Below are positions 1-37,388 of a stretch of DNA of 37,388 nucleotides, one piece after another. A model generated the notes under the pieces. It did no database searches and was not told the DNA's origin. It was given only the letters and a program-made list of their open reading frames with translations. A program made the translations under genes and the position numbers. This stretch comes from Halobacteriovorax sp. (lineage in GTDB: Bacteria; Bdellovibrionota; Bacteriovoracia; Bacteriovoracales; Bacteriovoracaceae). Every line of letters starts with the position of its first letter. Position 1 is the stretch's first letter. Location: the NCBI GenBank assembly GCA_002720865.1, contig PBIO01000025.1, positions 64,017 through 101,404 on the forward strand, read 5' to 3'.

Positions 1-691
1 CAAAGCTCGTATGCCATGAATCAGAAACATAATCCGGATCAATCCACCCAATGCCCATATGAATATCTTCAGCAAACTGATTATAATCATCTTGGCTTAT
101 AGATAATTGATACCGATTATACTGTTCAAGTTCTTCTTTAATTAAATCTCTAAGTTGTTCTCTAGAAAACTTCATATCCTTGCTACCTTCTCCAAGTTCT
201 GTTGGGCTTAGGTCCTGACTGTCGATCAACATGTCATCAATTGTGGCTAGGATCGCATCATAAGTTTGGCGTCGGACATCATCTCGCATGTTTGTATCAC
301 CGAACCGACGGCCCAAGTATGGAACTTGTTCCCAAATCCATGCATTTGATTTCTGGATTCCCTGGCCACCAGGGCCGAAGAAAATATATCCCATTGATTG
401 ATCTTCAAGCCCGACCTTACCAGGTTGATCAACAACTAGCCATTTTTGCTTAGAACCCTGTTCATCAATAAATTCAATTGATATTCCGGAATATCCTGAA
501 TCAAACATTTGCACATTTACATTAAAAAGGCCGGCGTCTTCAAACACTGTATCAATTTCATCTGCAAAGCTGACAAGGTGTGGATACTTTTCTTCATACT
601 TGTCCATTCCCCAACCACGGCTCTTTGAAACAGGCATCTCATTAAGTGCTGTTTCCTTTATAAACTTACGCAACTGGTTAATTGAACTCAT
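1..691 (-). CDS. Partial protein with capsid-targeting-like N-terminus
   Basis: The frame is open to the left edge, so the C-terminus is missing (230 codons seen). I chose the ATG at 691 because AGAGGG lies 7 nt upstream; an in-frame ATG at 697 is too close to that site. The N-terminus, about MSSINQLRKFIKETALNE, is a short basic amphipathic helix with I-K-E and L-N-E, both fitting a T4-type prohead protease site. A second similar helix, MKFSREQLRDLIKEELEQ, begins at residue 173. The part between is soluble, with segments such as GYIFFGPGGQGIQ and WIWEQVPYLGRRFGD that I do not recognise. Its N-terminus groups it with the cargo candidates at 25872-36711. Inference: a packaged head protein. Function unknown. 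Confidence 0.75.
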   Translation of the reverse strand, partial: MSSINQLRKFIKETALNEMPVSKSRGWGMDKYEEKYPHLVSFADEIDTVFEDAGLFNVNVQMFDSGYSGISIEFIDEQGSKQKWLVVDQPGKVGLEDQSMGYIFFGPGGQGIQKSNAWIWEQVPYLGRRFGDTNMRDDVRRQTYDAILATIDDMLIDSQDLSPTELGEGSKDMKFSREQLRDLIKEELEQYNRYQLSISQDDYNQFAEDIHMGIGWIDPDYVSDSWHTSF

Positions 692-800
692 GTACATACC
701 CTCTTTACCTTATTAAGTATCATGTCCGATAGTAAATATACAGCCATAATCACTCGTTGGATACTAGTTTATCCACTTAAAGTGAATAACCAAGAATTAA

Positions 801-1157
801 TTATATCAGGGGCACCTCAAAGTTGTTAATTTCATCTAAAGACTCTAAAATTACAATCTTAATCGGGTTTTTTTCTTGCACATCTTTCATTTTATGGCGC
901 GCAGCGTCAGTCCAATATCCCTTTACTTCAATATAGACACCATAATCAGGTAAATAGAAGTCAGGAATGTACTTTCTCTTTCTTCCTCTGATTGTGTGAT
1001 ATAGGAAATGCATACTTTCATCCCTAACCCACTTTACTCCAAGCTCATCTAATCTTTTTGCGAAGGCTGTTTCCCATGAGCTATCCATTGATACTTCAAG
1101 CCCATCAACGGTTGTGTATATTGATTGTTTGCTCCATAGCTTTTTTTTCTTACTCAT
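801..1157 (-). CDS. PD-(D/E)XK nuclease-like protein
   Basis: A 118-residue protein with the layout of small phage and Vsr-like endonucleases. It has SSWE with Glu29, then IPDFYLPDYG with Asp66, then EVKGYW with Glu77 and Lys79. This is the E...D...ExK active site of the PD-(D/E)XK fold, which cuts DNA with Mg2+. The basic N-terminus (MSKKKKLW) may contact nucleic acid. The ATG at 1157 is preferred because GAGG precedes it by 5 nt; a start seven codons upstream has no ribosome site. No second domain is present, so it may be a stand-alone nicking or homing-type nuclease or a repair enzyme. The fold is quite sure, the substrate unknown. Confidence 0.75.
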   Translation of the reverse strand: MSKKKKLWSKQSIYTTVDGLEVSMDSSWETAFAKRLDELGVKWVRDESMHFLYHTIRGRKRKYIPDFYLPDYGVYIEVKGYWTDAARHKMKDVQEKNPIKIVILESLDEINNFEVPLI

Positions 1158-1233
1158 TATACCCTCAAATTGTACCATATAATTATCAGCAAGTGCATGA
1201 ATGCAATATAAGCACTTTATTGGATAAAATAAA

Positions 1234-1380
1234 ATGGATCAATTATTAATGGTATGGGTATGGCTAGATATCATAGCAGATATTATCATTATAAGCTATG
1301 CCAGCTGGTATGCATATAGAAAATTATCGGCTTGGGGGAAAAAATTTAGCCAACATATCCGCCAAGGTCTTCGAAGCTAG
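1234..1380 (+). CDS. Small single-pass membrane protein (48 aa)
   Basis: A 48-residue reading frame from ATG 1234 to TAG 1380. It starts MDQLLMVWVWLDIIADIIII, giving one hydrophobic segment over residues 4-25, followed by a basic tail (YRKLSAWGKKFSQHIRQGLRS) that would sit in the cytoplasm. The ribosome site is weak (GGAT). Its stop interlocks with that of the convergent Nfu-like gene in the 4-nt palindrome CTAG (1377-1380), a junction type seen five more times here, which supports it as real. No family recognised; a holin-like or membrane accessory role is only a guess. Confidence 0.5.
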   Translation: MDQLLMVWVWLDIIADIIIISYASWYAYRKLSAWGKKFSQHIRQGLRS

Positions 1381-1649
1381 TAGTACGGATTGATTCCTTG
1401 AGAATGATCTGTTGCATCTTCAACAGACTCGAGGCCTGGAAATTCCGTTGTCAAGGCATGCGTAATCATTAGCTTAAGCGTAATAGTTGAACTAGCACAG
1501 CCTTGACAGCCTCCCCCCATGGTAACGTATAGTATCCCTGACTCTTCATCATAACTATGGATATTCAAAAATCCTCCATGTGATGCCAGGCCTGGGTTAA
1601 TATCTTCTTCGATATATTTTTCTATTTGTTCTTTACTTGGGCGATTCAT
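1377..1649 (-). CDS. NifU C-terminal/Nfu-like Fe-S scaffold
   Basis: A 90-residue protein matching the Nfu (NifU C-terminal) domain. It has an N-terminal helix with EKYIEEDINPGLASHGG, then GGGCQGCASS with Cys48 and Cys51 forming the CxxC that binds a 4Fe-4S cluster between two subunits. Nfu proteins carry assembled clusters to client enzymes. Length is normal for a single-domain Nfu. It overlaps the upstream IscA-like gene by 17 nt, so the two are probably co-translated. This is a plausible auxiliary module that loads host or phage Fe-S enzymes during infection. Confidence 0.88.
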   Translation of the reverse strand: MNRPSKEQIEKYIEEDINPGLASHGGFLNIHSYDEESGILYVTMGGGCQGCASSTITLKLMITHALTTEFPGLESVEDATDHSQGINPYY

Positions 1650-2001
1650 CTTTTATCCTTCCTGGATCAAATGATATTGATTCGCCACACCCGCAAGACT
1701 TCGATGCATAGGGAGTATTAAATGTAAAACCTGAGGATAGAATCGTTTCCTCATATCCTATTTCAGTACCATTTAAAAATATGAACGATTTTCGGTCGCA
1801 GTATATCTTAAGGCTGCCATGATCAAAGATCCGATATATATCTTCATTTTCAGGTGGTGATATAAAATCTAGCTCATACTTAAAACCCGAGCACCCCCCT
1901 CCACGAAGGCCTACTTGTAAAACATAGTCATCAGGCTTGTTCATTTTCTTCTTAAGCTCTAGAGCCTTTGCTAAAGCTACTTCTGTTATTTTAAGATCCA
2001 T
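1633..2001 (-). CDS. A-type Fe-S carrier (IscA/ErpA/HesB family)
   Basis: A 122-residue protein with the three conserved cysteines of the A-type carriers: Cys37 in RGGGCSGF, and Cys103 and Cys105 in the C-terminal KSCGCGESIS. The body (ALAKALELKKKMN, YELDFISPP, GFTFNTPYASKSCGCG) follows the HesB-like fold throughout. These proteins take clusters from a scaffold and deliver them to apo-enzymes. It is the first gene of a two-gene minus-strand unit with Nfu and diverges from the gene at 2081. Whether it is closer to ErpA or IscA cannot be told by eye. Confidence 0.9.
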   Translation of the reverse strand: MDLKITEVALAKALELKKKMNKPDDYVLQVGLRGGGCSGFKYELDFISPPENEDIYRIFDHGSLKIYCDRKSFIFLNGTEIGYEETILSSGFTFNTPYASKSCGCGESISFDPGRIKDESPK

Positions 2002-2040
2002 ATTCTAATCATACCTTTGTTATTAAAAGTGTATTAAGTC

Positions 2041-2048
2041 TATAAATA
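2041..2048 (+). promoter_or_regulatory. Candidate T4-like late promoter box (TATAAATA)
   Basis: The octamer TATAAATA, identical to the phage T4 late promoter element, lies in the divergent gap 33 nt before the ATG at 2081. A TATAAT hexamer at 2055-2060 in the same gap could instead be a sigma70-type -10. The gap is AT-rich, so a chance match is possible. A matching octamer sits about 40 nt before the start at 21102 on the minus strand. Confidence 0.3.
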
Positions 2049-2080
2049 TGTCGAAACTATAATACCTAATCAAAGGTAAC

Positions 2081-3328
2081 ATGTCGACAATCATAATAAT
2101 TTTATGTCTCCCTCTCTTATTTTTCTTGTGGTGTGGAATTCATGAGACAGCACACATTATAGCAGCAAGATCATATACAAAATTATCAAATGTTAAGTTC
2201 AAACTATATCCTCATAAAAATAAATCCCTAGGATTTGTGTGGGCTTCAGTATCATGGAAACCAGAAAAAAGATTGTCTGATTCAGAATTTGCATGGGTAT
2301 CAATAGCACCAAGATTCCCTGATATCCTGGCTGTAATCCTTTTTCCGCTGTGGGCATTAATGCCAAATGGCACAGCCATGCTTATATGGGGTGCAATATG
2401 GGGTGCAGGCCTGATTGATCTATTTGTAGGGTCACTTGGAATTAGTAAAACATCGGACTTGAGGAGAGCTGCAAAAGGGTGGGAATGCAACCCTTGGATA
2501 CTTCGAATAAATGGAATGATGCTGATATTAGTTAGCGCAGTTACGGGTGTATTATTGTTTTTATATGCAGCACCCGTCAATGAAGCAGGCAACACACATG
2601 ACATTGATGCAGAAACTATACAACATGCATCTAGCTCAACATGTGACCCAAGCGTACACCAGTTTCCGAATGAGGGTTTAACGGAGTGTAAGTCATCACC
2701 GGTATGCCCTGCAGGAATGGCACAAGTTGATAACTTTTGCATGGATAGATTCGAAGCATCGTTGATTAATATTGAAACAGGCTCATCATGGTCACCATAC
2801 CATCATCCACCAAAGAATATACGTATCCAGGCCGTGTCATTATTGGGTGCAGTACCCCAGGGGTATATCGACGGCCTGTCTGCTTCGCGTGCGTGCACGG
2901 CTAATAATAAAAGGTTATGTACGTCCAAGGAGTGGCTACGAGCATGCCGCGGCAAGAATATGCATATATACCCATATGGGAATAAAAGGTTACCAGGAAC
3001 ATGCAATGATGCAAGGACAATACATCCTGCAATAGAACTATTTGGCAGGCATAAAAACGTTTTTCAGAAAATCCAGAATCCATGTATCAATCAATTATTA
3101 GACAGTGTTAGCCTCACGGGGGGGCATCCAGAATGTGTTACAGGTGAATCTATATATGATATGATGGGGAACCTTCATGAATGGATTGCCGATGATACAG
3201 GGACGTTTAGGGGAGGTTACTATGTTGATACATACCGCAACGGGCCAGGTTGTCTATATAGAACAACTGCACACTCTATACACCACTGGGATTACTCAAC
3301 CGGATTTAGGTGTTGTAAATCATTATGA
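2081..3328 (+). CDS. Membrane HExxH protein fused to FGE-sulfatase-like domain
   Basis: A 415-residue two-part protein. Residues 1-165 hold several membrane segments; the first runs into H21-E-T-A-H25, the zinc site layout of M50 intramembrane peptidases, and DLFVGSLG could give a third ligand. Residues 205-415 are Cys-rich and resemble the formylglycine-generating-enzyme/sulfatase-modifying (C-type-lectin-like) domain: VDNFCMDRFEAS, RLCTSKEWLRACRG, YPYGN, MMGNLHEWIADD, FRGGYYVD and the ending GFRCCKSL. The lectin-like half would lie outside the inner membrane, where its cysteines could pair. The start has AAAGG 4 nt upstream. Fold calls are good; activity of either half is uncertain. Substrate modification, binding or membrane proteolysis are all possible. 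Confidence 0.75.
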   Translation: MSTIIIILCLPLLFFLWCGIHETAHIIAARSYTKLSNVKFKLYPHKNKSLGFVWASVSWKPEKRLSDSEFAWVSIAPRFPDILAVILFPLWALMPNGTAMLIWGAIWGAGLIDLFVGSLGISKTSDLRRAAKGWECNPWILRINGMMLILVSAVTGVLLFLYAAPVNEAGNTHDIDAETIQHASSSTCDPSVHQFPNEGLTECKSSPVCPAGMAQVDNFCMDRFEASLINIETGSSWSPYHHPPKNIRIQAVSLLGAVPQGYIDGLSASRACTANNKRLCTSKEWLRACRGKNMHIYPYGNKRLPGTCNDARTIHPAIELFGRHKNVFQKIQNPCINQLLDSVSLTGGHPECVTGESIYDMMGNLHEWIADDTGTFRGGYYVDTYRNGPGCLYRTTAHSIHHWDYSTGFRCCKSL

Positions 3329-3409
3329 TATTGATGTACAATAAAATAAATATTGCTTTTGAAAACTAGTGTTTAATTTGCATATTTATTAATCGGAGGA
3401 TCTATAGTC

Positions 3410-3763
3410 ATGGCAAAAAAGAAATCGCAGAAAAAAAGTCCTACCCCCGAACAAGAGAATGTGGTTAGCCGTAGCACAAAAAAACACAAAGAATATTGCA
3501 CTATCGCTAAGCGGGCCCAAGAACAGAACTTGCCAGATGTTATAGCAAAACATGGCAATCATGATTGTACATGTAGATGGGATATTGCAGCGGAGACAGT
3601 AGATGAATTAATGGGTTGGGTAACTGACTTATGTGACGAAAATAATAAGTTAAAAGAGTCGTTGCAAAGAGCTATATCAAGGATCGGAAAGGGTAACGAA
3701 GAAATGAAAGAAATGATTTCAAAAGTATGCCCAGATGTTAACTCAGAACCTGAAAAAGATTAG
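3410..3763 (+). CDS. Hypothetical protein with basic N-terminus and coiled coil
   Basis: A 117-residue soluble protein, well started by GGAGGA 9 nt before the ATG. It has a Lys-rich head (MAKKKSQKKS), a middle with HGNHDCTCRW that could bind a metal through Cys and His, and a helical acidic C-terminal half (ETVDELMGWVTDLCDENNKL) likely to form a coiled coil. No family recognised. Its TAG stop interlocks with the stop of the convergent gene in TTAG (3760-3763). Confidence 0.7.
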   Translation: MAKKKSQKKSPTPEQENVVSRSTKKHKEYCTIAKRAQEQNLPDVIAKHGNHDCTCRWDIAAETVDELMGWVTDLCDENNKLKESLQRAISRIGKGNEEMKEMISKVCPDVNSEPEKD

Positions 3764-4032
3764 ACTAATTTTTGAATTAATTCTAGGTCACTTGGATCTT
3801 CCTCTGATATCCCTCCCTTGTCATTGTTCCACCTAAGGTCGAACCACCTTACAGAAATTATAGTCATTTCTGCAGCAAGATTTGGGTCGCCGCCTAATAA
3901 TATAACTGATGTTTCGATTACTAACCCGTATGGCCTGACACCAGCAGGGACTACCCATCGGACCCCAATACTTTTTCTACTTATGTCGCCCCGATATCTA
4001 ACCAGGTCTCCTGGCTCAAAATGACGTGCCAT
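3760..4032 (-). CDS. Small SH3/KOW-like beta-barrel protein
   Basis: A 90-residue protein starting MARHFEPGDLVRYRGD, followed by alternating short strands and Gly turns (RPYGLVIETSVILL, TIISVRWFDLRWN). The opening x-G-D-L-V with later GLVIE and W-rich strands is the look of small SH3/KOW-like phage proteins. At least six others in this window have this start (9236, 18350, 22272, 22459, 23015, 24708). It lies 8 nt behind the gene at 4041 in a two-gene unit. Function unknown. Confidence 0.65.
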   Translation of the reverse strand: MARHFEPGDLVRYRGDISRKSIGVRWVVPAGVRPYGLVIETSVILLGGDPNLAAEMTIISVRWFDLRWNNDKGGISEEDPSDLELIQKLV

Positions 4033-4040
4033 GTAAGTAA

Positions 4041-4244
4041 TTATTTCTTAGGCTTTTGATTTATAGCGTATTCAGAAGAATATGGGTCTTTACCCATATT
4101 CTCTAGCATTTTTCGTATTCTTTCAACCCAGGCCAGGCCGGCTGGACAATCACAATATTCTGAAATAACCCTAGCATGGCGGTATGTTTGATACCGACCA
4201 AAGTCGTTGCAGCGATTACAGGGTGATTTTTTGCTATTACCCAT
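4041..4244 (-). CDS. Small Cys-rich, zinc-ribbon-like protein
   Basis: A 67-residue protein with two cysteine pairs: C-N-R-C in SPCNRCNDFG near residue 10, and C-D-C in EYCDCPAG near residue 32. Spacing and the aromatic and basic residues between suggest a small zinc-binding fold like those of rubredoxin-type or DnaJ-like ribbons. The C-terminus is helical and ends in a basic tail. AGG precedes the ATG. First gene of a pair with the SH3-like protein at 3760. Function unknown; binding to nucleic acid or protein is plausible. Confidence 0.65.
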   Translation of the reverse strand: MGNSKKSPCNRCNDFGRYQTYRHARVISEYCDCPAGLAWVERIRKMLENMGKDPYSSEYAINQKPKK

Positions 4245-4332
4245 TAAAACCTAGCTAGTTCATGTCCTACATCTTTAAGTATTTTACCACGGATCCAAAT
4301 ATCTAGATACTTAGTAATAAAGTGGAGAAGTT

Positions 4333-4461
4333 ATGTACAAAAGACTTAAAGACTACATGGAATGGCGGGGGATTACACTCAAAGATATTGTTGCCATGAC
4401 AATTTGCCTTGGTATGTTATTAAGCACTGTCATTTTTGGTGTTATTGTATTGATAGCCTAA
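4333..4461 (+). CDS. Small single-pass membrane protein (42 aa)
   Basis: A 42-residue frame with a good ribosome site (GGAG 5 nt before the ATG at 4333). It has a basic, Trp-containing N-terminus (MYKRLKDYMEWRG) and a C-terminal hydrophobic helix over about residues 19-42 (IVAMTICLGMLLSTVIFGVI). Single-pass phage proteins of this size include holins and superinfection-exclusion or lysis regulators, but nothing here decides between these. It stands alone just before the Hint-domain gene at 4517, 55 nt away, and may be co-transcribed with it. Confidence 0.6.
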   Translation: MYKRLKDYMEWRGITLKDIVAMTICLGMLLSTVIFGVIVLIA

Positions 4462-4516
4462 TATATTAAGCACATGGAAGCAATATTTAGTATTGAACCC
4501 GAGGGGACTATAAATA

Positions 4517-6853
4517 ATGAGCCATAGAACACCACCAAATGCCGATGTCGTAGCGTTTGACTCAGCAACCGAGGAAGATCCCACACCTGGCATTGGAGCC
4601 GGCACAATTGTCCAGGAAGACTTTGTAGGTGGGGTAGATAATGACGGAGTACCCCAAGTCGATTTCAAATCGATTTTGAAACACTGGATGGAGCTAACAC
4701 CTCAAAACAGGGGTAAGTCAATCAAACAACGGTTGGCTGGAGACAACGATCGTTGGGAAAAATTTAAGTGCCTTGTTAACTGGGCTGATGAAAGTCACCC
4801 AAGAAAAAGTTACCTGACAGGAAATGGCTACTGGCACGCGACGGAGATGATGCAGGGTTGTCCGCCGGCGAACAGTAAAGGTGCATATAAAGAAGATGGT
4901 GTATATTCCCAAGCTTTGGCCGATACGGTTGACAACCCGGATGAGCCCGAAGACACAAGGGTCTCAATCCCGTTAGGGCTATCATATGTCCCAGATGATC
5001 ACCTTGGAGAATGCATCGATCTGCTAGCAGACAGTTCAATTATATGCAATGGCATACCCGGGTGTGTGGATATAGCTGCATGCAATTTTAAGCCAACGGC
5101 AACAGAAAATGATCCTGAGGATCCATGTATAATCCAGCCATCTTGGTTACCAGTGGAAGTAACTGATTTGTGCGAAGACGGTAACAAATGTAGGGGTGTA
5201 AGGGTATCAGTCGTCTGTGACATGTGGTCAGACGGGGGTGATTTTGAAGAAGGCAACCCAGGTTATGAATGGGAATGGCAGACTGCGGAAGGCCTCAAAA
5301 AATATACATTTGCTGTGCAAAGTACCCATGGTATTAGTAAGATTCGCCTAGACTTCTGGGGTGGATGTATGCTTTCAGAACAAGCCATGGCTGGTGGTAC
5401 ACCGATGCCCCACCATTGTGACACTGATGAGGATTGGGTCGGCACCGGTGGGTGTTCAGGAGATGAATGGGGATATAACTGTGGTGAGGGTAGTGAATCT
5501 TCCGGAAATGCATGCTTTAGAAGGGATCTATATTCAACTAACAACTGGACTGTTGAAAGATCTAGTGATGGCGGAGTCACAGCTACGACTGTACAAACGG
5601 ACGGCAGCTGTGATTCATCCAGGGTGGTGTGTGGTACATCATTCGCATCCGATGGTGCATGGCTTGACACTGACTGTGATGGTGATCCAAACTACCTGTT
5701 GCCAGGCTGCCCGGGGATCCCCCATATAGAAATAACTTCCCCAAATGCATCTAGTAATATTCCTGCTAGCGGTGATGGCGATCCGGTTAAGTTTATAACG
5801 ATCTGGTTTAGGTCATCATACTTTACAACAGATCATCAATGGTTAACCCACATTAAGGTAACGGCCGAGGACATCGATGGAGTCGAGTATCTGGAAGATG
5901 ATGAATATTATTACCCGGAATATAGCGGAAATTTCCCCAATCAATTACCTGCCAGCGAGTTTGACTCTGAAGGGAACTTAATAGATGACACCCCTTATTA
6001 TGACGGGGGACCATGCGTTGGCTATGCCTTAGGTACTGATTGTTGCGAAGCACCAGAAGGATATCCATGGATACTACCTGGGCTGGGTGACGGAATATCA
6101 TGCCCCGGGTATGGTGATACATTTCCTGGTTTAGATATTGGGGTAATTGACTCGAGTAAGTGGGATGATGATAGGTTTATCCACGGAGTTGATTTATTAG
6201 ATGACACTATTGCCGAAGATGTGACGATCGAAGCCAACGACGATTTACTTACATGGATCGAAACCCTGACAACATGGGACGTGAACCAGGATGGTGTTAT
6301 AGACAAGAATGAGTGTGTCATTGAGGGTACAATCATATTAACCCAACGTGGTGATGTCGCTGTTGAGGATCTTAAAGAAGATGACTTATTATATGCACCT
6401 AACTTTACAGACGGATCATATGGGTATTTTAAGCTCAAACATAAAAAAGCATCAACCGCCCAAAGAATAGTTCAAATTGTAACAACAGGTGGTGCTGAAT
6501 TATTTTGCAGTGTTTCTCACAATATATATCATGACTCTGCCCCAGAAAATAAAATGCCCGTTTCTAAGCTTAGGCCAGGCGCGCCGATCTATATCTTAAG
6601 CGATGAACATATACTACATAAAGACTCAGTTGCAAAAATACGGCTTATTCATTCACCAGGTGTTACTGTATATGACCTAGATGTTGAAGAGCCTATCGAT
6701 ATATATTTTAGCAATGCTATATTATCACATAATAAGACTGTCGACCCTGGCCATGAAGGTGGACCTGAATTGCCTGGTGGTGAAGATGGACCGGCTGCAG
6801 GGGGTGCAGGGGTGGATGTGGTAGTCGGCACAGGCTCTGAAGATGGCGACTAA
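4517..6853 (+). CDS. Large secreted/structural-type protein with C-terminal Hint (intein-like) domain
   Basis: A 778-residue acidic protein; GAGGGG precedes the ATG. Around residues 180-200 it has GCVDIAACNFKPTATENDPE, a form of the GCxDPxAxNYxPxAT repeat common in aquatic viral and bacterial surface proteins. Residues 588-599 (DVNQDGVIDKNE) form a dockerin/EF-hand-like calcium loop. Directly after it, Cys600 to Asn739 is a 140-residue Hint domain: CVIEGTIILTQRGDVAVEDL (block A), SVSHNIYH with His668 (block B), and YFSNAILSHN ending His738-Asn739. No homing endonuclease fits in this length. The residue after Asn739 is Lys, not Cys, Ser or Thr, so cleavage rather than splicing is expected, as in bacterial intein-like domains. 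The tail is Gly/Asp-rich. Likely a surface or tail-associated protein that cuts or anchors itself. Confidence 0.8.
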   Translation: MSHRTPPNADVVAFDSATEEDPTPGIGAGTIVQEDFVGGVDNDGVPQVDFKSILKHWMELTPQNRGKSIKQRLAGDNDRWEKFKCLVNWADESHPRKSYLTGNGYWHATEMMQGCPPANSKGAYKEDGVYSQALADTVDNPDEPEDTRVSIPLGLSYVPDDHLGECIDLLADSSIICNGIPGCVDIAACNFKPTATENDPEDPCIIQPSWLPVEVTDLCEDGNKCRGVRVSVVCDMWSDGGDFEEGNPGYEWEWQTAEGLKKYTFAVQSTHGISKIRLDFWGGCMLSEQAMAGGTPMPHHCDTDEDWVGTGGCSGDEWGYNCGEGSESSGNACFRRDLYSTNNWTVERSSDGGVTATTVQTDGSCDSSRVVCGTSFASDGAWLDTDCDGDPNYLLPGCPGIPHIEITSPNASSNIPASGDGDPVKFITIWFRSSYFTTDHQWLTHIKVTAEDIDGVEYLEDDEYYYPEYSGNFPNQLPASEFDSEGNLIDDTPYYDGGPCVGYALGTDCCEAPEGYPWILPGLGDGISCPGYGDTFPGLDIGVIDSSKWDDDRFIHGVDLLDDTIAEDVTIEANDDLLTWIETLTTWDVNQDGVIDKNECVIEGTIILTQRGDVAVEDLKEDDLLYAPNFTDGSYGYFKLKHKKASTAQRIVQIVTTGGAELFCSVSHNIYHDSAPENKMPVSKLRPGAPIYILSDEHILHKDSVAKIRLIHSPGVTVYDLDVEEPIDIYFSNAILSHNKTVDPGHEGGPELPGGEDGPAAGGAGVDVVVGTGSEDGD

Positions 6854-7085
6854 AATCGGAATTATTTAAAATATTTTCGAAAATTACCAGCTAAACTTAC
6901 TATGTATTAATAGGGCGCCATGGCGCGCCTCAACGATTAGGTTACGGTTATGTATCTGTTGATTAGGTTCATTGATATAGCGGGTCATCGCAAGGGGTTA
7001 CGTTAGTTAAATTATCTTGGTTAATTAAGTGTACATAGTTGTAGCATATCTTTATTTTTTATTATGAATTATATGTGAGACAACA
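6854..7085. other. Noncoding 232-nt gap with palindrome and short direct repeat
   Basis: The longest gap in the window. It holds a perfect 12-nt palindrome GCGCCATGGCGC at 6915-6926, GC-rich in an AT-rich setting, and a direct repeat GATTAGGTT at 6935-6943 and 6961-6969. No open frame, tRNA or clear terminator was found. It probably contains the promoter of the CREST gene at 7086 and may hold a protein-binding site. Confidence 0.5.
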
Positions 7086-7715
7086 ATGTCAGACTGGGCG
7101 ACAGTTTTAAATGTTTGGAGCAATATCACGATTATTATTGCCAGCCTATTGTGTATAGGTTACGTTGCCAAAAAAAATCCAATAGATAAATTATCAATGT
7201 TCTTTGCCGGGCTTACCGGACTCATTGGCATAGGAAGTACAATATATCATGTGTATGGTACTACCTGGGCCCAGCTTACAGATATCGTACCGGTCTGGAC
7301 ATTTATGGTAACTTACACCGGAGCAGCCATGTATTATATGTTAGGCTGGTCAAAACGGATGACAACGTTATGTATGATTTTATTCATGACGTCATTAGCA
7401 GCCACCGGTGTATTTCATATTGAAGCGCCGGCGGTGCCCTGGATCCCCGGGGCGGTGATGCTCTGGATATTCTATATCGTCCTATCTAGAAAAGGTGCTG
7501 CAGTAGCATACGGTATGAGGAATGCGGCGGCATGTTTCACCGTAGCGATACCGGTTAAGACTTTAGACCCATATGCATGCATGCATGCTGTCATCGGTAC
7601 ACATTGGGTATGGCATATAATCATTGCAGTTATGTTAACTTACCTGGTAACTAGTATGCATGATTATAGAACTAAAGACACCCCTTCCGATAAGCTCGAT
7701 CATATAAACGAGTAA
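7086..7715 (+). CDS. CREST/alkaline-ceramidase-like seven-helix membrane hydrolase
   Basis: A 209-residue protein with about seven membrane helices. The conserved residues of the CREST superfamily (alkaline ceramidases, PAQR receptors, Per1) are all present in order: Ser51 and His55 (GSTIYH) in the second helix, Asp66 (LTDIVPVW) in the third, and His173 and His177 (GTHWVWH) in the last. In family members these bind zinc and cut an amide bond in ceramide-like lipids. Length fits a compact bacterial member. Its 3' end overlaps the convergent lipoprotein gene by 44 nt. It lies near a fatty-acid-hydroxylase-like gene and a patatin, suggesting lipid remodelling. The family is fairly sure, the substrate is not. 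Confidence 0.75.
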   Translation: MSDWATVLNVWSNITIIIASLLCIGYVAKKNPIDKLSMFFAGLTGLIGIGSTIYHVYGTTWAQLTDIVPVWTFMVTYTGAAMYYMLGWSKRMTTLCMILFMTSLAATGVFHIEAPAVPWIPGAVMLWIFYIVLSRKGAAVAYGMRNAAACFTVAIPVKTLDPYACMHAVIGTHWVWHIIIAVMLTYLVTSMHDYRTKDTPSDKLDHINE

Positions 7716-7986
7716 CATGGTTTCTCAATTCATCTTCAGTGCTTAGCCATTGCAGGCGATAATTGTGAAATTGATCACGCGTAATTATACCTGATTCAAA
7801 TTCCAAAATCTTGTCAGTGATATCTGCCCGGGCGGTATCACGATCTTTTTGAATGTCCATTATTCGTTCTAAAAGTGGAAGACATCTTTCTTCTAGGGAT
7901 TTCTTTGTTGTCGTAGGATAATCCCATTTAATGGCACAACCGGTTATACCTAATGAGAATAATAATAGCGTAGTATATTTTTTCAT
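7672..7986 (-). CDS. Small lipoprotein
   Basis: A 104-residue protein with a clear lipoprotein signal: MKKYTTLLLFSLGITGC, where ITGC is the lipobox and Cys17 the lipid-attached residue. The mature part is a charged helix (ERCLPLLERIMDIQKDRDTA) likely to lie in the periplasm as a coiled coil. Its ATG overlaps the stop of the small gene upstream (ATGA, 7983-7986). An outer-membrane spanin subunit is possible, given the cell-wall peptidase gene next door, but no matching inner-membrane spanin was seen. Function otherwise unknown. Confidence 0.75.
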   Translation of the reverse strand: MKKYTTLLLFSLGITGCAIKWDYPTTTKKSLEERCLPLLERIMDIQKDRDTARADITDKILEFESGIITRDQFHNYRLQWLSTEDELRNHVTRLYDRAYRKGCL

Positions 7987-8141
7987 TTATTTTCGCGTTC
8001 CTTAAGGATGGCACGACATAACCAGACAATTATTGCATTTCGATCGTCAAATATATTGAGCATATCGCTTGAGGCCTTGCGCAGCAGATCACGTATTTCC
8101 TCATTACTAAGGTTTTTTTCTGGAATAGGTCGACCGGACAT
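7983..8141 (-). CDS. Small helical protein (52 aa)
   Basis: A 52-residue frame with a strong ribosome site (GGAGG 5 nt before ATG 8141). Sequence starts MSGRPIPEKNLSNEEIRDLL and ends AIIVWLCRAILKERENK, giving two predicted helices, the second partly hydrophobic. Its stop overlaps the ATG of the lipoprotein gene by the ATGA coupling common in this genome, so it is very likely translated. No family recognised. Confidence 0.65.
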   Translation of the reverse strand: MSGRPIPEKNLSNEEIRDLLRKASSDMLNIFDDRNAIIVWLCRAILKERENK

Positions 8142-8218
8142 GGAAGCCTCCGTATTTAATTCTAATTAGTACGTACCGATAGTTAACCATCTATCATGAG
8201 AAGAATACACTAGTTATA

Positions 8219-8719
8219 ATGTTAGGAATGGCTCTTCTTATAACCAGCTTGCTTACTGAGCCTGGGTTTCATGATCGATACATCGTCGAAGGATGGAAAA
8301 ACGGAAAGAAGTTCGACCTTATGGTCACCCGTGTTCCTCTACGTGATCGATCAAATAGACCAGTATTACTCCGGACCGATGCAGCAGAGGGCTTCATGAA
8401 TATGATGACCGAAGCTGCAAAGGTTGGATTTTTTCTGGACATTAATTATGCATATAGGTCCCACAAGGCACAAAGGGCCCTCTGGAGGTCGTACCAAAAT
8501 AGGGGTATAACCAACCGCGCTGCCCGGCCGGGGTGGTCTACACACCAATCTGGCCTTTCTGTGGATATATCTGGGTGCTATCGAGACATTAATAACAAGA
8601 GATACAAAACAACCACATTTTGGTGGCTTAAAGCAAATGGACCTAAGTTCGGATTTTATAATGATGTACCATCCGAACCATGGCATTGGACATTTTTTCC
8701 AAATAAAATCAAAAAATAA
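8219..8719 (+). CDS. M15-family (VanY-like) peptidoglycan peptidase
   Basis: A 166-residue D-Ala-D-Ala carboxypeptidase or L-Ala-D-Glu endopeptidase of the M15 type, as in many phage endolysins. Zinc ligands are visible: His109 and Asp116 in STHQSGLSVD, and His156 in EPWHW, with Glu153 as likely catalytic base. The supporting YRSHKAQRALW motif lies just before. The start is hydrophobic (MLGMALLITSLL) and could act as a weak signal or signal-anchor, letting the enzyme reach the cell wall. The ribosome site is poor; a second ATG at 8228 is possible. Likely role: lysis or wall entry. Confidence 0.88.
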   Translation: MLGMALLITSLLTEPGFHDRYIVEGWKNGKKFDLMVTRVPLRDRSNRPVLLRTDAAEGFMNMMTEAAKVGFFLDINYAYRSHKAQRALWRSYQNRGITNRAARPGWSTHQSGLSVDISGCYRDINNKRYKTTTFWWLKANGPKFGFYNDVPSEPWHWTFFPNKIKK

Positions 8720-8748
8720 ATTCGGCCGCCTATGAAAGAAGATAACAT

Positions 8749-9291
8749 GTGTGTTATGCCACAAAAATCCTTACCCTCCCCAATATTCGACAATGCACTG
8801 ACTACACATGCGGTGCTGCCGCCTTGCTGTCAGTGTTACAATACTACCGGATATATGATGAGGGAGAATTAACACTTGCCCATGAGCTAAATACATCAAC
8901 CGATCACGGAACCGACCCTGAAGATATTGTAAGGGTCGCATCAAATTATGGAATTGATGCGGTCATAAAGCGACTAACATTAGAAAAAATATCAGAGTAT
9001 ATTCTGCAAGATATACCGGTTATTGTAACATATCAAGCTTGGTCAATTGATGAAAATGATTGGGCTGATGTATGGGAAGATGGGCATTATTCAATTATCA
9101 TTGGCATTGATGATTATAACGTGTATCTTGAAGATCCATCACTGTCACAAGAGATTGGGTATATACCCAGAGAGGAATTCCTAGAAAGATGGCATGATGT
9201 TGATAGACATGGAAACAAACTATTAAATACAGGGATTATATGTCATCATCCTGTAGCCCAGCAAGCATTGTACTTTCGAAAAGTTGATTAG
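8749..9291 (+). CDS. C39-like papain-fold cysteine peptidase
   Basis: A 180-residue protein with the peptidase C39-like signature. The catalytic Cys is Cys21 in CTDYTCGAAALLSVLQYY; the His is His113 in DGHYSIIIGID; the Asp is Asp129 in YLEDPS. Such domains cut after double-Gly leaders or act as stand-alone proteases. There is no ABC transporter here and no signal peptide, so it would act in the cytoplasm, perhaps on a leader or host protein. The start is GTG at 8749, the only reasonable start in frame. It follows the M15 gene by 29 nt and overlaps the convergent gene at 9236 by 56 nt. Confidence 0.82.
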   Translation: MCYATKILTLPNIRQCTDYTCGAAALLSVLQYYRIYDEGELTLAHELNTSTDHGTDPEDIVRVASNYGIDAVIKRLTLEKISEYILQDIPVIVTYQAWSIDENDWADVWEDGHYSIIIGIDDYNVYLEDPSLSQEIGYIPREEFLERWHDVDRHGNKLLNTGIICHHPVAQQALYFRKVD

Positions 9292-9634
9292 CTAGTACCA
9301 GATTTCTCTTAAATACCTGCCTAATAGCACCATCGATTAACACTTCGTATATATCATATGCTTCAAAATGATCTGAGTCTCTAATTTGATAGGGCCGACC
9401 AACATATGAAAGTATCGTTGCTAGCTGGTTGTGACGTACCTTGGTTGTTTTTCCCTTAAAGTCATTGCAACTTGGAAATGAATTAAGATCGACATATTCA
9501 TATACTATGCCAGTATCATGATCATATTTTTGTGCATAAGAAGATAAAGTTGTAAATCCGTCATCGGTACATCTCTTTTCCCTAATCGCTATTTTTACCA
9601 GTGTCCCGGTTTTGAGCCTATTAGATTTTGGCAT
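9236..9634 (-). CDS. SH3/KOW-like small protein
   Basis: A 132-residue protein starting MPKSNRLKTGTLVKIAIREK, with beta-strand-rich segments (TGIVYEYVDL, YDIYEVLIDGAIRQVFKRN). The opening G-T-L-V-K and later IYEVL...VFKRNL resemble phage proteins in which a small barrel takes up most of the length. It belongs with the other SH3/KOW-like proteins in this window. Its last 56 nt overlap the convergent C39-like gene, so the C-terminus (QLFESTMLAGLQDDDI) is encoded opposite that protein's end. Function unknown. Confidence 0.6.
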   Translation of the reverse strand: MPKSNRLKTGTLVKIAIREKRCTDDGFTTLSSYAQKYDHDTGIVYEYVDLNSFPSCNDFKGKTTKVRHNQLATILSYVGRPYQIRDSDHFEAYDIYEVLIDGAIRQVFKRNLVLANQLFESTMLAGLQDDDI

Positions 9635-9746
9635 AAATTTAAATATGCCATTAAATAATTGTTACAATGTTTAGTTATTATTAACCAATACGAAACACAA
9701 TCATATACTATATTAATTAACCTCTTAGAGAAAGGGCTACCGAAAC

Positions 9747-10265
9747 ATGTTACTTAACATTGTAGCATTTTGCGTGTTTTATGCACTGTCAGCATTAGCA
9801 TACTATTTTAACCATAGATACATTTATCATACCAAGCCCCGGGGCCCTAGGGCCATTCAGGCACTATGGAAAATATGGGCAAAATTCCATATGGATCACC
9901 ATAGACATTGGAAGCAAGATGATCCTGAAACTAAAACGTACGTAAAGGTACCAATCGTCGGAAAGTTGGCAGGATTAATAATCATCTGTAGTCTGTGCCT
10001 GTTAATCAATCCAGGCGCCGGGTTAGGGGTTGGTGGATTTTTTATCGTTTATGGAATTAGACATGGCACAATTCATGGATTTAAAGTTGCTAATATATTT
10101 AAACCCGTTAACAAAGATACCCATATTTATAAGCACCATATGTCACACCATATGCCTGGTGGGTTGAATGTTAACCACTCTGGTGTTCATCCTTTTATAG
10201 ATCGCTTGTTTGGGACGTACCATGATCCGGATGACATTCTACGCCGATCATCGTCGGATCACTAA
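9747..10265 (+). CDS. Fatty-acid-hydroxylase/sterol-desaturase-family membrane protein
   Basis: A 172-residue membrane protein with the di-iron histidine motifs of the fatty acid hydroxylase superfamily: His23 and His28 in HRYIYH, H48-M-D-H-H52, an HGTIHG pair and the C-terminal HHMSHH. Two hydrophobic stretches (residues 1-22 and about 70-100) place the di-iron site on the cytoplasmic face. Members hydroxylate fatty acids, ceramides, sterols or carotenoids. With a ceramidase-like gene (7086) and a patatin (11951) nearby, a fatty-acid or sphingolipid-type substrate is attractive, but a carotenoid hydroxylase is also possible. The 3' end overlaps the convergent lipoprotein gene by 71 nt. Confidence 0.82.
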   Translation: MLLNIVAFCVFYALSALAYYFNHRYIYHTKPRGPRAIQALWKIWAKFHMDHHRHWKQDDPETKTYVKVPIVGKLAGLIIICSLCLLINPGAGLGVGGFFIVYGIRHGTIHGFKVANIFKPVNKDTHIYKHHMSHHMPGGLNVNHSGVHPFIDRLFGTYHDPDDILRRSSSDH

Positions 10266-10800
10266 TTTCAATAATCGGCCAAAAAGAAATATCAAAAACC
10301 CTAGCAGTTACAGTGTAATCATATGGTGTATTTGTGTATCTGCAGTAAGCATTCTGAATTGATATATACCCTTCCGATATTTCAAAATAACCGCTAGTAC
10401 CCTCCGCCAATATAACTTCCTCACAATAACTTGAATTGGTGATACAGTCATCCTCTGTATCATATATTTCAATCGAGTTATTATCAAACCCGACCCACTC
10501 ACTCTTATCTGATGTAAATTCAATTCGTAAGAAGGTCGGATCATATGCAAATAAATCAGGTAGCCGAAGGCCTATCTGAAAAAATGATTGCTGACTGTCA
10601 GCCGTTGTTGTAATAGTCGGTTCAATTTCGATAAATTGACCGTTTGCACTTAAGTTACCTAAACTTAGATTGGGCTCAACTAGCTCATGCATTACATCGG
10701 GAGGCCCGCCATCTTCTGAACATATTATATCAAATGTATGTGTATCCTGTGCTCCGCACCCAAAACAACATAATGTTATTAATGCTACTAAAGTTCTCAT
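10195..10800 (-). CDS. Secreted lipoprotein, beta-rich
   Basis: A 201-residue lipoprotein. The ATG at 10800 is chosen because it starts a clean signal (MRTLVALITLCCFGCGAQ, lipobox FGC), has AAGGG 6 nt upstream and overlaps the upstream stop as ATGA. The mature part is acidic and strand-rich with several cysteines (DIICSEDGG, DDCITNSSYCEEV, NAYCRYTN), so disulfides are likely after export. No enzyme motif is seen. It may decorate the outer membrane, for example in exclusion or adhesion; that is inference. Confidence 0.75.
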   Translation of the reverse strand: MRTLVALITLCCFGCGAQDTHTFDIICSEDGGPPDVMHELVEPNLSLGNLSANGQFIEIEPTITTTADSQQSFFQIGLRLPDLFAYDPTFLRIEFTSDKSEWVGFDNNSIEIYDTEDDCITNSSYCEEVILAEGTSGYFEISEGYISIQNAYCRYTNTPYDYTVTARVFDISFWPIIEISDPTMIGVECHPDHGTSQTSDL

Positions 10801-11048
10801 ATTATACCCTTTATTAATATCCCTGCGACGAATCCGACGAATAAACATGCACCTATGCCTAAACCGACCCAAAAATTTGATGGCCGAGTAGGGTTACGCA
10901 AATTAATATCTTCAGAACTTTGTCTTAATAGTAGTTCTAAAAAATCGCTAAATGCTATATCAAGCTCAACCCTAACTTCTTCACGTACACAATGCCTTAA
11001 CCATTCTTCATTTTTTTGAATGTCATTATCAGGTACTTTATACGTCAT
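10797..11048 (-). CDS. Tail-anchored small membrane protein
   Basis: An 83-residue protein with an acidic helical front (NEEWLRHCVREEVRVELD, then FSDFLELLLRQ) and a C-terminal membrane helix rich in Gly (FWVGLGIGACLFVGFVAGIL) ending KGII. It is the first gene of a pair with the lipoprotein, coupled by ATGA. An inner-membrane protein paired with an outer-membrane lipoprotein recalls the arrangement of two-component spanins, but the anchor here is C-terminal rather than N-terminal, which argues against that role. Confidence 0.65.
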   Translation of the reverse strand: MTYKVPDNDIQKNEEWLRHCVREEVRVELDIAFSDFLELLLRQSSEDINLRNPTRPSNFWVGLGIGACLFVGFVAGILIKGII

Positions 11049-11122
11049 TAAAATCTTACCTTACAACGTTTAGAATTGCCTAAAAAATTGTACAGTAAGA
11101 TCTTAAGATTTACAACATCTTA

Positions 11123-11437
11123 TTACGGTGGATTAGCTCTTGATGCGTCTGATCGATCGAAAAATTCTAATAATTCGATTAGGGTAAATCCTGCATCCTG
11201 GAAACATGATGGGACTAATTCGGTGAAGCTTTTTTGAGGCTTGATACGTACCATTAACCTTAAAAGTTTTTTTCCTCCAGAGGTTCGATCTATTGTCCAT
11301 ATAGGATAATACTCTACATTCTTAATATCATCTGCGTTAAGGCCCTGGTCATTCAAACAGTCTCTTAAAACTAATGCAAGACACTGGTTAACTACCAATT
11401 TTAAAAGATCTTCGTCTAGACTAACAGGTTGATGCAT
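11123..11437 (-). CDS. Hypothetical protein
   Basis: A 104-residue soluble protein. The ATG at 11437 is preferred, with GAGAG 5 nt upstream, over a TTG four codons earlier. It has an N-terminal helix (SLDEDLLKLVVNQCLALVL), a strand pair (VEYYPIWTIDRT, KLLRLMVRIKP) and a C-terminal helix (GFTLIELLEFF). No family recognised. A TATAAT at about 11465 upstream may be its promoter. Confidence 0.6.
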   Translation of the reverse strand: MHQPVSLDEDLLKLVVNQCLALVLRDCLNDQGLNADDIKNVEYYPIWTIDRTSGGKKLLRLMVRIKPQKSFTELVPSCFQDAGFTLIELLEFFDRSDASRANPP

Positions 11438-11562
11438 GCTTACTCTCAAAAAGTACTTAATACTATTATAATTACGCTCTTTAAGAGTTTAGTTCCTACA
11501 CCAAATACACAACTACTAGTACAATATTTACAGACAGCTTATGGGGGGACAGGACACTAAAT

Positions 11563-11775
11563 ATGACAGAAAAAAAATTAAGTAATCATGATTATATTTT
11601 TACACTATTAACAGCAGTAGTCAAAAAAAATGGAGGAGAATTACGAATTTCTGAAGATGAACTTTGTAAAGTCTCAAAATTAGACCTAGTTAAATTATTA
11701 TGGGACCCGGAAAAGTCAGAAGTCGTCTTACGTGTTGACGCCATGATAGCTCCGGATACAAAGTATAAAAACTAG
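11563..11775 (+). CDS. Small hypothetical protein (70 aa)
   Basis: A 70-residue protein with helix-strand content: a Lys-rich front (MTEKKLSNHDYIFTLLTAVV), a short hairpin (GGELRISEDEL) and a strand ending near VVLRVDAMIAP. The pattern GGELRISEDEL is seen in small phage proteins of unknown function. AGGA lies 9-12 nt before the ATG. It is followed 14 nt later by the basic protein gene at 11790, whose AGGAGGT begins at the end of this gene, so the two form an operon. Confidence 0.6.
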   Translation: MTEKKLSNHDYIFTLLTAVVKKNGGELRISEDELCKVSKLDLVKLLWDPEKSEVVLRVDAMIAPDTKYKN

Positions 11776-11789
11776 GAGGTATGCTACCA

Positions 11790-11954
11790 ATGGCTAAGCG
11801 AACAAAATTTTCACAGCGAAAACATGAAAGACGGAAAAAGAAAACTAGGCAAGGAGCTGGAAAGTTTACTAAGTGGGGCCATAAGGGTGGTGGGCCATCC
11901 GGTAGTACTGCATCAAAAAAATATCGAAAAAAATATAGGGGCCAAGGACGCTAA
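11790..11954 (+). CDS. Small very basic protein (54 aa)
   Basis: A 54-residue protein almost half Lys, Arg and Gly (MAKRTKFSQRKHERRKKKTR, later SKKYRKKYRGQGR). AGGAGGT ends 9 nt before the ATG at 11790, a strong site; an earlier in-frame ATG at 11781 touches that site and is unlikely. Such charge suggests binding to DNA or RNA, for example a histone-like or ribosome-associated peptide. Its stop interlocks with the stop of the convergent patatin gene in CTAA (11951-11954). Confidence 0.6.
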   Translation: MAKRTKFSQRKHERRKKKTRQGAGKFTKWGHKGGGPSGSTASKKYRKKYRGQGR

Positions 11955-13507
11955 ATCCGGCCGGAAGCGTTCCACCCGGGAGGATATTCTTCAGCATCCC
12001 ATGCCGCAGACCACCATCCTAATATGACGTCGGCTTCTATCATGCTAACTCCGTCTACTGTATGATCCCACCCTTCACTCATTGTTCTTGAGTTAGGTAA
12101 ATCTTTTAACACAGTAAGACCGACGTCTTCAATCAGGTATTGTTTCGCAACCTGGTGTTCCGTAGCAGTAAGCCTACCCTTTGCGCCGCGCGCGATGTCG
12201 GCATATTGATCATAGATTGTGTCGATATTTCCACAATCATACAACGTCTGAAATATGCTTGCTAATCGATTGACAATATTTCTTTTTATCCATGAAGGCT
12301 TATCTTCCCACGGGCCAGTAAAGTGCGCATTCTTCCACTTATAGTTTCCTTTATGAGAATAAACTGTCTGAGTTAAATAAGGTGAAATAATAAAGTGAGG
12401 TGTAATGCCGCTAGGTCCCGTTATAAACTGTTGAGGTTCCGTTAGCCCATATGGTACTGTTAGATAGAGGCCACCATCATAGAGTTCTGTTTCGTATTGT
12501 TTTTGCGTAGGCCTATCCCAGTACTTAGCTGATGCCTCTGGGTTCCAATGAACAGCAAAATTCTCTGGCTTTAGTGTCACCTTCTCTGGCTTCATAAGCC
12601 CCGGGATGCTACAACTTGCAGCAACACCTTTTAGCACAGTAAATTCAGGATCATGATAAGATATTGCTGCAATCGGGGGATGTACACCTTCGTGAATGTC
12701 CCCATTAGGTGTTATATGAGGACCGAGCTGATCTACTAGCACCCCTTCTCTTGTATTCCAAATATTTAACGGCATTTTATTCCATACATCAGTTGTAAGC
12801 AATGAAACTGGACATAGAAATGATTCCGATGAATTCATATCAAGATACTTTGGAAAAACACTAGCCGTTTTTTCGAAACACACAGAATTATTATTTACAC
12901 CCGTACAGAATATCGTTTTGAGGACCATCATTATTGTTCCAGGATCAGACCAGGGTGGTGAAAACGGGCTCGTTTTCTTACTTGAAGGTGCCAACAAGAG
13001 ACATACCCATGCAACTATGTCCCTTATCCTACCCTTATCAGACCATGGTACCTGACATAATTCCCAATATCGCGGAAGCCAGACATCAAAAAGCCATGCT
13101 CGTTGACGGCGTTGTTTCGACCGAACCCAAGGCCAGCGGCTTAAAGGAGATGACAGTTCTAAACTTAATGCAGATAAGAACTCTTTTCCTGGTCGGCCTA
13201 TAAATAGGCCACATGCGTATGCAATTGCATTAATACTACCTGCAGAACAACCGGCTATACTTATCACCCGGGGAGGGTACTCATCACCCTCTGCTGGGCA
13301 TGACATTATTCTTGCTATACTGCCCGCAATCTCTGGCCAGCGAGACCCGCCGCCAGAAGCACAAACCATCACTGGACGGCGTTTTAATACTACGACGCAC
13401 TTCTCACATTTACAGACCGGATCGTACTCGCACATATATGACGCGCCACCAGGCAGGAACTCCATTACTTCGCTGGGTATCTCTACCTTACCTTTTATAT
13501 TATCCAT
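11951..13507 (-). CDS. Patatin-like phospholipase
   Basis: A 518-residue protein of the patatin family (lipid acyl hydrolases with a Ser-Asp dyad). The oxyanion loop is SGGGSRW at residues 51-57, the nucleophile elbow is G86-C-S88-A-G90, and the catalytic Asp344 lies in YDGGLYLTVP. It has a Cys-rich N-terminus (CEYDPVCKCEKC, residues 26-37) that could bind metal; this is unusual for the family. No signal peptide, so it acts in the cytoplasm or on the inner membrane face. GGAG precedes the ATG by 7 nt. Likely role: breaking host phospholipid during lysis or altering lipid supply. Confidence 0.87.
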   Translation of the reverse strand: MDNIKGKVEIPSEVMEFLPGGASYMCEYDPVCKCEKCVVVLKRRPVMVCASGGGSRWPEIAGSIARIMSCPAEGDEYPPRVISIAGCSAGSINAIAYACGLFIGRPGKEFLSALSLELSSPLSRWPWVRSKQRRQRAWLFDVWLPRYWELCQVPWSDKGRIRDIVAWVCLLLAPSSKKTSPFSPPWSDPGTIMMVLKTIFCTGVNNNSVCFEKTASVFPKYLDMNSSESFLCPVSLLTTDVWNKMPLNIWNTREGVLVDQLGPHITPNGDIHEGVHPPIAAISYHDPEFTVLKGVAASCSIPGLMKPEKVTLKPENFAVHWNPEASAKYWDRPTQKQYETELYDGGLYLTVPYGLTEPQQFITGPSGITPHFIISPYLTQTVYSHKGNYKWKNAHFTGPWEDKPSWIKRNIVNRLASIFQTLYDCGNIDTIYDQYADIARGAKGRLTATEHQVAKQYLIEDVGLTVLKDLPNSRTMSEGWDHTVDGVSMIEADVILGWWSAAWDAEEYPPGWNASGRI

Positions 13508-13575
13508 ATCATTTCTCCAATATTTTAAATATGGTTACCGACGAAATTGATGCATAATATAAATGAAGTTATTGT

Positions 13576-14097
13576 CTATCTATCGTTAGTACCTCTAGTA
13601 TGTGCACGTTCAATCGTAGTCATTTCGGCCCGAAGGCTATCTGCTAATCTTAAAATCCTTCTAGCATATCTTACCCCGGAAGGAATAGGATTACGGCCTT
13701 TGCACCTAAACCCAGCATAATAACCACATAGGCCTATGCGTTCCGAACCCCTACCATATACCTGCCACCAATATCTAAATGTCTTTGCACCGGCATTGAT
13801 ATTGACGGTAGGATCATATAGTTGTTCACATGTCAGTCTCGGAACGCCAGTTTGCCTAGAGCCTGTATATTTCGGCATAATTTGCATCAATCCGCATGCA
13901 GGAGCATTACTTCTTGCGCGGGGATTAAAACGACTTTCATAATGAATAATGGCAACTATAAGTTCTGGCCGGATACCATTCTCTTGAGCTGCGGATACAA
14001 TCGTATCAGTTTGTTGGCATGCATATTGACCTCGTTGTGGAGTATCGCCAACATTTAATGATAATAAGGCTAAGCATAATAATTCTGCAAGTGTCAC
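13576..14097 (-). CDS. SLT lytic transglycosylase
   Basis: A 173-residue soluble-lytic-transglycosylase-type enzyme that cleaves the peptidoglycan glycan chain. Catalytic Glu54 sits in HYESRFNPRA, followed by GLMQIMP, YDPTVNINAGAK and YYAGF, all standard. The N-terminus (LLCLALLSLNVGDT) is a short hydrophobic stretch that looks like a signal peptide, so export to the periplasm is plausible. The start is GTG at 14097 with GGGAGAG 9 nt upstream. Likely role: wall degradation at entry or lysis, alongside the M15 peptidase at 8219. Confidence 0.88.
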   Translation of the reverse strand: MTLAELLCLALLSLNVGDTPQRGQYACQQTDTIVSAAQENGIRPELIVAIIHYESRFNPRARSNAPACGLMQIMPKYTGSRQTGVPRLTCEQLYDPTVNINAGAKTFRYWWQVYGRGSERIGLCGYYAGFRCKGRNPIPSGVRYARRILRLADSLRAEMTTIERAHTRGTNDR

Positions 14098-14157
14098 TAA
14101 AACTCACTCTCCCTTCTTAGTCACGTGGAGCTCAGTTGATACCTTAAATATATTAAC

Positions 14158-14457
14158 CTAACTTTTATCGAAATTATTTTTTGAAGAAGCAGACTTTTTC
14201 TTTTGGGGCTTCTTCTTTTTACCTTTTTTCTCTTTTTGTTTTTCAATAACGTCCGGATGAATTCGCGTCTTGATGACAAATCCGGCAGGATCATTCATGC
14301 GCTTAATCTTAAATTGAGAATCCTTTGAGTCAGGAGAAGATGCTAGCTCTTCTTTTGCCTTACTAGCAGCAGAATATTCCTGATATCGGCCTATAATTTT
14401 CCAGGGTGTACCCTGCTTTTGACCATCTTGCTTTTTCGAATCATGGGTATTTTTCAT
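14158..14457 (-). CDS. Small SPOR-like hypothetical with Lys-rich tail
   Basis: A 99-residue protein: Lys/Gln-rich start, a central alpha/beta unit (PWKIIGRYQEYSAASKAKEE, then FKIKRMNDPAGFVIKTR) and a highly basic C-terminus (KKGKKKKPQKKKSASSK). The centre resembles small sequences with a beta-alpha-beta SPOR-like layout, but this is not firm. It is coupled to the kinase gene upstream by an ATGA overlap (14454-14457). The tail suggests nucleic acid or membrane binding. Confidence 0.6.
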   Translation of the reverse strand: MKNTHDSKKQDGQKQGTPWKIIGRYQEYSAASKAKEELASSPDSKDSQFKIKRMNDPAGFVIKTRIHPDVIEKQKEKKGKKKKPQKKKSASSKNNFDKS

Positions 14458-15158
14458 ACTGTTCTCCTGTGTAGATCTAAAAACATATCAGCAGGCTGAT
14501 ACGTCGTAATATTATTCGCAACTTCGCCTACAATGCCTGCCCGGGCGAGTGGTGTACTTCGATCTTCATCCCAAGGTATGCTAATAATTTGTACACCCTG
14601 TTGGCGTAATGTATCAACCATATGATTTTCTTCTCTTTGAAGTGAATATAGATAGCTTAAATCAATAGCTGACTCACATTTACGGCCAAGGCGCTCTTCC
14701 ATTCTACGCTGAATCCTATCAGAAGAGACTTCCGGAGACACTAGTAGGTGTACACAAACATTCGGCAATAAGACGCTGGCGGTCATCGCATGATAAATGC
14801 TTTGGTATGTTTGGAACTCACGCATAGTCATTGCGCCGGTTTTAACTTGTAAGCGGGCAAAAGCAGTATCACCGAAATATGATCGATCAAGTACTGCATT
14901 ATGTTTAAGAGTCATAGCATGCCATTGAGCGTGTAAATGCATTTTAAATCTTTCTTGAAGTAAATGCGTTTGCATAGTAAATGCCCAGCGCTCTTGATTA
15001 TCATAAAAATCAGATAAGTAGGGGTTCCCATTATCCTTCTCGTCAGGTTCCCTAAGATACAAGGTATTATCACCCAGTGCCTCGGCTAGCTCTTTAGAAA
15101 ATGAACTTTTACCTGCACCGATAATTCCTTCAACTACTACTACTTTCCCTCGCTTCAT
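14454..15158 (-). CDS. Deoxynucleoside kinase
   Basis: A 234-residue P-loop kinase of the deoxynucleoside kinase family. The P-loop is GIIGAGKSS (residues 11-19), the Glu-containing strand is LREPDEKD, the DRS motif is D91-R-S93-Y-F-G-D, and the lid Arg cluster is RIQRRMEERLGRKCE. It phosphorylates deoxynucleosides to monophosphates to feed phage DNA synthesis. Length is normal. Its base preference (dT, dC or purines) cannot be read by eye. GAGGT lies before the ATG. Confidence 0.87.
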   Translation of the reverse strand: MKRGKVVVVEGIIGAGKSSFSKELAEALGDNTLYLREPDEKDNGNPYLSDFYDNQERWAFTMQTHLLQERFKMHLHAQWHAMTLKHNAVLDRSYFGDTAFARLQVKTGAMTMREFQTYQSIYHAMTASVLLPNVCVHLLVSPEVSSDRIQRRMEERLGRKCESAIDLSYLYSLQREENHMVDTLRQQGVQIISIPWDEDRSTPLARAGIVGEVANNITTYQPADMFLDLHRRTV

Positions 15159-15236
15159 TTTATTACTACCTCTTTATTGATTATATGAATTATATGTAAC
15201 CCATATGAAATGTTCATGACCCATATATGATCCATA

Positions 15237-16160
15237 TTAAGGGGGAAATGGCGATCCAGGATATAACAGGCAATTGTCCCCAATCCGCTTATGAGTCCAG
15301 GTTCTATTATCTAAAACCATATATCTTAGTGTTTCGGGTATTTGGCCTCGCCTATCACGATAAAACCTACGCATTGACTCATGTGTAGTTGTGCCGCGGC
15401 GGACCAGGACTGCTACGCGTGTTGATGGGTATCTACTATGATAATTGTCATGAAAAGATCTGTACCAGCTTCCATATGTAGAATCTGAAAATATAATGTT
15501 GCCCGGGCGGAGCTGTTCTAATGCATCTGAACGGGACATTGATAAAATGCCAGAACCCCCCGCAGAATGGCCAAAAAGATAAACATTTTCCCCAGAAATA
15601 TCAAATATTGTCACACCTAAAAACTGTAACATGGAAATCATTGAATTTTCCCACCTTTGAAATTCTCCAGGTTGTCTAAAGGGCCCTGTACCGTTTCTAG
15701 AAGTCCTTGTTGACGTCCAGTGAGACCATGGTTGTTCAACGAGGATAAAAACAGGATTTAAGCCACGCCTGTATAGTTCCGGAACATGTCTTAAAATTCG
15801 ATTCTCAAACTTATTAAATCCATTGTGGCCGTGGAGCCATATAAAAATATCTGCTTGTTTAGTCCGGTCAAATTGTGCTGGTACAAAAATGATAGTGTCA
15901 CGATTACCATTCATATGTCTTGAATCTGTTGTATATGGCCCTATCCATGTCCTTCCATATACGGCCGTAGAGTTTTGATGGCGTGTCCAAAGATCTACCG
16001 TCGATTGATTTGCTCCAGGAGCAATAGTAATAACGTTTTTTGATATACACTCTTCGTCAGTATTACCACACACAGACTGAGCATAAGTAATGTTTGGCGC
16101 TATTAAAGCCAGGATAAAAATTGTGACACACCTTGACAGGTGTATGGTACATGTATACAC
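15237..16160 (-). CDS. Secreted alpha/beta-hydrolase (esterase-like)
   Basis: A 307-residue protein with an N-terminal signal peptide (hydrophobic core TIFILALIAPNITYAQ, likely cut after AYAQ or ITYA). The alpha/beta-hydrolase triad is visible: Ser199 in FGHSAGGSG, Asp226 in IIFSDSTYG, and His290 in NRTWTHKRIG. The oxyanion region is WLHGHNG (109-114). GTG start at 16160 with GGAG 7 nt upstream. It would act in the periplasm or outside the cell, perhaps on host surface esters. The substrate is unknown. No phage tail-fibre-type repeats are seen. Confidence 0.8.
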   Translation of the reverse strand: MYTCTIHLSRCVTIFILALIAPNITYAQSVCGNTDEECISKNVITIAPGANQSTVDLWTRHQNSTAVYGRTWIGPYTTDSRHMNGNRDTIIFVPAQFDRTKQADIFIWLHGHNGFNKFENRILRHVPELYRRGLNPVFILVEQPWSHWTSTRTSRNGTGPFRQPGEFQRWENSMISMLQFLGVTIFDISGENVYLFGHSAGGSGILSMSRSDALEQLRPGNIIFSDSTYGSWYRSFHDNYHSRYPSTRVAVLVRRGTTTHESMRRFYRDRRGQIPETLRYMVLDNRTWTHKRIGDNCLLYPGSPFPP

Positions 16161-16198
16161 TTTTAATCTCCAATATTGTTGTTAGGTTAATTCTCTAA

Positions 16199-16387
16199 TC
16201 AGTCTTCTTCGAATTTATTATTAATATCAAATTTCCGGCCGGACATGGCGGCTAGGCGCTTTTGTCTTTCATACTCTTCTTTTGCTAATTTAAACTCAAT
16301 CTGCTTAGCAACAGCATTCATGCTGTTTATGTATATGAGGATAGCAATAACAAACCCAATTAAAAAAAATAAAACCTGATTATCCAC
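16199..16387 (-). CDS. Small single-pass membrane protein (62 aa)
   Basis: A 62-residue protein starting with GTG, with an N-terminal membrane helix (VLFFLIGFVIAILIYINSM, residues 5-23) and a charged helical tail (KQIEFKLAKEEYERQKRLAA). GGGGTGA lies 9 nt upstream. It starts 4 nt after the cupin gene's stop, so the two are co-translated. This single-anchor-plus-coil layout occurs in i-spanin-type and accessory membrane proteins, but length and lack of partner leave it open. Confidence 0.6.
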   Translation of the reverse strand: MDNQVLFFLIGFVIAILIYINSMNAVAKQIEFKLAKEEYERQKRLAAMSGRKFDINNKFEED

Positions 16388-16391
16388 TTAA

Positions 16392-16754
16392 CTAGTCACC
16401 CCTTATAAGCCTATGAGAATCGCTATCAAAGTGTTGAGTTGAAAATTCGAATACCTCTGAATCTTCAAAGGCAATAATTTGATGTCTAAGGCCTGTATAT
16501 ACATGGAAGCTGTCACCTGGTTTAAGAATTACCTGATCCGCCTTAGATATATCATCCCCCTCAGAGTAATAAACGATTACAGAACCTGATTGTAGATAAA
16601 ATACTTCATCCTTTATTTTGTGATAATGCCAGGAACAACGTTTCCCCTTTTCTAAAAATAAAAGTTTACCACAATATTCTGGCTTATTAACGATCCATTT
16701 TTCATGACCCCACCCCTTACTAACATATGTAATATCATTTAGTTTACTAGTCAT
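16392..16754 (-). CDS. Cupin (WxWHYH type), sugar-isomerase-like
   Basis: A 120-residue single-domain cupin. The metal site is His43 and His45 with Glu50 in CSWHYHKIKDEVFYLQSG, and His91 in GLRHQ. The layout matches the C-terminal cupin of mannose-6-phosphate isomerase/mannose-1-phosphate guanylyltransferase proteins, where such domains isomerise or bind phosphosugars. Alone, it might work in sugar nucleotide metabolism or host surface modification. Co-translated with the small membrane protein downstream. Confidence 0.82.
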   Translation of the reverse strand: MTSKLNDITYVSKGWGHEKWIVNKPEYCGKLLFLEKGKRCSWHYHKIKDEVFYLQSGSVIVYYSEGDDISKADQVILKPGDSFHVYTGLRHQIIAFEDSEVFEFSTQHFDSDSHRLIRGD

Positions 16755-16814
16755 TAATGCACCCTATATATTTAAATTGTAATAAGGTATTTAGCCTGGG
16801 TAAATTTAGAAGTT

Positions 16815-17096
16815 ATGATATTCGGAAAAATTAGGGAAATTCTTACACATTATGAAACCAGGCGGTTTATTGTAGTCGCTACAAAGCTTAGCTTATTTGT
16901 TGCATGTATCGGTTATTTTCTCCCATATATCTGGCATCAAATGTTGCCTCCGCAAATTAAGCTAGGGGGATCTTATCTAGAGTTTGTTTGTGCAACAATT
17001 CTTAGTTATTTTTTAATTGCATCCTGGATAAAAAGAAAGTCTGTTTATATGCAAATAGACGATGATTGGTATGTAGAGGAAGACTATAAAAAGTGA
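16815..17096 (+). CDS. Two-helix membrane protein (93 aa)
   Basis: A 93-residue protein with two membrane segments (about residues 20-42, VVATKLSLFVACIGYFLPYI; and 57-70, LEFVCATILSYFLIAS) and a charged C-terminus (IDDDWYVEEDYKK). A weak AGAAG lies before the ATG at 16815. The next gene (17132) follows 35 nt later. No family recognised; the two-helix hairpin fits a holin-type shape but that is not established. Confidence 0.6.
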   Translation: MIFGKIREILTHYETRRFIVVATKLSLFVACIGYFLPYIWHQMLPPQIKLGGSYLEFVCATILSYFLIASWIKRKSVYMQIDDDWYVEEDYKK

Positions 17097-17131
17097 ACTG
17101 GTTCTTATACATAGCTAAGGAAGGATTTTTT

Positions 17132-17356
17132 ATGCCCGGTGAAAATACACAAAGGTTTATTAAGCCAGGATTTGGTGTTGGCAAGTGTGAATTAAGACCG
17201 GGAATTCTTGATGCGCCACATGGAACAATGCTTGTAGTTCCAGGAGACTATATATTCTCGAAGATTAAATGGAGAGGCAGAAATAGCGACGTCACAACCT
17301 GGCCGAACTGTGTTGCTGACTCTGTTCGAAAGTTAATACTGGCATACTACTATTAG
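17132..17356 (+). CDS. Small hypothetical protein (74 aa)
   Basis: A 74-residue soluble protein. The ATG at 17132 has GGAAGGA 6 nt upstream and is preferred to an earlier in-frame GTG that lacks a site. Sequence runs MPGENTQRFIKPGFGV, then GILDAPHGTMLVVPGDYIFS and a C-terminal helix (CVADSVRKLILAYYY). Strand-rich front, unrecognised. Its stop interlocks with that of the convergent gene at 17353 in TTAG. Confidence 0.6.
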   Translation: MPGENTQRFIKPGFGVGKCELRPGILDAPHGTMLVVPGDYIFSKIKWRGRNSDVTTWPNCVADSVRKLILAYYY

Positions 17357-17880
17357 TCTTTCTTTTTCTTTGCTAACATATTAAACTTGTCCGGGTAGAT
17401 TATTTCAGCCTCAACAATCTTGGTTGGTGGTTTCTCCTTCGACTCTATAACTGTAACACCAGGCAACCGTTGCTTCGGGCTCCATGCCGGTGGTGGTTTA
17501 TAGGTCTCAAACCCAAGTTCCTCTCTCTTCTTTCTCATTATTTCTAATAATTTATCTGTCTCAACTTTTTTGTCAATATGCTTAAGAATAGTTGTTATAG
17601 CATCTTTATCATATGCTAATAACTTTCCCCCATTTCGAATATCTGGCCTGGTACAAAATCCAACATCACCAGGCTCTGTGTAATATACAATACTCATCCC
17701 CTTTCCTGGCCCAGCTGGAAATGAAATGCCGGAAGGGAGTGTCTTTATAATTGTAACAGGCCCAACACCGGTCAAATACCATCTCTGGCCAGGCAAAATA
17801 GGGGTAGAGTCAGCTAGCAATATTATGGACATGATCCACATAAATAAGAAAAATAACACTATCGAGCTAAATATCAACAT
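17353..17880 (-). CDS. N-terminally anchored membrane protein
   Basis: A 175-residue protein with an N-terminal membrane helix (residues 3-23, IFSSIVLFFLFMWIMSIILL), a strand-rich region with LPGQRWYLTGVGPVTIIKTL (an SH3-like look), helices (ITTILKHIDKKVETDKLLEIM) and a basic tail KKKKD. A TATAAATA at 17891-17898 on this strand is only 11 nt from the ATG, too close to serve as a normal promoter. No family recognised. Confidence 0.65.
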   Translation of the reverse strand: MLIFSSIVLFFLFMWIMSIILLADSTPILPGQRWYLTGVGPVTIIKTLPSGISFPAGPGKGMSIVYYTEPGDVGFCTRPDIRNGGKLLAYDKDAITTILKHIDKKVETDKLLEIMRKKREELGFETYKPPPAWSPKQRLPGVTVIESKEKPPTKIVEAEIIYPDKFNMLAKKKKD

Positions 17881-17996
17881 TACTTTAAACTATTTATAAA
17901 TTGAGCAAACTACACTTATTGTAAATTACTATAATTTAAAGGTAAATATTTACAATTATTAGTAAAAGGAAGACACTTAAATTAGATAGACTGTTT

Positions 17997-18353
17997 ATGA
18001 AGAATACTTTCAAAGATTTAACGATACGGTTCATTGATGATCGATCATTAAAACTAGCTATTTGTATTATCTTTCTATTTAATATATTCGATGCATTCCT
18101 AACATTAGCGTGGGTTGAAACTGGATTAGCTCATGAAACTAATCCCATCATGGCCTATGTTCTAGAAATTGGCCCGAATGTTTTTCTGACAATAAAAATA
18201 TCAATAGTTACATTAGGGCTTATAATCCTCTGGTTTACAAAACAATATGCTTGGGTCAGACCAATTACCCTTGGGCTGCTTGCATTATATTCATATATTG
18301 TAGGAATTCATTTACACTTTATACAGTATCTCAAATTATTGCATATAGTTTAG
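17997..18353 (+). CDS. DUF5658-like membrane protein
   Basis: A 118-residue membrane protein with about three helices. The pattern FNIFDAFLTLAWVETGLAHETNPIM around residues 28-52 matches DUF5658, whose members share N..D...T and E.NP. The final helix ends LHFIQYLKLLHIV. Function of the family is unknown. The ribosome site is weak. Its stop interlocks with the convergent gene at 18350 in TTAG. Confidence 0.72.
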   Translation: MKNTFKDLTIRFIDDRSLKLAICIIFLFNIFDAFLTLAWVETGLAHETNPIMAYVLEIGPNVFLTIKISIVTLGLIILWFTKQYAWVRPITLGLLALYSYIVGIHLHFIQYLKLLHIV

Positions 18354-18589
18354 GGATTCCCTTTCTTCTCTAAAAGTATTAATGCATCCCGAGGGTACCA
18401 GAATGATTTTTTATCTAGGAATGTATTGTTATCCGTTGACCAGAAAACGTTGACGTATGGAATTCCGTCATCATCTTCATACGATTCCAGGACCACACCG
18501 ACACCTTCATGACATAATGGTAGGCCCCACTTTGATTGGGCAGCGGCTGATGTTTTTACAAGGTCGCCGTCTTCAATACAGTTGTCCAT
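18350..18589 (-). CDS. SH3/KOW-like small protein
   Basis: A 79-residue protein starting MDNCIEDGDLVKTSAAAQ and containing VGVVLESYEDDDGIPYVNVFW, typical of the small G-D-L-V proteins repeated in this window. The ATG at 18589 has GAGAG 5 nt upstream; a TTG 33 nt earlier would overlap the DnaJ end and has no clear site. The strand-loop-strand pattern with VFWSTD fits a small barrel. It follows DnaJ by 13 nt. Function unknown. Confidence 0.65.
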   Translation of the reverse strand: MDNCIEDGDLVKTSAAAQSKWGLPLCHEGVGVVLESYEDDDGIPYVNVFWSTDNNTFLDKKSFWYPRDALILLEKKGNP

Positions 18590-18602
18590 AATATCTCTCT
18601 TT

Positions 18603-19664
18603 CTAATTTGAGCCTTGCTCAAACTTTCTTAATAGTTCTCTTTGCTCTGATGTTATCTTTTTTGGAATTTGAATTTCAATGTGTACATAATGATCTCCGT
18701 ACATAGAGCCCCTAAGGTTCTTAATCCCCTTGCCATGAATTCGCAAAGTTGTATTAGGTTGAGTTCCGAACGGTACCTTTATTTTTTCATTTCCCTGAAC
18801 TGTTTCAACATCCAAAACTCCACCCAAGCATGCAGTAACAAAAGATATTCTAGATGTTGTATGAATATCGGTACCCCTTCTTTCAAATTTCCTAGATGGG
18901 TTAATTTGAATAGACGCCATTAAATCGCCAGGGGGGCCGCCCAATGAACCAGCATTTCCTTTTCCTGCAACTCGTAAACGATTTCCTACGTTGATGCCAG
19001 GGGGAATGTTGATAGCAATGCTATCAGTAACATCGATGCTACCAACGCCGCGGCACATACTACAGGGGGTTGTCGGTATAGAGCCCGACCCCCTGCATTT
19101 TGGACATGCAGACTGTACTACCATAGGGCCTTGTTGAAAACTAGAATATCCTGTACCACGACACATATCACATACGGTACGTGATGTATTAGGCTCCTGA
19201 CCTAAACCAGTGCATCCAGTACATGTGTCTTTTCTGGTAAGATTTATTGACTTTTGGCAACCCTTAACTGCCTCTAAAAAATCGATTGTTAAACTAATAT
19301 TGATATCCGGGCCACGTTGGGGCCCCTGGGGACGTGTCTGGTGGTGGCCGCGGCGACCAAAAAATTCACCAAATATATCCTCAAATCCCCGGAATGGATC
19401 TGAGTGTTGTGATGATCTTCTATATTGATTATCAAATGGATTAGGCCCGGAATGACCAAAAGCATCATAGTCTTTGCGCTTCTGCTCGTCAGATAATGTT
19501 TGATATGCCTCGGAAACTTCCTTAAATTTGTCTTCGGCCGTTTTATCACCAGGATTCTTATCAGGATGATACTCTAAAGCTGCCTTCCGATAGGCTTTTT
19601 TAATCTCTTTGCTATTAGCAGTACGAGCTATACCAAGCACCTCATAATAATCGCGCTTGGCCAC
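18603..19664 (-). CDS. dnaJ: DnaJ (type I Hsp40) co-chaperone
   Basis: A 353-residue complete DnaJ. The J-domain has H33-P-D35 in the helix II-III loop and normal flanks ([23 protein letters not shown]). A Gly/Phe-rich linker follows (residues 70-110). Four CxxCxGxG zinc motifs begin at residues 148, 165, 187 and 201 ([32 protein letters not shown]), then the C-terminal peptide-binding domains ([26 protein letters not shown]). GTG start with GGAG 7 nt upstream. It stimulates host DnaK ATPase and holds clients. No phage DnaK is here, so it presumably uses the host's. Confidence 0.95.
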
Positions 19665-19703
19665 GGGTTCGCTCCAGTTTATCCCTACAACTATAAAACA
19701 TAA

Positions 19704-19892
19704 TTATTCTTTCGCCCATTCTTTTATGTGGGCGGGCTTCTCTATAGATTCCAGTCTGAAATTTGAATATTCTGGATGCACACCAGAAATAATATCTATA
19801 ATCTTAGATTTTTTATACGGCGGGGCCTGTAATATAAAACTTACATCAACATCTTTATCAGCATTAAAAACTGTCATGTTCCAAAATTTCAT
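19704..19892 (-). CDS. Small hypothetical protein (62 aa)
   Basis: A 62-residue soluble protein starting MKFWNMTVFNADKDVDVSFI and ending EKPAHIKEWAKE. A front strand pair and a C-terminal helix are suggested. There is no strong ribosome site, so translation may depend on coupling to the gene ending 17 nt upstream. Codon use looks like its neighbours. Within the frame an inverted repeat (CGCCCA ... TGTGGGCG, about 19712-19733) may form an RNA stem. Family unknown. Confidence 0.5.
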   Translation of the reverse strand: MKFWNMTVFNADKDVDVSFILQAPPYKKSKIIDIISGVHPEYSNFRLESIEKPAHIKEWAKE

Positions 19893-19908
19893 ATCATTTT
19901 GCCATAAA

Positions 19909-20268
19909 CTATTTTATCTCTATATTAGCATTTAAATTAAGTGCTAGTGTAATTATATCCTCAACGTCACCTGTTCTATCTTCAGATGGATAGGCATATA
20001 TTATATCAGAATTTTGTACGATTTTTCTATTTCGGGCTTGTTGAGACCTTAAGTACTCTCTAGGGCTAGCATCCTCAGGGGGTTTATATGGAAGAAAAGC
20101 CATTGTCGGGCGTGAGAATTCCTCAGCTGCTTCTGCAATCCAAGAATCAAACCCTTTTTTCTCCCCACCTGTAACTATAATAGTACCCTCAGGAAGTGAG
20201 CTAATGAGCTTTTTTATATTCTCTTTTTCTTTTTTTCTTTCTAAACTTCCAATTATCCCAACGTTCAT
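19909..20268 (-). CDS. SLOG-family Rossmann protein (DprA/YspA-like)
   Basis: A 119-residue protein with the SLOG (TIGR00725/DprA/LOG-like) Rossmann layout: a first strand and loop GIIGSLERKKEK, IIVTGGEKKGFDSWIAEAA (the GG loop), AFLPYKPP, and an RNRKIVQNSDIIYAYPS stretch in which the RN and SD segments line the ligand site. Known members bind nucleotides, ADP-ribose or nucleic acid, or cut nucleoside monophosphates. The gene is coupled to the upstream one by ATGA at 20265-20268. Without a partner domain its ligand is unknown; sensing or degrading nucleotide signals is possible. Confidence 0.75.
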   Translation of the reverse strand: MNVGIIGSLERKKEKENIKKLISSLPEGTIIVTGGEKKGFDSWIAEAAEEFSRPTMAFLPYKPPEDASPREYLRSQQARNRKIVQNSDIIYAYPSEDRTGDVEDIITLALNLNANIEIK

Positions 20269-20612
20269 GCATCGCCCTTTTGATTCATCATCATCTGTAA
20301 ATTTGCTAACTGTAAATTAATACTATCGTTGATTGCAGAAGTTAACTCTTTATTCTTGCTAGTATCTGATGCCTTCATTTCATCTAGCATAAACCATAGC
20401 GATGAAACCTCGTCTTGCAAATCTTCAATCAAGGGGTTCAAATCATCAAAAATCTTTTTAGATATATGCCTCGATAATGTTGAACGCGCGGACGCTGATT
20501 GTAAGTTTAATTGTGCATTGGCATACTCTAATAGTGATGACTCAATTGATGACTCAATTATATCTAACCTTGCCTGCCTCTCAGCTTCAAGTTTTTTTTC
20601 ATTTTCCGACAT
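20265..20612 (-). CDS. Coiled-coil protein
   Basis: A 115-residue almost entirely helical protein (KKLEAERQARLDIIESSIES, then DLNPLIEDLQDEVSSLWFML) rich in Leu, Ser, Asn and Glu, predicted to be a coiled coil. GGGAAG lies before the ATG. It overlaps the HExxH gene upstream by 14 nt and is coupled to the SLOG gene by ATGA, so the three are one unit. It may scaffold the unit's other products. No family recognised. Confidence 0.7.
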   Translation of the reverse strand: MSENEKKLEAERQARLDIIESSIESSLLEYANAQLNLQSASARSTLSRHISKKIFDDLNPLIEDLQDEVSSLWFMLDEMKASDTSKNKELTSAINDSINLQLANLQMMMNQKGDA

Positions 20613-21102
20613 TTTCTTCCCTTAGGGCTGTTTCAATGCCACCAGCCCATTCAATATAACCCATTAAACACTCTGTCATAACTTTATCATACTTCTGATC
20701 TCGTACAAATAAATCTAAACGATTGGCTAAACGGCGCCCTCTTTTCCAAGCATCAATTTCTTCTGCTATTAATGAAACACGATACGCGCGCGATCTGGTA
20801 CATCTTCCATCACCAGATGCTGCATACATTGGGTGCTCTTTTGCAAATTGCTTCCAACCGTTCCGAATTAAAATATGGCCACATTCATGTAGCATTGTAT
20901 AAAATCTTGTCTCTGCATGACTTCTAGAGCAGATCTGTACTTCTAATAGTTCAAAATCAACCTGATCCTCAACATCAGGATCATATCTAACTGTGTATCC
21001 TTTCTCAAGAAGCCAATTAGTAATCTTCTTAATTTGAAAAGCCCAGAAGGACTTAGATAATTCTTGTCCTTCTGGGCTCAAAATAATTTTGGGATCTGGC
21101 AT
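20599..21102 (-). CDS. ImmA/IrrE-like or SprT-like HExxH zinc peptidase
   Basis: A 167-residue protein. The zinc site H72-E-C-G-H76 sits in FYTMLHECGHILIRNG, with a likely third ligand, Glu114 or Glu115, in LIAEEIDAWKRGRRLANRL. This EEIxAW pattern is typical of phage and prophage IrrE-like peptidases, which may cut repressors or act on host proteins. The ATG at 21102 has AGGTGG 5 nt upstream and an extended -10 box about 21 nt upstream; a GTG three codons earlier is less good. It is the first gene of the 19909-21102 unit. A strong hairpin lies within codons 9-21. Confidence 0.78.
   Translation of the reverse strand: MPDPKIILSPEGQELSKSFWAFQIKKITNWLLEKGYTVRYDPDVEDQVDFELLEVQICSRSHAETRFYTMLHECGHILIRNGWKQFAKEHPMYAASGDGRCTRSRAYRVSLIAEEIDAWKRGRRLANRLDLFVRDQKYDKVMTECLMGYIEWAGGIETALREENVGK
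21040..21078 (-). repeat. Perfect 13-bp inverted repeat inside the HExxH coding start
   Basis: On the coding strand AGCCCAGAAGGAC and GTCCTTCTGGGCT are exact inverted repeats, 13 nt each, around a 13-nt loop. The stem starts about 24 nt after the ATG of the gene and encodes residues 9-21 (SPEGQELSKSFWA). It should form a strong RNA hairpin early in the message, and could slow or gate translation. There is no U run after it, so it is not a classical terminator. Confidence 0.75.
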
Positions 21103-21122
21103 AATTTCCACCTATTAATACT

Positions 21123-21131
21123 ATTATACCA
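21123..21131 (-). promoter_or_regulatory. Extended -10 promoter (TGGTATAAT)
   Basis: On the minus strand TGGTATAAT is an exact extended -10 element (TG-N-TATAAT), 20 nt before the ATG at 21102. The 12-mer CTGGTATAATAG around it recurs before the HAD gene at 23425. A TATAAATA octamer (21143-21150), which matches the T4 late element, lies 41 nt before the same ATG, so early and late control may both act here. Confidence 0.5.
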
Positions 21132-21177
21132 GCATAAACCAGTATTTATATTCAACAGATCTAAATAGGTCAAGAAA

Positions 21178-21381
21178 CTAAGATTTAGTCAATTGATTAT
21201 CATTTACTTTATTTTTCCACCACTTTTCGAAAAAATAGTGTAATACCGTCATGACGATAGAGAATATTACGGTTAGTTCAATCGACTGCCTTATCTCACC
21301 TAGATATGCATACGTGATGATGGTACCAACAATCAGCGATATTACACGCCAGGTAATGACCTTTGATACATCACCCTTCAT
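21178..21381 (-). CDS. DUF2061-like membrane protein
   Basis: A 67-residue membrane protein. The VSKVITWRVISLIVGTIITY start, followed by a second hydrophobic segment (LTVIFSIVMTVLHYFFEKWW), matches the small DUF2061 family (a T-W-R motif near the start and a Y-x-x-E/H-x-W motif near the end). Function unknown. It overlaps the upstream gene at 21378 by ATGA. Length is normal for the family. Confidence 0.7.
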   Translation of the reverse strand: MKGDVSKVITWRVISLIVGTIITYAYLGEIRQSIELTVIFSIVMTVLHYFFEKWWKNKVNDNQLTKS

Positions 21382-21599
21382 CTACAATCTGCTGCATTAT
21401 AATATTTGTACGATTTTCCCCTGCGGACGACTGTATAAGGCACCTGGGCAAAGTCTTCGATAATTAACTTTATCATACTCTCATCTATACCTGTCTCATA
21501 TGATAACTTGTCTAAAGACTTAAACTTCATATAACTTAATGCAGAATTAATCGTATGCCATTGATCTTCAGTCCATGGCACTTTCTTTTTCTTAGGCAT
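21378..21599 (-). CDS. Small helical protein, possible HTH
   Basis: A 73-residue protein starting MPKKKKVPWTEDQWHTI, then helices (LSYMKFKSLDKLSYETGIDE, then SMIKLIIEDFAQVP) and a strand with basic residues (YTVVRRGKSYKYYN). The pattern looks like a winged helix or HTH that could contact DNA, but no family is recognised. The ATG at 21599 has AAGGAG 5 nt upstream and is preferred to a GTG six nt earlier. It overlaps the phosphoesterase stop by 8 nt. Confidence 0.6.
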   Translation of the reverse strand: MPKKKKVPWTEDQWHTINSALSYMKFKSLDKLSYETGIDESMIKLIIEDFAQVPYTVVRRGKSYKYYNAADCR

Positions 21600-22275
21600 C
21601 CTCACTCCTTACGAACTGACCATCGAACCCACAACAATGATACCTTGTCCCTAAAATATCCCATGTCTTCTTAACATGATGATGACCAAAATACCAAACA
21701 GGGGGCTTATGACTACACACCCTCAATGCATTATCTAGATTACGTGGGGTAGGGCTGTCAGCCCTAGCATACTTCTCCATTGGGACCCGAAGAGGGGCAT
21801 CATGAGTAACTACGACATCGGGCTTCTCTAACTCCAGTCTCTCGGCAAACAGCGAAAACTCCTGATAGCTTGGTGTTTCATTTCTCCACCAACTCTTCCC
21901 CTCGGTACGATGATACCGATCGATCGATTCCGCACCACCAAGAAACAAATGCTTCTTTCCCTCCAGGGTAAGTACAACCCCCCGCTGGGCCCAGAAACAC
22001 CCAGGTGCCAGCTCTACCAAGTCCGGATTTCCCTGCTTCTTTGCAAGCTCGGTCCACTTATCCCAATTATCATGATTGCCACCACATGTAATCCACATAG
22101 GTGCATCCTTTGGGCGTTTTGAAAAGTATTTATGGATCTTACATGGATCACCACCCCAACGGGCACCAAAATCACCAACCTGAACCACGTGTGATGCGTC
22201 ATCCTTAATTGCAATTGCGTCTACAGTTGCGACATCTTGTGCAACACCGTGGATATCTCCAACATAATAAATCAT
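21592..22275 (-). CDS. Calcineurin-like metallophosphoesterase
   Basis: A 227-residue metallophosphoesterase with all core motifs: GDIHG (residues 6-10), GDFGARW, GNHDNWD, VVTHDAPL and GHHH near the C-terminus. Two metals (Mn, Fe or Zn) are held by these His and Asp residues. The family cleaves phosphate mono- or diesters; phage members include protein and dinucleotide phosphatases and DNA nucleases. This single-domain form cannot be assigned to one. It is coupled by ATGA to the small SH3-like gene at 22272. Confidence 0.87.
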   Translation of the reverse strand: MIYYVGDIHGVAQDVATVDAIAIKDDASHVVQVGDFGARWGGDPCKIHKYFSKRPKDAPMWITCGGNHDNWDKWTELAKKQGNPDLVELAPGCFWAQRGVVLTLEGKKHLFLGGAESIDRYHRTEGKSWWRNETPSYQEFSLFAERLELEKPDVVVTHDAPLRVPMEKYARADSPTPRNLDNALRVCSHKPPVWYFGHHHVKKTWDILGTRYHCCGFDGQFVRSEDA

Positions 22276-22469
22276 TCTTTCTTTCCGTCGTTAACTATTC
22301 TTAAGTCCCTCACCTTTTCAGATGCGTTTCCGTCGCCAGACCAAAGAACATGAGCCCACTTAGCCTGTGAGCCTAATGTAAAAATATCTAATATAATCCC
22401 TGTAGAGTTTTCATCCAACCCAGGATATTTTAGCTTAACTAGATCTCCTATTTTAGCATTATCCTGCAT
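22272..22469 (-). CDS. SH3/KOW-like small protein
   Basis: A 65-residue protein starting MQDNAKIGDLVKLKYPG with later STGIILDIFTLG and AHVLWSGDG, the same strand pattern as its neighbour at 22459. The ATG at 22469 lies inside the end of the upstream gene (11-nt overlap), so it is likely translated by coupling; a longer in-frame extension contains the neighbour's sequence out of frame and is not credible. Likely a small barrel. Function unknown. Confidence 0.6.
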   Translation of the reverse strand: MQDNAKIGDLVKLKYPGLDENSTGIILDIFTLGSQAKWAHVLWSGDGNASEKVRDLRIVNDGKKE

Positions 22470-22656
22470 CGCGTAAATAGCACTCCCACTCTTTTGTTGT
22501 CGTACCATCAGCCCAAAGAACCTCATATGAAGCCTGCATCTTGTTCGTATGAGGGCGATGATTCTCATTTCGAATAAGAATTAATCCAGGCTCGGAGCGA
22601 GTCGTTGAATCAAATACTTTAGGAGTGCTAAATAAAACTAAATCACCCACTTTCAT
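22459..22656 (-). CDS. SH3/KOW-like small protein
   Basis: A 65-residue protein beginning MKVGDLVLFSTPKVFDS, with PGLILIRN and ASYEVLWADGTTTKEWECYL. The MKVGDLV start, GLI strand and EVLW strand give the same small-barrel pattern as the genes at 22272, 23015 and 24708. Its ATG overlaps the upstream stop by ATGA (22653-22656). A tandem pair of related proteins here suggests local duplication. Function unknown. Confidence 0.65.
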   Translation of the reverse strand: MKVGDLVLFSTPKVFDSTTRSEPGLILIRNENHRPHTNKMQASYEVLWADGTTTKEWECYLRDAG

Positions 22657-23015
22657 CGCGTATGTACCTGTATATTTCCGGTTTCATAATCAATTAGATA
22701 CCGATAGTGCGTAGTACCATAATGATCATCAAACCAATTAGACTCATCAATTACATAGGGTTCATTATCATCTAGGAACTCTGTAGAGGGTGGAGTAGGT
22801 TCTGACGGGATCTTGTCATTCCACCTCGGACAGTGAAAGCTTCTAATTCCGCCCGTTGCTTGGGCCCTCAAAATCAAAAGAGACAAACATGTCGTCGTAT
22901 ACTTGTCTAAATAGTCTTCAATTCTACCTGATATCGTTGAGCCATCATAATGCACATAGCATCCATTAACCCTGCCATCTGGAAACTTAATCCCTATTAC
23001 TGCATGAGTACTCAT
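22653..23015 (-). CDS. Conserved phage protein of the MxTHAxIGIK / CHWDGY-like family
   Basis: A 120-residue protein beginning MSTHAVIGIKFPDGRVNGCY, then VHYDGSTISGRIEDYLDKYT. This is a variant of a widespread phage and bacterial family with start MATRSxIGI...DGxVxxxYCHWDGY. Function of the family is unknown; the N-terminal part is a small beta layer. The C-terminal half is acidic (DDNEPYVIDESNWFDD). Its start overlaps the upstream stop (23015), and its own stop overlaps the next start by ATGA. Confidence 0.7.
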   Translation of the reverse strand: MSTHAVIGIKFPDGRVNGCYVHYDGSTISGRIEDYLDKYTTTCLSLLILRAQATGGIRSFHCPRWNDKIPSEPTPPSTEFLDDNEPYVIDESNWFDDHYGTTHYRYLIDYETGNIQVHTR

Positions 23016-23344
23016 TAAATCACCCCAAGCCGTTCCAGTTCAGCCTTGACAGCTTCACCAGCTTCGAATGTCATAGCCAGGTTTGGGTTGTCAGAGCATA
23101 TTGCACGCGTTACCCAAAGTTCCAGAAGTGTACACCATGCAGAAGGTACCTGCTCCATGGGCATAAACTGATCTAGATATGCATGGCCCAGGCCTTGGGG
23201 CATATTTGTATGTGGGTTATTCAAGTAGCAGATGTCGACATGTCGATCATTATCATACACTTTAGTAATAAGCACTGGGCCGGAAAACATTACTGCAGTA
23301 CCTGAATAGCGACACTTATCAAAAACAATATCACCGACTTTCAC
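23015..23344 (-). CDS. SH3/KOW-like small protein
   Basis: A 109-residue protein starting (GTG) MKVGDIVFDKCRYSGTAVMF, then GPVLITKVYD and VDICYLNN. The first 50 residues share the small-barrel pattern of the other MKVGD genes; the rest is helical (AWCTLLELWVTRAICSD, then EAGEAVKAELERLGVI). GAGG lies 6 nt before the GTG. A TATAAT hexamer (minus strand, 23381-23386) lies 36 nt upstream and likely serves the whole 21178-23344 run. Confidence 0.65.
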   Translation of the reverse strand: MKVGDIVFDKCRYSGTAVMFSGPVLITKVYDNDRHVDICYLNNPHTNMPQGLGHAYLDQFMPMEQVPSAWCTLLELWVTRAICSDNPNLAMTFEAGEAVKAELERLGVI

Positions 23345-23380
23345 TGATCACCTCTTGCTATTTTCCTCATCAACATGTAT

Positions 23381-23386
23381 ATTATA
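23381..23386 (-). promoter_or_regulatory. Candidate -10 promoter (GGGTATAAT)
   Basis: The minus strand carries TATAAT 36 nt before the GTG at 23344, at the head of a run of at least seven co-directional genes coupled by ATGA-type overlaps. There is no clear -35 box. It lacks the TG of the two extended -10 elements nearby. Confidence 0.4.
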
Positions 23387-23424
23387 CCCTGTGTAGAGAA
23401 AATTTGCACGAAAATGTTTAATAA

Positions 23425-23823
23425 TTAGTCAGAAATGCCAAGCCAACCAGTTGGAACATGGATACACTCACAATCCTCATGAAGCCGAATAAGCTCTTCT
23501 TCATCATCATCATGATGCCTTAAAGACCCAAGCCGCTTAATTGTATCTGCTTTCCATTCACCGTTTGTAAAATGGATACCCGAAATCTGGCCAAAGATAC
23601 CTTCACTTCTTAGAAAATCAGAAACGCGAGGGGCATCATGGTGCCCTACTTTTTCGAACTTTTCATGACGTGAAGTAACAATATGTACTTCATTCCCCAT
23701 ATCTAGGTGAGCCTTAAGACATTGAACCATCACAAGATTTGGGCCCATATGAACAAAATCTTCATTCTCTTCATCCCATCTTGAGACAGTAAGTGTTTGA
23801 TCAAAGTCAAATGTAACTAGCAT
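23425..23823 (-). CDS. HAD-superfamily phosphatase-like protein
   Basis: A 132-residue HAD-fold protein. Motif I is FDFDQTLTV (Asp6 and Asp8), motif II is HIVTSRHEK with Thr/Ser, motif III could be the Lys of EWKADTI, and motif IV the acidic run HDDDEEEL. HAD enzymes hydrolyse phosphate esters through an aspartyl intermediate. The start is either ATG 23823 or ATG 23832; AAAGG lies 10 or 1 nt upstream respectively, so I take 23823. Phage members often act as nucleotidases or polynucleotide 3' phosphatases, but the substrate here is unknown. Confidence 0.78.
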   Translation of the reverse strand: MLVTFDFDQTLTVSRWDEENEDFVHMGPNLVMVQCLKAHLDMGNEVHIVTSRHEKFEKVGHHDAPRVSDFLRSEGIFGQISGIHFTNGEWKADTIKRLGSLRHHDDDEEELIRLHEDCECIHVPTGWLGISD

Positions 23824-23849
23824 AATATCCATACCTTTCTTATAAATCT

Positions 23850-23858
23850 ATTATACCA
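23850..23858 (-). promoter_or_regulatory. Extended -10 promoter (TGGTATAAT)
   Basis: TGGTATAAT on the minus strand, within the same 12-mer CTGGTATAATAG as the promoter at 21123, ends about 17-26 nt before the start of the HAD gene. Two exact copies of a 12-mer at matching distances from start codons support a true promoter class. Confidence 0.5.
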
Positions 23859-23927
23859 GGTAATATTCGAATTTACACGAAAGGTAATTTATGATTAATT
23901 TGATAATTAACCTTATTTTTTAATTGG

Positions 23928-24092
23928 TTGTATGCATTGAGCGATCAAACACCTAAAATATCATGGAAAAGAATTGGTAGATTTAGCAAATGGGCACTAA
24001 TATTATTCATATTATTTGAAATATCTCAAATGATTATTGGTGCATATATTGGTATTAAAATTGCCTTAAGCGCTAGCGGAATCACATTTTAA
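23928..24092 (+). CDS. Small single-pass membrane protein (54 aa)
   Basis: A 54-residue frame starting at a TTG (23928; a second TTG is at 23937). Sequence runs from a charged front (SDQTPKISWKRIGRFSKW) into a membrane helix (ALILFILFEISQMIIGAYIG) and short tail. There is no good ribosome site, which lowers confidence. In favour: the coding pattern is like other small membrane proteins here, and its TAA interlocks with the TAA of the convergent SET gene in the 4-nt TTAA (24089-24092), the same junction found at five other loci. Confidence 0.4.
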   Translation: MYALSDQTPKISWKRIGRFSKWALILFILFEISQMIIGAYIGIKIALSASGITF

Positions 24093-24703
24093 GATTTCTT
24101 AAAATCCCCCATTAGACGATCATCTTTCTTAAGTTCTTTACCTAAATTCCCAAGATCATTTTGAACTTTTGAATACGCAAATGAAGGACGTGCAAGAGAA
24201 TCACTGTATGGATCGAAGTGCAGTTCTGGGGCATCGTCATCGACAAACCAAAGTTTTCCTGCATCTGGACTATACCTTGTCGTTATTTCTTCGCCTGCCT
24301 CTATTTCTCGCTTTGTTCGAAAAATTAACGCATTATACCCAGATCTTTTATCTGCCTCCTTAGATCTACCAGGAAGTTCATTTTCTGAAATGATGTCCCA
24401 AAAAGCATTTGGTTCATGTCGGTGATTGTATATGCCAGACCACCCTAGAGGAAATGCAATCAGGCCGGGCCCGAAACCAAACACATAATCCATAAAAATA
24501 TGGCGTGTGCCGGCTGCGCAACAAAATTCATTCAATGTATGAAGTGTATCAACATGGGCAATTACAACCGGTGCAGATTCAATAACCTCATGTTTCGGAA
24601 TTTTTTCAGTAGCGAATACACCAATTCCATGAATATCTGAGTCACGAATTTCAAGTTTATGACTAATAAACCATTTTTTGACTTCTTCTTTTTCGCGAAA
24701 CAT
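24089..24703 (-). CDS. SET-domain protein (lysine methyltransferase-like)
   Basis: A 204-residue SET-domain protein. The N-flanking SET motif is SDIHGIGVFATEKIPK (residues 22-37), the NH site is GWSGIYNHRHEPN with Asn93-His94, and the C-terminal motif is EAGEEITTRYSP (136-146), with Tyr144 placed as the catalytic Tyr. The family moves a methyl group from S-adenosylmethionine to a protein lysine. In a phage it could methylate a host or virion protein. GGAG lies 7 nt before the ATG. Five nt upstream is the end of a small barrel gene at 24708, so the two may be co-translated. Confidence 0.85.
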   Translation of the reverse strand: MFREKEEVKKWFISHKLEIRDSDIHGIGVFATEKIPKHEVIESAPVVIAHVDTLHTLNEFCCAAGTRHIFMDYVFGFGPGLIAFPLGWSGIYNHRHEPNAFWDIISENELPGRSKEADKRSGYNALIFRTKREIEAGEEITTRYSPDAGKLWFVDDDAPELHFDPYSDSLARPSFAYSKVQNDLGNLGKELKKDDRLMGDFKKS

Positions 24704-24707
24704 TAGG

Positions 24708-24905
24708 TTACTCCAACCGCATCAGATCTTCAGCTCGGTATACCTCGCTAAGACCGGTCTCATCTAACTTTATAGTTGCCAAAAACCTACGATCCGTAGT
24801 ACCTCCCGCGAACCACGTATTAACAGGCTCCTGCTTTAAGTCAATAACAACACCAGTCTTAGTCATGCTTCTAAAGGGTGCAACCTTATCACCAATTTTA
24901 ATCAT
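24708..24905 (-). CDS. SH3/KOW-like small protein
   Basis: A 65-residue protein starting MIKIGDKVAPFRSMTKTGVV, then DRRFLATIKLDE and YRAEDLMRLE. The IGDKV start, G-V-V strand and final DLMRLE match the small-barrel pattern seen at 22272-23344. GGAG lies 6 nt before the ATG. It precedes the SET gene by 4 nt. Function unknown. Confidence 0.65.
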   Translation of the reverse strand: MIKIGDKVAPFRSMTKTGVVIDLKQEPVNTWFAGGTTDRRFLATIKLDETGLSEVYRAEDLMRLE

Positions 24906-24954
24906 ATTTAGCTCCAGCTTTTATTAATATTAATAAGCCTTGCCGATATTGTAT

Positions 24955-25782
24955 TCAGCCCTTAGTATTAATATCATCAATATTTCCTAAAAATACCAAT
25001 AATGCTGCATGTGATATAGATAATGATATTACCGGAAGACGACTATGTACAGCCTGAACTACGCCGACAACTTGGCCCCTAGAATTAACAATCGGTGAAC
25101 CTGAAGATCCTGGAGCTGCGAATAAAGTATACATACCTAATGCGCTTTGATTTCTTGGTGTGCCACTAAAGTACCCAGAAAATAATGGTAATGTCCCTGG
25201 GAATCCGCGTTCAGAACTTACACTCAATGGATTCCCAGCATACCATACCATATCACCCCATGTGGGGGCACTGGAAGAAATACTCAAAACAGGAGTACCC
25301 CTTGGTACATTAACGGGTAAGAAACAAACATCATTGCCAATATTGCATTTAGGTGATCCAGCTAATTCAAGCGGAGGATGATTTAATCTTATAAGGTCAA
25401 AGGATGTTGCTGTAGCAACTACACCCTCTAGTTGATCCGGGTCATGAAAATCGCGAGGATCCAATATTATTCCATGAGCTGCTGTTAAGACGCCAGTATT
25501 TCCTTGAGGGGTTCGTATAAGAGTACCAGATAATGATACTGAGCCTACCATTTGAGGCATACATGTTCGAAGGTTTTGTGGATCCGTACAATTTGATAAT
25601 TTTATCATCATCATTGTTGTGCGGATTCTTACGAACGAATTTTGAATATTTTCAGTTGATGTAGATGAAAGCCAAGTAGGGCCAGAGTGCCGAGGTTGAG
25701 ATGAACGGTGGCCAAGGGTTGCACAAGAACTAATTAATGTTATTGCAACTAGGGCTAAAACTATCTTTATAAACTGTTTCAC
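24955..25782 (-). CDS. Trypsin-like serine peptidase lipoprotein
   Basis: A 275-residue protein with a lipoprotein signal (VLALVAITLISSC, lipid-attached Cys20) and a trypsin-like fold. The triad is visible: His103 in LTAAHGI, Asp129 in TSFDLIRL, and Ser227 in PGSSGSPIV. GTG start at 25782. It would sit on the inner or outer membrane facing the periplasm or outside. It may cut host surface or secreted proteins, or act against superinfecting phage; there is no DegP-like PDZ domain. Confidence 0.85.
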   Translation of the reverse strand: MKQFIKIVLALVAITLISSCATLGHRSSQPRHSGPTWLSSTSTENIQNSFVRIRTTMMMIKLSNCTDPQNLRTCMPQMVGSVSLSGTLIRTPQGNTGVLTAAHGIILDPRDFHDPDQLEGVVATATSFDLIRLNHPPLELAGSPKCNIGNDVCFLPVNVPRGTPVLSISSSAPTWGDMVWYAGNPLSVSSERGFPGTLPLFSGYFSGTPRNQSALGMYTLFAAPGSSGSPIVNSRGQVVGVVQAVHSRLPVISLSISHAALLVFLGNIDDINTKG

Positions 25783-25860
25783 ATACGGATTCCGCGTAAA
25801 GAAATAGAATCGATCAAATGACTCCTAAATTTAATTATTAGTTTAGATAATTTTTACAGT

Positions 25861-25883
25861 AAAAAAAAGGCCTATATGCCCTT
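25861..25883 (-). terminator. Likely intrinsic terminator of the cargo operon
   Basis: On the minus strand an AAGGGC / GCCTT stem (one bulged G, loop ATATAG) runs into a tract of eight Ts, overlapping the stop of the CCA-HAD gene. It is a weak but correctly placed stem-plus-U-tract at the end of the long minus-strand operon. Confidence 0.5.
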
Positions 25884-27752
25884 AAGAGCTAATTCTTTAA
25901 TCGTATTAACGGATTTTCCGGTTTCATGAAGAATACCCAGGCCTCCTGCAGCATTCCATGTGCTAATCGTACTAGCTTTATCATCAATTAAAATATTTGA
26001 AATACCAGCCGTAACAGCATACTCGGATTTCATTTTTGCAGAACGAACTATTACCTCTGAAGGAACTGGGCTTAGCCACTTGGTAGTCCACTGCTTTTTC
26101 CCATCTGCAGCCGTTGGAGCATCAATTCCATTACGCATATTGATAGGTGCAGTAAGTAACTTAACATCAAATCCAGAATTATTAATATATGACCATAATG
26201 CTCCGATACCGTCGTCTAAGGGTAGAAGACTAGCAAAAAAAGCTCCAGGTGCAAAACTAATTGCCGCATACATCAATGTACGTACAAAGGGTAAGTTAAG
26301 ATCTTTCTTTGTTCGAGGGCGCCAACGGGGTCCTGAAGTATCATTTATATTTCTTATCGCCCTTCGCATAGACTTAGAATTCTGAACCCAGTCGGCACCT
26401 ACAGTACCATCTAAAATCTTGCTGCAAAGCTCAATAGCACCGGTTTCAAAATCAACCAACACACCATCCATATCACAATATATTGTTGACTTGGGTGTTA
26501 TATCAGGTTCCCTATTATTATTTTGCTGTTGTTCATGCTCAAGTTCTTCGTTTAAAATAGACCTGATTAGGGCACGAACTTCTCCTACTAATGTGCTATA
26601 TGCTTCAGCCTCTGCATCATTCATTGCCTTACCTATGGCCGGCCCCTTTATCCCCTGGGCCATAAGATCCTTAGGATTAACTGCTGGTGGTGCATCGGCA
26701 AACTTTAGAAAAGCCTGGATGATGGATTCCGAAGGTGCACCCATAACCCTTGAGTACTCCTTAACCGTCGTCAACTGAATATCGAATCGGTTGTAATCTT
26801 TCTTAAGGGACGGTGCTGACTCCTTTGATATAGTTCCAAACCCGAGTAAGAACCGAATTGCTTTTTGTTCATCATTCGAGTATGTCATATTCTTAAGAAC
26901 TGTGGAAACGGCGTCCTTAGAATTGTAGCTAAGGATTGCTGCAATTTGTGCTATAGGGTCGCTCGTTGAAGCCGGCATAATTTTTATATCTAATCCAGGA
27001 AAAATCTGTCTAAATAAGCCTAACTCTTTTGTTAAATGCAGAAAGTGATTTACATCCTTGGCGGATGATATCCCCTTTATAAACTCATCCCTAATTCTTT
27101 CAGGTGAAACTTCACTCAATGTATTGTCATTAAGAATGGCCTGCTTAGTCTCTGGATCTAAATCGGATCCCATTCTGCCGGCGAATCTTACGGCACGCAG
27201 AATTCTTAGGGGATCCTCATCGAATCTCTCGGCCGGATCGCCAACTGCCTTAATGACCCCATTTTCAATATCGCTTATGCCACCGACATAGTCAACCACC
27301 TCACGTGTATCCATATCATAGAAGAGTGCATTGATCGTAAGGTCTCTTCGATTGACATCATCCTCGATTGTCGTAAACTTCACAGAGTCCGGACGTCGGC
27401 CCTTGCCAATATCTTCTCTAAATGTTGCTATCTCATATTCGCCACCCGCGCGCGTCTTCACCCTTACAACACCAAATGATTCACCAGTTAAATCAAGTCG
27501 CAACTGGCCTTGGCTCTGTAGTATCTGGATAACCTTATCAGGGACGGCATCGGTTGCCAGGTCATAGTCCTTCGGTGTCTTACCAAGCAGCACATCACGT
27601 ACGGCACCACCAACAACATATAATTGTTTTCCGGCACCCTTCATTCGTTTATGAATATCCTGCAAGTCAGCAGGTATTGGCAGATCCATGGATTGTCTCA
27701 CCGGTTCCTCCAGCGTCATTGCTTCTCTTATGTAAGCATATAATATATTCAT
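25872..27752 (-). CDS. CCA-adding enzyme fused to HAD domain, with capsid-targeting-like N-terminus
   Basis: A 626-residue fusion. Residues 1-16 (MNILYAYIREAMTLEE) form a cargo-like peptide with I8-x-E10 and L14-x-E16 sites. Residues 43-250 are a class II tRNA nucleotidyltransferase: YVVGGAVRDVLLG and DYDLATDA (the two catalytic Asp), RRDLTINALFYD, and RFDEDPLRILRAVRFAGRM. A helical body follows. From about residue 425, IYCDMDGVLVDFETGAIELC begins a HAD/5'-nucleotidase-like domain (DxD motif) ending near NILIDDKAST. The first part would add CCA to tRNA 3' ends; the second would hydrolyse a phosphate. Strong AGGAG before the ATG. A terminator lies at its end. The fusion is unusual. Confidence 0.85.
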   Translation of the reverse strand: MNILYAYIREAMTLEEPVRQSMDLPIPADLQDIHKRMKGAGKQLYVVGGAVRDVLLGKTPKDYDLATDAVPDKVIQILQSQGQLRLDLTGESFGVVRVKTRAGGEYEIATFREDIGKGRRPDSVKFTTIEDDVNRRDLTINALFYDMDTREVVDYVGGISDIENGVIKAVGDPAERFDEDPLRILRAVRFAGRMGSDLDPETKQAILNDNTLSEVSPERIRDEFIKGISSAKDVNHFLHLTKELGLFRQIFPGLDIKIMPASTSDPIAQIAAILSYNSKDAVSTVLKNMTYSNDEQKAIRFLLGFGTISKESAPSLKKDYNRFDIQLTTVKEYSRVMGAPSESIIQAFLKFADAPPAVNPKDLMAQGIKGPAIGKAMNDAEAEAYSTLVGEVRALIRSILNEELEHEQQQNNNREPDITPKSTIYCDMDGVLVDFETGAIELCSKILDGTVGADWVQNSKSMRRAIRNINDTSGPRWRPRTKKDLNLPFVRTLMYAAISFAPGAFFASLLPLDDGIGALWSYINNSGFDVKLLTAPINMRNGIDAPTAADGKKQWTTKWLSPVPSEVIVRSAKMKSEYAVTAGISNILIDDKASTISTWNAAGGLGILHETGKSVNTIKELALKGI

Positions 27753-27787
27753 TGTATTATACTCCTGAGAACTGAAGATTTACACGA

Positions 27788-28033
27788 TTAAATCCAGATT
27801 TTAATACAGCCATAATTTAAAAGGCTTTCAGATCTATTTACATCATATTGATCTAGTATCGATAAAACAATTTTCTTCATTTTATCTGAATTACCGGTGA
27901 TGATATAAGCTTCCTCTAATTTACTCCAATGATCTGATAGAAAGTTGTGGCACTTTGCCTCTACATCCTCATGATTTGTACCATGAAGATCAAGGGAAGG
28001 GGCGGGACGCTTCTTTTTATTTTTTCTTGCCAT
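27788..28033 (-). CDS. Smr-domain protein
   Basis: An 81-residue protein with a Smr domain: basic front (MARKNKKKRP), LDLHGTNHEDVEAKCHNFL (residues 14-32, with the Leu-Asp-Leu-His-Gly motif), then AYIITGNSDKMKKIVLSIL, which replaces the usual TGxG with TGNS. Smr domains nick DNA or RNA or bind branched DNA; in ribosome rescue they cut mRNA. This is the size of the domain alone. It overlaps the SNase gene by 17 nt. Confidence 0.75.
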   Translation of the reverse strand: MARKNKKKRPAPSLDLHGTNHEDVEAKCHNFLSDHWSKLEEAYIITGNSDKMKKIVLSILDQYDVNRSESLLNYGCIKIWI

Positions 28034-28364
28034 AAACTTTAGCTAAGCCCTCTTCTAGAAGCCAGTTGTTAATCGAAAGCTCTTCTTCATTTTCATTAAT
28101 GAATATCTCACCAAGCCAGCGGCCATACTTCCCACGCTTGTCTTTTGTAGTTTTTACCTTAACCCATTTATTTCCTATTTTTGCGCGAAGGGCATCCCTA
28201 GACTTAAGACCCTCTGGCCGCTCGGGACCTCGGACCTCTGGAGTATTAATGCCCAAAAGCCGAATCTTCTGTCCTCCTAAAGTTATTCCAAACCCTAGAT
28301 CAAAATCGACAGTAATGGTATCACCATCATAAACTTTGCGAACAAATGCTCTATATTCATACAT
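28017..28364 (-). CDS. Staphylococcal-nuclease-like (SNase) protein
   Basis: A 115-residue SNase (thermonuclease) fold. VYDGDTITVDFDLGFG begins it, Arg35 and Glu43 lie in KIRLLGINTPE, and Arg82 in KRGKYGRWLGEIF, matching the catalytic Arg-Glu-Arg set of the family. The family cuts DNA and RNA with Ca2+. No signal peptide is seen, so it would act in the cytoplasm, for example breaking down host DNA or cutting RNA. It lies between the papain gene and the Smr gene. Confidence 0.88.
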   Translation of the reverse strand: MYEYRAFVRKVYDGDTITVDFDLGFGITLGGQKIRLLGINTPEVRGPERPEGLKSRDALRAKIGNKWVKVKTTKDKRGKYGRWLGEIFINENEEELSINNWLLEEGLAKVYGKKK

Positions 28365-28442
28365 GATAATATTTTCCTATAGTAAAAACTGTTTGTGATA
28401 ATCTTTCATGAAGACTGGAGGCGGGCCAACTCCTGACCCGTA

Positions 28443-29597
28443 TCATTGTGCCATTCCTAATATAAGCAGCAATAATAAGGGCATGCCTATTACAACAGCT
28501 AATAATACCCAAACCCACAATTTAACTTTCTGTTCAGGTGCCTGTTCAATCTTTTTAGGAGGCTTAGGATCTGGGTTATCTATCAGTCCCCACACTTCTA
28601 TCATGTGACCATTCCTTGGGCCTGTAGGCGGACATGAATTTGAGCGCATGCGCCAAAAATCATTATAGCTCATTAATAAATACCCGGGAGGTAAATCCGG
28701 ATCATTGGATGGAAGAAGCCCCCAGCTGTTTTGTATTATGAATCCTTTCTTATTCCATCCGATGATTGTCATAGCATGGCCGCCTTGCCATACACCTTCG
28801 CCTTGTTGGGCCCAAAAGTTTGAAGATGGATTGATTGCCCATACACCCCTATCCACTTCAACATTTGCATAAACAGAGACACCGAGGAGAAGCGGGCCAA
28901 TTTTCATAAGTGCATGTTTAATACGCTGACATGCATCCCACCCCTTAGAGTCTAAAATTCGTTTAGGCAAATCAAATTGTACATACACTTGATTGTTGGT
29001 TTCATTATAGAACTTTGTACGAAAATCTTTTGTTAGCTCTTGCCAGCCATCAGGCCATGCTTCTAGGGGGACAAATGGATCTTGCCAACCATCGCTCATA
29101 TCCTTGTCCGTCCAGTCTTTGTTGTATTCAAATATTCCAGGCGTTTCTGATCTACTTTTAATGACTTCCCATACATCCTCTGGACAAGGCATACCATACT
29201 TTATTGCAATCGATGCCGCCGTACGACCAGACATACCGGCGCTACACAACCACCTCTTAACACCTGCAATCGATTCGGTCATATATTTCTCTTGACCAGC
29301 TGGCCCACGTAGCAAATAATGTGAGACGGGAGAATACTTTACATATTTTCCTGTATCTCGCTCTTGTTGGATTTCCCTAACCTTCGTTACAGCATGAGAT
29401 GCACAGGAACCCCATTTTAGCTGATCTAAGACATCGTCATCAATCGATGAAGCAAAATACTCAATTGGAAACTCTTGATCGTCAATTATTGCATAATCGG
29501 TATAAGAATAATCCCTAGTATCTTCAGAACTTGGCACAGTTCCTAAAAATACCTGTTGCCCTGTAGTAAGAATTGATGTTTTTGCCTTTTGGGTCAT
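28443..29597 (-). CDS. Papain-like (C1) cysteine peptidase with C-terminal membrane anchor
   Basis: A 384-residue C1-type peptidase. The catalytic pair is Cys65 in LKWGSCASHAV with Gln59 six residues before it (papain spacing), His274 in GGHAMTIIGWN, and Asn290 in IIQNSWG. There is no propeptide or signal. The C-terminus (residues 360-384, VWVLLAVVIGMPLLLLLILG) is a membrane helix, giving a tail-anchored enzyme with the catalytic domain in the cytoplasm. It lacks the capsid-targeting peptide and overlaps the DEDDh gene by ATGA. It may cut host inner-membrane or cytoplasmic proteins. Confidence 0.88.
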   Translation of the reverse strand: MTQKAKTSILTTGQQVFLGTVPSSEDTRDYSYTDYAIIDDQEFPIEYFASSIDDDVLDQLKWGSCASHAVTKVREIQQERDTGKYVKYSPVSHYLLRGPAGQEKYMTESIAGVKRWLCSAGMSGRTAASIAIKYGMPCPEDVWEVIKSRSETPGIFEYNKDWTDKDMSDGWQDPFVPLEAWPDGWQELTKDFRTKFYNETNNQVYVQFDLPKRILDSKGWDACQRIKHALMKIGPLLLGVSVYANVEVDRGVWAINPSSNFWAQQGEGVWQGGHAMTIIGWNKKGFIIQNSWGLLPSNDPDLPPGYLLMSYNDFWRMRSNSCPPTGPRNGHMIEVWGLIDNPDPKPPKKIEQAPEQKVKLWVWVLLAVVIGMPLLLLLILGMAQ

Positions 29598-30460
29598 CTC
29601 TTTTTTCTCCGTTTTTGACGAGCAAGTACTTTACCTTGCTCCTTACTTATATCAACACCCATTCCCTTTCGGATTGTTTGCACAACTTCTTTATACATTT
29701 CCATCATCATCTTAACATCAGCTAACGCATTATGCCAATCATCAATATTGATGCCGTAAGCCTTTGATACTACACCCATTGATACAGAGTGATATCCCCA
29801 ATTACCTTTCTTTATATACAGCTTATCAAGCAACTCCTGGGCCTCTGAGTCCCCTTCTCCTGCTCTCGTTTGGGTCTTTAATAGGGGAACAAGGTAGTAT
29901 TGCATGAGTTGCATGGTGTCTAGGACAGGATACTTCGGTAAGCTACCCTTTGATCTTACGTTTAGAAACTTTAAATCAAATGAAGCATTCTGGGCGATGA
30001 ATAATGGGTTTGGAAACCCGGCAGCCCATTCGAAAAAGTTGCCTAAGACTTCTTGCTCATCGCCGTATGTTCGGCCTTTTTCTCCATATCGGGTCATAGC
30101 CAAGACTGCCTGAGGGTCTTTTAGCGGGCGCCGTGATTGTGAATTTTTCTTTTCCCACTCTTTTCGCTCTTCTGATTCTGGGTCATTCATCAAGCGATCA
30201 GTTTCATCAGTGAACTTTATCTTCTCATTAAATTGGTCAAGCATTGTAGCATCCGACTGCCATGCATTTGGATCTACTGCAATTGCCCCTATCTCTGTTA
30301 ACTGTGCAGAATTAGGGTGCATTCCTGTCGTCTCAGTATCAAAGAAGATCCATGTATTGTCAGCATATCCGTCGAGCAAATCTAGCACACCCTTAACTGT
30401 GCGGCCGGATAACTTATTCTCCACCAGCAATTCTCTTATGTACTCACGAAGTAGATTCAT
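29594..30460 (-). CDS. DEDDh exonuclease with capsid-targeting-like N-terminus
   Basis: A 288-residue protein. I start at ATG 30460 because it overlaps the upstream stop (ATGA) and begins the conserved peptide MNLLREYIRELLVE. After it, the DnaQ-like domain has Asp41 and Glu43 in WIFFDTETTGMHP, FIAQNASFDLKFLNVRS, and DWHNALADVKMMM, with the last His-x5-Asp making a DEDDh active site. It would digest DNA or RNA from the 3' end. It could act as a nuclease or proofreading-like enzyme, or trim RNA. The peptide, with I8-x-E10 and L12-x-E14, marks it as a packaged cargo candidate. Confidence 0.87.
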   Translation of the reverse strand: MNLLREYIRELLVENKLSGRTVKGVLDLLDGYADNTWIFFDTETTGMHPNSAQLTEIGAIAVDPNAWQSDATMLDQFNEKIKFTDETDRLMNDPESEERKEWEKKNSQSRRPLKDPQAVLAMTRYGEKGRTYGDEQEVLGNFFEWAAGFPNPLFIAQNASFDLKFLNVRSKGSLPKYPVLDTMQLMQYYLVPLLKTQTRAGEGDSEAQELLDKLYIKKGNWGYHSVSMGVVSKAYGINIDDWHNALADVKMMMEMYKEVVQTIRKGMGVDISKEQGKVLARQKRRKKR

Positions 30461-31131
30461 TCTGACAGGTCCTTTATCATCCAATCGATTGCCGTATTTA
30501 GTGTGTACGTAGTCGCCTGGAGCTGTTCATTTCCATAAGCATTTTTATGACGTTTGATTGTCTTTGTATCATCCCAATCCTCAACGCTCTCCAATAATGC
30601 CTCTGCAAGATAAATTATGGAAAGATATGCTAGCTTTCCTACTTCAAAAACAGAGTCTGGAAATTCCTGCTCGCTGGCCTTGACGCTTTCAAGCCTTGAT
30701 AACTTTTCAGTTGCATTAGCAATTAACTTAGGAGAAACATCACGGATATCCTGTACAGCTCTCTCAGCTGTTTCTCTCATTCTATCTTGATACTCTTCCT
30801 TATATTGAGTTACATCATTGAGCTGCATAACATACACGTCTTTTGAGTACTCAGAAACAACATCCATCATGATGCCTATTTCTTCGTTAAGGTGTTCTTC
30901 TTCAACTCGGGCCATTGCATGCCACTCTGTCTTACCGTCATACCCAACCCTCTTTCCTAAAGATCCTAAAATACAATGTGCAGCCTCCGCATACCTTGCA
31001 GCTCCTACGTTATACTCCATTATACTATTATATCCACCAGACGATGGAATTCCCCCATAGTTATGCCCCCTAATTGGGCACATATTTTCATTAATAAGCA
31101 AGGTGCGTATATATGTACGTAATAAACTCAT
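30457..31131 (-). CDS. Helical cargo candidate of unknown function
   Basis: A 224-residue protein beginning MSLLRTYIRTLLINE, a variant of the cargo peptide in which residue 10 is Thr but I-N-E follows at 13-15. The rest is mostly helical (ARYAEAAHCILGSLGKR, KLIANATEKLSRLESVKASE, VFEVGKLAYLSIIYLAEALL) with a Gly-rich start (GHNYGGIPSSGGYN). No enzyme motif is seen. It overlaps the upstream stop by one nt and the DEDDh gene by ATGA, so it is in the cargo operon. Function unknown. Confidence 0.75.
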   Translation of the reverse strand: MSLLRTYIRTLLINENMCPIRGHNYGGIPSSGGYNSIMEYNVGAARYAEAAHCILGSLGKRVGYDGKTEWHAMARVEEEHLNEEIGIMMDVVSEYSKDVYVMQLNDVTQYKEEYQDRMRETAERAVQDIRDVSPKLIANATEKLSRLESVKASEQEFPDSVFEVGKLAYLSIIYLAEALLESVEDWDDTKTIKRHKNAYGNEQLQATTYTLNTAIDWMIKDLSE

Positions 31132-31655
31132 TAGAAATTCACCGCCCCTATAACATCAACATCTGGATACTGTTTTTCCATTTTGTCTTTGAGGTGACCT
31201 ATCTCCTGTCGCATCATCTTACCAAAATGAATTAACATACCTGGCTTTGCATACCTTTTAAAGAACTCATCCATTAGTTGGCTAGCCACCTTCTGGCCAC
31301 CTTTGTCACCGCGGGTCTTCATATAATCGATATACCAGCCGTTGTCACCGTATTTATGAAAATCCAGAAATCCTATGACGCAAACGTCTGAAACACCGGG
31401 GACCATTTGGCCCTTGCGAGGCTTCTTTAACCTTCTGCCTGATCGGCCATAATGATCCCACTCTTGATATTCATTAAAATATGCATCACGCATTGGCTTA
31501 CCGGTCGGTGACATATTGGGTTCCTTTACTGAAGTATCGCAAAGTGCTAATCTTTTTACATTCCTTGCTCTGGCATATGTAAGAGGAGAGTCAAGCTCTC
31601 TAAACTCAATACCCTCTGCCAAAACTTCTCTTATGTATTTCTTTAATAAAATCAC
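31131..31655 (-). CDS. GNAT-like cargo candidate
   Basis: A 174-residue protein starting (GTG) MILLKKYIREVLAE, the cargo peptide with I8-x-E10 and V11-x-x-E14. The C-terminal part, VCVIGFLDFHKY followed by WYIDYMKTRGDKGGQKVASQ, looks like a GNAT acetyltransferase: strand, then an R-G-D-K-G-G loop where acetyl-CoA binds, then a helix and the strand PGMLIHFGKMM. The match is weaker than for the 36037 gene. It would transfer an acetyl group to a host protein or small molecule. A basic loop (GRRLKKPRKGQ) lies in the middle. Confidence 0.65.
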   Translation of the reverse strand: MILLKKYIREVLAEGIEFRELDSPLTYARARNVKRLALCDTSVKEPNMSPTGKPMRDAYFNEYQEWDHYGRSGRRLKKPRKGQMVPGVSDVCVIGFLDFHKYGDNGWYIDYMKTRGDKGGQKVASQLMDEFFKRYAKPGMLIHFGKMMRQEIGHLKDKMEKQYPDVDVIGAVNF

Positions 31656-31667
31656 TTTATAGATCCC

Positions 31668-32531
31668 TTAATATGCCATGTAGGTTTCCCAAAAGCCCTC
31701 ACCATGTTTATCTTCCCACTCAGCATACTCACCTCTAGAATTATTACCATCTGGGAAAATAAATCTAGAGCCATCCTTCATAATAATTTCCCAATTAATC
31801 CCATTAAATGGTTCATCATGATCTGAATAAGTAGATATTGATTTTAAATGAGATTTCCCAATATCTCTATCGTACATAATCCCCAAAATTGTATAAATAT
31901 CTTGCATAGTCTTACGAGAAGGAGACGATCCAGCAGCATTAGGCATCGGGCCTGTTGTCGTAACAGTTACTGCAGTTACCCACTTTCCGCGGTCACGGTT
32001 CATATTTTTAAACCTTTTTAATTCTACCTTTGTACCAGCAGGAAGATTGTCAATTTTCTTTGCGAATCTGTCACCGGACTTTTTCCACTTATCAAAAATT
32101 AACTCATCTGCATAAGAATGAAGACCAGAACGATTTCCGAGGCCTGGCCAGATATTTTTTCCAGCGACTGTTACCCGGTTTCCTTCTTCTGCCCAGTTTA
32201 GTATTTCTTGTGTTGGATCACCTGATCCTATTTGATCACCATACGATTCTCGGATGCGGGCTGCGCCACTTAAATAGTACCAGTCAACGGCCGCGTTGAC
32301 ATCCTCATCTGTAAACTCACCTGGATATGCAGCCTTAGCATCATCAACCGCTATAGCATTAGAGTCACTCCATGTAGAATACCCAAGATCAAACCCCATT
32401 TCTTGAATCATATCTAAAACTTCTTGAAAGCGGCGCGCGCGGTGTTGATCTATATTCAGTGATGGATCAGGGCCTTCTGTAATAGATTTCCGAATTAACT
32501 TTCGTAATCGTGATTTGGTTATTTTTATCAT
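31668..32531 (-). CDS. Cargo candidate with divergent targeting peptide
   Basis: A 287-residue protein. Its start MIKITKSRLRKLIRKSITE is a basic amphipathic helix ending I-T-E, related to the MKxTxSxLRxLIxE starts of many marine phage proteins rather than to the LLREYIRE type of its neighbours. The body is acidic and Trp-rich (EMGFDLGYSTWSDSNAIAVD, NIWPGLGNRSGLHSYADELI) with a strand-rich C-terminus (KWVTAVTVTTTGPMPNAAG). No family recognised. AGGAG lies 9 nt before the ATG. Confidence 0.7.
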   Translation of the reverse strand: MIKITKSRLRKLIRKSITEGPDPSLNIDQHRARRFQEVLDMIQEMGFDLGYSTWSDSNAIAVDDAKAAYPGEFTDEDVNAAVDWYYLSGAARIRESYGDQIGSGDPTQEILNWAEEGNRVTVAGKNIWPGLGNRSGLHSYADELIFDKWKKSGDRFAKKIDNLPAGTKVELKRFKNMNRDRGKWVTAVTVTTTGPMPNAAGSSPSRKTMQDIYTILGIMYDRDIGKSHLKSISTYSDHDEPFNGINWEIIMKDGSRFIFPDGNNSRGEYAEWEDKHGEGFWETYMAY

Positions 32532-32549
32532 ACTAAAACTCTCCTAACA

Positions 32550-33008
32550 TCATCTAGGTACCTCTTCTATTCTACCACATATAACTATGGGGGGTATAGG
32601 CTCAAAATCCCCTAAGCCAAAATCATTCGACATCTCTGGTCGACCGGCAGTCTGGGGATTCGTTGCAATGGTTATATGAGGATAAGATATACCAAGTGTA
32701 TATAAAGGCAGATCACCAAGCTCAACTAGCCCAGTAATAACCTGATCATTCTTTGCGATTCCAACTATAGTTACACACTCTTCTGAGCCAATCCACCTAG
32801 ATGGTAATCTATGCTTTGATTGTTGTCCGGATGCAGGTGATATTATAGTCATATGATGTGAGTGCAATTTCCATTTCTCAGGAGATAGTTTGGATAGTTC
32901 TTGATGAGATGTGCCATCTAAAACGAGTGCTGTATACTCTATGCTTTTATCAGGTGTTAAGTACATCTCAGATAACAGTTCCTTTATGTATACGCGTAGT
33001 AAATTCAT
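32550..33008 (-). CDS. 2H-phosphoesterase-like cargo candidate
   Basis: A 152-residue protein with the cargo peptide MNLLRVYIKELLSE. After it are the two His motifs of 2H phosphoesterases: H52-M-T54 in HSHHMTII and H111-I-T113 in YPHITIAT, with the strand order YTALVL...VTIVGIA...LYTLGIS expected for this fold. Family members open 2',3'-cyclic phosphates on RNA ends, or cyclic nucleotides; the anti-CBASS protein Acb1 has the same pair. A packaged enzyme of this kind could act at once on a host signal or on cut RNA. The substrate is unproven. Confidence 0.75.
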   Translation of the reverse strand: MNLLRVYIKELLSEMYLTPDKSIEYTALVLDGTSHQELSKLSPEKWKLHSHHMTIISPASGQQSKHRLPSRWIGSEECVTIVGIAKNDQVITGLVELGDLPLYTLGISYPHITIATNPQTAGRPEMSNDFGLGDFEPIPPIVICGRIEEVPR

Positions 33009-33214
33009 TATTCTTTTCTCCTATGTGAATAATCATTCCAGCCTTGGATCTTTTTACACATAGAATCTAGATTGAAGCTCTCCGGGGGGCTCCAGAATGG
33101 AAGTATTCCATGAAGGATAAGAAATATGCTACTCAACCCTAAATGAATTGCAACCTTACCGGCAAAGATTAGGTGGCTTATATACGTCTCGTTATTTTCC
33201 CTAAGGTGCTTCAT
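33008..33214 (-). CDS. DUF6356-like small membrane protein
   Basis: A 68-residue protein with ETYISHLIFAGKVAIHLGLS and FLILHGILPFW, matching the small DUF6356 family (GEsYleHxxFA...HallPf). One membrane segment (residues 16-40) precedes a charged tail. It has no cargo peptide, although it sits between two cargo genes and is coupled to both by overlaps. Function of the family is unknown. Confidence 0.7.
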   Translation of the reverse strand: MKHLRENNETYISHLIFAGKVAIHLGLSSIFLILHGILPFWSPPESFNLDSMCKKIQGWNDYSHRRKE

Positions 33215-35277
33215 TTTCCGTCCACCATATTGACTATCTCTTTGATTGTGGCAGTATATACATCAATTCCCTCATCAGACATCTCTTGAATAAACTGCCT
33301 AAACTCTTCTTCACTAGGGTGATTCGGCATACCCCTACGTTGGTAATACTTTTTCCAGATATATACATTCTTGACCTGAATCTTATCCATGACTATTTCG
33401 TCATACATTTTTAGTCGATGATAACTATCACTTGGCAGCTTGACTGAATCAACCACTGCCTCCCTAAGTGTGCCAGCATACTTCATCATAACTTTCTCTG
33501 CTGAGTCTAAATAGTGCTTAATCATCGAGTTGAGCTGAACTTTATCACGCCGGCGGGCAACTTCACGCCATGTATCTAGCCCAGTACCTGCTTCAGGTTC
33601 ATTTTTTTCTAGCCACCCGTTTATCGATGACAACAAGTCTTTTTTCATGGGATCAGTAATACTGGGATCCTTAACTAATCTCACAATATATTCCATTGTA
33701 ATATTTCTTCTGCCACCCTTCTCTGGAAGGGTGAACATGTCTTCCATACCTGATGCTATTTGTTGTCCCTCTACCTCTATGACAACTCCGCCCCTGGCAG
33801 TAATGCCCCCTTTTATAAAGTCAGCATTAGCTCCCCTAGTAAACACAGATGCTTGTTTGGAGGTACCCCTAATATCCAATAAACCGTATGCCCCATTTAA
33901 GTTAGTAATGTGATAACCTTTCACCTCTTGTTTAAGACTCCCAAATATTCTGGTCATCATTTGTGAGCCGAGAGGAAGGAACATATCATCTTCATCTCGA
34001 AATTGAATCATTGTTGAGTAACTTTCCTGATTTATAATCTTTTGCTTTTTTCCATACTTCTCAGTCAAAATCCTTTCGGTGTAAAGGCCATCTCCCTCAT
34101 AAATAAATTCATTACGCTGATTAAATGCCAGCCCCTGAGCATCTCCTAAAATTTCGACCTCGGCCATACATTCGTTACGTGCTCCACCCATGATATCTGA
34201 GCCGGACCATGAAGGGAGAATATCTGATAGTTCTGGTACCCAAAACCCATAGTCCTCTAGATCATCAAATAGTAATTCACTAACCCCTATCTTTTCAACA
34301 TCTTCTTCATCTAAGTCCCGAATATCTTGAACATTATTATCAATCATATATTCAACAATCTTTACAACTGACGTTCTATCAAAACAAACGTTCGAATCCA
34401 TTACATCACGAAAAAAACCATACCCCTTATCAAAGAAAGTTGCACCTGACATGAGATCATCAAACAGCTCTTCGTCATAATCTAACTTTTCAAAATAGTA
34501 ATGACGTAAGTCATCTTCAGAGACCATTCCTAAAGTATCGGCACCATTATATAAAAATAAAACCTTATTATACTCGTTGGCCGCATGAAGAAGGTCACCT
34601 ATGTCGAATGAGAATCCGCTCTCGTATTCAGGTTGAACATCAACCACCACCACACTTCCGCTTGATGCTTGCTCCAACAAGGTGTGTGTGTACAATTCCA
34701 TAAGGCCTAAAGATTTAAGAAAATTCTCTTGATTGTCTTTGTCAGATTGCTCCATACCCTCTTTATCAAGCAGCATATTTCTTCTGTTGGCAGTCTCCCA
34801 GCTATACTCATTAGACTCTTTCATCCATGCATCGCGATCCTGCATCATCGCATAGAGATCATCGTCCCATGGGCCTTCTCCACCTTTCATGGCACAATTG
34901 AGTATAGCTTCTTCAGCAGTAAATTCTTTGTATACCTCAGGTTGGTACATGTCGTAATAGGCCTCTTTGTCAACTCCATTCGGTTTAGTTACCTTGGTCT
35001 GATCATCAAAAACCAGATCGCCCATCTCGACCCAACCGTGGACAACTGGCTTTGGAGGACTCTTCCATTTGTTTGTTACTGTACCATGAACAACCTTAAA
35101 CTTGCTCTTGTCATTTAAGTCCGGATGCTTCTTTGCCGATCGGCCTGGCCTTCCCTTGGTATAGTATTTCTCAAACCATTCCTCGGCTTTCTGGTATGCA
35201 AAGGGAAAGCACATGCCTGTGGCAAGGACGTTTTGCTCTTTAAGGAGTTCCCTTATGTACTCACGGAGAAGTTTCAT
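33211..35277 (-). CDS. Large multidomain cargo candidate (papain-like N-terminal domain)
   Basis: A 688-residue protein beginning with the cargo peptide MKLLREYIRELLKE. Residues 20-130 look like a papain-like or transglutaminase-like domain: Cys23 in MCFPFAYQKA, His80 in VVHGWVEMGD and Asp91, forming a likely Cys-His-Asp triad. Residues 205-300 start SSGSVVVVDVQPEYE, a Rossmann-type strand as in isochorismatase-like hydrolases, and contain DKGYGFFRDVMD. From about 445, GYHITNLNGAYGLLDIRGTS and GGVVIEVEG recall phage domains that have been compared with ADP-ribosyltransferases, but I see no certain catalytic set. The C-terminus is helical. Good GGAG before the ATG. Confidence 0.7.
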   Translation of the reverse strand: MKLLREYIRELLKEQNVLATGMCFPFAYQKAEEWFEKYYTKGRPGRSAKKHPDLNDKSKFKVVHGTVTNKWKSPPKPVVHGWVEMGDLVFDDQTKVTKPNGVDKEAYYDMYQPEVYKEFTAEEAILNCAMKGGEGPWDDDLYAMMQDRDAWMKESNEYSWETANRRNMLLDKEGMEQSDKDNQENFLKSLGLMELYTHTLLEQASSGSVVVVDVQPEYESGFSFDIGDLLHAANEYNKVLFLYNGADTLGMVSEDDLRHYYFEKLDYDEELFDDLMSGATFFDKGYGFFRDVMDSNVCFDRTSVVKIVEYMIDNNVQDIRDLDEEDVEKIGVSELLFDDLEDYGFWVPELSDILPSWSGSDIMGGARNECMAEVEILGDAQGLAFNQRNEFIYEGDGLYTERILTEKYGKKQKIINQESYSTMIQFRDEDDMFLPLGSQMMTRIFGSLKQEVKGYHITNLNGAYGLLDIRGTSKQASVFTRGANADFIKGGITARGGVVIEVEGQQIASGMEDMFTLPEKGGRRNITMEYIVRLVKDPSITDPMKKDLLSSINGWLEKNEPEAGTGLDTWREVARRRDKVQLNSMIKHYLDSAEKVMMKYAGTLREAVVDSVKLPSDSYHRLKMYDEIVMDKIQVKNVYIWKKYYQRRGMPNHPSEEEFRQFIQEMSDEGIDVYTATIKEIVNMVDGK

Positions 35278-36040
35278 CTTTTAACTCCTGGAATAAGCTG
35301 TAGAACCGCTTAACGTATCTTTTCTTTGTTTTCTCCGAAACTTTGCTCAAACGAAGTGGCTCGTAATTGAGATCAAATAGGTATTTTTGAAAATCCCTAA
35401 AGTCATCATTCTCTATAGCCGACCGCAATTTATCTCCTGTGTGACCTTTATCATCTCTGATAGCTTTTCGTGTAGAAGATATGATGGGAATAAGGCGAGC
35501 TTGTACTTCTTCTGTAGAGTCCTCATAAGCCTGTTTAGAAATATCAAACTGATCATCTCCACCAGCAGCCCTATATTTTTTGTCACCCGAGCGTGTCTTA
35601 TTGATCTGATGAGTGAGTTCATGTTCTAAAATTGAAATGACTTGGGGGTCATTCGCAAAATAGCTTAACGCATTACCGGATTTTTGTACCTTCTCAAAGA
35701 CCGGTGGCGTAGGAAATATCTGCAACTCATTATCCGGAGTTATTTCTGCTCTCTTTTTGAGATAGCGAGAATTCGGATCCTTATTGGGATTGATGATTGT
35801 GACAAAGAGTTCTTCGAACCCGTCAATCAAATCGGTACCTTCCTCAGGTAGCGGCATCTCTTTCATCTCATAGACTTTATAAACCATACCGGAACCATCA
35901 ACACCAAATTCTGGTCCTACATCAGCAAAATTTGAGCCAGATCTCATGCTAGAAATAATGGTGTCAATAAGATCAACATATTGCGAATCCGATTTTCTTT
36001 CGGTCAACAGCTCTCTTATATACTCGCGTAGTAGTTTCAT
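35261..36040 (-). CDS. HExxH zinc peptidase cargo candidate
   Basis: A 259-residue protein starting MKLLREYIRELLTE. Zinc motif H140-E-L-T-H144 lies in ISILEHELTHQINKTR, with the acidic SYEDSTEEVQA stretch near residues 172-180 a likely source of the third Glu ligand (gluzincin layout). It has no signal peptide. It may cut host proteins after injection, or process head proteins. Its ATG overlaps the upstream stop by ATGA (36037-36040); it overlaps the next gene by 17 nt. Confidence 0.78.
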   Translation of the reverse strand: MKLLREYIRELLTERKSDSQYVDLIDTIISSMRSGSNFADVGPEFGVDGSGMVYKVYEMKEMPLPEEGTDLIDGFEELFVTIINPNKDPNSRYLKKRAEITPDNELQIFPTPPVFEKVQKSGNALSYFANDPQVISILEHELTHQINKTRSGDKKYRAAGGDDQFDISKQAYEDSTEEVQARLIPIISSTRKAIRDDKGHTGDKLRSAIENDDFRDFQKYLFDLNYEPLRLSKVSEKTKKRYVKRFYSLFQELKDETSP

Positions 36041-36711
36041 AGTTTCACCAACCTGCCTGCAGAACTAAGCGCATCTAAAGTTGGTGATCCAGTCGACTTA
36101 TACAACTTTGATAGAGGGCTCTGTAATAAAATATCTTTACCATAAGGATCCCAAGGAGTCTCTTCATTCTCTTCATCCCAAAAATAACCATCTTGATGCT
36201 CGTACGATAACCACTGCGGGCAATCGTCCCCCTTTGTCTCTGGTGTGAGACGACCAGATAAATCGTCTAACTGAATAGTGATTACATCTGGACGACGAGT
36301 GGCATAATAGTTCCAAATAGAATATGCATCGCTAGAAATGTTTCTTCTATCTGGTAGTAAACCGCTTCCTTCAGCAGTTGCAGTTTCCATTGCAATATCA
36401 TAAAGCATAGGACCAAATCCTTTAGCTTCATCATCAACATGAGCCCAACTAATCTCATATCCCCCTAGACAATCAGCTTCATCTGATTTAACTGCAGAAA
36501 GGATACCGATAGATGCCCTATTCATAATAGATGTCATGCCTAGATTTTTAGAAGAATTATTTTTCCAGTAGTCTACCTCTTTAGGATCCGCAATCCAGAT
36601 CTCTATATCTCCATCATCTCTACTTAAATACACCTTCATATTACCGAGAGACTCGGGGCCCTTTGCAGCTTCCCTAATTAGCTCTTTTATGTACTCACGT
36701 AGGAGGGTCAT
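36037..36711 (-). CDS. GNAT acetyltransferase-like cargo candidate
   Basis: A 224-residue protein. ATG 36711 starts the cargo peptide MTLLREYIKELIRE, and overlaps the upstream stop (ATGA); a start four codons upstream is unlikely. Residues 84-140 resemble a GNAT fold: YEISWAHVDDEAKGFGPMLY (motif A, with the AKGFG loop for acetyl-CoA), helix IAMETATAEGSG, then SSDAYSIWNYYATRRPDVI. This looks like phage GNAT proteins with the D-R-x-x-x-S-x-x-A-x-S-x-W pattern. It would acetylate an unknown target. The C-terminal third is acidic and unassigned. Confidence 0.75.
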   Translation of the reverse strand: MTLLREYIKELIREAAKGPESLGNMKVYLSRDDGDIEIWIADPKEVDYWKNNSSKNLGMTSIMNRASIGILSAVKSDEADCLGGYEISWAHVDDEAKGFGPMLYDIAMETATAEGSGLLPDRRNISSDAYSIWNYYATRRPDVITIQLDDLSGRLTPETKGDDCPQWLSYEHQDGYFWDEENEETPWDPYGKDILLQSPLSKLYKSTGSPTLDALSSAGRLVKL

Positions 36712-37388
36712 TCTCCGCTCCATATCTCGTTTTGTGATCTGTCGAAGATAGGTACGCCTATTTCACGAGCTAGCTTAATTATCTTTCCAACTCTGCCAGG
36801 TGGATCTTCATCAAGATCGCGACCCTTATTTAGTCTCTTTAATATTTGTATGACTTCATAGTCTGGAATGAGGCCTAAGGGTTTCCAATTATCAACCAGC
36901 GCTTCACCACCATGAGACACTGAGTCCCACATCGATTGATCTAATACGTACGGAATATTACGAGCCATCTTTTCAGCAAACTCATTACCACGTGTAAGTT
37001 GCCCATAACGACTATAGTCCTTCGACACAGTCGGTCGCTTATTTCTTCCGGAAGACTTATCTCTATGTGTGACCTCTTCTTCAGAACCCTCTTTCCCAAG
37101 GCCATAATCATCATAGTGGCCGGTATAGAGATTATCCATATCATTACCTGCTAGTGTGATTCTTCCTTTTACCCATAGACCAGTATTGCTTCCACTTATT
37201 GCAAAGTCTTCACCAGGTAAACTCATAAGTGTAGATAGCTCATCTTTGCCCTTACCTATCAAATCTTCTAAGGCATATACATCGCCCCAATGTACTGTGT
37301 TTAGGGTTGATAGCCATTTGTGATCTGCATTTTTTGCAAAGGCACGCTTAATTGCTCTACCCCCGCCTTTTCCAGGATCACCACCAAA
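36708..37388 (-). CDS. Partial protein upstream of the cargo operon
   Basis: Open to the right edge, so its N-terminus is missing; 226 residues of the C-terminal part are seen. It is soluble and Gly-rich with KGGGRAIKRAFAKNADHKW, LYTGHYDDYGLGKEGSEEE, YVLDQSMWDSVSHGGEALVD and a C-terminal segment with VGKIIKLAREIGVPIFDR. A VDNWKPLGLIPDYEVI stretch recalls phage virion proteins, but I do not recognise the family. Its stop is coupled to the GNAT gene by ATGA. It is probably the next upstream cargo gene; whether it carries the peptide lies outside the window. Confidence 0.7.
   Translation of the reverse strand, partial: FGGDPGKGGGRAIKRAFAKNADHKWLSTLNTVHWGDVYALEDLIGKGKDELSTLMSLPGEDFAISGSNTGLWVKGRITLAGNDMDNLYTGHYDDYGLGKEGSEEEVTHRDKSSGRNKRPTVSKDYSRYGQLTRGNEFAEKMARNIPYVLDQSMWDSVSHGGEALVDNWKPLGLIPDYEVIQILKRLNKGRDLDEDPPGRVGKIIKLAREIGVPIFDRSQNEIWSGE

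Follow-up and report, generated by a model that had tools for sequence, protein, structure and literature searches.

Shared N-terminal peptides on unrelated proteins of a jumbo T4-like phage: probable capsid-targeting sequences

Results

A shared N-terminal peptide on about 35 proteins of one phage

A single jumbo T4-like phage, whose linked contigs add up to at least ~245 kb, encodes ~35 proteins that begin with a short shared peptide (hereafter, the tag), including nine encoded in the window, the whole stretch of 37,388 nucleotides analysed here. Very probably, the peptide is a capsid-targeting sequence (CTS) like that of the T4 internal proteins, by which enzymes would dock in the prohead, be cut by a gp21-type protease, be kept in the head and be injected.

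The nine N-termini, all on the minus strand, read M-x-LLREYI[RK]ELLxE or a variant of it (Table 1), as the first-pass annotation had proposed for each of them; the N-terminus at 27752 is the weakest variant of the nine, and the one at 32531 belongs to another tag class. The genes starting at 29597 and 33214, described in that annotation as lacking the peptide, do lack it. The tagged run that it delimited was likewise recovered, but its size had been underestimated, as 3-4 further tagged genes lie on C16 beyond the window. The tag system is also larger than had been claimed, with ~35 tagged proteins and a bigger array of the other class just before window position 1. A second array in the same phage comprises ~20 genes with the tag MKITKRQLKRIIKEE; the gene at 2..697 is the first of the MKITK array, which runs on to C25:53 kb. 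The ATG at 36711 is backed by strain C16, where the ORF has no start codon ahead of it. Scans of the window for tRNA and Rfam families gave no matches.

Table 1. Genes of the window with tagged and neighbouring untagged products (↓, presumed cleavage site; aa, amino acids)
Position	Strand	Product	N-terminus	Support
2..697	-	Two-tag protein, 266 aa; gene crosses the window's left end; internal tag MKFSREQLRDLIKEELE	SSINQLRKFIKETALNE	Sequence
25872..27752	-	Fused cargo: tag, CCA/poly(A) nucleotidyltransferase (44-255), junction, HAD 5'-nucleotidase-like domain	MNILYAYIREAMTLEE	PF01743 5.8e-36, PF12627, phrog_2244, phrog_2643
27788..28033	-	Smr-like protein without a tag, 81 aa		PF01713 2.4e-5, narrowly missing the cut-off
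28017..28364	-	Untagged SNase-like thermonuclease		NF047969 3.5e-12
28443..29597	-	Papain-like cysteine protease, untagged, membrane-anchored at its C-terminus; lies within the operon		phrog_16701 1.5e-11; PF00112 weak
29594..30460	-	Tagged cargo MNLLREYIRELLVE↓, DEDD/DnaQ-like 3'-5' exonuclease	MNLLREYIRELLVEN	PF00929 8.4e-10, phrog_192 3.5e-21
30457..31131	-	Tagged cargo MSLLRTYIRTLLINE↓, 224 aa	MSLLRTYIRTLLINEN	Sequence
31131..31655	-	Tagged cargo MILLKKYIREVLAE↓ (GTG start), 174 aa, possibly GNAT acetyltransferase	MILLKKYIREVLAEG	Sub-threshold PF14542/PF00583
31668..32531	-	Cargo with other tag class MIKITKSRLRKLIRKSITE↓, 287 aa	MIKITKSRLRKLIRKSITEG	Sequence; core-pattern match
32550..33008	-	Tagged cargo MNLLRVYIKELLSE↓, 152 aa, possibly 2H phosphoesterase-like	MNLLRVYIKELLSEM	Sub-threshold PF08302
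33008..33214	-	Untagged small protein, 68 aa		Sequence
33211..35277	-	Tagged three-domain cargo MKLLREYIRELLKE↓, 688 aa	MKLLREYIRELLKEQ	Sequence; domain comparison
35261..36040	-	Tagged cargo MKLLREYIRELLTE↓, 259 aa, HELTH zinc-metallopeptidase-like motif	MKLLREYIRELLTER	Sequence
36037..36711	-	Tagged cargo MTLLREYIKELIRE↓AAKGP, 224 aa, GNAT-like by motif only	MTLLREYIKELIREAA	Sequence

Relatives of the window's cargos occur as tagged proteins in other phages, including MSLLREYIKEILNE in L150-L153 (68% identical to the 31131..31655 protein) and MNLLREYISELLTE in L151-L153 (a relative of the 32550..33008 protein). The 30457..31131 protein has no match in Pfam, PHROGs or NCBIfam, and the 35261..36040 protein matches no family in Pfam or NCBIfam. 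In the related operon of L160, the SNase-like gene also lacks a tag.

Constraint acts on the peptide

A search of the 287 proteins predicted on the phage contigs found the core pattern xL[RK]xx[IVL][RK][EKTS] at 35 places within the N-terminal 30 residues (8,610 aa) and at 5 in the remaining sequence (68,010 aa), and this concentration places the tag, which is strictly N-terminal in position, beyond chance. Over the whole 4.9-Mb assembly, the LLREYI DNA pattern with up to one mismatch matches on C25 and C16 only, and the sister tag pattern yields 20 matches, all on C25, against 0 for the reversed control. On C13, the structural/replication contig, nearly all genes are untagged. Host-chromosome genes were ruled out, as tags lie on phage contigs only and the composition of these differs from that of host contigs.

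With the tag removed, no pair among the 35 cargos is similar at E<0.01; the information content falls to background past the tag, and no cargo similarity continues beyond it. The first-pass annotation had cautioned that the tag might be just the first helix of a shared domain, which is ruled out by the lack of relatedness among the cargos and by the different tags borne by one and the same cargo. Approximately 57% of same-residue codon pairs in the tags use different synonymous codons, third codon positions being the most variable, indicating that constraint acts on the peptide and not on a copied DNA element, which was ruled out on this basis. Across phages, too, the tag peptide is retained though the DNA differs.

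Prohead protease and a putative cleavage site at the tag end

A gp21 prohead protease (PF03420, E=8e-27) is encoded on C13, together with gp23 (PF07068, 1.6e-74), gp20 (PF07230, 5.3e-79) and a T4-type terminase; a search for such a protease had been proposed at first pass, and in relatives the gene lies on the same contig as the tags. C13 is a different contig from that of the window, to which it is linked indirectly via C6 (99-bp overlap, 94% strain-level identity). Aligned with T4 gp21 in a set of eight sequences, the protease retains the motifs of the invariant histidine (GEC/LDHP) and serine (GISSRG). The major capsid protein carries the expected site QLRE↓ANSL, compared with IVSE↓ANVT and LISE↓ANRT in relatives and FLTE↓AEIG in T4. 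The presumed P1' residues of the tags vary (Q, G, A, S, N), unlike the E↓A of the capsid protein. Near the protease, a core-like protein of 135-153 aa starts with MAKxxRxxLKxLVKECLVEILxE, the same tag, in this phage and in 10 of the 11 related gp21 loci checked, and these 23 residues rank among its most conserved. The T4 late promoter TATAAATA is unenriched upstream of structural or tagged genes, although this consensus is that of T4 and may not be that of this phage.

In 314 related tags of the MKITK class, information is high at residues 1-15 and shows its last peak, hydrophobic-hydrophobic-x-E, near residue 22, where E accounts for 41%, before dropping to ≤0.15 bit. The peptide is conserved up to a putative cut site, and this last conserved point is a candidate cleavage position matching the gp21 rule (L/I-x-E). 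Tags of the LLREYI class end in hydrophobic-x-E in 8 of 12 cases in this phage and in 10 of 11 in relatives. An amphipathic helix alone can give hydrophobic-x-E spacings without a protease site.

Similar sites occur inside the fused cargos. The inter-domain junction of the 25872..27752 protein is tag-like (VRALIRSILNE↓ELEHE), and the nucleotidase behind it, with the motif CDMDGVLV, is a standalone tagged gene in L160, L162 and L151. The domains of the 33211..35277 protein are separate tagged genes in other phages and here meet at HTLLE↓QASSGS and RILTE↓KYGKK; an AlphaFold model of this 688-aa protein from a shallow alignment reached a mean pLDDT of 45 and was left out of the fold search. In L161, the domain of the 36037..36711 protein is fused behind a CCA enzyme with VRLLTE↓AAKGP kept. 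Fused-cargo junctions contain [LI]-x-E in 8/8 cases versus 17% of background windows, in a test done after the pattern had been seen and with some junctions of shared ancestry. Because a tag remnant with a cut site is retained between their domains, the fused cargos are probably polyproteins cut by the protease.

Exchange and distribution of tags

Homologous cargos exchange tag classes between phages. The exonuclease carries LLREYI in this phage, MKITRRQL in L155 and L156, and MKLLLENWRGYLLTE in L158, relatives of the 29594..30460 protein thus bearing other classes, and in L275 MKLKKYKQFIKE stands on the ORF containing the exonuclease. The CCA enzyme carries MKIKKSQL (L160), MIKLRTLLPLNE (L164) or MILKKYKMFLES (L277). 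One tag class on these homologous cargos in other phages is very close to T4 MKTYQEFIAE. Tags of the forms MIKLxxLLxE and YxxFIxE are used by other T4-like marine phages, five tag classes being distinguished. In three phages without detectable S77, the CCA enzymes are untagged and the enzyme starts directly, and Agrobacterium phage Atu_ph07 has gp21 together with an untagged CCA enzyme, indicating that gp21 does not imply tags.

PF03420 is encoded on every one of the 12 IMG/VR contigs ≥165 kb that bear tags and on two smaller ones, and the tagged PF03420 contigs hold 5-32 tag copies each (reversed-pattern control, 0). The tag pattern was found in only two MAGs among 85k species genomes, one of them on a 306-kb contig with gp21. 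Among 50,697 deposited phage genomes, the MKITK tag occurs in LR756508.1 only, and the LLREYI and MKLLFENWR tags are absent. A literature search did not find the tag sequences, and the literature on CTS arrays comprised T4 and phiKZ-type work only.

Discussion

In the proposed mechanism, an amphipathic N-terminal helix would dock each protein on the prohead scaffold, and a gp21-type protease would cut after hydrophobic-x-E, at E14 and/or E10 of MxLLREYIRELLxE and at about E22, possibly E14, of MKITKRQLRRIIKEExARLLxE. Fused cargos, with a tag remnant and cut site between domains, would be split in the prohead. The freed enzymes would stay in the head and enter the host with the DNA, and they may act in early host takeover or counter-defence. 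More broadly, the balance tips towards far-T4 marine jumbo phages using a modular delivery system, in which interchangeable head-address peptides (1-2 dialects per phage) would be placed on dozens of enzymes, several cargos being multi-enzyme polyproteins split by the prohead protease at retained tag sites before injection.

Shared N-terminal amphipathic helices serve as address peptides in other systems, and many of the tagged enzymes could work in the cell; the tag might instead be a helix docking to another phage assembly (replication site, phage nucleus, membrane or RNA polymerase), uncut and unpackaged. However, the same tag on a protein adjoining the prohead protease in tagged genomes, the gp21-type site at the tag end and its retention at fusion junctions, the near-copy of the proven T4 CTS on homologous cargos elsewhere, and the nearly tag-free structural/replication genes of C13 make this unlikely. 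The tagged core-like protein beside gp21, and the many MKITK-array proteins that are small and without known domains, would also suit prohead core or scaffold parts that are processed and mostly lost rather than delivered. Part of the small-protein array could have such a role, but several cargos can be recognised as enzymes whose domains are intact (CCA transferase, exonuclease, HD, NT5C-like, Zeta-toxin-like kinase, PAP2) and make little sense as scaffold alone, and as a general account it is quite improbable.

Local copying does occur, some MKITK-array tags being 95-100% identical over 46-60 bp, and shared tags would favour module shuffling, both of which would fit a tag left by repeated gene duplication or by a mobile DNA or RNA element (translation enhancer, recombination hot spot). 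The synonymous codon differences, the peptide kept across phages over differing DNA, and the swapping of different peptides on the same cargo largely refute this reading, which is extremely improbable.

Proteins that a phage injects are a long-standing blind spot: they are active before phage gene expression, can disarm defences, and are usually found only through virion proteomics of cultured phages. If the tags are capsid-targeting sequences, a tag profile would allow injected proteins to be searched for by sequence throughout an entire clade of uncultured phages from the ocean, and the tag dialects would let their injected proteomes be listed from metagenomes. Injected candidates would include a CCA tRNA-repair enzyme, an exonuclease, an acetyltransferase-like protein, a nucleotidase, a Zeta-toxin-like kinase, a metallopeptidase-like protein and PAP2. 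In addition, natural and diverse tags would become available for loading proteins into phage heads, and the fused cargos would be an example of polyproteins processed inside a phage prohead.

Comparison with known systems

Encapsulin and bacterial-microcompartment cargos carry a short amphipathic address peptide on unrelated enzymes, as is seen here; however, a processing site is not expected in those peptides, whereas the present tags occur in a phage with a T4-type head and its protease. The T4 proteins IPI, IPII, IPIII and Alt have a capsid-targeting sequence and undergo gp21 cleavage, this type of CTS being a short (10-19 aa) N-terminal propeptide ending in the gp21 motif L/I-x-E (PMC9026906). 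IPII and IPIII start with MKTYQEFIAE in the T4 sequences, as the first-pass annotation had correctly given, and MKLLREYIRE shares 5 of these 10 residues without gaps (M1, K2, E6, I8, E10). As in T4, unrelated proteins stand behind one short N-terminal peptide, a gp21-type protease is encoded and L/I-x-E lies at the tag end. Unlike T4, which has a handful of tagged genes, this phage has ~35 in long arrays, with two tag classes per genome (14 and ~22 residues, the second slightly longer than the T4 CTS). Enzymes are numerous among its cargos, some cargos are fusions of several domains, and a core-like head protein bears the same tag.

phiKZ and SPN3US are likewise jumbo phages with a prohead protease, and many of their proteins are injected; their propeptides are mostly long (111-254 residues, with two of 20-24), and no short conserved tag common to unrelated cargos, as present here, was found in the cited accounts (PMC10052503; PMC5694885). 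Polyvalent phage proteins, as outlined in a secondary account, are also multi-domain and proposed to be co-injected with DNA, and include ART and GNAT domains (Iyer et al. 2017 in PMC7824862); compared with that outline, the domains found here also exist as individual tagged genes, and a site resembling that of a prohead protease is preserved where they are fused. The principle is already known from the T4 internal proteins, whereas the scale, the tag diversity and the fused cargos appear to be new.

Tagged N-termini and the phage that carries them

All nine N-termini in the window for which the first-pass annotation had claimed a common targeting peptide were recovered at their stated coordinates on reading the sequence; the table gives the five strongest tags, the weakest and the one of the second class. 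The phage uses two tag classes, LLREYI (MxLLREYI[RK]ELLxE) and MKITK. A Shine-Dalgarno-like AGGAG lies a few bases 5' of several tagged starts, with only a weak version at others, and the start at 36711 is supported by a second strain (contig C16), where the frame has no earlier start.

The assembly comprises 4.9 Mb in 33 contigs, and the window occupies positions 64017-101404 of contig C25 (101,404 bases), which appears to be listed among IMG/VR viral contigs. C16 matches C25 at 99.9% identity over a 30.5-kb overlap and carries the operon further, an exact 99-base overlap links the other end of C25 to C6, C6 and C13 have 9.4 kb in common at 94%, and the tetranucleotide composition of C13 and C6 is nearly that of C25, whereas host contigs differ. 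Taken together, the four contigs look like a single jumbo phage lineage that is represented by more than one strain and spans at least ~245 kb. The bin is a mixed assembly, since it holds two phage strains (the 99.9% and 94% identical stretches, C25/C16 and C13/C6).

As a regular expression, the tag core occurs at 35 N-termini and at five internal sites among 287 predicted proteins, and an array of twenty MKITKRQLKRIIKEE-type tags lies directly before window position 1. Neither tag was found elsewhere in the assembly, the LLREYI pattern being searched at up to one mismatch. Second, internal copies in three proteins are tandem fusions or alternative internal starts, and the many short proteins starting M-K-[VI]-G-D-[LI]-V are probably homologous small proteins rather than tag carriers. 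Other genes of the phage include, ~52 kb before the window, a complete PrkA kinase, SpoVR and DUF444 (YhbH/YeaH) trio of the kind that usually serves bacteria as a stress module, and an untagged NifU-like/Fe-S assembly pair, a comparable pair lying among tagged genes in L160, a stretch from a relative.

Tagged N-termini and other features (bare numbers, minus-strand gene starts in the window; C25, contig; L, sequence stretches, several from related phages)
Location	Feature	N-terminus
30460	Strong tag	MNLLREYIRELLVE
33008	Strong tag	MNLLRVYIKELLSE
35277	Strong tag	MKLLREYIRELLKE
36040	Strong tag	MKLLREYIRELLTE
36711	Strong tag	MTLLREYIKELIRE
27752	Weakest tag	MNILYAYIREAMTLEE
32531	Tag of the second class	MIKITKSRLRKLIRKSITE
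C25:53-64 kb	Array of twenty tags	
L155/L156	Exonuclease, 48% identical to the window's	MKITRRQLRSLIKEE
L157	Exonuclease, 47% identical	MIITKRALRSLI
L158	Exonuclease, 38% identical	MKLLLENWRGYLLTE
L160	CCA enzyme, 60% identical to the window's	MKIKKSQLRRIIREA
Other relatives	CCA enzymes	MIKLRTLLPLNE or MIYLSNLIPLNE
L158:3076-6252 (viral contig)	Six or seven adjacent genes	MKLL[LF]ENWR[GQK]-
L169:5476-6252; L160:16424-17185	Zeta-toxin-like P-loop kinases	
C25:57509-58297; C25:24217-24789; window 2-697	Second, internal tag-core copy	
C25:27000-52000	Short proteins	M-K-[VI]-G-D-[LI]-V
C25:8084-12562 (L003)	PrkA-SpoVR-DUF444 trio	
Window 1377-1649; 1633-2001	NifU-like protein next to an IscA/ErpA-type Fe-S cluster assembly protein	
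Window 18603-19664; C25:22451-22891; L010:15837-16982	Phage-encoded DnaJ; Hsp20; 381-aa IMP dehydrogenase-type protein	

Association of the tags with head genes

The first-pass annotation had proposed looking for a gp21-like prohead protease, and one is encoded on C13 (PF03420, 8e-27), together with gp23 (PF07068, 1.6e-74), gp20 (PF07230, 5.3e-79) and a T4-type terminase; the protease has invariant histidine and serine motifs in common with T4 gp21. Among deposited phages, the capsid protein finds its best matches in uncultured huge phages, Microcystis phage Mel-JY01, Flavobacterium phage immuto and Rhodothermus phage RM378.

Several observations tie the tag to the head programme. A 136-aa protein, MAKLSRSQLKSIVKECLVEILEEG, is encoded close to the C13 protease gene, and this gene, N-terminus included, recurs near the protease in 10 of the 11 related tag-bearing contigs in which the neighbourhood was examined, the protease of the eleventh being missed by the search motif; its first 23 residues are among the most conserved parts of the protein. 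The MKITK pattern was found in 93 IMG/VR stretches. In the examined set, PF03420 is present in 14 of 18 tag-bearing contigs, including all 12 of at least 165 kb, the remaining four measuring 91-135 kb; the 14 carry 5-32 tags each (reversed-pattern control, 0). Tags are absent from nine other gp21-bearing contigs. When 85k species were scanned, each represented by one genome, the pattern appeared in two MAGs only. One match lies on a contig of 305,838 bases; since this contig also encodes gp21, it is almost certainly of phage origin and was binned with a bacterium. NHDW01000006.1 (L259), filed under a Methylococcaceae MAG, is a gp21-bearing phage contig.

Tag ends, fused cargos and tag exchange

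Relatives supplied 314 distinct tags of the MKITK class, in which information amounts to 2-4 bits per residue at residues 1-14 and then falls, with a last peak at hydrophobic-hydrophobic-x-E near residue 22 (E 41%) and at most 0.15 bit beyond. Hydrophobic-x-E stands at the peak offset in 109 of the 314, vs ~5-20 at later offsets, and at offset +4 in 8/12 of the phage's own LLREYI tags and 10/11 related ones. These profiles place a protease-like site at the end of the tag, although an amphipathic helix by itself gives periodic hydrophobic-x-E.

The same motif recurs where cargos are fused. In the window, a CCA enzyme and a nucleotidase are combined in the 626-aa protein; the nucleotidase has a tagged gene of its own in L151, L160 and L162. 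Each of the three domains of the window's 688-aa protein is a separate tagged gene elsewhere, and a 923-aa chain in L161 is made up of DUF192, a CCA enzyme, the window's 224-aa protein (36037-36711) and PAP2. In the 25 residues that precede the next domain, [LI]-x-E occurs at 8/8 junctions (binomial P 7e-7; background windows, 17%) and hydrophobic-hydrophobic-x-E at 7/8 (P 9e-8; background, 7%), P values that are descriptive only, the pattern having been seen before the test and the junctions being partly non-independent. With a slash marking the putative cleavage point, the free 36711 protein reads MTLLREYIKELIRE/AAKGP and its fused L161 copy VRLLTE/AAKGP; GELRRYIRGLLTE/ASEYDDQF is fused behind the CCA enzyme in L162, and its L161 counterpart is a free gene, MNLLREYIRVLVE/ATEYDSHF.

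Sequence comparison indicates that tags are exchangeable between homologous cargos (table). The L158 exonuclease tag is common to six or seven neighbouring genes, a further tag class. Upstream of the terminase, L169 and relatives carry a cluster of at least six genes starting MIKxxxxxxE, in the form MIKLxxLLxE. In two ~640-kb phages, whose S77 matches are sub-threshold only and within long ORFs, the N-termini of the CCA enzymes are MILKKYKMFLES and MIITKYAKFLES, a neighbouring gene starts MRLKKYNQFIKE, and in one of them the exonuclease lies inside an ORF starting MKLKKYKQFIKE. In three phages with no detectable S77, CCA enzymes begin directly with the enzyme, untagged. A protease does not guarantee tags, because Atu_ph07 has gp21 and its CCA enzyme still begins directly with the enzyme. 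The Zeta-toxin-like kinases bear two different tag classes and are possible injected kinases.

Comparison with T4

Collectively, the tag is very probably a capsid address of the capsid-targeting sequence type. Most likely the mechanism is that of the T4 internal proteins and Alt, in which the tag helix would dock on the scaffold, gp21 would cleave after hydrophobic-x-E, and the cargo would be kept in the head, i.e. packaged, and ejected along with the DNA. No account of arrays this size, of homologous enzymes that exchange several tag classes, or of polyproteins joined through tags was found in a literature search with most subscription journals outside its coverage.

T4 gp21 cleaves after L/I-x-E, and in the T4 decapeptide residues 4 and 7 matter for targeting and residues 8 and 10 for processing (PMC9026906). 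The T4 record bears out the sequence given in the first-pass annotation, MKTYQEFIAE, in IPII and IPIII; MKLLREYIRE of this phage equals it at positions 1, 2, 6, 8 and 10. Residues 8 and 10 of the MIKLxxLLxE tags are spaced as in T4, and Y-x-x-F-I-x-E of the ~640-kb phages is the T4 tag pattern. Predicted capsid-protein maturation sites follow one rule, with QLRE/A in C13, IVSE/A in immuto and LISE/A in Mel-JY01, as FLTE/A in T4.
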